Both the position numbers and the translations under genes were made by a program. The notes beneath the pieces are model-generated. The model was not told where the DNA came from. It worked only from the letters and a program-made list of their open reading frames with translations, and ran no database searches. Positions 1-64,000 of a stretch of 64,000 nt of DNA are shown here, one piece after another; the stretch's first letter is position 1; each line of letters begins with the position of its first letter. This DNA is from Geothrix sp. SG200 (lineage in GTDB: Bacteria; Acidobacteriota; Holophagae; Holophagales; Holophagaceae). The DNA is taken from NCBI RefSeq assembly GCF_022808935.1, contig NZ_JAKZFR010000005.1:186001-250000 (forward strand), in the 5' to 3' direction.

Positions 1-232
1 GCACCAGGCCGTGGAGCACGTAGGGATCCGCCGCGGCGAAGCGCTGGGCCGCCGCCGGGGAGTCCCCCTGGAAGAGGAGGACGGACATGTCCACGGGATC
101 CGCCACCGCCCCGCCCAGCACCAGCTCGCCCCGCTCATGGGCGGCCCAGGCCAGGGCCAGGTGCTCCTTCCGGAATTCCCCTCGGCGATCCACATATTCC
201 GGACCGACCTCGTAGATCAGGAGGTAGTGCAT
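1..232 (-). CDS. YciI-family protein (partial, 3' end outside window)
   Basis: Reading the minus strand from an ATG at 232 gives MHYLLIYEVGPEYVDRRGEF and continues open to the window edge (about 77 residues), so the C-terminus is missing. The ferredoxin-like YCII pattern is visible: a hydrophobic first strand, an arginine and the pair HL (REFRKEHLALA-like stretch), a glycine-rich strand (GELVLGGAVADP) and the late DPY motif. YciI proteins are small dimers related to muconolactone isomerase; most have no proven reaction, so only the family is assigned. Its neighbours are uncharacterised minus-strand genes and do not clarify the role. Confidence 0.75.
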   Translation of the reverse strand, partial: MHYLLIYEVGPEYVDRRGEFRKEHLALAWAAHERGELVLGGAVADPVDMSVLLFQGDSPAAAQRFAAADPYVLHGLV

Positions 233-398
233 AGATACCCCTCATCGATGGGAGGCGGTCATCATGACGGCCGCATCCACCGGAAAAGATGGAGCAAGAT
301 GCCTCGCGGTTCCATCGTATTTTTCCATGATTGTCGCTGCCTGCAGAGGCTGCCGACCTTCGAATGGCGACGCCTACTCGGCCCGGTAAGCCCGGCCC

Positions 399-716
399 TC
401 AGCCCTTGGCGCCAGGCTCCTTCTTGACGGCCCGCCTCCGGCGGTCCGGCTTCTTCGCCTTGGCGGCCGGCTGGGTGGCGTGGTCGTACAGGTATTCCAG
501 ACGCACCGCCTTGGCCGAAGTGTCCGCCGCCTTGTGGAGCTCCTTCAGCACCGAGGCCACCAGGTCCAGGTCCGCCGCGTCGCCCTTCAGAAGCTCCTGG
601 AAGGCCGCCGACTTCAGCGCCTCCAGCCGCTTCGACGACCGCTTCCCCGCCGCCCAGGTCAGCAGCTTGGAGAACAGCTCATAGCCGAGCTTGAGTTCGG
701 GGGTGGGGAGGGACAT
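399..716 (-). CDS. hypothetical protein, small helical, basic C-terminus
   Basis: A 105-residue ORF that I do not recognise. The first 70 residues are predicted by eye to be amphipathic helix (leucine/alanine/lysine-rich, e.g. LDLVASVLKELHKAADTS) and the last 25 residues are strongly basic (KKPDRRRRAVKKEP), which would suit nucleic-acid binding or an unstructured tail. There is no signal peptide and no convincing Shine-Dalgarno sequence before the ATG. It stands alone between two gaps. Codon bias looks like that of neighbouring genes, so it is probably real, but function is unknown. Confidence 0.5.
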   Translation of the reverse strand: MSLPTPELKLGYELFSKLLTWAAGKRSSKRLEALKSAAFQELLKGDAADLDLVASVLKELHKAADTSAKAVRLEYLYDHATQPAAKAKKPDRRRRAVKKEPGAKG

Positions 717-805
717 TGCGGAAGGTTAGCTGAAGGTACGCGTCAGGGCTTGTCCACTCGGGCATGGAGCAGGCCAGGTGGGGCCGGTCTCCGGGGCCGC
801 CGCAG

Positions 806-1432
806 TCAGCGGATGGGCTCGCGGGGCAGGAGGTCGATCCTCTGGAGGTCGGCGATGATCCAGCGGGCCAAGCCCCTGGCCTGCTCGCGGGCCCGGTTCG
901 CGGCGACCAGCTTGGCGTCGCCGGAGAGCGGGTCCATGAAGGCCATGAGGTGGGCCTTCATGAAGATCGATGTATAGGGGTGGGCGGCGGTGGCTCTGCC
1001 GTAGATCCGGATGTCCCCCTGCATGTCGTCCGCGTCGTAGCCGAGCCGGTCCCGCTGGATGGCCTCGGGGTTCCTGGTGGCTGGACGGGGCCTGTCGCGA
1101 TCGAAGAGGGAGGCCAACTCCATGGTGGCGTCGGCCTGCCTGGCGAATTCGCTCCGGCACGCGCAGCTGATGCGGATTCGCAGGGTGATGTCGCCTTCCT
1201 TCGCGGGCTCGGCCTCGGGCAGGATCTCCGCCCAGGACGAAAGGGCCTCGTGGATCGAATCCACGTACAGCTTCTGGGCTTCGGGTGTGAGCTTGGCCTT
1301 GGGGTCGAACTGGGTCTGGATCCGGAGAGCGATGGGAGTGTTCACGGCGTTCGGAGCGGTCCGCCAGGTGTAGTGGGGCCTTCCGCATCCGAGGAGGGCC
1401 AGCCCGAGGACGAGCAGGAATCGGTGTCGCAT
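806..1432 (-). CDS. putative lipoprotein of unknown function
   Basis: From the ATG at 1432 the product (208 residues) begins MRHRFLLVLGLALLGCGRP, a classic lipoprotein signal peptide with lipobox LLGC, so the cysteine would be lipidated and the mature protein anchored in a membrane. A longer in-frame start 17 codons upstream would bury this signal, so the shorter start is preferred. The mature part has no motif that I recognise; it contains a CAC pair (SCACRSEF) and a C-terminal helical stretch rich in R and A. It sits just downstream of another minus-strand membrane-anchored protein gene and may be co-transcribed with it. Confidence 0.6.
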   Translation of the reverse strand: MRHRFLLVLGLALLGCGRPHYTWRTAPNAVNTPIALRIQTQFDPKAKLTPEAQKLYVDSIHEALSSWAEILPEAEPAKEGDITLRIRISCACRSEFARQADATMELASLFDRDRPRPATRNPEAIQRDRLGYDADDMQGDIRIYGRATAAHPYTSIFMKAHLMAFMDPLSGDAKLVAANRAREQARGLARWIIADLQRIDLLPREPIR

Positions 1433-1489
1433 GGAGGTCCTTTGGGGAGGAGTCGATGGCTGGTTTCCATCCAGGCACAGCAACTGGGC

Positions 1490-2008
1490 TTATTTCGGGT
1501 CGATCATCAGATCCAGCAGCAGCGGCGAGTGGTAGTTGAACTCGACGATCTTGTAGGCATCGCCGCGCTTGGCGAGGCGGAAGCGGATCGTGCCCTCGCC
1601 GTTCGTGAACCTGGCCGAGTACTGGATCCTCGACCACTTCCCCGTCTGATCGAAGCCGGACTCGACATGCTGCACCTGCTTGGATTCGAGCTTTCCCAGC
1701 TTCCCGTAGACGGCGCCCAGCAGGGCCCGGTGCTTCTCCCGGGTCACGACCAGCTTCAGGCTGTCGTCGAACTCCTCATAGGCCCAGTCGTAGCGCCCCT
1801 CATTGGCATAGGCCAGGTAGGCATCGCAGGTGGGTCCGAGCTGGCGTTCGCCGAGGGTCATGACCCCCCGGGCCATGACATAGCAGCTGGCCAGTAGGAG
1901 CAGGCTGGCCCCGAGGCAGCCGCCGCAGCCCCAGGTGACCCACTTCCAGATTTTGGATTTTGGGGCGGGTGGATTCGGGGCACAGGGGGCTTGGTAGGGG
2001 TTTTCCAT
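1490..2008 (-). CDS. hypothetical membrane-anchored protein
   Basis: The start chosen is the ATG at 2008 (MENPYQAPCAPNPPAPKSK), preceded by a purine-rich GGAAT. The product is 172 residues: a proline-rich cytoplasmic leader, one transmembrane segment at about residues 25-47 (GCGGCLGASLLLLASCYVM) and an extracytoplasmic domain of about 120 residues. The C-terminal part (FTNGEGTIRFRLAKRGDAYK) looks like the DUF4864/NTF2-like folds that follow a single TM helix in many small proteins, but this is a weak resemblance. It is adjacent to the lipoprotein gene at 806-1432. Confidence 0.55.
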   Translation of the reverse strand: MENPYQAPCAPNPPAPKSKIWKWVTWGCGGCLGASLLLLASCYVMARGVMTLGERQLGPTCDAYLAYANEGRYDWAYEEFDDSLKLVVTREKHRALLGAVYGKLGKLESKQVQHVESGFDQTGKWSRIQYSARFTNGEGTIRFRLAKRGDAYKIVEFNYHSPLLLDLMIDPK

Positions 2009-2207
2009 GGGGATTCCTGGGGGGGGCTTGCGTTTAACGAATGAAGCCAACCAGCTCCGCCTATACCGAGGCGAAGAGCAGAGTCGAGGAAACGGGAAGA
2101 TGAGAGAGAGCGAAAGGCAATGCCGGCGTGGCCCGAGTTGAGCGAAGGGTTAGGGGCCTCGTTATTCAAGATGGGCTTGTGAATTTCATAAAAATTGATA
2201 TGAGGGA

Positions 2208-2807
2208 TCAGGTGGTGGGTGACTTACCTTCCTGAGCATCCTGGATGTTGGAACGTTTAGTATTTTCATCGAATGAGAATGGGATATATATTGTTTGGGA
2301 TGGCTGGTTGAATACGCGTGCGGTGACCTTAAAAATAAAAGTCGTCGTTTCTTTCGAATAAAGCCATGGGACGGAGCTAGGATTGATATTTATTAAAGCT
2401 GTACTATATTTTGACCACATATTTGAGCTTAATTTGGGGATATTATCGTTAATCTTGGGGAAAATTGGATTAGTATGAGCAATTTCCTCAACTATAATTT
2501 GTTCAATTTTTCTATTGGTATATTTAAAATGAAGGTTGATCCCCCACATTATCGAATTCATTCCATTGACGGGATTTTTGGGCTTGACCATGAAAGTCAT
2601 GGTATGATTGGCGATCCATTTCCCGCCTGCACCCACTTTGCCATCTTCTGAGATGGAGAGTACCCGTCCGTCATCAGTGACTGGAAGCATTAAGGATTGC
2701 CCATTGGCACGGGGGAAAGGTTTCAAGGTCCAGCTTTCATCAGCCAATGCACTGGGAGTGATGCGCACAAAACACATTATAAGTATGGGAACGAATGTTT
2801 TGTGCAT
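2208..2807 (-). CDS. AT-rich secreted protein of unknown function
   Basis: A 199-residue ORF with an N-terminal signal peptide (MHKTFVPILIMCFVRITPSALADE, cleavage probably after ALA). The mature protein is rich in Asn, Ile, Lys and Thr and looks like a beta-sheet secreted domain (repeated alternation such as HFKYTNRKIEQIIVEE and TTTFIFKVTARVF). I recognise no family. Base composition is far more AT-rich than flanking genes and the codons (ATA, TTA, AAT) differ from the local style, which suggests recent acquisition. No mobile-element gene is next to it. A 370 bp stretch without an intact gene follows on its 5' side. Confidence 0.55.
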   Translation of the reverse strand: MHKTFVPILIMCFVRITPSALADESWTLKPFPRANGQSLMLPVTDDGRVLSISEDGKVGAGGKWIANHTMTFMVKPKNPVNGMNSIMWGINLHFKYTNRKIEQIIVEEIAHTNPIFPKINDNIPKLSSNMWSKYSTALININPSSVPWLYSKETTTFIFKVTARVFNQPSQTIYIPFSFDENTKRSNIQDAQEGKSPTT

Positions 2808-2998
2808 GAGACTCCTAACTTGGATTTAGACGGACCAAACCCAAAGCCCCTGGGCGCCTCCTGGCGCAAAGCCTAAGGTCCGCCTGGGCCTGAAGGTCGG
2901 ATTCGAGAACGCGAAGCATGAGCCTCTCGGGGGATGCCGGGCCAGCATAGCTGTTCCGTAAGTCAGCTGCTGATCGACCGGTCGAACGGTCCGATTCG

Positions 2999-3114
2999 GC
3001 CCCTGAACGGTGCGGGCGGGTCGGCCCTCCAACTTCCGCCCCCGGGCAGGCATTTCGCACGGATACGCCGGGAGGCTTCAAGCTGCGGTGGCTCACGAGT
3101 GTTCGGACGGCCAC
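2999..3114 (-). pseudogene. decayed copy of the 3' end of folE
   Basis: On the minus strand this stretch reads AVRTLVSHRSLKPPGVSVRN and onward, which lines up with the C-terminal 37 residues of the intact FolE at 5215-5778 (AVHTCMAHRGVRTPGVPVRT and onward). At DNA level both end in cctgaacggt, share ggacggccac and cgccgg at equivalent positions, and differ in length by about 2 bases over about 103. The zinc-ligand cysteine of the intact copy is replaced and no start or N-terminal domain is present, so this is a relic, not a gene. The rest of the 2808-3181 gap shows nothing I can name. Confidence 0.6.
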
Positions 3115-3181
3115 GTGCCGAGTACCCCCGGGTGGTCGGCGGAGGTCGATCTGGAATGCGTCGGCGATGGGGGCTGAGCCC

Positions 3182-5128
3182 TCATTCGTGGAAATCCACC
3201 AGGTCCGTGGCGAGGGACGACGGCTTCACCAGGATGTGCAGGCGGTTCCCGCCATCGAAGGCGACCCTGTAGGTGGGGGTGTCGACGGAGGGGACCGGCA
3301 GGAGGCTCTCGGTCCAGACCTGGGCGGTCAGGGTGAAGAGGAACAGCCCGTTCTTCTGGGCGAAGACCGCCGCGACCCGCTTGCCGTCCGGGGAGAGGGC
3401 GGCCGAGGGCCAGTCGGAGATGCCGGTCGAGGGGAACGACTTCAGGAGGACTGGCGGCTGCCAGAGGCCGTTCACCTTTTGCATGGCCCAGAAGGCGTCG
3501 TTCACGGGGTTGCCCGCATCGGGGATCTTGTAGAAGACACAGGCCGTGTTCGAGTCGGTCCACAGGCCGCTCTCGAAGTGGAAGCCGACGAACGAGCTCA
3601 GCGTGTTCGGCAGGATCTGGCGGGTCCAGGTGCCGTCCGCATTCCGGCTGTATTCCCGGCTGTCGATCGAGGAGGTGAGCAGCACGTGGGGGACGTCGGA
3701 ACGGTCAAGGAACAGGCGCCAGTTCCCGGGGAGGGTATTCGAAGGGTCGATGTCTTCCTGAATCCAGACCCCGCCCACCTTGCGGGTGTACCGGACGCCT
3801 GTCGCGGTGGAGAGGAGGGTCTGGGGGCTGCCGCTCTGATCCAGCCAGAGGGTGTCGGCGAAGGAGAGGGTGTCGGTCGAAGGGGCCTGGGCGATCACTT
3901 CGGAGACCCAGGCGCTGCCGTCGAACCAGGCATGGCTCAGGACCGTCATGGAGGAGGTCGAGTCGGTGTAGAGGGTGTGGGGCCGGGATTGGGCATCCAG
4001 CACCAGGGGGTCCCTCGGACCGCCATAGCCATACGAGGTGGGCTGCGTCCAGGCAGGCCAGGTGCCCCAGGGGGCGGGAAGGATCGTGAAGGGGGAACCC
4101 GTGGCGAAGGCCCAGAGCCCCTCTGGGGAGAGGGCGAAGGCTCCAACGGAGGGACCGGCCACCTGGGGGGTCGCCGTCAGGCTGGGGGCACCCGGTGGAT
4201 TGGCGGGGGCGGCATAGAGGGTGGGGCCCTTGGTGGTGCTCTGGCCGTCGGAGACGCTGAGGGCGTACTGATAGTAGCCGAGGGGTACGTCGGCATCCTG
4301 GAACGAGGTCTCGGTGCCGGGAAGGGTGGCAAGGAGGACCGTGGGCCCGTAGCCGCCGGAGGCTACCCGAGTGATCTGGATCTGGGTGGCGGTCTGGCTC
4401 TGGTTCACCCAGGTGAGGCCCACCGCACCAGAGAGGGGCTGGGCCGCGAAGGCGGTCGGCGCCAGGGGCGGGGTGACCGCCCGCTGGCTCGGCCCCCGCG
4501 TCGTGCTGGCGGTGGTTCCCGACCAGGCGGTGACTCGGTACAGGTAGCCCTGGGTTTCGGCCACGGCCTTGTCCACGAAGGTGGTGGCGGCGGGGTTCGG
4601 CAAAGGGAGGTTGGCCCAGGCTCCGGTCGGAGCGCCAGCGGCGTCGCAGGGTGCGCGCTCCAGGACATAGCGGTCCGTAAGCAGGGAGAGCGTCTCCCAG
4701 GTGACGAGGATTCCTCCATCCGGTACAGAGTACGAGGCCGCCACATAGGTCGGAGGGAGCAGGGGGGTCTTGATTCCCGCGACATTGGAGTACGGCCCGT
4801 TGACGCCCTTCGTGACGGTGCAGATCCGGAAGTCGAAGGTCGCCAGCTCCGGGGGTGTCGCTGTGAAGGTCAGGATCGCCGACGTGACGCCGCTGAAGAT
4901 GGGGCTCGGGTTGATCAGGGTGTAGGACCCCGAATTGACCCTGGCCTCCAGGTTGTAGCCGTCGATGTTGCCCGAGGCCTGGGTCCAGGTGAGCTTGACC
5001 TGGGTTTGTGCGGGGTCGTAGGCGGCCTGGAGCTGGATGGGGGCGGGGGGCGCCGAGCTGCCCCCGCCCCCGCCGCAGCCGAGCAGCATCAGACAGAAGG
5101 CCAAGCCGAGGCCGAGGGCGCGCGCCAT
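3182..5128 (-). CDS. fibronectin type III-like lipoprotein
   Basis: A 648-residue product starting MARALGLGLAFCLMLLGCGG, a lipoprotein signal with lipobox MLLGC followed by a glycine run, so it is probably anchored in the outer or inner membrane facing outward. Three fibronectin type III-like modules follow at about residues 30-120, 123-220 and 225-315; each shows the VxLTWT...YNLEAR or ILVTWE...YVLERA beta-sandwich pattern. The C-terminal 330 residues have repeated D-x-S-x-x-P-H-x-L elements (DAQSRPHTLYTDS, DRSDVPHVLLTSS, DGGNRLHILVKPS), typical of a beta-propeller. This architecture is usual for surface proteins of unknown ligand. It ends just before the folE relic and starts about 90 bp after folE. 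Confidence 0.7.
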   Translation of the reverse strand: MARALGLGLAFCLMLLGCGGGGGSSAPPAPIQLQAAYDPAQTQVKLTWTQASGNIDGYNLEARVNSGSYTLINPSPIFSGVTSAILTFTATPPELATFDFRICTVTKGVNGPYSNVAGIKTPLLPPTYVAASYSVPDGGILVTWETLSLLTDRYVLERAPCDAAGAPTGAWANLPLPNPAATTFVDKAVAETQGYLYRVTAWSGTTASTTRGPSQRAVTPPLAPTAFAAQPLSGAVGLTWVNQSQTATQIQITRVASGGYGPTVLLATLPGTETSFQDADVPLGYYQYALSVSDGQSTTKGPTLYAAPANPPGAPSLTATPQVAGPSVGAFALSPEGLWAFATGSPFTILPAPWGTWPAWTQPTSYGYGGPRDPLVLDAQSRPHTLYTDSTSSMTVLSHAWFDGSAWVSEVIAQAPSTDTLSFADTLWLDQSGSPQTLLSTATGVRYTRKVGGVWIQEDIDPSNTLPGNWRLFLDRSDVPHVLLTSSIDSREYSRNADGTWTRQILPNTLSSFVGFHFESGLWTDSNTACVFYKIPDAGNPVNDAFWAMQKVNGLWQPPVLLKSFPSTGISDWPSAALSPDGKRVAAVFAQKNGLFLFTLTAQVWTESLLPVPSVDTPTYRVAFDGGNRLHILVKPSSLATDLVDFHE

Positions 5129-5214
5129 GGGAATCTCCGTGGGTCCGGGAACAGCGGACCCAGCATACCCAGGCCCCGGATCATCTCCGCTGGCTTCCGC
5201 CGAACGGTGGCGGA

Positions 5215-5778
5215 TCAGCCCCTGAACGGTCGGGGGGGATCGGTTTCCCAGGCGCCGCCCAGGAGGGTGGTGCGGACGGGGACGCCGGGGGTGCGGACGC
5301 CGCGGTGGGCCATGCAGGTGTGGACGGCCACCAGGTCCACGCCCCAGGCGGCGGGGCGGAGGTGGGTCTGGAGGGCGTCGGCGATCTGCCGGGCCATGCG
5401 CTCCTGCACCTGCAGGCGCCCGGCGTAGGCCTGCACCACGCGCACGAGCTTGGAGAGGCCCACGGTGCCGCCCTCTCCCGGCAGGTAGCCGATGGTGGCG
5501 TGGCCCTCGAACGGGGCCAGGTGGTGCTCGCAGGTGCTCACGAAGGGGATGCGCTCCAGGATGACGGGCACGGGGGCGAGGTCGCCGGGCAGGGGCCTCA
5601 GCTCCGCGGCCAGGTCCACGCCGTAGCCCGCCAGGCGCTCGGCCCAGAACTCGGCCACCCGGGCCGGGGTGTCCCGCAGCTCCGGCGCGTCCGGATCCTG
5701 CCCCAGGCCCTTCAGCAGGGCGCGGACGGCGGCCTCGGAGGCGGCGCGGTCGAAGGGGGGGAAGGGGGCGTCGGCCAT
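5215..5778 (-). CDS. folE: GTP cyclohydrolase I
   Basis: 187 residues, the usual size. FolE opens GTP to 7,8-dihydroneopterin triphosphate, the first step of tetrahydrofolate synthesis, in the cytoplasm as a homodecamer. Visible signatures are FVSTCEHHLAPFEG, which supplies the first zinc cysteine and histidine, the GYLPG and GLSKLVR substrate-pocket segments, and HTCMAHRGVRTPG, which supplies the second zinc cysteine. The C-terminus ends PPRPFRG. A degenerate copy of its last 37 codons lies at 2999-3114. It is divergent from a 31-codon membrane peptide gene and purM, with which it shares a roughly 75 bp promoter interval. Confidence 0.95.
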   Translation of the reverse strand: MADAPFPPFDRAASEAAVRALLKGLGQDPDAPELRDTPARVAEFWAERLAGYGVDLAAELRPLPGDLAPVPVILERIPFVSTCEHHLAPFEGHATIGYLPGEGGTVGLSKLVRVVQAYAGRLQVQERMARQIADALQTHLRPAAWGVDLVAVHTCMAHRGVRTPGVPVRTTLLGGAWETDPPRPFRG

Positions 5779-5852
5779 GGTGCGGCCAGTCTACGCCGGT
5801 TGACGGGTGGTTTCCGGCGCGGTTGATGCATCCAAGGGGATGGAGGGCCGCC

Positions 5853-5948
5853 ATGCTCCGCGCCCACGCACTCGATCCTCACCGCGCGCCGCGCATCCTG
5901 GCCGCCTGGGTCGTGGCGGCCCTCCTGGCCTGGCTGCTGCTGAGCTGA
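5853..5948 (+). CDS. 31-residue single-span membrane peptide
   Basis: A short ORF: ATG at 5853, stop TGA at 5946-5948, encoding MLRAHALDPHRAPRILAAWV then VAALLAWLLLS. It has a good Shine-Dalgarno sequence (tggagg) 6 bases before the ATG and a hydrophobic stretch of about 16 residues (ILAAWVVAALLAWLLLS), so it would be a tiny inner-membrane protein with an N-in basic leader. It lies between folE (divergent) and purM. The strong ribosome site and clean hydrophobic segment favour a real gene, but there is no conservation evidence here. Confidence 0.4.
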   Translation: MLRAHALDPHRAPRILAAWVVAALLAWLLLS

Positions 5949-6046
5949 GGCCTTTCGCCTCGCAGGGTGCGTTCCACCGCGCCCCGCGAGGCCGGCCGGT
6001 GGCAGGCCGCCCGCCTTGTGGGACAATGGCGGATTCGGGAGAGGTC

Positions 6047-7084
6047 ATGAGCGAAGCCAAGGTCAGCTACGCGTCCAGCGGCGTGGACATCAACCGCCAG
6101 GACGAGGCCCTGAAGCGCATCAAGCCCCTGGTGAAGGCCACCAAGACCCCCGGCGTCCGCAGCGACATCGGCCTGTTCGGCGGTCTGTACGACGCCCGGT
6201 TCTCCGAGGCCAAGCCCATCCTCGTCAGCAGCATGGATGGCGTGGGCACCAAGATGAAGGTGGCCCGCCGGGCCGGCATCTGGGACACGGTGGGCCAGGA
6301 TCTGGTGAACCACTGCATCAACGACATCCTGGTGCAGGGCGCGCGGCCCCTCTTCTTCCTGGACTACATCGCCGCCCAGCAGCTGGAGCCCGAGGTCATC
6401 GAGCAGATCGTCAAGGGCATGGCCACGGCCTGCAAGGAGGCGGGTTCGGCGCTGATCGGCGGCGAGCTGGCGGAGATGCCCGGCGTCTACGCCGAAGGCG
6501 AGGTGGATGTGGCCGGCACCATCGTGGGCGTGGTCGATGAGGCCGACCTGCTGCCGCGCCTCGACGCCATGGCCGAAGGCGACGTGCTCATCGGCCTGCC
6601 CTCCAGCGGCCTCCACACCAACGGCTATTCACTCGCCCGCAAGGTCTGCTTCGAGCTGGAGAAGCTCGATGTGAACGACAAGGTGCCCGGGACGGACCGC
6701 ACCGTGGCCGACGCCCTCCTGGCCATCCACCGCAGCTACCTGACGCCGGTCATGCCCCTGGTGAAGGCCCACCAGCTGGTGGCCATGGCGCACATCACCG
6801 GCGGCGGGCTCACCGACAACATCCCCCGCGTGCTGCCCAAGACCCTGGATGCGGAGATCGACACCGCCACCTGGGAGATCCCGGCCCTGTTCCGCTTCCT
6901 CATGGAGAAGGGAGGCCTGGGCATCGACGACGCCCGCCAGGCCCTGAACCTGGGCGTGGGCATGGTGCTGGTGGTGAAGCCCGAGCTGGCCGGCGACGTG
7001 CTGGCCCGCCTGCACGAGGCTGAGGAGCCCGCCTGGGTGCTGGGGCGGCTGGTGAAGGGCGTGGGGACCGTTCGCTACCGCTAG
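6047..7084 (+). CDS. purM: phosphoribosylformylglycinamidine cyclo-ligase (AIR synthetase)
   Basis: 345 residues, typical for PurM, which closes FGAM to 5-aminoimidazole ribonucleotide with ATP in de novo purine synthesis. Start is the ATG at 6047 preceded by gagaggtc; the ORF is open further upstream but that extension is arginine/proline-rich and unlike the family. Family features in order: GVDINRQDEALKRIKPLVK, the SSMDGVGTKMKVA nucleotide motif, HCINDILVQGARPLFFLDYI, GGELAEMPGVY and HITGGGLTDNIPR. The C-terminus ends in the expected GTVRYR region. The next gene is malic enzyme on the same strand 160 bp later, likely a separate transcript. Confidence 0.96.
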   Translation: MSEAKVSYASSGVDINRQDEALKRIKPLVKATKTPGVRSDIGLFGGLYDARFSEAKPILVSSMDGVGTKMKVARRAGIWDTVGQDLVNHCINDILVQGARPLFFLDYIAAQQLEPEVIEQIVKGMATACKEAGSALIGGELAEMPGVYAEGEVDVAGTIVGVVDEADLLPRLDAMAEGDVLIGLPSSGLHTNGYSLARKVCFELEKLDVNDKVPGTDRTVADALLAIHRSYLTPVMPLVKAHQLVAMAHITGGGLTDNIPRVLPKTLDAEIDTATWEIPALFRFLMEKGGLGIDDARQALNLGVGMVLVVKPELAGDVLARLHEAEEPAWVLGRLVKGVGTVRYR

Positions 7085-7243
7085 ATCATCAATTGCTGGC
7101 CGGGCCGGAATCGGGAACGCATATTGGGGCGTTGCCCGGGTTTCCGGCCGCCTCCCCCTGCCCGCGGGAAGGCTCTCCGAGGGGGCGGACCGCCTTCATG
7201 GCCCCTGCCATGGAGGAGTCCCTGCCCCGGCGGAGGAGGTCCC

Positions 7244-8998
7244 ATGGAACGCTTCGGTGTGGAATGCGAACCCAGCGGCAAGCAGCGCCTGGCCGTGCCT
7301 TTCCGGGGCGTCCGACTCCTGCGCAACCCCATGTACACCAAGGGGACGGCCTTCACCCAGGAAGAGCGGCTGGTCCTGGGCCTGGATGGCCTGCTGCCCC
7401 ACGCGGTGACCAGCATGGAGCAGCAGGCCCGGCGGGTGTACGCCAGCATCCAGCGCAAACAGGACCCGCTGGAGAAGTACATCGGCCTAGCGGCCCTCCA
7501 GGACCGCAATGAGCACCTGTTCTACCGGGTGCTCATCGATCACATCGAGGAGTTCCTCCCGATCGTCTACACCCCCACCGTGGGACGGGCCTGCCAGGAG
7601 TTCAGCCACATCTTCCGCCGGGCCCGCGGCCTGTGGATCACCCCGGAGCACCGGGGCCACATCGCGCGGGTGCTGGAAAACGCCCTCTTCGACGACATCC
7701 GCCTCATCGTGGTGACGGACAACGAGCGCATCCTGGGCCTGGGGGACCAGGGCGCCGGCGGCATGGGCATCCCCATCGGCAAGCTGGCCCTCTACACCGC
7801 CGCCGCGGGCATCCCGCCCTGGCAGACCCTGCCCGTGAGCCTGGACGTGGGCACGGACAACCTGGACCTGCTGGAGGACGAGTTCTACCTCGGCTGGCGC
7901 TCCCGCCGCCTGCGGGGCCCGGAGTACGATGCCCTGGTGGACGAGTTCGTTCAGGCGGTCCGCCGGGTCTTTCCCAAGGCCCTGCTGCAGTGGGAGGACT
8001 TCAAGAAGTTCAACGCCTTCCATCTGCTGGACCGCTACCGGAAGGTGCTCACCAGCTTCAACGACGACATCCAGGGCACAGCGGCGGTGGGCGTCGCGGC
8101 CCTGCTGGCGGGGGCCCGGGCCACGGGCACGCCCCTTCGGCGGCAGCGGATCGTCTTCCTGGGATCGGGCGCGGCGGGCATCGGCATCTCCCGCCTGGTG
8201 CGCTCCACGCTGAGGCGGGAGGGCCTGGAAGGGGAGGATCTCGTCCTGGCCATGGCCAACCTCGACGTGCAGGGGCTCCTGGTGGAGGACGATCCCAGCC
8301 TGGACCCGCTGCAGCGGGACTTCGCCTGGCCGGTGGCCCTGGCCGAGCGCATGGGCCTGGGGCGCGGGCAGAAGCGCGACCTCCTCTCCGTGGTGAAGGC
8401 CTTCAAGCCCACCATGCTCATCGGCACCTCCGGCACTGCCGGGGCCTTCACGGAGGAGGCCATCCGCGCCATGGCGGCCCAGGTGGAGCGGCCCGTGGTG
8501 CTGCCCATGTCCAACCCCACCAGCAAGGCGGAGGCCAAGCCCAGGGATGTCCTCGCCTGGACCGAGGGCCGGGCCCTGGTGGCCACGGGCAGCCCCTTCG
8601 ATCCGGTGGCCTACGAGGGCCGGGAATACCGCATCGGGCAGAGCAACAACGTCTTCATCTTCCCGGGCGTGGGCCTGGGCGTGCTGGTGGCCGAGGCCTG
8701 CGAGGTCACGGACGGGATGTTCGCCGCCGCCGCCCGGCAGCTGGCCGACGAGGTCCGGCCCGAGGACCTGTCTGTGGGGAGCCTCTTCCCCTCCGCCGGG
8801 CGGATCCGCGAGGTCACGGCCCGCGTGGCCGCGGCCGTGGTGCGGGAGGCCCGGGAGATGGGCGTGGCGGCCCGTCCCCTGGCGGATGAGGACATCCCCG
8901 GCGCCGTCGCGGCGGCCATGTGGAACCCCTGCTACCTGCCGGCCGACCCTGCGCCGGAACCTGCCTACGAGCGGCACCAGGAGGCCACCCTGGCCTGA
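7244..8998 (+). CDS. maeA: NAD-type malic enzyme (malate dehydrogenase, oxaloacetate-decarboxylating)
   Basis: 584 residues, close to the 565 of E. coli MaeA/SfcA and larger than the 400-residue bacterial two-domain form. It oxidatively decarboxylates malate to pyruvate. Start is the ATG at 7244 behind a strong cggaggaggt site. Visible signatures: FLPIVYTPTVGRACQ (catalytic Tyr region), VVTDNERILGLGDQGAGGMG (dinucleotide/malate site), LQWEDFKKFNAFHLLDRYR, FNDDIQGTAAVGVAALLAG (malic enzyme metal-binding Asp), IVFLGSGAAGIGI (second Rossmann fold) and QSNNVFIFPGVGLGVL. Cofactor preference (NAD versus NADP) is inferred from the family, not shown. Confidence 0.93.
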   Translation: MERFGVECEPSGKQRLAVPFRGVRLLRNPMYTKGTAFTQEERLVLGLDGLLPHAVTSMEQQARRVYASIQRKQDPLEKYIGLAALQDRNEHLFYRVLIDHIEEFLPIVYTPTVGRACQEFSHIFRRARGLWITPEHRGHIARVLENALFDDIRLIVVTDNERILGLGDQGAGGMGIPIGKLALYTAAAGIPPWQTLPVSLDVGTDNLDLLEDEFYLGWRSRRLRGPEYDALVDEFVQAVRRVFPKALLQWEDFKKFNAFHLLDRYRKVLTSFNDDIQGTAAVGVAALLAGARATGTPLRRQRIVFLGSGAAGIGISRLVRSTLRREGLEGEDLVLAMANLDVQGLLVEDDPSLDPLQRDFAWPVALAERMGLGRGQKRDLLSVVKAFKPTMLIGTSGTAGAFTEEAIRAMAAQVERPVVLPMSNPTSKAEAKPRDVLAWTEGRALVATGSPFDPVAYEGREYRIGQSNNVFIFPGVGLGVLVAEACEVTDGMFAAAARQLADEVRPEDLSVGSLFPSAGRIREVTARVAAAVVREAREMGVAARPLADEDIPGAVAAAMWNPCYLPADPAPEPAYERHQEATLA

Positions 8999-9094
8999 AG
9001 GCAAGCCGATCGGTCCAACCGGACGGTGGCCAAGGCGGGCCATCGGTGGTCCACTGGCCCCTGACCCGGGAGGACGGTTCTGACCAGCGCATCC

Positions 9095-10150
9095 GTGGAA
9101 GCCCGTTCCGCCCCCCCCGCCCGACTGGGCCTGCTGGACCCTCTGCGGGGCCTCCTGGCCCTGTGCGTCGCCGTCTACCACCTGGGCGTGTGGTTCAACA
9201 TCTCGCAGTCGGGCGGCGGCGCGAACATCGCCATGGCGCGCCTGGGGAACTACAGCGTGTCGGCCTTCTTCGTGCTGAGCGGCTTCGTGCTGTTCCGCAC
9301 CACGCCCTGGCGCCGCGTCCGGAAGGAGGGGCCGGGGCGCTTCTACCTCCGGCGCTTCCTGCGGCTGGCGCCGGTCTTCTACCTGGCCTTCGCCCTGAAC
9401 GTGGCCTTCCGCCTGGGCATGGGGCCCGAGGTCTCCGGGCGCTTCCTCCTCGAGAACCTCACGCTGACCTTCGGCGCCATCCACCCCAACCATGCGCTGG
9501 TGACCGGCGGTTGGTACGTGGGGCTGGTGGCGCTGCTCTACTTCGCCTTCCCGGCCCTGGCCTGGCTGCGGGAGAAGGGGGGACTCTGGTTCCTGGCAGT
9601 CCTGGCCCTCGGCCTCTGGGCCTGGAGCCTGCCCTCGACCCTGCACGGCGTGATGGAACAGCCCCAGTGGAACCGCTTCCACACCTACGTGCTGGCCCCG
9701 AACCAGCTCTTCCTCCTGGCCTGGGGCGCCCTGCTGGCGGGGCTCCACGAGACCACGGAGCGGCGGCTGGATCCGCGCTGGGCCCTCCTGCTGGCCATCC
9801 CGCTGGTGTGGATCCTGGTGAAGCCCACGCCCCAGTTCTTCGACCACCTGGTGGCCCTCACGGGCTGGCTCCGCTACCGCTACCTGCTGGTGGTGACGGG
9901 CCTGGTGGCCCTGGCGGCCTTCACCCGGGATGGCGAACCCGGCTGGTTCGGGAACCAGCTCGGGCGCCTGGGCGCCTGGAGCTACGGCCTCTACCTCCTG
10001 CACCCCTTCGCCATGAAGCTGGTGGCGCCGCACCTGGCCGGACGGGCCGGCTTTGGCCTGTCCCTGGGCCTGGCGCTCGTGGCCGCCTGGGCTGTGCATC
10101 GGTGGATCGAAGAGCCGATGGGCAAGCTGGGGCGGGGCGCGAAGGCCTGA
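9095..10150 (+). CDS. acyltransferase family 3 (OafA/YrhL-like) membrane protein
   Basis: 351 residues with about ten hydrophobic spans. The N-terminal RLGLLDPLRGLLALCVAVYH places the conserved R and H of the acyltransferase 3 family in the first helix, followed by AFFVLSGFVLF and FYLRRFLRLAPVFYLAF, both diagnostic. Such proteins transfer acetyl or other acyl groups to sugars of lipopolysaccharide, exopolysaccharide or peptidoglycan at the inner membrane. The start shown is a GTG; an in-frame CTG at 9080 lies 5-8 bases after gggagga and may be the real start. It is about 95 bp after the malic enzyme stop and converges on the regulator gene, whose stop abuts its own. Confidence 0.85.
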   Translation: MEARSAPPARLGLLDPLRGLLALCVAVYHLGVWFNISQSGGGANIAMARLGNYSVSAFFVLSGFVLFRTTPWRRVRKEGPGRFYLRRFLRLAPVFYLAFALNVAFRLGMGPEVSGRFLLENLTLTFGAIHPNHALVTGGWYVGLVALLYFAFPALAWLREKGGLWFLAVLALGLWAWSLPSTLHGVMEQPQWNRFHTYVLAPNQLFLLAWGALLAGLHETTERRLDPRWALLLAIPLVWILVKPTPQFFDHLVALTGWLRYRYLLVVTGLVALAAFTRDGEPGWFGNQLGRLGAWSYGLYLLHPFAMKLVAPHLAGRAGFGLSLGLALVAAWAVHRWIEEPMGKLGRGAKA

Positions 10151-11593
10151 TCAGTTCCCGCCGATCCGCGCGTAGAAGCTGGTGCGGCGCAGGTTCTCCT
10201 CCACCTTGAAGGCCTGCTGCAGGGGCGGGAAGGCGCGCTGCTCGCAGTCGGTGCGCTCGCAGAGGCGGCAGGTGACGCCGATGGGCACCGGGGGCTGGTC
10301 CAGGCGCAGGCCGTCGGCGTAGATCAGCTCCTTGGCGTGGCCCATCTCGCAGCCCAGGCCCAGGGCCTGCATGGCGTGCTGGCCCCGGTAGCCGCCGGTG
10401 TCCTTCTGGATGGTGCGGGCGATGCAGAAGTACTTGCGGCCATCCGGCATCTCGCTGAGCTGGGTGCGGATGAGGCCCGGGGTGAGGAAGGCGGCGTGGG
10501 CATTCCAGCGGGGGCAGGCGCCGGAGAACCGCGCGAAGCGGATGCCCGAGGCCGAGAAGCTCTTGGAGATGTTCCCGGCGATGTCGATGCGCAGGAAGTG
10601 GAAGGGCACGCCTTCGGCGCCGGGCCGACGCAGCGTCGTGAGGCGGTGGCAGACCTGCTCGAAGCTGGCCTGGAAGCGCCGGGCGAGGATGTCGATGTCG
10701 TACCGCTCGGCCTTGGCCGCCCGCAGGAACCGCTCATAAGGCATGAGCACGGCCCCGGCGAAGTAGTTGGCCAGGGCCACCCGGGCCAGGGCCCTGGAGG
10801 CGTTCGTGCGCAGCAGGGGATGGTCCGCCAGGCGGTCCAGCAGGTCGCCATGGTCCAGCAGGGCCAGCTGGTGGGCGAGCTGGAAGGTGCGGCTCCGCTG
10901 GGGCAGCAGTTCCGAGAGGCTGAGGATGCGGCGCTCGGGGTCGAAGCGGCGCAGCAGGCCCGGTCCCTCGGACACACGGTGGATGCGGATCTGGACGTTC
11001 CGGGCCTCGAAGGCCGCCGCCAGGGCGGGGTAGGGCTGGTCCGCGTCCAGGCCGGCGCTGGCACAGAGCTCCTCCGCCGCCGACTCCAGCTCGGGAAAGT
11101 GGTTCATGGCCTGCTGGAGGAAGTCGCCCACCTCCTCGGAGGGCAGGCGCGTGGCCTCGGGGTCGAAGCCCTGGCCGTCGCTGAGCTTGTCCGCCAGCGT
11201 GTCCAGGCTGTCCTGGCTGTGCTGGTAGGCCCGGTACAGCTCGAAGACCCCCCGGGCCAGGGTGGGGCTGTTCTGCACCAGCTCCCGCACGTCCTGGGCC
11301 TGGAGCCCCAGCGATTCGAACAGGGGATCGCCGAAAGCCTCCATGAGGTCGTCCGACAGGCGCTGGTCCTCGTCCGGCGCCAGGGCGCGGAGGTCCAGAT
11401 GGAACTGTTGGGCCAGCCGGATGAGCAGGGGAGCCGTGAGGGGCCGCTTGTTGCCCTCGATGAGGTTCAGGTAGCTCGGGCTGATCCCCAGGGCCTCGGC
11501 GAGCTGGACCTGGCTCAGGCCCTCCTGGCGGCGGAGGAGACGGATCTTGGCGCCGAGGCGCGCGGCGGGCTTGGTGGGGGCGGCGGAGGGCAT
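10151..11593 (-). CDS. ScfR/RamB-family transcriptional regulator (short-chain fatty acyl/acetate control)
   Basis: 480 residues in the family order: N-terminal XRE helix-turn-helix at about residues 13-67 (SQVQLAEALGISPSYLNLIE GNKRP), a central IrrE/ImmA-like zincin-derived domain without a clear HExxH, and a C-terminal domain of the ScfR type (HFLRIDIAGNISKSFSASGI, GGYRGQHAMQALGLGCEMG, and the CRLCERTDCEQRAFPP cysteine cluster). RamB of Corynebacterium and related ScfR proteins regulate acetate and glyoxylate-shunt genes. Here the gene is divergent from isocitrate lyase with a 153 bp shared interval, so control of aceA is a strong inference. The stop abuts the converging acyltransferase gene. 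Confidence 0.88.
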   Translation of the reverse strand: MPSAAPTKPAARLGAKIRLLRRQEGLSQVQLAEALGISPSYLNLIEGNKRPLTAPLLIRLAQQFHLDLRALAPDEDQRLSDDLMEAFGDPLFESLGLQAQDVRELVQNSPTLARGVFELYRAYQHSQDSLDTLADKLSDGQGFDPEATRLPSEEVGDFLQQAMNHFPELESAAEELCASAGLDADQPYPALAAAFEARNVQIRIHRVSEGPGLLRRFDPERRILSLSELLPQRSRTFQLAHQLALLDHGDLLDRLADHPLLRTNASRALARVALANYFAGAVLMPYERFLRAAKAERYDIDILARRFQASFEQVCHRLTTLRRPGAEGVPFHFLRIDIAGNISKSFSASGIRFARFSGACPRWNAHAAFLTPGLIRTQLSEMPDGRKYFCIARTIQKDTGGYRGQHAMQALGLGCEMGHAKELIYADGLRLDQPPVPIGVTCRLCERTDCEQRAFPPLQQAFKVEENLRRTSFYARIGGN

Positions 11594-11746
11594 GGGGACC
11601 TCATTTACATCAATTTACAAAATCAATGGAAAGAATTGACTGAAATTTTCAGTTCAACCCCTGTCAAATCAGCCGTTGGTTGACTCACGAAAGAATAGGT
11701 CAATCTTTGACACTACGCCACCCCCAACTCCCATCCGAGGTGCCCC
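11594..11746. promoter_or_regulatory. divergent promoter region between the ScfR/RamB-type regulator and aceA, with palindromic candidate operator
   Basis: An AT-rich interval between GC-rich genes. It holds a perfect 15-base palindrome ACTGAAATTTTCAGT at 11639-11653 (7-1-7). Upstream, ATTTACA occurs twice within 11 bases in tcatttacatcaatttacaa, and TTGAC occurs three times between 11636 and 11710. Regulators of the RamB type bind AT-rich partly palindromic sites in the glyoxylate-shunt promoters of actinobacteria, so the palindrome is the best operator candidate. The exact -35 and -10 elements cannot be fixed by eye. Confidence 0.55.
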
Positions 11747-13021
11747 ATGACCCCCAAGTTCCCCATCCCCCCCATCGAGGACGACCTCCAGGCCCATCGT
11801 TGGGAAGGCATCACCCGGCCCTACAGCGCCGAGACGGTGAAGAAGCTCCGCGGCAGCCTCCGCATCGAGCACACCCTGGCCAAGCTCGGGGCCCGCAAGC
11901 TCTGGAAGCTGCTCCAGAACGAGGAGCCCACCCGGGCCCTGGGCGCCCTCAGCGGCGGCCAGGCGGTCCAGATGGCCAAGGCCGGCCTCAAGGCCATCTA
12001 CTGCTCCGGCTGGCAGGTGGCGGCAGACGCCAACCTCTCGGGCCAGACCTACCCGGACCAGAGCCTCTACCCCGCCAACTCGGTGCCTGCCCTGGTGAAG
12101 CGCCTCAATGGGGCCCTCCAGCGGGCCGACCAGGTCGAGCATGGCGAGGGCGGCGTGAGCCGCGACTGGTTCCTGCCCATCGTGGCGGACGCCGAGGCCG
12201 GCTTCGGCGGCCCCCTCAACGCCTACGAGCTGATGAAGGGCATGATCGAGGCCGGCGCCTCCGGCGTCCACTTCGAGGACCAGCTCTCCAGCGAGAAGAA
12301 GTGCGGCCACCTCGGCGGCAAGGTGCTCATCCCCACGGGCCACTTCATCCGCACCCTGGTGGCGGCCCGCCTGGCGGCGGACGTCATGGACGTGCCCACC
12401 CTCATCATCGCCCGCACGGACGCGGACTCGGCCCGCCTCATCACCTCCGACATCGACGAACGCGACCGGCCCTTCCTCACGGGGGAGCGCACGCCTGAGG
12501 GCTTCCACCGCATCACCGGCGGCGTCCAGATGGCCATCGCCCGCGCCAAGGCCTACGCCCCCTACGCGGATCTCATCTGGTGCGAGACCTCCACGCCGGA
12601 CCTCAAGGAGGCCCGTGAATTCGCCGAGGGCGTCCACGCCGCGTTCCCCGGCAAGCTGCTGGCCTACAATTGCTCACCCTCCTTCAACTGGAAGAAGAAG
12701 CTCTCGGACGAGGAGATCGCCACCTTCCAGCGCGAGTTGAACGCCATGGGCTACAAGTTCCAGTTCATCACCCTGGCGGGCTTCCACAGCCTCAACCACG
12801 GGATGTTCGAGCTGGCCAGCGCCTACCGCACCGAGCACATGACCGCCTACGCGCGGCTGCAGGAGGCCGAGTTCGCCGCCGAGGATCGCGGCTACACGGC
12901 CACCAAGCACCAGCGCGAGGTGGGCACCGGCTACTTCGACGAGGTGGCCCAGGCCGTGAGCGGCGGCCTGGCCTCCACCCTGGCCCTGGTGGGTTCAACC
13001 GAGGCCCAGCAGTTCCACTAG
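11747..13021 (+). CDS. aceA: isocitrate lyase
   Basis: 424 residues, matching the short bacterial form. It splits isocitrate to glyoxylate and succinate, the entry step of the glyoxylate shunt for growth on acetate or fatty acids. Conserved segments: [71 protein letters not shown] (the catalytic KKCGHxGGK with the active-site cysteine), [10 protein letters not shown] and YNCSPSFNW. Start ATG at 11747 has the sequence atccgaggtgcccc before it. It is divergent from a ScfR/RamB-family regulator and ends in a strong terminator. Malate synthase is not in this window; malic enzyme lies 2.7 kb upstream. Confidence 0.97.
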
Positions 13022-13038
13022 GCCCCGGTCGGATCTGG

Positions 13039-13074
13039 AGCGGACGCCCTACTTCGGGGCGTCCGCTTTCTTTT
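13039..13074 (+). terminator. rho-independent terminator of aceA
   Basis: AGCGGACGCCC at 13039-13049 and GGGCGTCCGCT at 13057-13067 form an 11-base perfect stem with a 7-base loop, followed by ttctttt. It begins 18 bases after the aceA stop and overlaps the last codons of the converging hydrolase gene, whose stop is at 13049-13051. Confidence 0.88.
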
Positions 13075-13939
13075 CCTCGGCGGTCGGGCCGCCGGTCATG
13101 CCCTCGGGCGAGGCGGGAACGGCGGCCTCGGCCCGGGCCGGGGCGGAGACGGCCGCGTATCTCTTCCCCGTGTGGTGGTAGGTGAGGTATTCGCCGAAGT
13201 AGACAGCCATGAGGTCCGAGCAGTCCTTGAAGTAGGCGAACCCGTGGTCCTTGCCCTCCTTCAGGTCCACGGCCACGCCGGGCAGATCCTTCACGACCTG
13301 GGCATTCTCGGCGGCGTCCTTGTCCTCCATGGACGCCAGCACCAGGATGGAGGGCCGGCTGCGGAGCACGGCGCCCTTCAGGCGGTCCCGGGCGCTGTCC
13401 CCGAAGGCGGCGGTGCCGGCCGGGCTGAGGCTGAGGACGGCCAGGGGCTTCACTTCCGGGGCGGCCAGGAGCACCGCGAAGGCGCCCACGCTGGAGCCGG
13501 CCAGGCCGATGCGGCGGCCATCCACGCCCGGCTGCTTGCGGAGCCAGACGGCGGCCTGGGCCAGGTCGGCGGGGATCTTGTCAAAGCCCACGGCCTTGGC
13601 CGAGGCCGTGAAGTCGGGGCTGACCCGGGTCTCGGTCCCGTCCTTCATGGCGCTCTCGCCGTGGCCGCGGAGGTCCAGGGCCAGCACGCCGATGCCCCGC
13701 GCCAGGAGCTTTTCGGTGAGGGGCGCCCAGCCCGCCCGGTCCGAGTGGAACTGGTGGGCGAGGATCACCACGGGGACCTTGGCCTTGGGCTTGGCGTCCG
13801 GCAGGGTCAGCGTGCCCTTGAGGGCGAAGCCGTCCGAGCTGGTGAGGGCCATCTCCGTGGAGGCGGCGGCCAACGGGGAAGCCAGCGGTGCGGCCAGGAT
13901 CAGGGCCGCGAGAGGAGCCAGCAGGCGGGGTGTGCGCAT
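13049..13939 (-). CDS. secreted alpha/beta hydrolase (dienelactone hydrolase-like)
   Basis: 296 residues from the ATG at 13939, chosen because it begins a clean signal peptide (MRTPRLLAPLAALILAAPLA, cleavage near LAAAS) and follows gaggtcccc; an ORF extension of 8 codons upstream is rejected. The alpha/beta-hydrolase fold is clear: VVILAHQFHSDRAGW (oxyanion region), GIGVLALDLRGHGES, the nucleophile elbow GLAGSSVGAF, and a late KDHGFAYF holding the likely catalytic histidine. The C-terminus is a low-complexity Ala/Pro/Glu/Lys tail. The substrate is unknown; an exported esterase is the most that can be said. Confidence 0.82.
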   Translation of the reverse strand: MRTPRLLAPLAALILAAPLASPLAAASTEMALTSSDGFALKGTLTLPDAKPKAKVPVVILAHQFHSDRAGWAPLTEKLLARGIGVLALDLRGHGESAMKDGTETRVSPDFTASAKAVGFDKIPADLAQAAVWLRKQPGVDGRRIGLAGSSVGAFAVLLAAPEVKPLAVLSLSPAGTAAFGDSARDRLKGAVLRSRPSILVLASMEDKDAAENAQVVKDLPGVAVDLKEGKDHGFAYFKDCSDLMAVYFGEYLTYHHTGKRYAAVSAPARAEAAVPASPEGMTGGPTAEEKKADAPK

Positions 13940-14028
13940 GGGGACCTCGTGAAAGTGCCCCACTCTAGCACGCCAAGTTCCTGGGTCTCTGAGGTATAAA
14001 AGAAAGCTTCCGCTCTTTCGAGGTGCCC

Positions 14029-14601
14029 ATGTCCCAGACCCCCGATGCGATCCTGCAGGAAACCAAGCGCCGCATGCATGCGTCCGTGGAGGCCCTGAAG
14101 AAGGAGATGGCCACCATCCGCACCGGCCGGGCCAACGCCAGCCTGCTGGACAACGTGCATGTGGATTACTACGGCTCCATGGTGCCCTTGAACCAGATGG
14201 GATCCATCACGGTGCCGGAGTCCGGCATGCTGGTGGTGACCCCCTTCGACAAGAGCGCCATCAAGGCCGTGGAGACGGCCATCCTCAAGTCCGACCTGGG
14301 CATCAACCCCTCCAACGATGGCCAGGTGATCCGCCTCCCCATCCCCATGCTCACGGAAGAGCGGCGCAAGGAGCTGGTGAAGGTCCTCCACCGCCTGGGC
14401 GAGGAGATCAAGACCGGCGTGCGCAACATCCGCCGCGATGCCAACGAGGACGTGAAGAAGCTGGAGAAGGCCAAGGAGGGCCACATCTCCGAGGACGCCG
14501 CCAAGAAGGCCCTGGACGACATCCAGAAGCTCACCGACCTCCACACCAAGGAGATCGAGGAAGCCCTGAAGCACAAGGAAGCCGAGATTCTCAAGGTTTG
14601 A
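14029..14601 (+). CDS. frr: ribosome recycling factor
   Basis: 190 residues; RRF dismantles the post-termination ribosome with EF-G. Start is the ATG at 14029, six bases after cgaggtgc; an in-frame GTG two codons earlier is less likely. Hallmarks: MHASVEALKKEMATIRTGRA at the N-terminus, LNQMGSITVPESGMLVVTPFD in domain II, and the C-terminal RKELVKVLHRLGEEIKTGVR with NIRRDANEDVKKLEK. In many genomes frr follows pyrH and tsf; here it stands alone between the hydrolase (divergent) and a permease. A TATAAA-like box sits about 30 bases upstream. Confidence 0.97.
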   Translation: MSQTPDAILQETKRRMHASVEALKKEMATIRTGRANASLLDNVHVDYYGSMVPLNQMGSITVPESGMLVVTPFDKSAIKAVETAILKSDLGINPSNDGQVIRLPIPMLTEERRKELVKVLHRLGEEIKTGVRNIRRDANEDVKKLEKAKEGHISEDAAKKALDDIQKLTDLHTKEIEEALKHKEAEILKV

Positions 14602-14622
14602 GGCGATAGGCTGTCAGCAGGC

Positions 14623-14651
14623 GCCGCGGCCCTTCGGGGCCGCGGCCTTTT
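14623..14651 (+). terminator. rho-independent terminator of frr
   Basis: GCCGCGGCCC (14623-14632), loop ttcg, GGGCCGCGGC (14637-14646), then ctttt. Perfect 10-base stem with a UUCG-type tetraloop, 21 bases after the frr stop. Confidence 0.9.
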
Positions 14652-14666
14652 GTGGATTCGTCGACG

Positions 14667-15440
14667 ATGCCGAACCTCCCCACCTTAGCCCTCCTCATGC
14701 TCGCCGCCCTGCTGGCGGGCTTCATCGACGCGGTGGTGGGCGGGGGCGGGCTCATCACCGTGCCGGCCCTCATGCTCGGCCTGCCCGCGGGCACGCCGCT
14801 GCCCACGCTGCTTGGAACCAACAAGGTGGTGGCGGTGACGGGCACGACCATGGCGGCGGGCAAGTTCCTGCGCTCCGGGGCCCTGGCCGGGCGGGAGATG
14901 GTGGTGCCGGTGCTGGCCTCGGCGCTGGGCGCCTCCGGGGGCGTGTGGCTCACCTACCGGGTGCATGCGGACTTCCTGAAGCCCGTGATGCTGGGCCTGC
15001 TGGTGGCCATGCTGGCCTTCACCCTGCTGAAGCCGGACCTGGGCCACCTGCACGCGCCCCGGTACGGCCTACGCCACCAGCGAGGCCTGGCGGCCCTCAT
15101 CGCCCTGGGGCTGGGCTTCTACGACGGATTCTTCGGGCCGGGCACGGGTTCGGTGCTGATCTTCCTCTTCGTGGCGGTCCTGGGGTTCGACTTCCTGCGG
15201 TCCTCGGCCCTGGCCAAGGCCGTGAACTGGGCCTCGAACATCACCTCCATGGGCCTCTTCGTCTGGCAGGGGAGCTGGATCCCCTCGGTGGCCCTGGGCA
15301 TGGCGGCGGCGAACGGCGTGGGCGGCTACCTGGGCGCCCACGTGGCCCTCAACAAGGGCAGCGGCTGGGTGCGGGGCGTCTTCATCGGCGTGGTGGGCGC
15401 CCTCATTCTGCGCTTGGGTTGGCAGGTGTTCCGCGGGTAG
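14667..15440 (+). CDS. TauE/SafE-family permease (anion/sulfite exporter family)
   Basis: 257 residues with about eight hydrophobic spans. The family duplication is visible: the first half has GFIDAVVGGGGLITVPALML and LLGTNKVVAVTGTTMAAGKF, and the second half has GFYDGFFGPGTGSVLIFLFV and AKAVNWASNITSMGLFVW, the paired Gly-rich motifs of TauE/SafE. Members export sulfoacetate, sulfite or other organic anions across the inner membrane; the substrate here is unknown. Start is the ATG at 14667; an in-frame GTG five codons earlier has no better ribosome site. A small membrane protein gene follows 9 bp later and is probably co-transcribed. Confidence 0.85.
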   Translation: MPNLPTLALLMLAALLAGFIDAVVGGGGLITVPALMLGLPAGTPLPTLLGTNKVVAVTGTTMAAGKFLRSGALAGREMVVPVLASALGASGGVWLTYRVHADFLKPVMLGLLVAMLAFTLLKPDLGHLHAPRYGLRHQRGLAALIALGLGFYDGFFGPGTGSVLIFLFVAVLGFDFLRSSALAKAVNWASNITSMGLFVWQGSWIPSVALGMAAANGVGGYLGAHVALNKGSGWVRGVFIGVVGALILRLGWQVFRG

Positions 15441-15449
15441 ATTAGGCCG

Positions 15450-15737
15450 ATGCCCTCCCGTTCCCGTCCCTTCCCCTGGGACGTCCTCATCCGAACCTTG
15501 AGATTCTTCTACCTGCTGTGGGGCGGGATGCTGCTTTCCTCGCTGGCCTTCTACGGGCGCCTGAAGGTGCCTCCGTTCCTTTGGCACTGGCCGGACCTCT
15601 GCCGGGCCCTCGTGGGACCCTGGGGACGGGCCGTGGCCCTGGGCCTCGGCCTGGTGATGTGTCTCGCGGCCCTCCTGGAAGTCTGGGAGCTGGTGGACCG
15701 GCTCCTGGTGCGCTTCATGGGCGAGTCCGAGCACTGA
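15450..15737 (+). CDS. small two-span membrane protein
   Basis: 95 residues, unrecognised. Two hydrophobic segments are clear: about residues 13-34 (LIRTLRFFYLLWGGMLLSSL) and 59-77 (AVALGLGLVMCLAALLEV). It starts with an ATG 9 bp after the permease stop, so it likely shares its transcript. The C-terminus is short and acidic (GESEH). Confidence 0.55.
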   Translation: MPSRSRPFPWDVLIRTLRFFYLLWGGMLLSSLAFYGRLKVPPFLWHWPDLCRALVGPWGRAVALGLGLVMCLAALLEVWELVDRLLVRFMGESEH

Positions 15738-15862
15738 GCCCCCAAGCGTGTGCTCGGGAATGCGCTTGGTGAATCGGGCCCTTTTGGCGATCCTGGAGCC
15801 TTGGGCTTGAACCCTTTCCGGGTTCGGGCCATTCAAGAAGCGTGTCCCGGAGGCAGGTCGAT

Positions 15863-17233
15863 ATGGCGCAGGCGGTTCGTGGAGTGGTCAAGGCAGGACT
15901 GATGCTGGGCGCGGCCGCCCTGCCGGCGGCGGCCCAGAGCCTGGCCCTTCCGGCCGCGGATCCCGTGGGCATCGCCCGCAGCGGGGCCCAGGTGGCCTAC
16001 GGCTACAGCCTGGAGGCGGCCTCCACCAATCCGGCTCTCCTGGCTTCGCTGAAGGAGAAGACAGGTTTCTACGTGGCGGGCGGAATGGAGCTGGCCTCCA
16101 GCCAGGAGAGCCTCGAATCGAACCAGAAGACCTGGTACACCTCCGACCGCAACCGCGCCATCGGGGCCTTCGGGCTGTCCATGCGCCTCTCGCCCAAGCT
16201 GACCCTCGGGCTCAAGCTCGATGAGCCCTACCTGCGCCACGGCAAGTTCGGCGACGATGCGCCCAGCCGCTTCCTCGGCGATGGCATCGACCTGTCCGCC
16301 CACCGCCTGGAAGGCCAGGCCGCCTGGACCCTCAATCCGAACATGTCCATCGGCCTGGGCCTCGGCGTGGCTCGGCTTGGCTACGAATCCAGCAGTGTCA
16401 TGCGCTTCGGCGTGCCCCTCGATCCCTCCTTGCCCGTCTCGGGCACGAACACGGTCCAGGGTGTGGTGGAGCAGCGGGTGGAACAGAGCGGGAACAAGGT
16501 GGTTCCGAGCTACTCGCTGGGGTTCCGCTGGGCCATCAATCCGCGCTGGACCCTGGGCGTCACCCACCAGTCCGGGCTGAAGGGCGACCTCGACATGAGC
16601 GCGGGCTACCGGGGCGGCAGCCAGGGACTCTACGCCAACGACGGGCTGAGCGCTCCGCCCCTGGGCACGGGACTGCGTTCCCCCGGCATCCTGTCGGCTT
16701 CGACGCCCGTGGCCAGCGGTTCCGGGAGGATGGAACTGCCCTCCCAGACGGCGGTGGGCTTCCGGCACCGCGCCCACCCGATGGTGACCTGGGAGGCGGA
16801 TCTGCGCTGGACCGCCGCCGGTCTGAGGGTGCCCGATTTCGCCCAGGTGTCCACCCCCTCGGGGATGGTGACGGCCCCGGCGGAGCTGCCCCGCGGCAAG
16901 GGCCACTTCGGTCTCAGCGCCTCGGTCGAGGTCGAGCTGGGCAAGTTCTGGACCTTGCGGGGCGGCCTCGCGCTCGATCAGCGCGCCGTGGAGGAATCCA
17001 TGATCGAGCCCTTGCTGGGCGGAGGCCGGACCGCCGCCTTCTCCGTGGGAGCTGGCTACAAGGCCTGGGGCGGGGAGCTGAGCATCGGCTACCAGTTCCG
17101 CCAGAGCGAGGACCTGAGCACGCGGCGCCTGGACGGCGTCTGGAGCTCCTCCGGCTTCCGCTCCACGGGCACCCTCGAGCGGATCGAAGGCATGGGACAT
17201 CTCATGGCCATCGGGTACCGGAAGACATTCTGA
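15863..17233 (+). CDS. OMPP1/FadL-like outer-membrane protein
   Basis: 456 residues from the ATG at 15863, which follows cggaggcag with good spacing; a GTG start 7 codons earlier lacks that. A signal peptide (MAQAVRGVVKAGLMLGAAAL PAAAQ) precedes the mature N-terminus, where GIARSGAQVAYGYSLEAASTNPALL resembles the FadL/OMPP1 plug region with its conserved NPA. The rest alternates polar and hydrophobic residues in beta-strand fashion (VVPSYSLGFRWAINPRWTLG) and ends in a strand with terminal phenylalanine (AIGYRKTF), as expected for an outer-membrane barrel. Fatty-acid or hydrophobic-compound uptake is the usual role but is not shown here. Confidence 0.72.
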   Translation: MAQAVRGVVKAGLMLGAAALPAAAQSLALPAADPVGIARSGAQVAYGYSLEAASTNPALLASLKEKTGFYVAGGMELASSQESLESNQKTWYTSDRNRAIGAFGLSMRLSPKLTLGLKLDEPYLRHGKFGDDAPSRFLGDGIDLSAHRLEGQAAWTLNPNMSIGLGLGVARLGYESSSVMRFGVPLDPSLPVSGTNTVQGVVEQRVEQSGNKVVPSYSLGFRWAINPRWTLGVTHQSGLKGDLDMSAGYRGGSQGLYANDGLSAPPLGTGLRSPGILSASTPVASGSGRMELPSQTAVGFRHRAHPMVTWEADLRWTAAGLRVPDFAQVSTPSGMVTAPAELPRGKGHFGLSASVEVELGKFWTLRGGLALDQRAVEESMIEPLLGGGRTAAFSVGAGYKAWGGELSIGYQFRQSEDLSTRRLDGVWSSSGFRSTGTLERIEGMGHLMAIGYRKTF

Positions 17234-17256
17234 CCATGCCCCGGGTGGAGCCCTAG

Positions 17257-17979
17257 ATGCGTTTCCTCGGCCCCCACGCCTGCGAAGAGGCCCTGGCCCG
17301 CGGGGAACTGCACACGGCCTGGATCGCCCCGGCGGCCTTCGGGCGGCTGGCCAGGTTCATCGCGGAGGCCCGATCGGCGGGCGTGGTCATCCACCGCGAA
17401 CCCATGGAGAGCCTGGATCGGCGCAGCCAGGGCCAGCGCCACCAGGGGGTGCTGGGCGAGGGCGGCCCCTTCGCCTACGCCGACTTCGACGAGATCGCCT
17501 CCTGTGTCCGGGCCAAGGGCGCGGCCGCGCTGGTGCTGGCGCTGGATGGCGTCACCGACCCCCACAACCTGGGGGCCATCCTGCGTTCAGCCGCTGCGGC
17601 CGCCGTGGACGGCGTGATCCTGCCCGAACGGCGCTCCGCGGCCGTGAACGAGACGGTGGTGCGCGCCAGCGCGGGCACGGCGGGCCGCGTGCCCGTGTGC
17701 CGCGTGGTGAACCTGGGCCGCGCCCTGGACGGCCTGAAGGAGGCCGGGGCGTGGATCTACGGACTGGCGGCGGGGCCCGGCAGCCGCGACTACCTGCAGG
17801 AGCCCTTCGATCGCGCCGCGGTGCTGGTGATGGGCGCCGAGGGCGAGGGGCTGCACCTCAAGATCCGCGAGCGCTGCGACATCCTCCTCCACATCCCCAT
17901 GCCGGGAGGCATCGAGAGCCTCAACGTCTCCGCCGCCGCGGCGGTGACGCTGTTCCGCGTGCTGGCGCGCCGTGGATAG
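17257..17979 (+). CDS. rlmB: SpoU/TrmH-family rRNA 2'-O-methyltransferase (RlmB-like)
   Basis: 240 residues, standard length. RlmB methylates the ribose of a guanosine in 23S rRNA with S-adenosylmethionine. The N-terminal substrate-binding domain (about 1-70) shows GPHACEEALARGELHTAWIA; the SPOUT knot domain shows VLALDGVTDPHNLGAILRSA (motif 1 with the catalytic arginine and Asn), VRASAGTAGRVPV, and the C-terminal MGAEGEGLHLKIRE and IPMPGGIESLNVSAAAAV (motifs 2 and 3, SAM pocket). The target nucleotide is inferred from the family. It precedes the tRNA-tuf block by about 180 bp. Confidence 0.88.
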   Translation: MRFLGPHACEEALARGELHTAWIAPAAFGRLARFIAEARSAGVVIHREPMESLDRRSQGQRHQGVLGEGGPFAYADFDEIASCVRAKGAAALVLALDGVTDPHNLGAILRSAAAAAVDGVILPERRSAAVNETVVRASAGTAGRVPVCRVVNLGRALDGLKEAGAWIYGLAAGPGSRDYLQEPFDRAAVLVMGAEGEGLHLKIRERCDILLHIPMPGGIESLNVSAAAAVTLFRVLARRG

Positions 17980-18158
17980 CCGCGCTCCGAAGTTTTCGCT
18001 TGAGGCCCCCATGGGCGCGTGATAGCGTTGGGGTTCCCTGTCAGGAAAGCCCTGCCTCGCAGCGACCCTGACACGGAGCCCCGGTAGGGGTTCCGAGGGG
18101 AGGCTTCCCGGGCTTCCCGGAAGCATTGACAAGCCCCGGGAGGGGCGCTGGACACAAT

Positions 18159-18245
18159 GCCGAGATGGCCGAGTGGTTAATGGCAGCAGACTGTAAATCT
18201 GCCACGCATCGCGTTACGGAGGTTCGAATCCTTCTCTCGGCACCA
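18159..18245 (+). tRNA. tRNA-Tyr (GTA)
   Basis: Acceptor stem GCCGAGA (18159-18165) pairs with TCTCGGC (18235-18241), followed by encoded ACCA. The anticodon loop is ctGTAaa; a long variable arm makes it class II (87 nt). First of three tRNAs before tuf, as in the E. coli tyrU-glyT-thrT-tufB cluster. Confidence 0.95.
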
Positions 18246-18294
18246 GTCCTCTGGATCCCATCCAGATCGCTGGATCCCGCTTTCGGGATTCCAC

Positions 18295-18371
<77 letters not shown>

Positions 18372-18438
18372 CCTCCCCGTCATGCCGGCCCCGCCCGGCC
18401 CGACGGCAAGGCCCCCCGCTCCGGCGGGAAGGTTCAAA

Positions 18439-18513
<75 letters not shown>

Positions 18514-18567
18514 CCCTTTGCACATGTTCCCTTCATCATCTTCTCTCCCACCTTCCAGGAGGCATCC

Positions 18568-19761
<1,194 letters not shown>

Positions 19762-19793
19762 GGCCAGTCCGCCCTCCGACTCAGGAGGTCACC

Positions 19794-19943
19794 ATGCGCG
19801 ACATCGTTCACCTGCAGTGCCAGGACTGCAAGCGCAAGAACTACAGCACCACCAAGAACAAGAAGACCACCACGGGCAAGCTTGAATTCAACAAGTTCTG
19901 CCGGTTCTGTGGTGGTTACCGGGTCCACCGAGAGGCCAAGTAG
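19794..19943 (+). CDS. rpmG: 50S ribosomal protein L33 (zinc-binding form)
   Basis: 49 residues, MRDIVHLQCQDCKRKNYSTT then a lysine-rich stretch and KFCRFCGGYRVHREAK. Both CxxC pairs (CQDC, CRFC) are present, so this is the zinc-ribbon C+ form of L33. An aggaggt site precedes the ATG. It lies 32 bp after tuf and before tRNA-Trp, its usual place upstream of secE-nusG. Confidence 0.96.
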   Translation: MRDIVHLQCQDCKRKNYSTTKNKKTTTGKLEFNKFCRFCGGYRVHREAK

Positions 19944-19995
19944 GCTCCGGTCCCGAGGGTTCCCGCCCGGCTCACCAGATGCCGGGCGGTCCCAC

Positions 19996-20071
19996 AGGGG
20001 AGTAGCTCAGCTGGTAGAGCAGCGGACTCCAAATCCGCAGGTCGCGGGTTCGAACCCTGTCTCCCCTGCCA
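19996..20071 (+). tRNA. tRNA-Trp (CCA)
   Basis: AGGGGAG pairs with CTCCCCT; anticodon loop ctCCAaa; TTCGAAC T-loop; encoded CCA at 20069-20071. It sits between rpmG and secE, a common arrangement. Confidence 0.95.
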
Positions 20072-20140
20072 CCTTCCCGGCCCCGGCGAACCCGCCCGGG
20101 GCCAGGTTTTTCTCACCGAATCCTTTCCACGGGGTCCATC

Positions 20141-20335
20141 GTGATTGGTGCCATCAAACAGCAGGCCAGGGATCTGTTCGCAGAGCTCGACCGGGTGGAC
20201 TGGCCCAGCAAAGAGAAAGTGCTGACCTCCACCTACACGGTGGTGATCATCTCGGTGTTCGTCGGGGCCTATCTGTGGGCGGCGGACTGGGTCTTCTCCA
20301 AGGGCTTCGCCTACTTCTTCCTGAAGACCCGCTGA
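20141..20335 (+). CDS. secE: preprotein translocase subunit SecE
   Basis: 64 residues, the short single-span SecE. SecE clamps SecY in the SecYEG channel. Start GTG at 20141. The conserved cytoplasmic ELDRVDWPSKEKVLTSTYTV precedes one transmembrane segment (VVIISVFVGAYLWAADWVF). It is followed 13 bp later by nusG, the near-universal partner. Confidence 0.95.
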   Translation: MIGAIKQQARDLFAELDRVDWPSKEKVLTSTYTVVIISVFVGAYLWAADWVFSKGFAYFFLKTR

Positions 20336-20348
20336 GCCGGAGGCAGCC

Positions 20349-20987
20349 ATGACCGATCTCATGAGCACTCCCCAGGACACGGTGGTTCCCGCCCAGATCC
20401 AGGGCCGTGAACTCAAGTGGTTCATCATCCACACCTACTCGGGCTACGAAGCCAAGGTGATGGAGCATCTCCGCCAGCGCATCAAGATGGAAGAGCGCGA
20501 TGCGAACTTTGGGGACATCCAGATCCCCGAGGAGACCTACGAGGAGATGAAGGTCGACGCCAAGTCCGGCAAGAAGGAGCGCGTCGTCAAGAAGCGCAAG
20601 TCCTTCCCCGGCTACCTGCTCGTGCAGATCCAGGTGGAGCGCAAGCCCGACGGCTCCGTGGAGATGGCGGACGCCGACTGGCACCTGGTGCGGAACACGC
20701 CCAAGGTGACCAGCTTCGTGGGCGCCAACAAGAAGCGCCCCACGCCCCTGACGGACGAGGAGGTCCGCCAGATCATGCACCACACGGAAGAAACCCAGGA
20801 GAAGCCCAAGCCGAAGTACCACTTCGAGCGCGGCGAGAAGGTGCGCATCATCGATGGCCCCTTCGCCAACTTCGAGGGCGACGTGGAGGAAGTCCACGAG
20901 GAGCGCTCCACCATCAAGGTCATGGTCACGGTCTTCGGACGGTCCACGCCGGTGGAGCTGGACTTCATCCAGGTGGAGAAAAGGTAG
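20349..20987 (+). CDS. nusG: transcription termination/antitermination protein NusG
   Basis: 212 residues. NGN domain at about 22-140 ([47 protein letters not shown]) and a C-terminal KOW domain ([20 protein letters not shown]). NusG binds RNA polymerase and couples it to the ribosome or Rho. The loop between the first strands (about 45-80, [17 protein letters not shown]) is longer than in E. coli. Start ATG at 20349 follows ccggaggcagcc. A hairpin terminator separates it from rplK. Confidence 0.96.
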
Positions 20988-21035
20988 GATCCTCCATTTC
21001 CTGAGGACTTTTCGAGGTTCTTCAGGTAGACTTTT

Positions 21036-21066
21036 ACGTCCCGGTCCGTCTGGACCGGGACGTTTT
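21036..21066 (+). terminator. terminator or attenuator between nusG and rplK
   Basis: ACGTCCCGGTCC (21036-21047), loop gtct, GGACCGGGACGT (21052-21063), then tttc. A perfect 12-base stem followed by a short T tract, 48 bases after the nusG stop and 87 bases before rplK. Confidence 0.8.
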
Positions 21067-21152
21067 CAACCCGGCTGGGCGATCCGAAGGATCCCCACCC
21101 TACAAGGCGGGCGTCGCCGGCATGCGCCGGAATCCCCCGCGGGAGCAATGAC

Positions 21153-21584
21153 ATGGCAAAGAAGATCACCGGCTACATCAAGCTGCAGCTGCCCGCGGGC
21201 GAGGCCACGCCGGCCCCTCCCGTCGGTCCCGCGCTGGGCCAGCACGGCGTGAACATCATGGAGTTCGTGAAGCAGTTCAACGCGAAGTCCGTGGGCGCGG
21301 TGGAGAAGGGCACCACCCTCCCGGTCGTCATCACCGTCTACGCCGACCGCAGCTTCAGCTTCATCCTCAAGACCCCGCCCGCCGCGGTGCTGATCAAGAA
21401 GAAGATCGGCCTGGACAAGGGTAGCCCCACGCCCAACAAGCAGAAGGTCGGCAAGATCACCAAGGCGCAACTCGCCGAGATCGCCAAGGTGAAGATGCCC
21501 GACCTCACCGCCGGCAGCCTCGAGGCCGCCGTCCGTTCCATCGCCGGCTCCGCGCGCTCCATGGGCGTCGAAGTCATCGATTGA
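21153..21584 (+). CDS. rplK: 50S ribosomal protein L11
   Basis: 143 residues. N-terminal domain [20 protein letters not shown] with the proline-rich [21 protein letters not shown]-terminal rRNA-binding domain with [18 protein letters not shown] and the end SMGVEVID. L11 forms the GTPase-associated centre with L10/L12. The ATG at 21153 follows gggagcaatgac. It opens the rplKAJL cluster after a terminator. Confidence 0.97.
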
Positions 21585-21589
21585 TTTTT

Positions 21590-21614
21590 TCGCGTGGGTC
21601 CCAAGCCCACGCGA
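21590..21614. promoter_or_regulatory. hairpin in the rplK-rplA interval
   Basis: TCGCGTGGG (21590-21598) pairs with CCCACGCGA (21606-21614), loop of 7. It follows the rplK stop by a few bases. There is no T tract after it on the + strand, so it is more likely a processing or L1-dependent regulatory structure, or an incomplete terminator, than a strong terminator. The remaining 90 bases of the rplA leader are GC-rich and end in a taggagcc ribosome site. Confidence 0.45.
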
Positions 21615-21706
21615 GCGTTTCGATTCACCTGTTGGAGAACTGCGTCGTGCAGTGATCCCGGCCACCGCGACCGTCATCGCGGGAGATCGTTCGAGTAGGA
21701 GCCAAT

Positions 21707-22399
21707 ATGGCAAAACCTGGAAAGAAGTACCGGGCTGCCGCGGCCAAGATCGAAGATCGCCCCTACGAGCTCAAGGATGCGCTCACCGTCGTGAAGGACA
21801 CGGCCTACGCCAAGTTCGACGAGACGGTTGAAGTGCACATGCGGCTCGGCGTGGATCCCCGCCACGCGGACCAGATGGTCCGCGGCACCATCGTCCTGCC
21901 CCACGGAACGGGCAAGACGATGCGCGTGGCGGTGATCGCGGGTGGCGAGAAGATCAAGGAAGCGGAAGCGGCGGGCGCCGAGATCGTGGGCGGGGACGAG
22001 CTGGTCGAGAAGATCGCCGGCGGATTCCTCGACTTCGATGCCCTGGTTGCGACCCCCGACATGATGAAGGGCGTCGGCCGTCTCGGTAAGGTGCTGGGCC
22101 CCCGTGGCCTCATGCCCAACCCCAAGACCGGCACCGTGACCTTCAACGTGGCCCAGGCCATCAAGGAGATCAAGGCCGGCAAGGTGGAGTACCGCGTCGA
22201 CAAGACCGGCATCATCCACGCGCCCGTGGGCAAGCTCTCCTTCGGCGTCGAGAAGCTGGAAGAGAACGCCAAGGCGCTCATCGATGCCGTGAACAAGGCC
22301 AAGCCCGCCACGGCGAAGGGCAAGTACGTGAAGACGATGTATATCGCCTCCACGATGGGCCCCTCGGTCACCCTCAACACCACAAGCGTTGAGAAGTAG
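21707..22399 (+). CDS. rplA: 50S ribosomal protein L1
   Basis: 230 residues. Signatures: [80 protein letters not shown] and [21 protein letters not shown]1 forms the mobile stalk near the E site and often represses its own operon by binding a leader mimic. rplJ follows after 10 bases. Confidence 0.97.
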
Positions 22400-22409
22400 G
22401 AGGCCGACC

Positions 22410-22898
22410 ATGGAAAAGAACCAGAAGATCGCTGAAGTCGCCGAGCTCAAGGAGACCTTCGCCACGGCCACCTCGGCCGTCGTGATCGAATTCAAGGGCC
22501 TCGGGGTCGAGAAGGACACCGCGTTCCGCAAGAACATCCGCGAGAGCAAGGGTCACTACCGCGTCGGCAAGAACACGCTGCTCCGCCTGGCCGTGAAGGA
22601 CACCACCTTCGAGGGCCTCGGCGGTTCCTTCAAGGGCAACAGCGCCGTGGCCACCACCAAGGACGACGTCGTCGCCCTGGCCAAGGCCATCAACGGCTTC
22701 CTGAAGGACAACCCGGCTGCCACCTTCAAGGCCGGCATCATGGACGGCAAGGCCATCAACGCCGCCCAGCTGCAGACCCTGGCCGAGCTGCCGAGCCGCG
22801 ATGTGCTCATCGCCAAGCTGCTCTATCTCATGCAGTACCCCATCTCCGGTCTGGCGGTCGCCCTCGATGGCATCCGCAAGCAGAAGGCCGGCGAGTAG
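22410..22898 (+). CDS. rplJ: 50S ribosomal protein L10
   Basis: 162 residues from the ATG at 22410 (behind taggaggccgacc). N-terminal rRNA-binding domain: [54 protein letters not shown]; the C-terminal helix that carries L12 dimers begins [21 protein letters not shown]10 and L12 form the stalk. Only 10 bases separate it from rplA, so the long L10 leader of E. coli is absent. Confidence 0.96.
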
Positions 22899-22945
22899 TT
22901 CCCAACCCCGAATCCAAAACCTTTCATCGCATGTAGGAGGCCATC

Positions 22946-23323
22946 ATGGCTCTCACCGCCGACCAGCTCATCGCTGAGATCGAAACCATGACCGTCCTTG
23001 ACCTGGCGAACCTGGTCAAGGCCCTCGAGGAGCGCTTCGGCGTCTCCGCCGCCGCCATGGCCGCTCCCGCCGCCGGCGGGGCCGCCCCGGCCGCCGCTGC
23101 CGAAGAGCAGACGGAATTCAACGTCATCCTGGCTGACGCCGGCGCCAACAAGCTGAACGTCATCAAGGCCGTCCGCGAGATCGTCGCCGGCCTGGGCCTG
23201 AAGGAGGCCAAGGACCTCGTTGACGGCGCCCCCAAGCCCGTCAAGGAAGGCGTGGCCAAGGACGAGGCTCAGAAGATCAAGGAAAAGCTCGAAGCCGCTG
23301 GCGCCAAGGTCGAGATCAAGTAG
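22946..23323 (+). CDS. rplL: 50S ribosomal protein L7/L12
   Basis: 125 residues. N-terminal dimerisation domain ([20 protein letters not shown]), an alanine/glycine-rich hinge ([17 protein letters not shown]) and the conserved C-terminal domain ([40 protein letters not shown]). L7/L12 recruits translation GTPases. A taggaggccatc ribosome site precedes the ATG. It is followed by a hairpin and a 370 bp gap before rpoB. Confidence 0.97.
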
Positions 23324-23341
23324 TTCCTTTTCCTGCACTAA

Positions 23342-23385
23342 CGCAAAGCGTGGGGTGCCTCCTGCACCTTGCGCTTTGCGGTTTT
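23342..23385 (+). terminator. attenuator/terminator in the rplL-rpoB interval
   Basis: CGCAAAGCG (23342-23350) pairs with CGCTTTGCG (23372-23380); an inner GGTGC/GCACC pair extends the stem, followed by gttttg. The position between rplL and rpoB matches the partial terminator that lowers rpoBC expression relative to ribosomal proteins in E. coli. The remaining interval to 23694 contains G/C-rich dyads but no gene I would support. Confidence 0.7.
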
Positions 23386-23403
23386 GTCTGGACATGGTAC
23401 GAT
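23376..23403 (+). promoter_or_regulatory. possible internal promoter for rpoBC
   Basis: TTGCGG (23376-23381) and TACGAT (23398-23403) are separated by 16 bases, a weak sigma-70-type match that overlaps the 3' arm of the rplL-rpoB attenuator. An internal promoter here would explain the 370 bp interval, but the match is imperfect. Confidence 0.25.
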
Positions 23404-23694
23404 TATTCCTTCCGCCCGGCCCCTCGGGCGGTCCCGCCACCTTCAAAGGCCCCTGGTTGCGAAACGCCTTCCGCCGCAGCGCCAATCACCTTGCTGGGCC
23501 GCTCCCTCCACCGATGGGTGGCGGGGTGGCCTTCGGTGCGTGTGCCTGCCTGATCCGCGTCGCCGACTTCTGAATCCCTTCCCCGGGGCCGCGGCTCCGG
23601 GGGCATCGCCGTCTTTGCTCAAGGCCCGCGACACCGCCCCACTGCGTCGCGCGCCGTTCATCGAAGGTTCCGCCAACTTCATCTGGAGCGAACC

Positions 23695-28089
<4,395 letters not shown>

Positions 28090-28131
28090 TCTCCTTCCGC
28101 ATCCGTTCCCGACGAATCCTGAGAGGTCCAC

Positions 28132-32355
<4,224 letters not shown>

Positions 32356-32377
32356 CCGCAATCTTCACAGCACCGGC

Positions 32378-32407
32378 AAGGGCGGGAGCGATCCTGCCCT
32401 TTGTTTT
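32378..32407 (+). terminator. terminator after rpoC
   Basis: AAGGGC (32378-32383) pairs with GCCCTT (32396-32401), extended by GGA/TCC inside with one mismatch, followed by tgtttt. Located 23 bases after the rpoC stop and before the Wzz-like gene. Confidence 0.7.
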
Positions 32408-32469
32408 GTGGCATCCAGCACAGGATCTGCGAGGCAGTCCCTGCCGGGGTTCTGGTAACCTATGCCCTT

Positions 32470-33450
32470 ATGCCCAATTCGTCGACAATCCCGGCCCTGG
32501 ACCTCAAAGCCAGCCTGAAGAAGCCCCTCCAGTGGGCCCTGGCAGCCGGCTTGGCGACGGCAGTCATCACCCTCTTCCTGCCGAACTACTACCGCTCCGA
32601 GGCCCGGCTCCTGCCGGTGGAATCCAAGGGACTGGGCGGCAGCCTCGGCGGCCTGGCCACCGCCGCCGCGGCCTTCGGTGTCAGCGTGCCCGGGGGCGAG
32701 GGCAACGATGCCAACTTCGTGGACATCCTCAACAGCCGCTGGCTGAAGGAGCAGCTGCTCCAGACCGAGTTCCAATACCATGCGAGGTCCTGGCGCTTCG
32801 GCGCCGAGCGCCTCGAAAAAGGCACCCTCTACGCCTACGTGGACGAAAAGAACATGGACCGGGCGGTCAAGGAGCTGGGCAAGGTCCTCTCCGCCACCCG
32901 CGACCTGAAGTCCAAGGTCATCACCCTCAGCGCCGAGACGAAATCCCCCGAGCTGTCCCAGCAGGTGGTGCAGCGGGCCGGGAAGCTGCTGGAGGCCTTC
33001 CTCCAGGAGAAGGGCCACACCCGCGGCGGGGCCAAAGCCCTCTTCGCCGAGGCCCGCCTGGCCGATGCCCGCACGGAGATGGACCAGGCCGAGGAGGCCT
33101 TCCGCCGCTTCCTGGAAGGCAACCGGAACTACCAGAGCAGCGGCGATCCCGCCGTCCGCCTCAAGGGCACCCGCCTGGAGAACGAGCTCCGCCTCCGCCA
33201 GCAGCTCGTCACCACCCTTGCCATGAACCGCGAGCAGGCCCTGCTGGAAGAGAAGAACGATATCCCCATTCTCAACCTGCTGGATCCCGGCAACCTGCCC
33301 ATCGACAAAAGCAAGCCGGCGCGGTCGGTGATCGTCATCCTGGCGGCGCTCCTCGTGGGCGCCGGCGGATGGACCTGGCTCAACCGCGAGTGGGTGCGTA
33401 CGCGCCTGCTGGCCGATGAAGACGAATCCGCAACCCCCATCCAGGAGTGA
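32470..33450 (+). CDS. Wzz-like polysaccharide chain-length determinant
   Basis: 326 residues from the ATG at 32470. Architecture: short cytoplasmic leader, TM1 at about 20-42 (ALAAGLATAVITLFLPNYYR), a long periplasmic region rich in helices (MDRAVKELGKVLSATRDLKS, EARLADARTEMDQAEEAFRR) and TM2 near 290-310 (SVIVILAALLVGAGGWTWLN). The YYRSEARLLP after TM1 is the Wzz start of the periplasmic domain. Such proteins set O-antigen or capsule chain length. No C-terminal kinase domain is present. It is the first gene of the polysaccharide locus, 3 bases before rmlA. Confidence 0.8.
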   Translation: MPNSSTIPALDLKASLKKPLQWALAAGLATAVITLFLPNYYRSEARLLPVESKGLGGSLGGLATAAAAFGVSVPGGEGNDANFVDILNSRWLKEQLLQTEFQYHARSWRFGAERLEKGTLYAYVDEKNMDRAVKELGKVLSATRDLKSKVITLSAETKSPELSQQVVQRAGKLLEAFLQEKGHTRGGAKALFAEARLADARTEMDQAEEAFRRFLEGNRNYQSSGDPAVRLKGTRLENELRLRQQLVTTLAMNREQALLEEKNDIPILNLLDPGNLPIDKSKPARSVIVILAALLVGAGGWTWLNREWVRTRLLADEDESATPIQE

Positions 33451-33452
33451 TC

Positions 33453-34196
33453 ATGAAGGGCGTCGTTCTCGCCGGGGGCACCGGCTCCCGCCTGTTCCCG
33501 CTGACCAAGGTGACGAACAAGCACCTGCTGCCCGTGGGCCCAGCGCCGATGCTCTGGCATCCCTTATGGAAGCTGGTGGAATCAGGTATTACGGAGATCC
33601 TCATCGTCACGGGCACCGAGCACATGGGTGACGTGGTCGCCCTGATGGGCTCCGGGAAGGACTTCGGCTGCCGGTTCACCTACAAGGTCCAGGATGAGGC
33701 CGGCGGCATCGCCCAGGCCCTGGGCTTGGCGGAGAACTTCGCTGGAGGATCCCCCATCTGCGTGATCCTGGGCGACAACATCTTTCAGGACAGCCTGAAG
33801 CCCGAGGTCGAGGCCTTCGACAAGCAGGGGAGGGGCGCCCGCATCCTGCTGAAGCCCGTGGAAGATCCCCAGCGCTACGGCGTGGCCGAGGTGAAGGATG
33901 GCCGGGTGCTGGGCATCGAGGAGAAGCCCAAGGCGCCCAAGTCCAACCTGTCCGTGACGGGCATCTACCTCTACGACGCCACCGTGTTCGACATCATCCG
34001 CACCGTGAAGCCCTCGGGTCGTGGCGAGATGGAGATCACGGACGTGAACAACGCCTACATCGCCAAGGGCCAGCTCAGCTTCGGCACCCTCCAGGGCTGG
34101 TGGACCGACGCGGGCACCTTCCCGAGCCTGGCTCACGCGAACGAGCTGGCCATCCGGGAGGCGACGCCGTTCCCCCAGGCCAACGGAGGGAAGTAG
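33453..34196 (+). CDS. rmlA: glucose-1-phosphate thymidylyltransferase-like nucleotidyltransferase
   Basis: 247 residues, shorter than the usual 290 of RmlA. It makes dTDP-glucose (or a related NDP-sugar) from sugar-1-phosphate. Motifs: KGVVLAGGTGSRLFPLTKVT (nucleotide-binding P-loop), LLPVGPAPMLWHPLWKLVES, ICVILGDNIF (metal site) and IEEKPKAPKSN. The ending GWWTDAGTFPSLAHANELAI is typical of RmlA; the missing C-terminus is the allosteric extension found in the longer form. Start is the ATG at 33453 with ggagtgatc before it, overlapping the Wzz stop region. Followed by an RmlC-like gene, RmlD, Gmd and RmlB. Confidence 0.85.
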   Translation: MKGVVLAGGTGSRLFPLTKVTNKHLLPVGPAPMLWHPLWKLVESGITEILIVTGTEHMGDVVALMGSGKDFGCRFTYKVQDEAGGIAQALGLAENFAGGSPICVILGDNIFQDSLKPEVEAFDKQGRGARILLKPVEDPQRYGVAEVKDGRVLGIEEKPKAPKSNLSVTGIYLYDATVFDIIRTVKPSGRGEMEITDVNNAYIAKGQLSFGTLQGWWTDAGTFPSLAHANELAIREATPFPQANGGK

Positions 34197-34198
34197 CC

Positions 34199-34699
34199 AT
34201 GGCCTTCCAGAAAGGTCCCATTGAGGGCGTGGTGATCACCTCCTTCCGCAAGTTCGTGGATGAGCGCGGGTGGCTGGCGGAGATCTTCCGCCACGACGAG
34301 CTGCCCGCCTGGTTCCGGCCTGAGATGTCGTACGTGAGTGTCACCAACCCCGGCGTGCTGCGGGGACCCCACGAGCATGTGGACCAGGCAGACCTCTTCT
34401 GCTGGGTGGGCCCCGGCGACTTCAAGCTCACCCTCTGGGACAACCGCCCGGACAGCCCCACCTTCCGGAACCGCATGGAAGTGGCCATGGGCGCCAACAA
34501 CCCCGGTTCCGCCATCATCCCCAAGGGCGTCGTCCACTGCTACCGCTGCATCAGCGCCGAGCCCGGCTTCGTCATCAACTGCCCCGACCGCCTGTTCATG
34601 GGGCAGGGCAAGGCCGAGCCCATCGACGAGATCCGCCACGAGGACGATCCCGAGAACCCGTTTGTGAAGGACGAGCGCGCACGCCGGGTGCACGCCTGA
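34199..34699 (+). CDS. rmlC: dTDP-4-dehydrorhamnose 3,5-epimerase-like protein
   Basis: 166 residues of the cupin dTDP-sugar isomerase family. The core is RGPHEHVDQADLFCWVGPGD then FKLTLWDNR and YRCISAEPGFVINCPDRLF. RmlC epimerises dTDP-4-keto-6-deoxyglucose at C3 and C5. It is shorter and more divergent than the E. coli enzyme (GPHEH in place of the usual GLHYQ), so the exact reaction is inferred from its position between rmlA and rmlD. Start is the ATG at 34199 two bases after the rmlA stop; its stop overlaps the rmlD start by 1 base. Confidence 0.75.
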   Translation: MAFQKGPIEGVVITSFRKFVDERGWLAEIFRHDELPAWFRPEMSYVSVTNPGVLRGPHEHVDQADLFCWVGPGDFKLTLWDNRPDSPTFRNRMEVAMGANNPGSAIIPKGVVHCYRCISAEPGFVINCPDRLFMGQGKAEPIDEIRHEDDPENPFVKDERARRVHA

Positions 34700-35538
34700 T
34701 GCGCGTCCTCGTCACTGGCGCCTCGGGGCAGCTGGCCCACGCCATCCGCCTTGTCTGGGCGGACCACGAGCTGGAGCTTCCCGAGGAATCGGTGCTGGAC
34801 CTCTCCAGGGAGGAAGCCATCCATTCGGTGATCTCCGGCGTTCATCCCGACGTGGTGATTAACTGCGGTGCCTTCACCCAGGTGGACCGCTGCGAGTCCG
34901 AGCCGGAGCTGGCCCAGAAGATCAACGCCACCGCCGTGGGCTGGCTGGCGGAGGCCTGCGAGGCCCAGAAGGCCATGCTGATCCAGGTCAGTACGGACTA
35001 CGTCTTCGACGGCACGGGCACCCGCCCCTACCGGGAGGACGATCCCACGAACCCCGTGTCCGTCTACGGCCGCACCAAGCTGGAAGGCGAGCGCCAGGCC
35101 GCCCGCTGCTCCCGGCACCTCATCGCCCGCACCAGCTGGCTCTACGACGCCTGGGGCAAGAACTTCCTCAACACCATGCTGAACGCTGCCGCCCAGGGCC
35201 GGTCGCTTCGGGTGGTGGACGACCAGCGGGGTGCCCCCACCACCTGTCGGGCCTTGGCCCGCCAGCTCAAGCTGGCCGCCGAGCAGGGCTGGCGGGGCCT
35301 CGTGCACACGACCTGCGCTGGTGAGACTACCTGGCATGGCTTCGCGAAGGCCATCTTCGAGGCCAAGGGGATATCCGCCGACCTCCATCCCTGCACCACC
35401 GCCGACTATCCCACCCCGGCCCGGCGCCCCGCCTACTCCGTCCTCGACGGAAGCCGCCGCAGGACCCTCGGCCCCGACCTCATGCCCGAGTGGCGTGACG
35501 GATTGCGCGAAATCGTCGAATCCGGCTTGGCCGTCTAA
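34699..35538 (+). CDS. rmlD: dTDP-4-dehydrorhamnose reductase
   Basis: 279 residues. Rossmann motif MRVLVTGASGQLAHAI, then VVINCGAFTQVDRCESEPEL (the conserved NAFTxVDxAE region), STDYVFDGTGTRPYREDD, the catalytic YGRTKLEGE, and RTSWLYDAWGKNFLNTML. It reduces dTDP-4-keto-rhamnose to dTDP-L-rhamnose with NAD(P)H. The start ATG overlaps the rmlC stop (tgATG), so translation is coupled. Confidence 0.93.
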   Translation: MRVLVTGASGQLAHAIRLVWADHELELPEESVLDLSREEAIHSVISGVHPDVVINCGAFTQVDRCESEPELAQKINATAVGWLAEACEAQKAMLIQVSTDYVFDGTGTRPYREDDPTNPVSVYGRTKLEGERQAARCSRHLIARTSWLYDAWGKNFLNTMLNAAAQGRSLRVVDDQRGAPTTCRALARQLKLAAEQGWRGLVHTTCAGETTWHGFAKAIFEAKGISADLHPCTTADYPTPARRPAYSVLDGSRRRTLGPDLMPEWRDGLREIVESGLAV

Positions 35539-35553
35539 CTGATTGAGGATTTT

Positions 35554-36597
35554 ATGCAGAAGACCGCACTCATCACCGGCGTGACTGGCCAGGACGGCAG
35601 CTACCTGGCCGAGCTGCTGCTGTCGAAGGGCTACCAGGTCCACGGTGTGGTGCGGCGGGCCAGCCTGTTCAATACGGATCGCATCGACCACCTGCACGTG
35701 GGCGAGACGCCGGATCCCTCGTTCTTCCTTCACTACGGCGACCTGTCCGACGCTGGAGCCCTGCGGAACCTGCTGGACGAGATCCAGCCCGACGAGGTCT
35801 ACAACCTGGGCGCCCAGAGCCATGTGCGCGTGAGCTTCGACCAGCCCGAATACACCGTGGATGTGGTGGGCGTGGGCGTCATCCGGCTGCTGGAGGCCAT
35901 CCGCAGCTACATGAAGCACACGAAGAAGCAGATCCGCTTCTACCAGGCCGGCAGCTCCGAGATGTTCGGCAGCGCCAAGCCGCGCCAGCACGAGGGCACC
36001 CGGTTCGAGCCCCGCAGCCCCTATGCCTGCGCCAAGGTCTACGCCCACTACCAGGTGATCAACCACCGGGAGAGCTACGGGCTCTTCGCCTGCAATGGCA
36101 TCCTGTTCAACCACGAGAGCCCGCGGCGCGGCGAGACCTTCGTGACCCGGAAGATCACGCGTGCCGCCACGCGCATCAAGCTGGGGCTCCAGGACAAGCT
36201 CTTCCTGGGCAACCTGGACGCGAAGCGGGACTGGGGCTTCGCGGGAGACTACGTGGAAGCCATGTGGCGCATGCTCCAGCAGGACACGCCGGACGACTAC
36301 GTGGTGGCCACGGGCGAGAGCATCAGCATTCGCGATTTCCTGGGGCTCACCTTCGGGCGGCTGGACCTGGACTGGCAGAAGCACGTGGAGATCGACCCCC
36401 GCTACTTCCGCCCCGCCGAGGTGGACCACCTGGAAGGCGATCCGTCCAAGGGCCGCCGCATCCTGGGCTGGGAGCCGAAGACCGACATCCGGGCCCTGGC
36501 GGCCATGATGGTGGATTCGGACCTCAAGCTGGCCCAGAAGGAGCAGGTGCTCCGCGAGGCCGGCCACGCCGAGGCGCCTCGCGCCGGGTACCGCTGA
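35554..36597 (+). CDS. gmd: GDP-mannose 4,6-dehydratase
   Basis: 347 residues, near the family norm. Makes GDP-4-keto-6-deoxymannose, precursor of GDP-rhamnose, GDP-fucose or perosamine. Motifs: [68 protein letters not shown] and [14 protein letters not shown] (YxxxK), [19 protein letters not shown] and [13 protein letters not shown]. No RmD or Fcl gene is adjacent, so the final product of this branch is not determined. It lies between rmlD and rmlB. Confidence 0.95.
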
Positions 36598-36621
36598 ACC
36601 CCTTACCAAGGAACATCGAAC

Positions 36622-37599
36622 ATGTCCGAATCCATCCTCGTCACCGGCGGCGCCGGCTTCATTGGCAGCAACCTGGTGCACCGCTGGCACCGGAACCATC
36701 CGGATGACCGCATCATCGTGCTGGACAAGCTCACTTACGCGGCCGATCCGAAGCAACTCGAAGGCCTGGACCGGGTGGAGCTGGTGGTGGGCGACATCCA
36801 GAACCTGGAGCTGGTCCGCCACCTCATCGAGAAGAACCGGGTGCAGAAGGTCTTCCACCTGGCGGCGGAAAGCCATGTGGACCGCAGCATCACGGGCCCG
36901 GCGGCCTTCATCCAGACCAACCTGGGCGGCACCTTCGCCATGCTGGAGGCCGCCCGCCAGGCCTGGGCCGGTCAGAAGGACTGCCGCTTCCTGCACATCA
37001 GCACGGACGAGGTCTATGGCTCCCTGGGCGAGACCGGCAAGTTCCATGAAGCCATGGCCTACGCCCCCAATAGCCCCTACAGCGCCAGCAAGGCCGGCAG
37101 CGACCACCTGGTGCGGGCCTACCACCACACCTACGGCCTGAACGTGGTGACGACCAACTGCTCCAACAACTACGGCCCCCGCCAGCACCCCGAGAAGCTC
37201 ATCCCCCTGGCCATCACCCGTATGGCCAAGGGTGAGCCCATCCCTATCTACGGCGATGGGATGAACGTCCGCGACTGGCTCTACGTGGAGGATCACTGCG
37301 CCGCGTTGGAGACTGTCATGCTCAAGGGTGTGGCCGGCGAAACCTACTGCGTGGGTGGTGACAACGAGCAGACCAACCTGGCCCTGATCGACCTGCTCTG
37401 CGACCTGGTGGACCAGCACCTGGCCCGCCCCCAGGGCACCAGTCGGAAGCTCAAGACCTTCGTGCAGGATCGGGCCGGGCACGACCGGCGCTACGCCATT
37501 GACGCCACGAAGATCCAGGGGGAGCTGGGATGGACCCCGAATGCGACCTTTGTTGATGGGCTTAAACAAACGATCGCTTGGTACCTGACGAAGAACTGA
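36622..37599 (+). CDS. rmlB: dTDP-glucose 4,6-dehydratase
   Basis: 325 residues. SILVTGGAGFIGSNLVHRWH at the N-terminus, LDKLTYAADPKQLEGLDRVE, HLAAESHVDRSITGPAAFIQ, HISTDEVYGSLGE (catalytic T-D-E), YSASKAGSDHLVRAYHHTYG with YxxxK, and NCSNNYGPRQHPEKLIPLAI. It oxidises and dehydrates dTDP-glucose to the 4-keto-6-deoxy sugar. Order here is A-C-D-gmd-B. The last of the precursor genes; GC content falls after this gene. Confidence 0.95.
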   Translation: MSESILVTGGAGFIGSNLVHRWHRNHPDDRIIVLDKLTYAADPKQLEGLDRVELVVGDIQNLELVRHLIEKNRVQKVFHLAAESHVDRSITGPAAFIQTNLGGTFAMLEAARQAWAGQKDCRFLHISTDEVYGSLGETGKFHEAMAYAPNSPYSASKAGSDHLVRAYHHTYGLNVVTTNCSNNYGPRQHPEKLIPLAITRMAKGEPIPIYGDGMNVRDWLYVEDHCAALETVMLKGVAGETYCVGGDNEQTNLALIDLLCDLVDQHLARPQGTSRKLKTFVQDRAGHDRRYAIDATKIQGELGWTPNATFVDGLKQTIAWYLTKN

Positions 37600-37670
37600 G
37601 CCCTGCCGGCGCACCTCGGATCAACCGGAGGTGGATGAAAGATCCTTAGCACTACCTCGGGGGAGTAAGC

Positions 37671-39023
37671 ATGTGGGCAAGGGTCAGATCCATCATCGGG
37701 AACAACCGGATCGCATTGATCACCGTCTTCGGGCGAATGATTTCAGCGGGGGGTTGGATGCTGAATCTGCTCCTTGTGGCGAAGTATCTATCTCCTGAGG
37801 GACAAGGGTATTACTACACCTTCCAAAGCCTCATTGCATTGCAGGCTTTTCTTGAAATGGGCGCAACAACAGTTATTATTACGGTTGGCGGACACGAGGT
37901 CTCCCGGCTTGCATGGCGACAAAGTCGCTGGTGTGGAGATTTGATCGCGCTGGAGCGATTGTCATCCTTCTTCCGGGTGGTTTTGAAGTGGTTTGGGGTA
38001 GTGTCCATCGCCTTCGCACTTGTAATCATTCCTGTCGGTTCCTGGTTCTTCTCGCGGAGAGGGGGAAGCGGTCACGAAGTCGCCTGGATTGGCCCCTGGG
38101 TGGCTCTGGGATTGGCCACTGCCGCGTCGCTCTTACTGGTTGGTCTGAATGCGTTCGCGGAAGGGATCGGAGCGATCGAAGAGGTGGCGAAAATCAGGGC
38201 ATTCCAATCGGGCGTACGGGTGGTTGTATTCGCTGTGGCTCTGTGGCTGGGCGCTGATCTTTGGGCCTGTGCCTGGATGGCTGTAGCAGGAACCGTCGTC
38301 AACGCCGTTGGACTGTTCTGGATATGTGGCGCTAGGTTGTCGAAAATTTGGAAAACAATTCCCGCCATCGGAATGAAGTGGCGAAAAACAATTCTGCCTT
38401 TCCAGGGGCGGATTGGGCTTAGCTGGATGGCGGGTTATATTACGTTCCAGCTCATGACGCCGGTCATATTTGCATTCCAAGGGGCAAAGATCGCCGGAGA
38501 ATTTGGAATGGCGTTGCAGATAGCCTTGGGGGTCAGCACCCTTGCGACCTCCTGGGTAATGATCCGCCAAAATCCCTGGGCACAAGCAATCGCTCGAGGT
38601 GAATGGGATCACCTCAGCCGTGATTTCCGTAGAACCCTGGTGGTATCCTCAGGCATTTCTGCCGTGATGGCTGTGGGCATTGGCCTTGTCTTTCTTGGGG
38701 TCCATCTGGTGCAGATCCCGATACGGATTCCAAGGTGGTCCTTTCTGATCCCCTTGGGCACCTCGGCAATACTCAATACGGCCATGTCTGCCATCGCCAC
38801 TTATCTCAGGTCCTTCAAGCGCGAACCATTTCTGCCAATTTCAATCTTGATGGCCCTTAGTGTGGCCCTTGGCTCTTTCCTGTTGCGGGGTGGGCACCCG
38901 GTCCTCCTGGCGTGGTGGTATTGCGTCACGGTCGGGCTGATCGGATTGGGTGGGGGGCTTTGGCTGCTCCGCCAGCATCAAAATCCACTCGGGTCAGTCT
39001 TGCCCCAGGATATGTCGATATGA
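37671..39023 (+). CDS. Wzx-like polysaccharide flippase
   Basis: 450 residues with about 12 hydrophobic spans. The N-terminus GRMISAGGWMLNLLLVAKYL SPEGQGYY resembles the polysaccharide-synthesis flippase family, whose members move undecaprenyl-linked O-units across the inner membrane. The charge pattern (LSRDFRRTLVVSS, RSFKREPF) fits. Composition is less GC-rich than upstream genes. The stop overlaps the start of the epimerase gene by 4 bases (ATGA). Confidence 0.8.
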   Translation: MWARVRSIIGNNRIALITVFGRMISAGGWMLNLLLVAKYLSPEGQGYYYTFQSLIALQAFLEMGATTVIITVGGHEVSRLAWRQSRWCGDLIALERLSSFFRVVLKWFGVVSIAFALVIIPVGSWFFSRRGGSGHEVAWIGPWVALGLATAASLLLVGLNAFAEGIGAIEEVAKIRAFQSGVRVVVFAVALWLGADLWACAWMAVAGTVVNAVGLFWICGARLSKIWKTIPAIGMKWRKTILPFQGRIGLSWMAGYITFQLMTPVIFAFQGAKIAGEFGMALQIALGVSTLATSWVMIRQNPWAQAIARGEWDHLSRDFRRTLVVSSGISAVMAVGIGLVFLGVHLVQIPIRIPRWSFLIPLGTSAILNTAMSAIATYLRSFKREPFLPISILMALSVALGSFLLRGGHPVLLAWWYCVTVGLIGLGGGLWLLRQHQNPLGSVLPQDMSI

Positions 39024-39952
39024 ACAGAACGCTTATCCTGGGTGGAGCAGGGTTTATCGGCGCTAATTTGATTCGATCCCTGATCCAACAAGGACACAAA
39101 CCTTCCATCGTAGAATTGCCCGATGCGAACCTTGGGCGAATCGAGAGATTCAACAATCGCATCAATGTCCATTCAGCGGGGCTTTCGGAGAAGAGCCTGA
39201 TCGAAGACATCATTCGGCAGGGTCGTATCACCGAGGTCATCCATCTGGTATCAGGCCTTCTGCCTTCCAGTGGTGAATCCGATTTCCAGGCAGAGATCGA
39301 CTCGGTTGTGAAACCCACCAAAGAACTGCTCCCAGTTCTTCGTGAATACGGATGCAGGCTTGTTTTCTTTTCCTCAGGAGGGGCCATCTATGGCCGAGGG
39401 CCCTCTACCACGCTCGCTGAGGGTGATCCGCTGGATCCTCTAAGCTACTATGGAAAATCGAAACAGCTTCTTGAAGACACGATTCGGGAATATGGGGTTA
39501 AAGAAGGGTTGAATTATCTGATCATCCGACCTTCGAACCCCTATGGGCGGTTCCAGAGCAGCCATGGCGCCCAGGGATTCGTTGCGGTTGCGGCCGGGAA
39601 GATATTGCGAGGCGACCTGCTGACGATCTGGGGGGATGGCAGTGTCGTGCGGGACTACCTGCTGGTGGACGATCTGGTGAGCGGTGTGCTGGGCCTGATG
39701 GAATCAGGAAGGAACCAGGGGATTTACAACATCGGGAGCGGGAGGGGCCATAGCCTGATTGACGTGGTCCGGATGATCGAAGGTGTTGCAGGGGTGAAGG
39801 CACGACTGGAGTTCCTGCCAGGCCGCTCGTGTGACCCAGTAGCCACCATCCTGGACATCTCCAAGCTGCGGTCTGTCATTCCTTTCAATCCCCTGGGGTT
39901 GGAGGAAGGTCTGAAGATCTACTTAGATGAGTTGAGGGGAAATGCCTTCTAA
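39020..39952 (+). CDS. NAD-dependent sugar epimerase/dehydratase
   Basis: 310 residues from the ATG at 39020, which overlaps the flippase stop (ATGA); upstream in-frame codons are rejected. Short-chain dehydrogenase features: TLILGGAGFIGANLIRSLIQ, FFSSGGAIYGRGPSTTLAEG, YYGKSKQLLEDTIREYGVKE (YxxxK) and IRPSNPYGRFQ. UDP-glucose 4-epimerase-like, but the substrate cannot be read from the sequence. The stop overlaps the next glycosyltransferase gene by 11 bases. Confidence 0.85.
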   Translation: MNRTLILGGAGFIGANLIRSLIQQGHKPSIVELPDANLGRIERFNNRINVHSAGLSEKSLIEDIIRQGRITEVIHLVSGLLPSSGESDFQAEIDSVVKPTKELLPVLREYGCRLVFFSSGGAIYGRGPSTTLAEGDPLDPLSYYGKSKQLLEDTIREYGVKEGLNYLIIRPSNPYGRFQSSHGAQGFVAVAAGKILRGDLLTIWGDGSVVRDYLLVDDLVSGVLGLMESGRNQGIYNIGSGRGHSLIDVVRMIEGVAGVKARLEFLPGRSCDPVATILDISKLRSVIPFNPLGLEEGLKIYLDELRGNAF

Positions 39953-40907
39953 GCCTTTGGCACTGGCCATTCCAACCTATAATCGGCCTTCAGTGCTGAT
40001 GGAAAACCTGCGCCATATGCTTCCTGAACTGAAAGCTCATCAGGTTCCGGTCTACATATCGGATGATTCGGATAACGAAGACACCCGGCATTTGATCGAA
40101 TTATTGAAGCTGGAATATGATCTGATTCATTACCGCCGAAACACGCCCTCCTTGGGACACGATCAGAATTGCATTTCAACGCTGGCTTGGCCCGAGGCCG
40201 ATTATATCTGGTACATGGGTGACTCAATCTTTTTCAAGGCCGGATCGCTGGGGAACATTCTTAAGGCTCTTGAAACGCAGCCAGAGTTCGTATTTTTGAA
40301 CTCGTATGTGAAAGATGACATCTACCATACGGGTATCATAAGAAACTGGAAGCAATTCTTGATGGACACTACGTGGTATCTGACTTTGACAGGTGCTACA
40401 ATATATTCTTCAAGATCTTTGGGCACAATTAAAAACAAAGAATTCGATGCTCAAAAATACCCCAATTTTGTTCAATTGGCGGTCGTCTTTGAATATTTTT
40501 CAAGATGTTCCGGTAACATATATTGGTTTAATGAAACAACTATTGATGTAAATAAAAACAAAAAAAGCTATTGGCTTAAAAATGCAATTAAGGTATTTGT
40601 GGTCGATTGGAGCAATTTCATAGAGTCAATTTTGATTTTCAATGAAACTGAGAAAAGTAAAATTATTCGCTCCCATTCAGCAAAAACACACCTCTTTGGA
40701 ATAGTGAATTTACTATTAATTAGAAAATATGAAGGAATTTCTTTCCGTTTGTGGGTAAATTACCGAAAAAAAATTAAAAAAGCATTCCATCTACCATCTT
40801 GGATAGGGCTTGTAGTAAGCCTAGTTCCTGTTCAATTGGTATCCTTATTATTGGCCTTCGGGAAATCTACACGGAAAATGTGGAATCGCGACACGAAGCA
40901 AATATAA
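39942..40907 (+). CDS. glycosyltransferase family 2-like protein
   Basis: 321 residues. The N-terminus ALAIPTYNRPSVLMENLRHM is a GT-A fold start, and YRRNTPSLGHDQNCISTLAW follows. Where GT2 enzymes have a D-D-D or D-x-D, this protein has YIWYMGDSIFF, so metal binding is altered. The C-terminal part is Asn/Lys/Ile-rich and the gene is much more AT-rich than the upstream precursor genes. The last 30 residues are hydrophobic (IGLVVSLVPVQLVSLLLAF), so it may be membrane-associated. It probably adds one sugar of the O-unit. Confidence 0.7.
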   Translation: MPSKPLALAIPTYNRPSVLMENLRHMLPELKAHQVPVYISDDSDNEDTRHLIELLKLEYDLIHYRRNTPSLGHDQNCISTLAWPEADYIWYMGDSIFFKAGSLGNILKALETQPEFVFLNSYVKDDIYHTGIIRNWKQFLMDTTWYLTLTGATIYSSRSLGTIKNKEFDAQKYPNFVQLAVVFEYFSRCSGNIYWFNETTIDVNKNKKSYWLKNAIKVFVVDWSNFIESILIFNETEKSKIIRSHSAKTHLFGIVNLLLIRKYEGISFRLWVNYRKKIKKAFHLPSWIGLVVSLVPVQLVSLLLAFGKSTRKMWNRDTKQI

Positions 40908-40969
40908 AGTTTAAATTCCCGAAGACATAATGCATATAAATTATAGTAAATTGGGAGGAGATCAAATAG

Positions 40970-42208
40970 ATGTATAGAACCAACAACATACTCCTTGGGG
41001 TGTTGATAATCTATGCAACTATTTTTAATCCGTTCAACGACGGTGGAAAAAACATGCTCCTCGTTTTTTCTCTCCCCATTTTTCTTGCCGGCGCGGCAAT
41101 TAGGAATCGAGATGGCTTAAAGGGATTGTTTGAAAAAAAGAATTCGATTATATGGATTTTTTTAATCTATTTTTTGTTGAGTTCAATCGTGAACTTTCAA
41201 TCGTTAAGGTTAAGCTCTTTGGCCTATTCCCTTGATTTCATCATCTGTTTCATCCTTTGTATTCACTTGTTTAAGAGGCCTGTAAATTTGAGGCTGTACT
41301 CCAAATATTTAACTATAATAATAGGGATCTTTTTCTTGGCTTTAGTTATCCAGCAAATAGGCATCGTTTTGGGGTTCGATCACTTTTTCAACAAACTGGA
41401 TAGTACCGACTATTACATCGAATCAAACTATATATTCAATCTAAATTCTCTTTCCACTGAACCCTCTTATGCGGTAACTATTGTTTCCGTTGCTTTTTAT
41501 TCAATTCTAAAGATGAGGAGAATCGAAAATGATGGGAACTATGTCCTTCTCGACTTTTTGAAGGATACTCCTGTTTGGGCTATGTATCTCTATCAACTGG
41601 TATTTTATAGAAGTGTATTCGGAATATTGTTTTTTGTGATGATTTGCATCTACCTTGTTGATTTTAAAAAAATAAAAACCTGGATACTCCTCGGTTGCTT
41701 CTCGTTTGTCTTGGGGGTTTTGAGCGCAAATTACGAGGCATTAGGCCGTTTGTTTACCATATTTAAAATGCTGGATCTTCATAACATTACAGAGTTGGCT
41801 CAAATCGACCATAGCGGCTCAATGAGGGTTCTACCGTTGTATTATTACCTCGTGAATTTCAACTTTCGTGATTTTCATTCATATATAGGGTACGGACTGG
41901 ATTATTCGCAAGATTATATTCGTGCGCTTATCCCTGGTATTCCAGATGGCACAGCTTTTGGGGGACTGATTCCATCCTTTCCTTTTGATTTTGGAATTAT
42001 TGGTTTTGGGTTGCTATGGAAGGTTATATCTAAATTTGCGCTTATGAAGTGGCTCTCCATAGAGGCGATCATAATATTTTTAGTTATGTTGAATGCGACC
42101 TTCAATACCCAGATGTTCTGGTTTGTCGTCCTCGTGTTTACGATAAATAAATTTATAGTCTCTTCACGAACGCCTAAAACCCCGCCACTCGCGACCGCGA
42201 GTGAATAG
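40970..42208 (+). CDS. Wzy-like O-antigen polymerase
   Basis: 412 residues with about 11-12 hydrophobic spans and a large extracytoplasmic loop (about 270-340, with HSGSMRVLPLYYYLVNFNFR and DGTAFGGLIPSFPF), the typical layout of O-antigen polymerases. Sequence conservation in this family is very low, so the call rests on topology, AT-rich composition and location beside the flippase and glycosyltransferases. The region is the most AT-rich of the window. It overlaps the following glycosyltransferase ORF by a few codons if a GTG start is used there. Confidence 0.7.
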   Translation: MYRTNNILLGVLIIYATIFNPFNDGGKNMLLVFSLPIFLAGAAIRNRDGLKGLFEKKNSIIWIFLIYFLLSSIVNFQSLRLSSLAYSLDFIICFILCIHLFKRPVNLRLYSKYLTIIIGIFFLALVIQQIGIVLGFDHFFNKLDSTDYYIESNYIFNLNSLSTEPSYAVTIVSVAFYSILKMRRIENDGNYVLLDFLKDTPVWAMYLYQLVFYRSVFGILFFVMICIYLVDFKKIKTWILLGCFSFVLGVLSANYEALGRLFTIFKMLDLHNITELAQIDHSGSMRVLPLYYYLVNFNFRDFHSYIGYGLDYSQDYIRALIPGIPDGTAFGGLIPSFPFDFGIIGFGLLWKVISKFALMKWLSIEAIIIFLVMLNATFNTQMFWFVVLVFTINKFIVSSRTPKTPPLATASE

Positions 42209-42236
42209 TATCATATTGAATTGTCATGGGAAGCTT

Positions 42237-43193
42237 ATGAATCAAGCAGGGAGAGTCTCAGTCGTTATCGTCAATTACAATGGCGAGGCATTCATTGGCG
42301 ATTGTTTGAATTCTCTGCTTGGTGATGAAAATGTCTGTGAAATCATCGTTGTAGATAACGCATCGAAGGATGGAAGCCTAGAGTATTTGGGAAGGCGTTT
42401 CCCGGATGTCACCCTACTTCAATCTACCGGAAACATTGGTTTTGGTCGGGCGTGCAATCTGGGCGCAGAGAAAGCCAAGGGTGAATTTCTGCTGCTGCTG
42501 AATTATGACGCTGAGCTGGGGTCGAGGCTTGAAGGGGCCATAAATTACCTGGATGCCCACCCGGAAACGGGAATGTTGGGTGGAAGAATTACCTACCCGG
42601 ATGGGCGCATGCAACCTTCAATTGGCCGGTCGATGGTGCCCATACGCCTCGCCTGTTCGTGGCTCTCCCTTTCCCGTTGGTTTCCACGAAATTCCTGGCT
42701 AAGTCAGGAGATCCTAGACGTCGATTGGTACCTCACTGCTCATAAGTCTGTCGACTGGGTTACCGGGGCTCTCATGCTGATCCGGCGCACCAGTTGGGAG
42801 AGAGTAGGAGGAATGGACCCGGCCTTCTTCCTCTACGTCGAGGACGTTGATCTCTGCGAACGTTTGAAGGCTTCAGGAGCAAGCCTCGACTATAGCCCAG
42901 TTTTTTCCGCCAGGCATCGCAAGGGCGGGGGGGCTGAGATTGTCAGCCCGCGTGCGCTGATGTCTTCGATTGACTCATACGACACATATTTGAGCAAACA
43001 TCATGGCCATATTGTTGTAAGCGTCACGCTTGCTTCCATCGGTATCATTTTCTCGCTTCGGGCCCTCGCCATGGCCCTACGCTTGTGGCGCGGCGACCGC
43101 TCAAGGGCCGAGGCAAGAACGTACCTCATGGCTGCTCGTAGGGCCTTTCGGCTCAGTGCTGGGGTGAAATTCCCATGGGGTCCACCCATTTGA
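42237..43193 (+). CDS. glycosyltransferase family 2 (rhamnosyltransferase-like)
   Basis: 318 residues from the ATG at 42237 (preceded by catgggaagc); a GTG at 42201 is also in frame but would overlap the polymerase gene. Motifs: RVSVVIVNYNGEAFIGDCLN, EIIVVDNASKDGSLEYLGRR, NIGFGRACNLGAEKAKGEFL, LLLLNYDAELGSRL, DWVTGALMLIRRTSWERVGG and FFLYVEDVDLCERLKASG. This is the WbbL-like family that transfers L-rhamnose, consistent with the rml genes upstream. A C-terminal hydrophobic span is present. Confidence 0.85.
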   Translation: MNQAGRVSVVIVNYNGEAFIGDCLNSLLGDENVCEIIVVDNASKDGSLEYLGRRFPDVTLLQSTGNIGFGRACNLGAEKAKGEFLLLLNYDAELGSRLEGAINYLDAHPETGMLGGRITYPDGRMQPSIGRSMVPIRLACSWLSLSRWFPRNSWLSQEILDVDWYLTAHKSVDWVTGALMLIRRTSWERVGGMDPAFFLYVEDVDLCERLKASGASLDYSPVFSARHRKGGGAEIVSPRALMSSIDSYDTYLSKHHGHIVVSVTLASIGIIFSLRALAMALRLWRGDRSRAEARTYLMAARRAFRLSAGVKFPWGPPI

Positions 43194-43228
43194 TAGGACA
43201 GGCCCTCAGCAAGGATGCCGCTCGGAAT

Positions 43229-44338
43229 TTAATCGAGCCGATCATAGGCTTCAAGTAGGGCTTTTGCGCTTCTCTCCCACGAATATTGGGTCGCTTGAAC
43301 CAGGCCCTTTCTGATGCGTTCTTGGCGGCCCGAGGGGTCTTGAATGGCCATAAGCAAGGCTTCTGAAATGGTCGGCCACTTTTCAGGGTCGATGAGCCAC
43401 CCAGAATCCCCAACCACTTCCGGCAGGGCCGTGGTTCCGGATGTGATCACTGGGCAACCGCAAGCCATGGCTTCCAGGGGGGGGATGCCGAAGCCTTCCG
43501 CAAAACTGGGGTAAGCCATGACCAAGGCAGCGCGGTACAGGTGGGGCAGCATCACATCTGAGACAGAGTGCAGAAAGACGACGTCCTTCTCCAACCCCTT
43601 TTCCTGGATCAATGCGGCGAGCTCACGGTACCCGAAGTCCTTGCCGCCGACAAATACGAGCTTTGGCAGGGACTTCCCCCGGGTCTTTAGATCAGCGTAG
43701 CTCCGGACAAGGGACTGGTGATTCTTCCGGGGTTCGATCCGTCCGACAGAGAGGATGTAATCTTCCACATCATAGGTCTCTTTCACGAGCTTCCGGGATT
43801 GGGAGAGGTCACCTGGATTGAAGATGGTGGGATCGATGGCACAAGGGGTGAGGCATATCCGCTCCTCAGAAATCCCCCAGCGCTCCATGAGCATCCGCTT
43901 GCTGTATTCGGAAATGGTCAGGATCAACGAGGCCCGGTGGGCGCTCCTGCGGATAAGGGGCGCAAGCGTGAATGGGGCAGATCGGGGAAAAAACTGGGGG
44001 TGGGTGTCGAACAAAATGTCATGAACGGAGACGACCTCTTTGCATGTTTGGAATAAAGGCGCCACGAACTGCATATGACAGCAATCAAGCTGATTCTTGC
44101 GAATACATCGATTGATTTGCCACCCTAACCGGGCGACTCGCGAGGTGGTCCCGAGATCTTGCCACTCCGGCCTGCCTGGCCAGTCCTGCGGTACCCGCGT
44201 CGGATCCTCGACCAGGAAAACCCACTCGTGGTGGCTCGGGACTTTAAGCACCGCGCGGTAAAGTCCCTCAATGTAGCGGCGGATGCCAGATCCCTGCCAT
44301 TCATGATGCAAAACATGGTAATCAATACCGATTCTCAT
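43229..44338 (-). CDS. GT4-family glycosyltransferase
   Basis: 369 residues, minus strand, converging on the rhamnosyltransferase gene. GT-B fold: MRIGIDYHVLHHEWQGSGIR with glycine-rich N-terminus, SVHDILFDTHPQFFPR, ILTISEYSKRMLMERWGI, YILSVGRIEPRKNHQSLVRS, LVFVGGKDFGYRELAALIQE, and the nucleotide-sugar motif AYPSFAEGFGIPPLEAMACG then PVITSGTTALPEVVGDSGWL with the conserved E-x7-E. Retaining transfer of a hexose is typical. It begins a minus-strand group of four polysaccharide genes. Confidence 0.9.
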   Translation of the reverse strand: MRIGIDYHVLHHEWQGSGIRRYIEGLYRAVLKVPSHHEWVFLVEDPTRVPQDWPGRPEWQDLGTTSRVARLGWQINRCIRKNQLDCCHMQFVAPLFQTCKEVVSVHDILFDTHPQFFPRSAPFTLAPLIRRSAHRASLILTISEYSKRMLMERWGISEERICLTPCAIDPTIFNPGDLSQSRKLVKETYDVEDYILSVGRIEPRKNHQSLVRSYADLKTRGKSLPKLVFVGGKDFGYRELAALIQEKGLEKDVVFLHSVSDVMLPHLYRAALVMAYPSFAEGFGIPPLEAMACGCPVITSGTTALPEVVGDSGWLIDPEKWPTISEALLMAIQDPSGRQERIRKGLVQATQYSWERSAKALLEAYDRLD

Positions 44339-44453
44339 TCATTCACTCCACCGAAAAACAATGTTCCATGCCATATGGTTCTATTGTTGACAATGTTTTT
44401 ATACTGTCGACCCGGGTGTTATTTGTGTAAATAATTCATGATGAATTTGATGA

Positions 44454-45329
44454 TTAGAGGGGCACGATTGGTTGATTTTCTGCTTCAATTCTGCCTAATA
44501 CTGCACCAATCGATGCCCACCCTTCCTCTCTGATCAATCTGGCAAGCTTGGAGCGACTACCACGCAGGCCGACAGTAGCTTTGAATTTCCGCCATTGCGA
44601 GAGGTCACCTAGAAGCGGCTGGTCCGGATCAAGGTCCCTGGGGTGGATGTAGCTCATCACATAGGCCCGCGAAATCAGCATATGGCGGATGATGCCATAG
44701 GGAAGAATCCTGAAATAACCACCTCCGGCAGGAGCCATGGTCATCGGGCCCAATCGCATCGTGGTCGCTGGAAACTCAACGAGTTCAGCACCCAAGTGCC
44801 GAAGCCGGAAAGGGGTCTGGTAATCGAGATCCGGGAATCCGCCGTGTGCATGCCGCCCGCCGAAGAAGGATGCATCGCAGGTGATGCCTTCAGACACCAG
44901 GATGGGGACGGCCCAGAGGCAGGATGGGGTCAGACTGAAGCCTGGGGCTCGGTAGGCTCGGATGGGGGCACTCCCGGCATCTTCCAGATAGCGAAGCGCG
45001 GTGCGAAGGTCCTCCCGGAAGGTGGATTCGTCCAACGCATGGATGGGGCGATGCAGATGGGAGTGACAGGCCAGTTCATGCCCACGTGAAACGACTTCTC
45101 TGACCAGCCGTGGGTAGGTTTTTGCCACCCAGCCTAGGCAAAAGAAGGTGGCGCTGACCTTGGCCTCATCGAAGAGATCCAGCAGGCGATGAGTGTTGGC
45201 TTCGATGCGAGGCTCGAGCGAATGCCAACCTGCAGCGTCAGCGACAGACGGGACATCGATCTGATGGAACCAGTCTTCCAGGTCCACCGTGAGCACCCTC
45301 ATGGGGGAGGCAGACGCGTCAGACGACAT
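44454..45329 (-). CDS. polysaccharide deacetylase (DUF3473-type)
   Basis: 291 residues if started at the ATG at 45329, which overlaps the acetyltransferase stop; a downstream ATG at 45302 (MRVLTVDLEDWFHQ) is an alternative. Carbohydrate esterase 4 motifs: VLTVDLEDWFHQ (first Asp), ATFFCLGWVAK, GHELACHSHLHRPIHALDES (metal His pair), YRAPGFSLTPSCLW and the C-terminal GGGYFRILPYGIIRHML with YIHPRDLDPDQPL. This subgroup is common in exopolysaccharide loci, often with exosortase, but no exosortase is seen here. It removes acetyl groups from N-acetyl sugars outside the cytoplasm or on lipid-linked units. Confidence 0.85.
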   Translation of the reverse strand: MSSDASASPMRVLTVDLEDWFHQIDVPSVADAAGWHSLEPRIEANTHRLLDLFDEAKVSATFFCLGWVAKTYPRLVREVVSRGHELACHSHLHRPIHALDESTFREDLRTALRYLEDAGSAPIRAYRAPGFSLTPSCLWAVPILVSEGITCDASFFGGRHAHGGFPDLDYQTPFRLRHLGAELVEFPATTMRLGPMTMAPAGGGYFRILPYGIIRHMLISRAYVMSYIHPRDLDPDQPLLGDLSQWRKFKATVGLRGSRSKLARLIREEGWASIGAVLGRIEAENQPIVPL

Positions 45330-46176
45330 CGAAATCGAACAGTTCAAACCGGCGGGTCTGGATGTGGTTCAAGAGGGGGAGGATCGGGCCCTCCAGGGAA
45401 GGCCTGCAGATCAGATGGAAGGGGCTTGGCCGGAGGCTTTCCGGCACCACCCAAGCGAAGTGGGTGGTGGGTCCGTAGGTGGCGTAGATGGCTGGGCGTG
45501 TCAGTCGTGCCAGGCGCCCATAAGCGGGGGCCTGAACTTGGCTGACATCCAGCCCTCCGGCGGTAAGGATGCAGTGGACAGGCATGCCCTTGAAAGACCG
45601 GGTGCAGGTCATCTGTCCTTCCGCGGATACCTCGTAGCCACCGGCGGGCCTGGAGAGTCGCCATCGAACCCCGTCCGGACCGGGTGCAAGCAAGCGAGGG
45701 GCACCTGGGCGTGGAGATCCGCCCGGGAAATGAGCCTCCACTTTCAGTTGGCCAAGCAAGTGGAATCCAAGGGAGTTGATGAACCCGTGGACGCTGTTCT
45801 CGTTGGCGACGCCTAGAATTACGTGCGGACCCAAGCTGGTCAGATGGTCATAAGCGGCTTGCGCAGTCCGCTTGAAAAGCCCCTGTCCCTGAGCCTTCGG
45901 ATGAACAGCGGTGTTGAGGGAAAGGTAGGTCCGGATCTGCGAGAATTTCGGCTCGGCGAAGGCAAATGTCGGTATGACGGCATAGTGGGCGATGAGGTCG
46001 CCGGTTTCGTTGTGGGCATTGATGTAAATGGCTTTCCCCGCAGGGTTCTGAAGGTACTGCCACGCCAACTCTTCATCCCAGGCCCTCTCGGGCCCGAAGA
46101 CCTCCTTGAGGAGGTTGGCGATCGCTGGGATGTCTTCTTCCGATGCGGTCTGGGCAGGGGCTAATCTTGCATCCAT
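45319..46176 (-). CDS. GNAT-family acetyltransferase
   Basis: 285 residues. The N-terminal half has GNAT features: SEEDIPAIANLLKEVFGPER, AHYAVIPTFAFAEPKFSQIR, SLNTAVHPKAQGQGLFKRTA (the acetyl-CoA Q/RxxGxG/A loop) and GVANENSVHGFINSLGFHLL. The C-terminal 130 residues have no family I recognise. It may acetylate a sugar of the polysaccharide, balancing the deacetylase beside it. The ATG at 46176 follows gaggtcccATG. The stop overlaps the deacetylase start by a few bases. Confidence 0.75.
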   Translation of the reverse strand: MDARLAPAQTASEEDIPAIANLLKEVFGPERAWDEELAWQYLQNPAGKAIYINAHNETGDLIAHYAVIPTFAFAEPKFSQIRTYLSLNTAVHPKAQGQGLFKRTAQAAYDHLTSLGPHVILGVANENSVHGFINSLGFHLLGQLKVEAHFPGGSPRPGAPRLLAPGPDGVRWRLSRPAGGYEVSAEGQMTCTRSFKGMPVHCILTAGGLDVSQVQAPAYGRLARLTRPAIYATYGPTTHFAWVVPESLRPSPFHLICRPSLEGPILPLLNHIQTRRFELFDFDVV

Positions 46177-46237
46177 GGGACCTCGAAACCGGGCGCTGAG
46201 AAGAAAGGTAGGTTAGCAGGTTCACCCAGATGGGCGG

Positions 46238-47359
46238 CTACCTGGAGCCCCTCAGGTCGGCCTTGGCAAGCCGATCATAAGCGAGAGCCACACCATCCCA
46301 GGTGTATCGCTCTCGCAATCGCTCCTGCGCGGATGCGAGCCATTGGGCATTCTCGGCATCGGTCCGGGAGGACAATGCATCCAGAATCGGGGGAATGTCA
46401 CTCGCTGTCCGGAAGTAGGAAAGCAGGTCGCCTCCAACCTCCCGGTTGAACGGATTGTCGTGGGCGATGATCGGCCGCCCTGCGGCCAGCGCCTCAAGTA
46501 GAGAGGGGTTGGTCCCCCCCACGGTGTGTCCGTGGAATGCTGCATGGGCGTGCTTCCTCAAAGCGCCAAGGCGCGCCTTGTCATAGACACCCCCGAGGAA
46601 TCGGATGCGATCTCCCTTGTGGGCCAGCAGCTCTCGCACGTACGGGCGGTCGTCGAGTCCACCCACTACGATCAGTGGGCGGGAAGTCGACGAGGCCAGG
46701 TAGCCCTGAACGATTTCCAGAATTTGATTTTCGGGCTCGAGCCGGGCGACTGTCAGGCAATAGCCCCCTGGCTGAAGCCCATCGGGAAGCAGGGAAGCAC
46801 TGTTCTCGGGAAGATTAGGTGCATTGGCTCCATAGGGAATGAAGGCCATCCCAGCCGGGCTCCTGAAGGTTTTCCGGTAATAGGCCTCAATGGCTTTGGC
46901 GTCGCACAGAACCTGGTGGGCGGCCTGTCCGCAGAACCATTCCGCGACTCGGACGTAAGCCCGAATGATGGGCGGCCATTTTGTGCGTTTCCATTCCAGT
47001 CCGTCGAGGTTGACCCAGACCCGGCTCCCGGCAAGCCGTGGAAGCAGGAATGCGGGAGCAGCCCCGTAACCGAGCATGTAGACGATGTCGTAACGGCCCA
47101 TGCTGTCCAAGAGGCAGGCCACATCGAACAGAACGTTCCCAAGCCCCCCAGTGGCTGGCACCGGAAGGTGCCGCAATCGGACCCCCCGGTAGTCGCCATC
47201 AGACGCGGTCGAGCCTTTCGGTGCCGGGCAGTAGACAGTGACCTCATAACCACCCATGGCCATCAGCCGGATGGAGAGCTCCTCAGCGAACGTTTCATAT
47301 CCACCGTATTTCGCGGGCAATCCTTGAGTGCCGAGGATGGCCATTCGGATGGACTTCAT
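46238..47359 (-). CDS. GT4-family glycosyltransferase with DUF1972 N-terminal domain
   Basis: 373 residues from the ATG at 47359 (gaggcactc before it); a longer ORF extends 40 codons upstream without family likeness. The N-terminal domain MAILGTQGLPAKYGGYETFA EELSIRL is the DUF1972 signature, then WVNLDGLEWKRTKWPP, YCLTVARLEPENQILEIVQG and a C-terminal HAAFHGHTVGGTNPSLLEAL with AAGRPIIAHDNPFNREVGGD. Members include capsule rhamnosyltransferases. It is the first gene of the minus-strand polysaccharide group. pnp lies upstream on the same strand. Confidence 0.88.
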   Translation of the reverse strand: MKSIRMAILGTQGLPAKYGGYETFAEELSIRLMAMGGYEVTVYCPAPKGSTASDGDYRGVRLRHLPVPATGGLGNVLFDVACLLDSMGRYDIVYMLGYGAAPAFLLPRLAGSRVWVNLDGLEWKRTKWPPIIRAYVRVAEWFCGQAAHQVLCDAKAIEAYYRKTFRSPAGMAFIPYGANAPNLPENSASLLPDGLQPGGYCLTVARLEPENQILEIVQGYLASSTSRPLIVVGGLDDRPYVRELLAHKGDRIRFLGGVYDKARLGALRKHAHAAFHGHTVGGTNPSLLEALAAGRPIIAHDNPFNREVGGDLLSYFRTASDIPPILDALSSRTDAENAQWLASAQERLRERYTWDGVALAYDRLAKADLRGSR

Positions 47360-47482
47360 GAGTGCCTCATTTGAAAACGGAGGAGAGTCGTGGTCCGGGT
47401 AGGACTGTAAATCGTGCCTCTCCATGATGCCCAGGCTCTCCGGCGGTACCCTCGGAAAGGGCCATGATGACGAGCACAATCA

Positions 47483-47510
47483 CAATCGGGGAGCCGAAGC
47501 CCCCCGATTG
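47483..47510 (-). promoter_or_regulatory. hairpin downstream of pnp
   Basis: CAATCGGGG (47483-47491) and CCCCGATTG (47502-47510) form a 9-base stem with a 10-base loop, about 28 bases after the pnp stop. In the minus-strand transcript it is followed by tgattgt, only a weak T run, so termination is possible but not certain. Confidence 0.5.
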
Positions 47511-47537
47511 GCAATCCCTGATGATTCAGGCTGGGTT

Positions 47538-49712
<2,175 letters not shown>

Positions 49713-49985
49713 GCGGTCTCCGGGCCGTGCGGCCCTTTGGGGGCTCCCCCTGAGCCCGGGCACCGGCCGGGGCTCCAGCGATCGCTCCATGAAACCCGTC
49801 CGCCGGGGGCTTTGGTTGGCCTGGGGAGGTGGGCTTCCTGCAGAGGTCGCCGCCGAAGGGGAGCAGGTGGAAATCGGCAGGATCAGCATAGCAGATCGCC
49901 GGGAATTGGGTCCTGGCCGCACACCTCCTGGCCTCGCATCGCGAGGAGTAAGGATCCCGGTTGAACCTTGCAAAACGGCGAATGT

Positions 49986-50002
49986 GATGCAATTATTGCA
50001 TC
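49986..50002. promoter_or_regulatory. 17-base palindrome in the pnp/wecA-like divergent interval
   Basis: GATGCAAT-T-ATTGCATC is a perfect 8-1-8 palindrome in an otherwise GC-rich region, 72 bases before the WecA-like start and 274 before pnp. Such symmetry fits a dimeric regulator site in the upstream region of the glycosyltransferase gene. The rest of 49713-50074 contains no ORF I support. Confidence 0.45.
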
Positions 50003-50074
50003 CTAGCAATTTTCTAAACCCTGACCCGACCAGCGACCTCCCTTATTCCCTGAACCTCTGTTGCCGAGGACGTC

Positions 50075-51151
50075 GTGGCATCTTCCTGGACCCAGCCTGC
50101 GATCGGATTCGCCCTTGGGCTGGCGCTCTCCGGGGCGCTGATCCGGTGGGTGGGGCCCCTCGGCTGGATGGATCTCCCCGACGCCGCCCGGAAGAAGCAT
50201 GGGCGGCCCACCCCACGGACAGGGGGCCTGGTGCTGTGGCTGCTTCTCATGGCGGCCCATGCCATGGGCCAGTGGCGCTTCCATCTGGATCTCGCCGACT
50301 GGGCGGGCGTGTATGCCATGGCCTTCATCGGCATGCTGGATGACCGCTTCAACCTCCGCCCGAGGTACAAGGCCATGGCGGGTTTCGGAGTCGCGCTGAT
50401 GCTGGCGTTCCATGTGACCGGAACGCTCGGGCGGCAGCTCGAAGAGGTGTCCTTCCTGGACTTTACCCTGTCCGGCCACCCCATCGTGCTCGTGCCCCTG
50501 CTCACCCTGTGGTTCTGGGCCCTGCCTCAGGCCTACAACCTCATCGATGGCATCAACGGCCTGGCCATGGGATTCGCCGCCCTGGTGCTGGGCGTGCTGG
50601 GCTGGAACCTCGGGGTCCAGTCCGGACTTCTCTGGGGCGGGCTGGCGGCGGTCCTGGTCCTGAATTTCCCGAAGGCCCGGCACTTCCTGGGTGATTGCGG
50701 AGCCCTCATGCTGGGCACCCTCTTCGCCATTCTCGGGGTGGAGGCCTTCGCGCTGAGGAATCCCAACCTGCTGCTGTGGGTCTTCGCTTATCCCACGGTG
50801 GATGTCCTGCTGGTGGTGGGCATCCGGGCCTGGAAGGGCCTTCCTCTCGGCGCCGCCGATCGCAGCCACCTCCACCATTGGATGATGGATCACATGAACG
50901 GTCGCTCCTGGTTCGCCACGCCGACCCTGTTGTGCATCGCCGCCCTGCCCATGCTGCACGCCACGAATCTTCCCGGGCACGAGGCCATGTCGCGCGTGGG
51001 CGTGGTGATCCTGGCGGTCCTGGCCCTCAAGGCCTTCAAGGACCGCGTGACGGTGAAGGATCGGCCCGCGACCGCCCAGGTGCGCCGCGAGATCCCCTTC
51101 ATGGTGTCCGGCAGCGTCCGTGAAGTCTCCGGGTCCCACACGAGGCTCTGA
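50075..51151 (+). CDS. WecA/MraY-type undecaprenyl-phosphate sugar-1-phosphate transferase
   Basis: 358 residues with about ten hydrophobic spans. Motifs of the polyprenyl-phosphate GlcNAc/hexose-1-P transferase family: KKHGRPTPRTGGL after the first loop, FIGMLDDRFNLRPRYKAMAG (the DDxx(D/N) pair), QAYNLIDGINGLAMGFAAL (N-x3-D-G-x-N-G), FPKARHFLGDCGALMLGTL and SHLHHWMMDH (His-rich cytosolic loop). It starts O-unit assembly on undecaprenyl phosphate. GTG start at 50075 follows gaggacgtc. It is followed by the SLBB export gene on the same strand after 114 bp. Confidence 0.88.
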   Translation: MASSWTQPAIGFALGLALSGALIRWVGPLGWMDLPDAARKKHGRPTPRTGGLVLWLLLMAAHAMGQWRFHLDLADWAGVYAMAFIGMLDDRFNLRPRYKAMAGFGVALMLAFHVTGTLGRQLEEVSFLDFTLSGHPIVLVPLLTLWFWALPQAYNLIDGINGLAMGFAALVLGVLGWNLGVQSGLLWGGLAAVLVLNFPKARHFLGDCGALMLGTLFAILGVEAFALRNPNLLLWVFAYPTVDVLLVVGIRAWKGLPLGAADRSHLHHWMMDHMNGRSWFATPTLLCIAALPMLHATNLPGHEAMSRVGVVILAVLALKAFKDRVTVKDRPATAQVRREIPFMVSGSVREVSGSHTRL

Positions 51152-51265
51152 TCGATCGGTCGAAGAGGCCGATGTCTGCCGAGGGTCGGGCATACTGGAT
51201 CATCATGCCTTCTGCTCCGCCGGTGGGATGGATCCCCCGGAATCCACACCGATAGGACTGTCCTG

Positions 51266-54187
51266 ATGCGCGTCCCGATCTCCCGCACCATCCTGGCCCT
51301 GGCGGTCGCCACCACGCTCTCCGCCCAGCTGCCCCAGGGCCTGGATCTGCAGGCCCTGAAGCAGGCCGCCTCGGCCCAGGGGGTGGGCGGGGCGGCGGAT
51401 TCCGTACCCGCCAGGTCCACGGCCCTCCCAGCCACCTCGCCCACGCCGGAGGAGGCAGCGCGTCAGCTGGATGCCGACGACAAGCTGGATCGCGAGATCC
51501 AGGCCCTCAAGCGCCGGGAGAAGGGGCCCCGCCGGTTCGCGGCGGACCTGTTCGACGTCCGCCAGCGCGGCTCGGCGGCCACGGAAGGCGGCATCGCCGA
51601 GGACTATGTGCTGGGCACCGGCGACCGCCTCAACCTCAACGTCTTCGGCAGTGCCACCTTCGAGCTGCCCGTGCAGGTGGATGGCCGCGGAGAGATCGTC
51701 ATCCCCAAGGTGGGCACGGCCAAGGTGGGCGGGCTCACCTTGGGCCGGGCCAAGCAGGTGGTGCAGGGGGTGGTGGGACGCAACTTCTCCCGCTCCTCCG
51801 TGGACCTGCAGGTGATCAAGCTCCGCGAGGTGCGGGTCTTCGTGCTGGGCGAGGTCTACAAGCCCGGCAGCTACCTGGTGTCGAGCCTCAGCTCCCTGGT
51901 CAATGTGCTCAGCCTGGCCGGCGGCCCCACGGCCGTGGGCAGCTACCGTGACATCCGGGTGATGCGCGGAGGCCAGAAGGTAGCCGGCCTGGACCTCTAT
52001 CCCCTGCGGGCCGAGGGCCTGGGGAATCCCAACGTGGCGCTCCAGAACGGCGACACCCTGTTCGTACCCATGGCCCAGAACCAGGTGACGCTGGAGGGGA
52101 CCTTCGCCCGGGTCGCCTTGGCCCCGGTGCAGGATCGGGCCGATGAGCAGCTGCTCCAGCTGGGAGCGCTGCAGTCGGGGGATGAGGACGAGGCCCTGCT
52201 TGAGCAGGAGATCCTCCGCCTGGAATACCAGATGGCCCAGGCTCCCCGCGAGCAGGCCCAGGAGGAAAACCTGGTGCGGAACGGCGCCGAAGCGGCGGAT
52301 CGCTCATCCTCCCAGGACCTTTGGCTGGGTCTCGTGCCGAAGGTGCCGACGGCCCGGAACCAAGGAACCGATACCAAGACCAGGGCTTCGAACGGGGCGG
52401 AACCTCTGGCTCTCGAGGAGCGCCTGGCCGTGGAGGCCCGCCTGGCGCAGCTTCGCCGGGTGCTGGCTGCGCTGAAGCTGCGGGCCCGCGGCGATCACCG
52501 GATCCTGAAGGAGCCCGTGGCGGGCCAGGAACCTGTGGATGAGAGCCTTCCCGAATGGCGGCGCCTGTGGGATCTCAAGGGTGTTGCCCCGCGGATGGTC
52601 TTCGAGATGAAGCCCGGCGAGACCACGGCAGACGCGTTGCGCTACGCCGGTGGGCTGCTGCCCGAGTCCTCCCCGGCCTCCTTGACCCTCCGTCGCCGGG
52701 GGCCCGATGGCGCGCTCCAGGCCGTGGACGTGCCCCTGGTCGGAGCCCCCGCAGTCCTGGGCTGGGGCGACGTGCTGTCGGCCCTGCCGCGGCGCGGGCC
52801 CCAGGAGCGCGCTGTCACCGTGCAGGGCTGGGCGCGGGTGCCCGGCTCCTTCGCCCGGACCGAAGGGCTGCGGGTAGGCGATCTGCTGGCCCGCGAATCC
52901 CAGGTGCTGCCGGACACCTACATGGCGCGGGGCGAGATCGTCCGCCAGCTGCCCGACGGCACCACGCGCTTCCTGAGCTTCGATCTGGCCAAGGCGCTCC
53001 AGAAGGATCCCTCCCACAACCTGCTGCTGGAAGACCGGGACCGGGTGGAGCTGTACCGCCTCCAGGACCTGCGCCTGCCGCGGACGGTCAAGCTGCTGGG
53101 CCCTGTGACCCGGCCGGGTATCTTCCCCTTCCACGAAGGAATGCGGGCCTCGGATCTGATCTTCCGAGCCGGCCTGCCCCTCAAATCCGCGGATCGCCTG
53201 ACGGCGGAGCTGGCGCGCAGCCGGGATGGCAAGCCCAGCGAAGTGGTGCGGCTGGACCTTGCCCGGCTGCTGTCCACGGAGGCGGGGAGTCCCGTGGGCA
53301 TCCAGGATGATGCCCAGAACCCCCGGTTGCAGCCTGACGACCAGATCAGCCTGTTCGAGAAGCCAGACTACCGCGTCCACCGCACCGTCCGGATCCTGGG
53401 CCAGGTGGCCCGGCCGGGCAGCTACACCATGGATACGGAGCGGCCCACTCTGGCCCAGCTCATCCAGCGGGCCGGCGGGCTGACGAGGGAGGCCATGCCG
53501 AAGGCGGGGATCTTCCTGCGCAGCATGGGCGGCGAGACCCCCGAGCTGGAGGACCCCTTGAAGCTGCTGGAGGCGCTGAAGAAACCGGACCCGCGCGCCC
53601 AGGCAGGCGCCGCCCTGGGCGCATCCGGCCAGGAGCTCCCGCCGTCGAAGCGGCTCGTGCAGCAGGCCCAGGATCCCAGCAGCAAGGGGGTGAATGACAT
53701 CCTGGAGCGCCTGAACGAGACGCGCCGTCAGGGCGCCACCGGCCAGCTGCTGCGGGGGCCGCTCATGCACGGGCTGATCACGGGTTCCCTCAACCGCATG
53801 GTGGTGGACTTCGAGGCGGCCCTCAATGGGAACGCCCAGGCTGACGTGGAACTGCAGGACGGGGACGAGATCGTCATCCCCCGGGCCACGGACGCAGCCT
53901 ACGTGGTGGGCGAGACGGCCAGCCCCTTCGCCACCTACAAGGTCCAGAAGGGCATGAAGGTCTCCGACATGCTGAAGCTGGCCGGCGGCCTCACGCACAA
54001 TGCGGACTACTGGGGCGTGAGGCTGCTCAAGGCCGACGGCCGCATCCTCGACAGCTGGGTGCAGGGCCGCGCCGTGGAGCCTGGCGATACGGTGCTGGTG
54101 CCCCAGCGCTTCCGCCGAGATACCAGCTGGCAGGAGAACCTCCAGGCCCTGACACCGCTGGCGCTGGTCCTGAATGCCATCAAGTAG
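51266..54187 (+). CDS. large SLBB-domain polysaccharide export protein
   Basis: 973 residues, well above the 380 of Wza. Signal peptide MRVPISRTILALAVATTLSAQ without a lipobox cysteine, so it is not a Wza-type lipoprotein. The poly-export domain at about 110-200 starts EDYVLGTGDRLNLNVFG and includes VDGRGEIVIPKVG; at least four SLBB-type repeats follow (VFVLGEVYKPGSYLVSSLSS, VQGWARVPGSFARTEGLRVG, LLGPVTRPGIFPFHEGMRAS, ILGQVARPGSYTMDTERPTL) and a final one (VVGETASPFATYKVQKGMKV). A long helical insert at about 310-390 (LLQLGALQSGDEDEALLEQE) separates them. It probably forms the outer-membrane exit for the polysaccharide. No Wzc-like kinase is in the window. Confidence 0.85.
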   Translation: MRVPISRTILALAVATTLSAQLPQGLDLQALKQAASAQGVGGAADSVPARSTALPATSPTPEEAARQLDADDKLDREIQALKRREKGPRRFAADLFDVRQRGSAATEGGIAEDYVLGTGDRLNLNVFGSATFELPVQVDGRGEIVIPKVGTAKVGGLTLGRAKQVVQGVVGRNFSRSSVDLQVIKLREVRVFVLGEVYKPGSYLVSSLSSLVNVLSLAGGPTAVGSYRDIRVMRGGQKVAGLDLYPLRAEGLGNPNVALQNGDTLFVPMAQNQVTLEGTFARVALAPVQDRADEQLLQLGALQSGDEDEALLEQEILRLEYQMAQAPREQAQEENLVRNGAEAADRSSSQDLWLGLVPKVPTARNQGTDTKTRASNGAEPLALEERLAVEARLAQLRRVLAALKLRARGDHRILKEPVAGQEPVDESLPEWRRLWDLKGVAPRMVFEMKPGETTADALRYAGGLLPESSPASLTLRRRGPDGALQAVDVPLVGAPAVLGWGDVLSALPRRGPQERAVTVQGWARVPGSFARTEGLRVGDLLARESQVLPDTYMARGEIVRQLPDGTTRFLSFDLAKALQKDPSHNLLLEDRDRVELYRLQDLRLPRTVKLLGPVTRPGIFPFHEGMRASDLIFRAGLPLKSADRLTAELARSRDGKPSEVVRLDLARLLSTEAGSPVGIQDDAQNPRLQPDDQISLFEKPDYRVHRTVRILGQVARPGSYTMDTERPTLAQLIQRAGGLTREAMPKAGIFLRSMGGETPELEDPLKLLEALKKPDPRAQAGAALGASGQELPPSKRLVQQAQDPSSKGVNDILERLNETRRQGATGQLLRGPLMHGLITGSLNRMVVDFEAALNGNAQADVELQDGDEIVIPRATDAAYVVGETASPFATYKVQKGMKVSDMLKLAGGLTHNADYWGVRLLKADGRILDSWVQGRAVEPGDTVLVPQRFRRDTSWQENLQALTPLALVLNAIK

Positions 54188-54210
54188 GGCAGGCCGCTGC
54201 TAGAATGAAG

Positions 54211-54235
54211 GGCCCCGCGACCGCGGGGCCTTTTC
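54211..54235 (+). terminator. terminator after the SLBB export gene
   Basis: GGCCCCGC (54211-54218), loop gacc, GCGGGGCC (54223-54230), then ttttc. Perfect 8-base stem with T tail, 24 bases after the stop. The queD start is only 13 bases further on. Confidence 0.85.
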
Positions 54236-54247
54236 TTCGTGAGTGCC

Positions 54248-54595
54248 ATGATCCTGCGCAAAGAGTACTGGTTCGAAGCGGCCCATTTCATCTACAACCA
54301 CCCCGGCAAGTGCCGGAACCTGCACGGCCACAGCTACAAGCTGTTCGTCTCGCTGGAGGGGCAGGTGAACCCGGAGACGGGCATGATCATCGACTTCGAC
54401 GACCTCTCGAAGGTGGTGACAGAGAAGGTGATCTCGAAGCTGGACCACCGCTTCCTCAACGACTTGATCCCCCTGTCCACGGCCGAGAACATCTCCGTGT
54501 GGATCTGGGAGCAGCTCAAGCCCGCCCTGCCGCAGCTCTGCCAGGTCGAGGTGTACGAGACCACCGACAACTGCGTGATCTACCGCGGAGCCTGA
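54248..54595 (+). CDS. queD: 6-carboxytetrahydropterin synthase (QueD)
   Basis: 115 residues from the ATG at 54248 (a GTG three codons earlier is also possible). Converts dihydroneopterin triphosphate to 6-carboxytetrahydropterin for queuosine synthesis. Zinc ligands and catalytic residues are visible: AAHF (H13), KCRNLHGHSYKL (C22, H26, H28), then MIIDFDDLSKVV, LDHRFLNDL and YETTDNCVIYRG with the late Glu. FolE, which makes its substrate, lies 49 kb away in the window. The next gene starts one base after the stop. Confidence 0.93.
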   Translation: MILRKEYWFEAAHFIYNHPGKCRNLHGHSYKLFVSLEGQVNPETGMIIDFDDLSKVVTEKVISKLDHRFLNDLIPLSTAENISVWIWEQLKPALPQLCQVEVYETTDNCVIYRGA

Positions 54596-54596
54596 C

Positions 54597-55097
54597 ATGA
54601 AGCGCGCCCTCGCCCTCTCGGCCCTCGTGATCCTCGCCGGCTGCGACGCCATCAATCCGGCCCTGCGCTACCAGGAGGCCGCCCGTCAGCTCCGCTTCTC
54701 GCTGGACCGCGTGGAACCCCAGGTGGAGCTTGCCTTTCCCCTGGAGCAGTCGCGGCTGCGGCTGCGCCTGGACGTGGGCGTGGACAACGCGTCGGACATG
54801 CGCCTCCGCACCCGGCGCGTGAGCGGGAACCTGCGGCTGGCGGCCCAGGGCGGGGACCATGCCCTGGGCGCCATCGGCTTCCCGGAGGGCATGGACCTGG
54901 CCCCGAAGGGCCGGAGTACCCTGCACGCCGAGGTGGTGATGACCTACGCGGACCTCAAGAACGCGTGGGGACCGATCACGGCCGCCGCCGTCCGCCGCGA
55001 GTCCGCCACCTGGAGCCTGGCCGGCGAGGCCCGCTTCGAGGTCATGGGCATCGAGTTCGGCGTGCCCTTCCGCACGTCGAAGAGCACCGGACGCTGA
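54597..55097 (+). CDS. LEA14-like lipoprotein
   Basis: 166 residues. MKRALALSALVILAGCDAIN has a lipobox (LAGC), so the protein is likely lipid-anchored. The rest has the alternation and asparagine positions of the LEA14/WHy beta-sandwich (LRLDVGVDNASDMRLRTRRV SGNLRLA), a fold seen in many bacterial lipoproteins without a known ligand. The ATG is one base after queD and overlaps its regulatory space, so the two are probably co-transcribed. Confidence 0.65.
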   Translation: MKRALALSALVILAGCDAINPALRYQEAARQLRFSLDRVEPQVELAFPLEQSRLRLRLDVGVDNASDMRLRTRRVSGNLRLAAQGGDHALGAIGFPEGMDLAPKGRSTLHAEVVMTYADLKNAWGPITAAAVRRESATWSLAGEARFEVMGIEFGVPFRTSKSTGR

Positions 55098-55110
55098 CCT
55101 CCGGAGCCGC

Positions 55111-55791
55111 ATGATCCGCGCCGTCGTCTTCGACCTCTGGAACACGCTGGTCTTCAGCCCGGCGGGCAGCCCGTTCCAGCGGCTGAAGGGCCTGCTGCGG
55201 CCCGAGCAGGAGCACCTGCACCCCGCCCTCATGCGGGATGGCATGATCCGGCCCTACGCGTCCGTGGAGGCCTTCCTGGAGGCCTGGCGGGAGCCCGCGG
55301 GACTGGAGCCCGGGCAGATGGAGGCCATGGCCCAGGCCTTCCGCGAGGCGGGGGACCAGGCGGAGTGCTTTCCCGGCGCGCCGGAAGTGGTGGCCGCGGT
55401 GCGCGACCTGGCGCGGGTGGCGCTGCTCTCGAACACCCAGAGCTTCGGCCTGGAGCTGCTGGACCGGCTGGGCATCTCCGAGCGCATCCGCCTGCAGCAC
55501 CGCAGCGCGGACCTGGGCGCCCTCAAGCCCGAGCCCGCGGCCTACGAGGCCGTGCAGCGGCGGCTGGGTCTGTTCCCGGGCAACCTCGCCATGGTGGGCG
55601 ACAGCTGGACCGACGATGTGGAGGGAGCCCTGGCCGCGGGCTGGACGGCCATCTGGGTGAACCGCGAGGCCAAGCCCCGGCCCCACCACGATCCCGACGC
55701 CCCCCTCTACGAAGTGCGCAGCCTGGACCGCGTGCCCGAGCTCATCGAGAACCTCCAGCTGGGGATGCGCTGCCCGACGTGCCTGGGGTAG
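55111..55791 (+). CDS. HAD-superfamily hydrolase
   Basis: 226 residues. Motif I VVFDLWNTLVF (Asp nucleophile; the second Asp of phosphatases is replaced by Trp), motif II ALLSNTQSFG, motif III near LGALKPEPAAYEAVQ (Lys) and motif IV MVGDSWTDDVEGALAAGWTA. The cap domain lies between about 15 and 85. The replaced second acid suggests a substrate or reaction away from simple phosphatases. The C-terminus ends with CPTCLG, a CxxC. It follows the lipoprotein gene after 13 bp. Confidence 0.82.
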   Translation: MIRAVVFDLWNTLVFSPAGSPFQRLKGLLRPEQEHLHPALMRDGMIRPYASVEAFLEAWREPAGLEPGQMEAMAQAFREAGDQAECFPGAPEVVAAVRDLARVALLSNTQSFGLELLDRLGISERIRLQHRSADLGALKPEPAAYEAVQRRLGLFPGNLAMVGDSWTDDVEGALAAGWTAIWVNREAKPRPHHDPDAPLYEVRSLDRVPELIENLQLGMRCPTCLG

Positions 55792-55814
55792 CCTTCAGTT
55801 CGAAGCAAAAAACG

Positions 55815-56039
<225 letters not shown>

Positions 56040-56134
56040 TCCTTTCGCCGAGAGCTGCCGAATGATGCGGCCGCGCGCGGACGCTCTCCTGAAGGCTTCC
56101 TCGACGTGCGTGGTTCGGTGGCTGCCGAGGTGTG

Positions 56135-57769
56135 TCAGCGCCCCGGCCAGGTCCAGCCCAGATCGATGAACCAGCGGAAGCCGGTGCGCGCGTCGCCCTT
56201 CACGTTGAGGTAGGCGTTCTGGCGCTGGGCGCTGACCCCGGCCTGGACGCGCAGCACCGGGTCCGGCCGCCACGCCACGACCTGCTGGAGGCCCAGGAAC
56301 CGGTTGCGCACCGGGGTGGCGCCGGGGTGGTCCAGGAGCCAGTCGGCCAGGCCGTCTCGATAGGGCTTATCAACCCAGTAGTAGGACTCCCGGAAGGGGC
56401 GGTCGCCCCAAAGCAGCCAGGTCCTCGTCGCCCATCGGGGCGTCCAGTCGACCTCGGCGCGCAGGGTGACCGTCCGCGCCTCGCCAGCGGTGGCATTGCC
56501 CAGGGGATCGCCCTCCTGGTAGAAGCCGGACAGGTAGGTGTCCTGCTCGAAGGTCCGGTGGTTTGTAAGGCCTGGGTTGTCAGGGTTCAGCAGGCTGTTG
56601 GCGGTGTCGAGGTATTCCACGCCGAGCCGGACCCTGCCCCAGTTGATCAGAAGGCCGACCGCGTCGTTGGGAACGGTGGGACTTGGGAGGACGTAGCGGG
56701 ATCGCTGGTTCCAGGGCCTGAATGGCGCCTGGGTGAGGCTGATCCAGTCGTTGCGGAGGTCCGTGCGGAAGGCCGTGCCTGGTCGATGGATCAGCCACTG
56801 CATCCGCGTGTTCACCGCCTTGGCGCCGCGGGATACGTAGAAGCGGACGTCCTCGGCGCCGAACAGGCGCTCGAGGGGGTTCATGCGGATCCGCACGCCG
56901 ACATCGGACGTGGAGGCGCTCTTGACGCGACCCGTGCTCAGGAACGAGGAGGAGCCATCGAGGCCGAGCCCTCCCTCGGCATAGGAGTCCTTAAGTCCGA
57001 AGAACGAGGCGATCCAATGGCGGGTCTGGTATCCCTCGGTGAGGGACCTCCCCTGGACGCTGCCGCCGAACAGGTTGATGTAGTTGATGTACAGCTCGGT
57101 GCTCTCGCCCAGCTGGGACTCCAGCCGGAGGCCGGAGAGGAAGGGACGCTGCGGATCCCCCACGCCGGCGATGGCGCGCTGCCGGTACGAGGGATCCTGG
57201 CTGTTTTCCCCGATCACCTTGTGGCCTTCCACCTGGCCCAGGAAGATCTGCCCCTTCCAGGTGCCGAGCGGCACGCCGAACACACGGATGTCCGTGAACG
57301 GGCTTTCCACCCGGAACCTGGGGAAGGGTCGCGCGGCCTCGCCCAGGACGTAGCCGCCGTTGAGCCCATAGCCCCACACGAGGGGCTCCTGCTCAAGGGC
57401 GGTGCGCCATCCGCCCGCGGAGGCGTAGGCGATGTGGAAGCGCTGGACGATGATCCGGGACTGGCCCTGGGCATCCCGCCAGGCGTTGATCTGCCCCGCC
57501 AGGTCCCAGCGGGCGCCGCGCCAGCCGGTCTCCAGGTGCGTGCCCTGGCCGGTGAGAGCGTTTCCGAGACCGAGGCTGTCCACGAAGGTGGCCGGCGCGC
57601 TGTGCTTGTCCCCGGCCCAGACGCCTCCCCCATACCAGACGCCCTGCCTGCCGGCGCCCAGGGATTCCTGGCGGAACCAGCCGGGCGGCATCTGGGCCGC
57701 CAGGGGCAGGCCGGCCAGTAGGCAGGACAGGTTCAGCGCCAGTCGATCGTATCTCACTCGGGAATCCAT
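56135..57769 (-). CDS. Wzi-like capsule assembly outer-membrane protein
   Basis: 544 residues from the ATG at 57769, which starts a signal peptide (MDSRVRYDRLALNLSCLLAG LPLAAQ). The mature protein is rich in Trp, Tyr and Gly with alternating strands (WYGGGVWAGDKHSAPATFVD, SGLRLESQLGESTELYINYI) and ends in an aromatic-rich strand (FRWFIDLGWTWPGR), as in an outer-membrane barrel. The pattern and size fit the capsule-assembly Wzi family, which holds capsule at the cell surface, though E. coli Wzi is somewhat shorter. It would suit the export genes at 50-54 kb. Moderately confident. Confidence 0.55.
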   Translation of the reverse strand: MDSRVRYDRLALNLSCLLAGLPLAAQMPPGWFRQESLGAGRQGVWYGGGVWAGDKHSAPATFVDSLGLGNALTGQGTHLETGWRGARWDLAGQINAWRDAQGQSRIIVQRFHIAYASAGGWRTALEQEPLVWGYGLNGGYVLGEAARPFPRFRVESPFTDIRVFGVPLGTWKGQIFLGQVEGHKVIGENSQDPSYRQRAIAGVGDPQRPFLSGLRLESQLGESTELYINYINLFGGSVQGRSLTEGYQTRHWIASFFGLKDSYAEGGLGLDGSSSFLSTGRVKSASTSDVGVRIRMNPLERLFGAEDVRFYVSRGAKAVNTRMQWLIHRPGTAFRTDLRNDWISLTQAPFRPWNQRSRYVLPSPTVPNDAVGLLINWGRVRLGVEYLDTANSLLNPDNPGLTNHRTFEQDTYLSGFYQEGDPLGNATAGEARTVTLRAEVDWTPRWATRTWLLWGDRPFRESYYWVDKPYRDGLADWLLDHPGATPVRNRFLGLQQVVAWRPDPVLRVQAGVSAQRQNAYLNVKGDARTGFRWFIDLGWTWPGR

Positions 57770-57947
57770 GGTTGGTGGCGCCCGGGAAGTCGAAGGCCTG
57801 GCCGCCCGCAGGCGGAGTTGCGGCTCCGCATCCCGCCAGTCTATACGGGATTCCCAGGTCATCAGATACCGAAGATCGAGGTGGGATCGAGGTGGGGCGA
57901 TGTGGAAGGGGCGCTCGCCAGCCCTGGGTTCTGAAAGCCAAAGGATT

Positions 57948-58166
57948 TTTTTCGCCACCGATTTCAGTGATTTCAGTGATGGAAAAGGATTCTCTGCCCC
58001 AGCGCAGCATGGGCTCCATGGGGGGCGCCAGGGCCGCGATCTTTTGGGGGCTCGCGGCCCTGGCGCCCCCCATGACTTCCGGCCACGCCGGAAGCGGCCT
58101 CTGGCCGGCCCATGCGGAACCCATCCGAGCCCCAATCAGCGCCATCAGCGAAATCGGTGGCTAAAA
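57948..58166 (+). repeat. intergenic element, copy 2 (intact central hairpin)
   Basis: Left end TTTTTCGCCACCGATTTCAG and right end GCGAAATCGGTGGCTAAAA. The centre is a 23-base perfect inverted repeat: left arm 58017-58039, right arm 58052-58074, loop of 12 (tcttttgggggc). Next is CTTCCGG-ccacg-CCGGAAG, then ggcccatgcgg. It lies between the Wzi-like gene 5' end and the rng 3' end; the gap 57770-57947 before it shows no gene. The rng stop is about 40 bp beyond the right end. Confidence 0.88.
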
Positions 58167-58205
58167 GTTTTTTTGATTGGGTCCCAGGAACGGCTCGGGC
58201 TGGGA

Positions 58206-59732
58206 TCAGGCGGTGGCGCTGTCCTGGCCGGGCAGCTGCACATCCATCACCACGGAGTGCCGCGGGGTGTCCGGGCGCTCGATCCACTGCACGCGGGCGC
58301 CGAGGAGGCGGGCCAGCTGCAGCAGGCCCTCGCGGGCCTCCTGGTGGAGGGCGCCGGACAGATCCGGATGCAGGGTCAGGCGCACGTCTGCGCCGCGGAG
58401 GCGCTCGCCCAGGCGCACCAGCTCGCGGTAGGCCTTGAGCAGGGAGGTCTCCGGGCTCTGGTGGCGTCCGGTGCCGTTGCAGGCAGGGCAGGGCTGGGTG
58501 AGCTGGCGTTCCAGGGAGGGGCCCGTGCGCTTGCGTGTGAGCTCCACCAGTCCGAATTCGGAGATGCCGCCGGCCCGGGCGTGGTTGCGGTCGCGCTTCA
58601 GCTCCTCCTGGAGCCGCGCCAGCACTTCGTCGCGGTGGGCCGGGTCCACCATGTCGATGAAGTCGATGACCACGATGCCGCCCAGGTTGCGCAGGCGCAG
58701 CTGGCGCACGATCTCGGGGATGGCCTCCAGGTTGGTGAGGTAGACCGTCTCCTCCAGATCCTTCTTCCCCACGAACTTGCCCGTGTTCACATCCACGCTG
58801 ACCAGGGCCTCCGTCTGGTTCAGCACGATGGAGCCGCCATGCTTGAGGAAGACCTTGGGCTGGCGCGCCGCCTCGATCTCCGACTCGATGCCGAAGGCCT
58901 CGAAGATGGGCAGGTCCGAGGTGAAGTGCTTCACCCGGTTGGCCCACTCGGGGTGCAGCTTCTCCACGAAGGTCAGCACCTCGCGGTGGGCCTCGGGGTC
59001 GTCCACCCAGAAGCTGGCCACTTCTTCGCGGAAGATGTCGCGCAGCACCTTCTGCAGCAGGCGCAGGTCGTGCCAGACCAGGCCCGGGGCGGGCACGGTC
59101 TCGGCCTTGGCCTGGATCTCCGCCCACATCTGGCGCAGGAACGCCACGTCGCCCACCAGGTCCTCGTCCTTCTCGCCGATGGCGGCCGTGCGGACGATGA
59201 AGCCCTCGCCAGGCTGGGCGTGGCTGCGGATCAGCTCGCGGAGCCGCTCGCGCTCCACGGGATCGGTGATCTTGCGGGAGATGCCGATGTGGTCGATGCC
59301 CGGCATGAACACCAGGAAGCGGCCGGGGAAGCTCAGGTGGCGGGAAAGCCGGGGCCCCTTGGAGCCGATGGGATCCTTCACCACCTGGACGAGCGTCTCC
59401 TCGCCCTCCTTGACGGGGGGCAGGGGTGGCGGCGGTGGGGGCAGGTCCTCGGCGGCCTCCTCGCCATCCTCCTCGGCGGACAGGTCCGCGCCCAGGCGCT
59501 GGGCCATGGGGTCATCCAGGTACAGGAAGCCGTCCTTCGCCCCCCCGATGCCCACGAAGGCGCTCTGCATGCCGGGGAGCAGCTTGGCCACGCGGCCCTT
59601 GTACACATCCCCCACCTGGCTCTTGTTCATCGTCCGCTCGAGGAACAGCTCGCAGAGCTGGCCGTTCTCAAGCAGGGCGATGCGCGTCTCCAGGGGGGTC
59701 GAATTGACCACCAGGGACTTGCGGACTTCCAT
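58206..59732 (-). CDS. rng: ribonuclease E/G family endoribonuclease
   Basis: 508 residues, the RNase G length. N-terminal S1 region at about 35-130 (GDVYKGRVAKLLPGMQSAFV GIGG) carries an acidic plus polyproline insertion at about 83-108 (EEDGEEAAEDLPPPPPPLPP). The catalytic part has FIVRTAAIGEKDEDL, ALVSVDVNTGKFVGKK and NLGGIVVIDFIDMVDPAHRD (metal-binding Asp residues), and CPACNGTGRH is the zinc-link CPxCxGxG for dimerisation. It processes rRNA and decays mRNA; pnp is also in the window. Start ATG at 59732 with aaggttcc before it. Confidence 0.95.
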   Translation of the reverse strand: MEVRKSLVVNSTPLETRIALLENGQLCELFLERTMNKSQVGDVYKGRVAKLLPGMQSAFVGIGGAKDGFLYLDDPMAQRLGADLSAEEDGEEAAEDLPPPPPPLPPVKEGEETLVQVVKDPIGSKGPRLSRHLSFPGRFLVFMPGIDHIGISRKITDPVERERLRELIRSHAQPGEGFIVRTAAIGEKDEDLVGDVAFLRQMWAEIQAKAETVPAPGLVWHDLRLLQKVLRDIFREEVASFWVDDPEAHREVLTFVEKLHPEWANRVKHFTSDLPIFEAFGIESEIEAARQPKVFLKHGGSIVLNQTEALVSVDVNTGKFVGKKDLEETVYLTNLEAIPEIVRQLRLRNLGGIVVIDFIDMVDPAHRDEVLARLQEELKRDRNHARAGGISEFGLVELTRKRTGPSLERQLTQPCPACNGTGRHQSPETSLLKAYRELVRLGERLRGADVRLTLHPDLSGALHQEAREGLLQLARLLGARVQWIERPDTPRHSVVMDVQLPGQDSATA

Positions 59733-59947
59733 GGAACCAACCTTTCAGAACCGTGCAGGGGGTCGCCGTGCCCCGACTGCGGGCCCCAGGGCCGTACCAG
59801 GCCGAAGGGTAGGTCATTTCTACCATGACCCTTGGATGCCGCGCCAACCGTCGAAGGTTCCGGAGTTGGTGTTTATTCCTTGAAGAGGGAACAGCTGGGA
59901 CAGGATTTACAGGATTAAAAGATGGATTGACAGAGTTTGAAAAATAA

Positions 59948-60165
59948 TTTGCCACCGATTCCGCTGATTTCAGTGATTTGAAAGCAATACCCGGCCTCAG
60001 CGCAGCATGGGCCCCATGGGGGGTGTCAGGGCCGCGTCCTTCTGGGAGAGCGCGGTCCTGGCGCCCCCCATGACTTCCGGCTCCGCCGGAAGCGGCCTTC
60101 GGCCGGCCCATGCGGGAAGCATCCGAGGCGCAATCAGCACAATCAGCGAAATCGGTGGCGAAAAA
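59948..60165 (+). repeat. intergenic element, copy 3 (hairpin with wobble changes)
   Basis: Right end GCGAAATCGGTGGCGAAAAA matches the other copies; the left end TTTGCCACCGATTCCGCTGA is slightly divergent. The central arms are 60015-60036 and 60051-60072 (22 bases each); the three arm differences are T/G, T/G and G/T, all of which remain pairable as G-U in a + strand RNA. The right end is 5 bases before the panD stop. The preceding stretch 59733-59947 has no gene; it holds a short direct repeat GGATTTACAGGATT at about 59901-59914. Confidence 0.85.
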
Positions 60166-60170
60166 GCTTT

Positions 60171-60569
60171 TCAGTCCGCGAAGGCGCTGGTGCAGAGGGG
60201 GGTGCGCTCCTGGCGGCGGCGCTCGGTGATGCGGTTGCGCTCGTCCACGAAGACCACCTTGGGCGCCACCGTCTCGGCCTCCTCGGCGGTCATCCAGCCG
60301 TAGGCGGCGATGATCACCAGGTCGCCCTTCTGGACCAGGTGGGCGGCGGCCCCGTTGATGCCCACCTCGCCGGAGCCCGGGACCCCCGGGATCACATAGG
60401 TGGACAGGCGCGACCCGTTGGTCACGTCGTAGATGTCGATCTTCTCGTTCTCCATGAAGCCGGCGGCCTCGATGAGCAACGGATCGAGCGTGATCGACCC
60501 CACGTAGTCCAGATCGGCCCTCGTCACGGTGGCGCGATGGATCTTACCGAGCAGGAAGTGGCGCAGCAT
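60171..60569 (-). CDS. panD: aspartate 1-decarboxylase (pyruvoyl enzyme)
   Basis: 132 residues from the ATG at 60569, which follows ggaggatgc; the ORF extension upstream reads through non-family sequence. It makes beta-alanine from aspartate for pantothenate. [20 protein letters not shown] then DYVGSIT shows the self-cleavage site G24-S25 at the canonical position; the new Ser25 becomes the pyruvoyl group. Later [15 protein letters not shown] and [26 protein letters not shown] and YGWM are typical. panC and panB lie upstream on the same strand, separated by two secreted-protein genes and an element copy. Confidence 0.97.
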
Positions 60570-60614
60570 GCATCCTCCGGTCCAGGCTCTCAAGGGAGTC
60601 CCGGCCAACGCATA

Positions 60615-60656
60615 AGGATGGACCCAGGTGTACCCTGGGTCCATCCTCGATTTTTA
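60615..60656 (+). terminator. strong hairpin with T tract on the + strand
   Basis: AGGATGGACCCAGG (60615-60628), loop tgtac, CCTGGGTCCATCCT (60634-60647), then cgattttt. A perfect 14-base stem followed by a T run on the + strand, although both flanking genes are on the minus strand. Read from the minus strand it lies just after the stop of the 181-residue secreted protein with no T tract, so it may serve both directions imperfectly. Confidence 0.65.
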
Positions 60657-60662
60657 CCTGAT

Positions 60663-61208
60663 CTAGTTGAACAGCACCACGTGGAGATCCACGCCCAGCC
60701 GGGGCGGGGCCACCGGGGGCGGGGCCACGGGCAGGCGGAAGGCGCCTTCCAGGTCCAGGCGGGCCCGGGGGTCGCGGATCTGGCGGAGCACCCAGCGGCC
60801 CTCGATGAAGACGTAGCAGCGGGAGGGATCACCGGGCACCAGGGCCACGTAGTGCCGGTCATCGCCGGAGCGCCAGTAGCCGTCCATCCAGACGGGGGCC
60901 CGGTAGCGGCGGTAGCGGCGCTCGCCCCGGTCGTCGTCATCATCGCGCTCGTAGCGGTGGCGCTCGTACTTGCGCGCCTCCTTGTCCCGCTCCTTCCAGT
61001 ACTTGCGCTCGGCCTTGTCGCGTTCCTTCCAGTACTTCCGGTCTTCGCGGTCATCCCGGCGGTCATCCCTGCGGTCATCCCGCCGGTCGTCATGCCGCTC
61101 CTCCCGCTCGCCGCGCCAGCCCCGGTGGTCGTCGGGACGGGCCGTGGCGGGGGGAGCAGCCAGGGAAACGGCCGCCAGGAGGGCGGCGCTCATCACGTGG
61201 CGAAGCAT
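60663..61208 (-). CDS. secreted, highly charged repeat protein (GVDLHVxLFN family, member 1)
   Basis: 181 residues from the ATG at 61208 (gaggaggtttg before it). Signal peptide LRHVMSAALLAAVSLAAPPA TA. The middle is extremely charged with repeats: DDRR several times, then KYWKERDKAERKYWKERDKE. The C-terminal third has APVWMDGYWRSGDDRHYVAL, FIEGRWVLRQ and ends PPRLGVDLHVVLFN. The neighbour gene at 61221-61601 shares GRW-x-LR and the same C-terminal tail, so the two are tandem paralogues. The compact C-terminal domain after a disordered linker suggests a periplasmic or surface factor; function unknown. Confidence 0.7.
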   Translation of the reverse strand: MLRHVMSAALLAAVSLAAPPATARPDDHRGWRGEREERHDDRRDDRRDDRRDDREDRKYWKERDKAERKYWKERDKEARKYERHRYERDDDDDRGERRYRRYRAPVWMDGYWRSGDDRHYVALVPGDPSRCYVFIEGRWVLRQIRDPRARLDLEGAFRLPVAPPPVAPPRLGVDLHVVLFN

Positions 61209-61220
61209 CAAACCTCCTCG

Positions 61221-61601
61221 CTAGTTGAACAGGGCGACGTGGAGGTCCACGCCCACCCGGGGCAGGGGCACCGGCGGAGGCGCGGCGGGCATGCGGAGGA
61301 CATCGCGCACCTCGGCCTGGACGCCCACGGAGAATCCCTTGCGGAGCTCCCAGCGGCCATCGATCAGGAACCAGGCGCGGTCGGTGTAGCGGGGATCCAC
61401 GGCGATGTAGGGGCGCTCGGGCAGCCGGGCGCCGAACTTCTTGGCCAGGCCCGGGGGCATGCCGCCCTTCTTGGCCAGGCCCGGAGGCACGCCGTCCCCC
61501 CCGCGGGCATGCCCGGGAGGGCCATCATGACCGTGCTTCCCATGGCCGCGCCCCTGGGGCATGGCGATGAGAGCCGCGGAAATCAGGATCGGGACGAGCA
61601 T
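61221..61601 (-). CDS. small secreted protein (GVDLHVxLFN family, member 2)
   Basis: 126 residues from the ATG at 61601 (gggaggttcc before it). MLVPILISAALIAMPQG is a signal-like start, followed by a His/Gly/Lys-rich linker with PPGLAKK twice. The C-terminal domain RPYIAVDPRYTDRAWFLIDG RWELRKGF ends PLPRVGVDLHVALFN, the same tail as member 1. Twelve bases separate the two genes, so they are co-transcribed. This family is not one I can name. Confidence 0.65.
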   Translation of the reverse strand: MLVPILISAALIAMPQGRGHGKHGHDGPPGHARGGDGVPPGLAKKGGMPPGLAKKFGARLPERPYIAVDPRYTDRAWFLIDGRWELRKGFSVGVQAEVRDVLRMPAAPPPVPLPRVGVDLHVALFN

Positions 61602-61739
61602 GGAACCTCCCGGAATGGGTCCCCGGACGGCAGCCCGGAGGACGCCGCCATTCTAACCCCCGGCCCTGGCGAAGGCCTCCATCCATGGGAGGAGGCGTGG
61701 GTAGTCCGAAAGGTGAGGGGCTCTTTCTGTGCAATGCCG

Positions 61740-61904
61740 TTTTCGCCACCGATTTCGCTGATTCCAGTGATTAAAAGCGATTCCCGGCTACAGCGCAGCA
61801 TGGGCTCCAAGACTTCCGGCAACGCCGGAAGCGGCCTCCAGCCGGCCCATGCAGGACACATCCGAGCCCCAATCAGCGCCATCGGCGAAATCGGCGGCTG
61901 AAAA
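61740..61904 (+). repeat. intergenic element, copy 4 (central hairpin absent)
   Basis: Left end TTTTCGCCACCGATTTCGCT and right end GCGAAATCGGCGGCTGAAAA. The order is the same as in copy 2, but gcagcatgggctcc joins directly to aagacttccgg, so the arms and loop of the central hairpin are exactly missing. The CTTCCGG/CCGGAAG stem, ggcccatgc block and both ends remain. It ends 20 bp before the panC stop. Similarity with copy 1 continues past the right end (cctttcgccgag). The preceding 61602-61739 has no gene. Confidence 0.85.
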
Positions 61905-61924
61905 GCCTTTCGCCGAGCAGCCGC

Positions 61925-62806
61925 TCAGGCGCCCTGGCCTCCACTGGTTCCCGTCCCGTTCGCGGGAGGGGTCAGGAGGACGTTGTCGATGAGGCGGGTG
62001 CTGCCCAGGTAGGCGGCCACGCAGAGGGCGGCGGAGCGGTCCACCGGGCTCTGCAGGGGCTCCAGGGTCTGGGCGTCCACCAGCTCCAGGTACTGGATGG
62101 AGTCCGCCCCGGTCATGAGGGTCCGGGCGAGCTCCAGCAGCTTCGCCGGTTCCCGCTCCCCCTCGTCGAAGGCGGCCTTCGCGGCCAGCAGGCCCTGGCT
62201 GAGGGTCAGGGCGCGCTTCCGGCCATCCTCATCCAGGTAGGTGTTGCGGCTGCTCAGGGCCAGGCCGTCCGCCTCGCGCACCGTGGGCACCACCACCACG
62301 TCCACGGTGAGGTTCAGGTCCCGGGCCATGCGGCGGATCACCGCCGTCTGCTGGAAGTCCTTCTGGCCAAAGAAGGCCAGGTCCGGCTGCACGATGTTGA
62401 AGAGCTTCGCCACCACCGTGGCCACGCCCCGGAAGTGGCCGGGCCGGTAGCGGCCGCAGAGGGTGTCGGCCAGGTGGCCGGGCTCCACATGGGTCTGGAA
62501 GCCCGTGGGGTAGATCTCGGCGACCTCGGGCATGAACAGCACCGTGGCCCCGGTCTCGAGGCAGAGGTTCTGGTCCCGCTCCAGGTCCCGGGGGTAGCTG
62601 GCCAGATCCTCGCCGGGGCCGAACTGCGTCGGGTTCACGAAGATCGACACCACCGTGGCGTCGCAGCGGGCAGCGCTCTGGCGGATGAGGGCCCCGTGGC
62701 CCTCGTGCAGGAACCCCATGGTGGGGACGAAGCCGATGCGCTTGCCCTCGTCCCGCAGGGGTCTCAGGAGGGCGCGGAGATCAGCAATGGAACGGACGAC
62801 TCGCAT
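61925..62806 (-). CDS. panC: pantothenate synthetase
   Basis: 293 residues from the ATG at 62806. Condenses pantoate and beta-alanine with ATP, through a pantoyl adenylate. Signatures: RIGFVPTMGFLHEGHGALIR (first nucleotide motif, HEGH), VVSIFVNPTQFGPGEDLASY PRD, FRGVATVVAKLFNIVQPDLA FFGQKDFQQ (GxKDxQQ), and VVVVPTVREADGLALSSRNT Y (ADGLAxSSRN, KMSKS-like). A C-terminal Gly/Thr tail follows. It lies 52 bp after panB on the minus strand, the order panB-panC. Confidence 0.97.
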   Translation of the reverse strand: MRVVRSIADLRALLRPLRDEGKRIGFVPTMGFLHEGHGALIRQSAARCDATVVSIFVNPTQFGPGEDLASYPRDLERDQNLCLETGATVLFMPEVAEIYPTGFQTHVEPGHLADTLCGRYRPGHFRGVATVVAKLFNIVQPDLAFFGQKDFQQTAVIRRMARDLNLTVDVVVVPTVREADGLALSSRNTYLDEDGRKRALTLSQGLLAAKAAFDEGEREPAKLLELARTLMTGADSIQYLELVDAQTLEPLQSPVDRSAALCVAAYLGSTRLIDNVLLTPPANGTGTSGGQGA

Positions 62807-62858
62807 GGACAAAAGCGGGATCCTTCAGAAAGCGCCTGTCAGTTTACCAAGGGCGCGA

Positions 62859-63722
62859 TCAGGGGTGCCACTGGGTCAGAACCGGACGAACGGCATCTGG
62901 AAGCGTATAGGATTCCCGGTCGTCGGGGAACCCTCCGGAGCGGACATCCTCGGCCCAGAGGGCCAGTGCGTCCCGCAGGTCTTGGAATCCTTCGGCATAG
63001 CGGCGCACGAATTTCGGCGAGGTGCCCGGCAGCAGGCCCAGCACATCATGGAAGACCAGCACCTGGCCCGAGCACCGGGGGCCGGCCCCGATGCCGATGG
63101 TGGGAATCTCCAGGGTTTCCGTCACCCGGGCCGCCAGGTCCGCCGGGATGCCCTCCAACACCAGGCTGAAGCAGCCGGCGTCCTGCAGCTTCTGGGCGTC
63201 CTCAAGCAGGCGGATGGCATCGCCCTTGTGCTTGCCTTGCACCTTGAAGCCGCCCATGGGGTTCACGCTCTGGGGCGTGAGGCCCAGGTGGCCCATGACG
63301 GGGATCTCCGCATCGATGAGGGCGTGGATCATGGGCAGGCGCTTGGCTCCGCCCTCGAGCTTCACCGCCTGGGCCCCGCGCTGGAGGAAGCCCCCGGCGT
63401 TCCGCAGGGTGTCCTCCACGCTGAGATGGAAGCTCAGGTAGGGCATGTCCGCTACCAGCATGGCCGTGGGCTGGGTGCGGGCCACGGCCTCCAGGTGGTG
63501 GTTCATCATGGCCATGCTGACGGGCAGCGTGTTCTCGAAGCCCAGGCACACGTTCCCCACGCTGTCGCCCACGAGGATGAGGTCCACCCCCGCCGCGTCC
63601 GCGATGCGGGCGGTCGCGGCGTCGTAGGCCGTGACCATCACGAGCTTCCGTCCCGCGTGGTGCCAGGCGTGCAACTGGGGAAGGGTGACGCGGGTGCGCG
63701 CGTCCGCGGGCAGGTGGCTCAT
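62859..63722 (-). CDS. panB: 3-methyl-2-oxobutanoate hydroxymethyltransferase
   Basis: 287 residues from the ATG at 63722 (ggagacccc before it); longer in-frame sequence is noncoding. It transfers a hydroxymethyl group from methylene-tetrahydrofolate to ketoisovalerate. Signatures: KLVMVTAYDAATARIADAAG VDLILVGDSVGNVCLGF, VADMPYLSFHLS, VKLEGGAKRLPMIHALI and IPVMGHLGLTPQSVNPMGGF KVQGK, IPTIGIGAGPRCSGQVLVFH. It begins the panB-panC pair. An element copy and the window edge lie upstream. Confidence 0.97.
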   Translation of the reverse strand: MSHLPADARTRVTLPQLHAWHHAGRKLVMVTAYDAATARIADAAGVDLILVGDSVGNVCLGFENTLPVSMAMMNHHLEAVARTQPTAMLVADMPYLSFHLSVEDTLRNAGGFLQRGAQAVKLEGGAKRLPMIHALIDAEIPVMGHLGLTPQSVNPMGGFKVQGKHKGDAIRLLEDAQKLQDAGCFSLVLEGIPADLAARVTETLEIPTIGIGAGPRCSGQVLVFHDVLGLLPGTSPKFVRRYAEGFQDLRDALALWAEDVRSGGFPDDRESYTLPDAVRPVLTQWHP

Positions 63723-63831
63723 GGGGTCTCCGCTGGAAGGTCGAAGCCGTGGGCTTCCATGAAACCACCAAAAAGCTTGAACCGGAGGAGGAGGATTCCT
63801 GGGGAGGCGGAGGCACATCCAGCGCAAAGCA

Positions 63832-64000
63832 TTTTTCGCCACCGATTTCGCTGATTCCAGTGATTAAAAGCGATATTCGGCCCCAGCGCAGCATGGGCTC
63901 CATGGGGGGGGGGGGGGGGGGGGGGGGGTGGGGGGGCGGGCCCCCCGGGCCCCCCCCGCAGCACGGGCTCCATGGGGGGCGCCAGGGCCGCGATCTTTTG
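63832..64000 (+). repeat. intergenic element, copy 5 (truncated by window end, scrambled centre)
   Basis: Left end TTTTTCGCCACCGATTTCGC, then the ccccagcgcagcatgggctcc block. The hairpin is replaced by a long G tract with scattered T/C and a C tract (63903-63957), after which gcagcacgggctccatgggg and the hairpin left arm recur (63958-64000). So the centre appears partly duplicated or misassembled. It lies upstream of panB, in the same orientation as the other copies; the right end is beyond the window. Confidence 0.75.

Follow-up and report, generated by a model that had tools for sequence, protein, structure and literature searches.

Two small genes lie in the middle of a pantothenate gene cluster in Geothrix sp. 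SG200, and their place raises the question of whether they serve that pathway or have come to rest there by accident. In the 64,000-nucleotide stretch of DNA analyzed here (the window), the open reading frame (ORF) list and Pfam matches give the minus-strand gene order panB, panC, Y, X, panD (Table 1). A preliminary description, made from the letters alone, had read X and Y as tandem secreted paralogues with a shared C-terminal tail on unrelated, variable, low-complexity arms. It suggested a surface or mineral-interacting function, placed the pair inside the pantothenate cluster, and named a profile search and a structure prediction as checks. Its reading of the letters holds: both genes are present on the minus strand between panC and panD, and the sequence contains the C-terminal ends GVDLHVVLFN (X) and GVDLHVALFN (Y), the common GRW-x-LR, and the doubled YWKERDK of X and PPGLAKK of Y.

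Good ribosome-binding sites precede both genes. The X ORF spans 60663 to 61211 if a TTG start is used, but a better start is the ATG found three bases further in, at 61208, and behind GAGGAGG; Y begins with an ATG behind GGGAGG. A 520-amino-acid open frame (60339 to 61901, plus strand) runs antisense through X and Y and looks like a by-product of high G+C content. A palindromic repeat (CTTCCGGC..GCCGGAAGCGGCC..GGCCGGCCCATGC) is interspersed in the window at 55948, 58076, 60074, and 61813 (four copies, compared with 0 in 100 shuffles), and its exact core occurs five times genome-wide. One copy of the repeat sits between panC and Y.

Table 1. Features of the X/Y locus and its neighbors, in window positions
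Feature	Positions	Strand	Basis
panD (aspartate decarboxylase), neighbor	60171-60569	minus	PF02261, E 2.9e-47
pan-like hairpin with two bulged A's, holding the panD ribosome-binding site and start codon; edge of the slot	60567-60615	minus	alignment, covariation
X, predicted secreted protein of 181 aa with a charged arm and a C-terminal domain	60663-61208	minus	ORF and alignment
C-terminal domain of X, common to Y, 66 aa	60666-60863	minus	alignment, profile match, model
Charged arm of X, residues 24-105, partly helical in the model	60894-61139	minus	sequence, model
Likely signal peptide of X, ending ATA before RPDD	61140-61208	minus	N terminus by eye
Y, predicted secreted protein of 126 aa with PPGLAKK repeats and a C-terminal domain	61221-61601	minus	ORF and alignment
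C-terminal domain of Y, common to X, 66 aa	61224-61421	minus	alignment, profile match, model
Two PPGLAKK units of Y, residues 39-55	61437-61487	minus	alignment, model
Likely short signal peptide of Y, clearer in the relatives L074, L076, and L077	61554-61601	minus	by eye
panC (pantoate-beta-alanine ligase), neighbor	61925-62812	minus	PF02569, E 1.3e-105

The shared C-terminal domain

The last 67 residues of X and Y are homologous. Profile-profile comparison of the two gives an hhalign probability of 99.16% (E 3.3e-19), and the Smith-Waterman score of X against Y is 151, whereas 1000 shuffled versions of X score 31.1 ± 5.2 and at most 60. In the search of their own genome, X and Y match at E 2.6e-12, and the next matches to Y after X have E values of 0.125 and 2.36, so that no third copy was found. 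The N-terminal parts alone (residues 1 to 115 of X and 1 to 60 of Y) score 24 against 21.8 ± 3.9 for shuffles, of which 268/1000 reach that value; because the score is no better than that of shuffles, these parts are not detectably related. The description of X and Y as tandem paralogues with one conserved C-terminal domain and unrelated N-terminal parts is therefore supported.

Purifying selection acts on both domains, with a median dN/dS of 0.209 in the Y domain (171 pairs of 19 sequences) and 0.126 in the X domain (253 pairs of 23 sequences) and with all pairs below 0.5; 4 of the 23 distinct Y and 5 of the 28 distinct X sequences, being outliers or of another domain length, had been set aside from these sets.

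Structure prediction indicates a confident small domain in Y. The AlphaFold model, built on the Y alignment, has 72 of its 126 residues at a pLDDT of 90 or more and predicts a helix (residues 50 to 56, inside the second PPGLAKK unit), three strands (65 to 68, 75 to 80, and 83 to 88), a helix (92 to 102), and a strand (121 to 124). The X model has the same order of elements at lower confidence (mean pLDDT, 67) and an extra helix in the arm (53 to 81). Because of the strand at 121 to 124 of the Y model, the GVDLHVxLF tail would contain the final strand of this domain. A beta-barrel signal at the LFN end was considered and rejected, since that strand belongs to the small domain in the model. No clear match to the domain emerged from the PDB: Foldseek returned nothing under E 0.001 for either model, the best VIA-align Z scores (3.4 and 3.1) were to unrelated proteins, and a PDB sequence search with Y alone gave no meaningful match.

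N-terminal parts and the mineral-binding suggestion

Both proteins are probably secreted, as had been proposed; their export is likely judging from N termini in which signal peptides were recognized by eye. What follows the signal peptide differs between them: the PPGLAKK part of Y is missing from X, where a charged arm and a WMxGYW-like segment stand instead. In an 83-residue cut nearly identical to the X arm of Table 1, 33 Lys and Arg and 29 Asp and Glu residues make 75% charged, and in 28 distinct X proteins, with the arm cut by a motif rule, 53 to 75% of arm residues are charged. In X the arm varies more than the domain, with mean identities of 0.75 and 0.89 in 9 aligned proteins. That both arms are variable is nevertheless not supported, for in Y arm and domain are equally conserved (0.73 and 0.74 in 15 aligned proteins), PPGLAKKGG-x-PPG-x-AK is invariant in the same 15 proteins, and all 23 distinct Y proteins have two or three PPG(L/I)AK units. 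By these alignments the Y linker is conserved across the family, with PPGLAKK among the most conserved parts of Y, and is not a free low-complexity arm.

These arms bear directly on the suggestion that X and Y interact with minerals, their charged or His/Lys-rich arms binding to iron oxides or to other extracellular surfaces. Geothrix reduces iron, and the charge density of the X arm and the likely signal peptides would both suit such a role. The X arm is nevertheless near neutral (net −2 to +6 in the 28 proteins), histidine is not a conserved feature of the Y arm (23 distinct proteins have between 0 and 4 in the 45 residues that precede the domain), and nothing points to transport through the outer membrane. 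This pattern does not support an arm that binds metals or interacts with minerals, and we regard that function as improbable.

Distribution and history

The 77 genomes of the window's taxonomic family were searched with Y and with the X domain at E 0.01. Each query matched 38 of the 77 when weak matches were included; without the weak ones (G042 and G071 for Y, G036 and G069 for the X domain), 36 genomes are carriers, 21 with Y, 32 with X, and 17 with both. Among 47 Geothrix genomes, 16 have both genes, 15 have X only, and 1 has Y only. Across the phylum, with at most 15 candidates scored per genome, a domain profile matched 31 of 396 Acidobacteriota genomes, of which 23 are in the window's family, 3 are strong Y-type matches outside it (G186, G210, and G287), and 5 are weak matches outside it that we do not count (G126, G174, G286, G353, and G397). 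The nearest named relatives are in Geothrix species. A scan of named genomes with a single-protein query, which reaches close relatives only, yielded 14 loci labeled Geothrix, Holophagaceae, Acidobacteria, or Thermoanaerobaculia; the profile search covered Acidobacteriota.

The family is thus wider than this strain, with 36 carriers among 77 genomes and a few further Acidobacteriota, and for the tail, Pfam, NCBIfam, and the fold searches yielded no domain of established role. The window's Y falls in no Pfam family, the one Pfam match of X is a borderline motif, and NCBIfam gave nothing meaningful for either protein. A search of plasmids with a distant Y found only two unrelated Aeromonas stretches (E 0.6 and 1), and among viral contigs 600 stretches match a pattern but none is a relative of X or Y. 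The letters PPGLAKK were not found in a literature search, and the titles and abstract openings of papers on Geothrix secreted proteins, on CigR/RcnB, and on RcnB with nickel and cobalt hold nothing on the family. A likely exported family of Geothrix and relatives, without a name in the libraries searched, is now defined.

In a tree of the domain, X stands on one side and Y on the other of a branch with a support of 100/100. The tree is unrooted and was built from 66 columns of 45 distinct sequences (24 X, 18 Y, and 3 Y from outside the family); it has an unsettled bootstrap and leaves out the pair of G054. Y without X occurs in one genome each of g7 and g8, in one of the two g5 genomes, in one Geothrix genome, and in the three strong matches outside the family, and X was found only in g1 and g5. 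Because Y without X is the more widely spread, we infer from this distribution, the tree being unrooted, that Y is the older gene and X a duplicate of it. Y has probably been lost in many Geothrix genomes, given that 16 of the 47 have both genes, 15 X only, and one Y only. The family offers a clear duplication in which the domain stayed constant and the arms differ, and its genomes, which carry Y alone, X alone, the two together, or none, form a natural panel.

The gap between panC and panD

Of the 36 carriers, 33 have X, Y, or both inside the panC-panD gap of a single contig, at a panC-panD distance of 496 to 4206 nt. The three exceptions are G007, whose panC sits at another place of the contig, and two genomes, G025 and G054, in which no contig was found to carry both panC and panD. 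In 24 of the 77 family genomes panC and panD stand together and have neither X nor Y between them; the gap measures 102 to 252 nt in 18 of these, and the other 6 have longer gaps or other cargo; in another 17, panC and panD are apart or their arrangement is not settled. The longer gaps were examined together with the gaps beside X in G021 and G043. By Pfam matches they hold a Gp49 gene with an HI1420-type antidote (G037), a PIN gene with Phd/YefM (G042), a TrwC-like protein (G044), TPR repeats (G070), and, beside X in G043, AbiEii with a DUF6088 protein that is AbiEi-like below its cutoff. The ORFs scanned from the gaps of G046, G021, and G065 matched no Pfam family. Large unnamed ORFs also lie in the panC-panD gap of relatives (the varying gap content was seen at loci L107, L108, L109, L110, L111, and L131). 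Because its content varies among X and Y, a short gap, toxin-antitoxin genes, and other cargo, we regard the panC-panD gap as a slot with turnover.

So constant a place could mean selection for coexpression with the pan genes, and this speaks against an incidental location. X and Y would then be coexpressed with panB and panC and aid control of the pathway, export, or PanD maturation; the steady panB-panC spacing (∼49 nt in most loci with both genes) and the position in 33 of 36 carriers accord with this. Against it, panC and panD do without X and Y in the 24 family genomes mentioned above, and six Y loci from beyond the family (L075, L076, L077, L099, L101, and L102) are free of pan genes over the 3 to 10 kb examined; L075 and L102 look like one place. 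In addition, X and Y are likely exported, and the Pan enzymes are cytoplasmic. A tie to pantothenate is not borne out by these loci, and we think such a role very unlikely. The place of X and Y among the pantothenate genes looks incidental.

A slot that holds toxin-antitoxin pairs in relatives might equally be thought to hold X and Y themselves as conflict or defense cargo. The Gp49/HI1420-type, PIN/Phd, and AbiEii genes share the same gap in G037, G042, and G043, and X and Y occur singly or together, but PADLOC has no match for either, PHROGs gives best E values of only 0.5 and 0.6, viral contigs hold no relative, the domains are under purifying selection, and the proteins are likely exported, all of which makes this reading a poor prospect. 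The bolder form of it, in which X and Y would be a new exported-domain family whose fold the PDB so far lacks, traveling as exchangeable cargo of a panC-panD hotspot and serving conflict or envelope defense rather than housekeeping, has an equally slight chance of being right.

An RNA leader before panD

The slot is bounded on the panD side by a leader that is conserved with or without X and Y (44 distinct leaders). Its second hairpin (Table 1) keeps two bulged A's, the first present in 44/44 of these and the second in 16/16 leaders chosen from them. Covariation was assessed on the same number, 16 of the 44, hand-picked for diversity: 99.4% of 160 cells are paired, and two pairs show compensatory change on both sides. 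The covariation score was reached by 0/500 shuffles, compared with 108/500 for the number of changed pairs and 500/500 for the number of pair types. A further (first) leader hairpin lies at 60615 to 60647, upstream of the hairpin in Table 1. On the plus strand, against the direction of the pan genes, this hairpin also has the form of an intrinsic terminator; 0.9 such sites would be expected by chance in the region.

A model of the leader matched 47 of the 396 Acidobacteriota genomes at E 0.01. Within the window's family it matched 33 of 39 genomes, each time at the start of panD (33/33); of the six that it missed, three (G048, G001, and G002) had no panD found either and three (G050, G051, and G075) had one. 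Ten of the 14 genomes matched outside the family were examined. The best and third best matches, in G359 and G153 of one genus (L146 and L147), lie before panB; for the second best (G118) and seven others, stretches of about 1.2 to 1.5 kb were examined and contain no pan gene. We consider that the place matters more than the X/Y family, as a turnover slot before panD that is edged by an RNA leader.

A proposed role for X and Y

The explanation that we prefer, and to which we give somewhat less than an even chance, is that X and Y are exported envelope proteins that work like RcnB and CigR proteins, Y being the older and X its duplicate, and that their location among the pan genes is incidental. 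Y would represent the older form, a small exported envelope protein with a signal peptide, PPGLAKK repeats, and a compact domain in the order helix, three strands, helix, strand. X would have come from Y through a single tandem duplication on the Geothrix branch, keeping the domain while a highly charged arm and the WMxGYW-like segment replaced the PPGLAKK part. At the envelope, where X and Y may have an ordinary accessory role, the folded end of either protein may contact a partner or ligand, with the front part as a spacer or contact arm, as in the small periplasmic RcnB and CigR proteins. Genes would come and go in the panC-panD gap, and X and Y would be there by accident. The homology, the well-supported branch with X on one side, the purifying selection, the constant location, and the changing content of the slot are what the data show; export, the envelope role, the RcnB/CigR-like way of working, and the direction from Y to X are inferred.

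Comparison with known systems

RcnB (PF11776) is a periplasmic nickel and cobalt homeostasis protein. X and Y resemble it in being small, with a likely signal peptide, a charged or His-rich front, and a short C-terminal domain, and their front parts, as we see them, recall RcnB and CigR. Membership of the RcnB family was nevertheless rejected by sequence. PF11776 matched nothing in the window's own genome, nor X or Y by hmmscan at E up to 10, and as a control it matched in Escherichia coli, Caulobacter, and 9 of 396 Acidobacteriota genomes. Against ten acidobacterial RcnB proteins hhalign probabilities were 0.64% for Y, 1.29% for X, and 2.58% for the domain (0.6 to 2.6% overall), compared with the 99.16% between X and Y. 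The Val-Asp-Gly turn of RcnB was aligned onto the FLIDGRW hairpin of Y, at a probability that is meaningless by itself. Unlike RcnB, X and Y have an extra C-terminal strand (GVDLHVxLF), and the neighbors scanned are panB, panC, and panD only.

For CigR, the likeness comes from an alignment. A Y profile run against PDB sequences listed two chains, of which the first was 4ew5, which we take to be CigR; it aligns with Y at residues 35 to 54, the PPGLAKK stretch, at E 0.63, which is chance level and not significant. The C-terminal part of Y is unaligned with 4ew5. An acidobacterial RcnB protein has this chain as its second match and aligns with the chain's C-terminal part (E 0.31). A CigR-like protein would have a PPG(L/I)AKK stretch and behind it an RcnB-type domain; PPGLAKK is present in Y, not in X, and the C-terminal part is unmatched to RcnB. 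The RcnB and CigR structures were not among the listed Foldseek and VIA-align matches, an absence that carries no weight. The CigR match may serve as a lead and is no sign of kinship, and we would not file X and Y under RcnB or CigR. The WXXGXW repeat (PF12779) is borderline: with the cutoff at 18 bits, the window's X reaches 18.6 to 18.7, whereas the domain alone scores 17.2, below it, and at E up to 10 the repeat was found in four of the nine X proteins and in none of the 15 Y proteins.

A further parallel to a known system concerns the leader only. In the account of Weinberg et al. (2010; PMC2864571), the pan motif is a stem with two bulged A's located before pan genes. By that account, the panD leader is like the pan RNA motif (RF01749) in being a stem with two invariant bulged A's upstream of a pan gene. 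It is unlike the motif in that it scores nothing with the Rfam model, and a tandem copy of the same kind is not demonstrated in it. RF01749 matched 0 of 47 Geothrix genomes at E up to 1 and none of the panD leaders tested, and the controls matched in Bacillus subtilis and Bacteroides ihuae. The leader looks like a diverged pan motif that Rfam's model misses in these genomes; we take it as a diverged pan RNA, which may be worth more than the X/Y family and merits a separate study.
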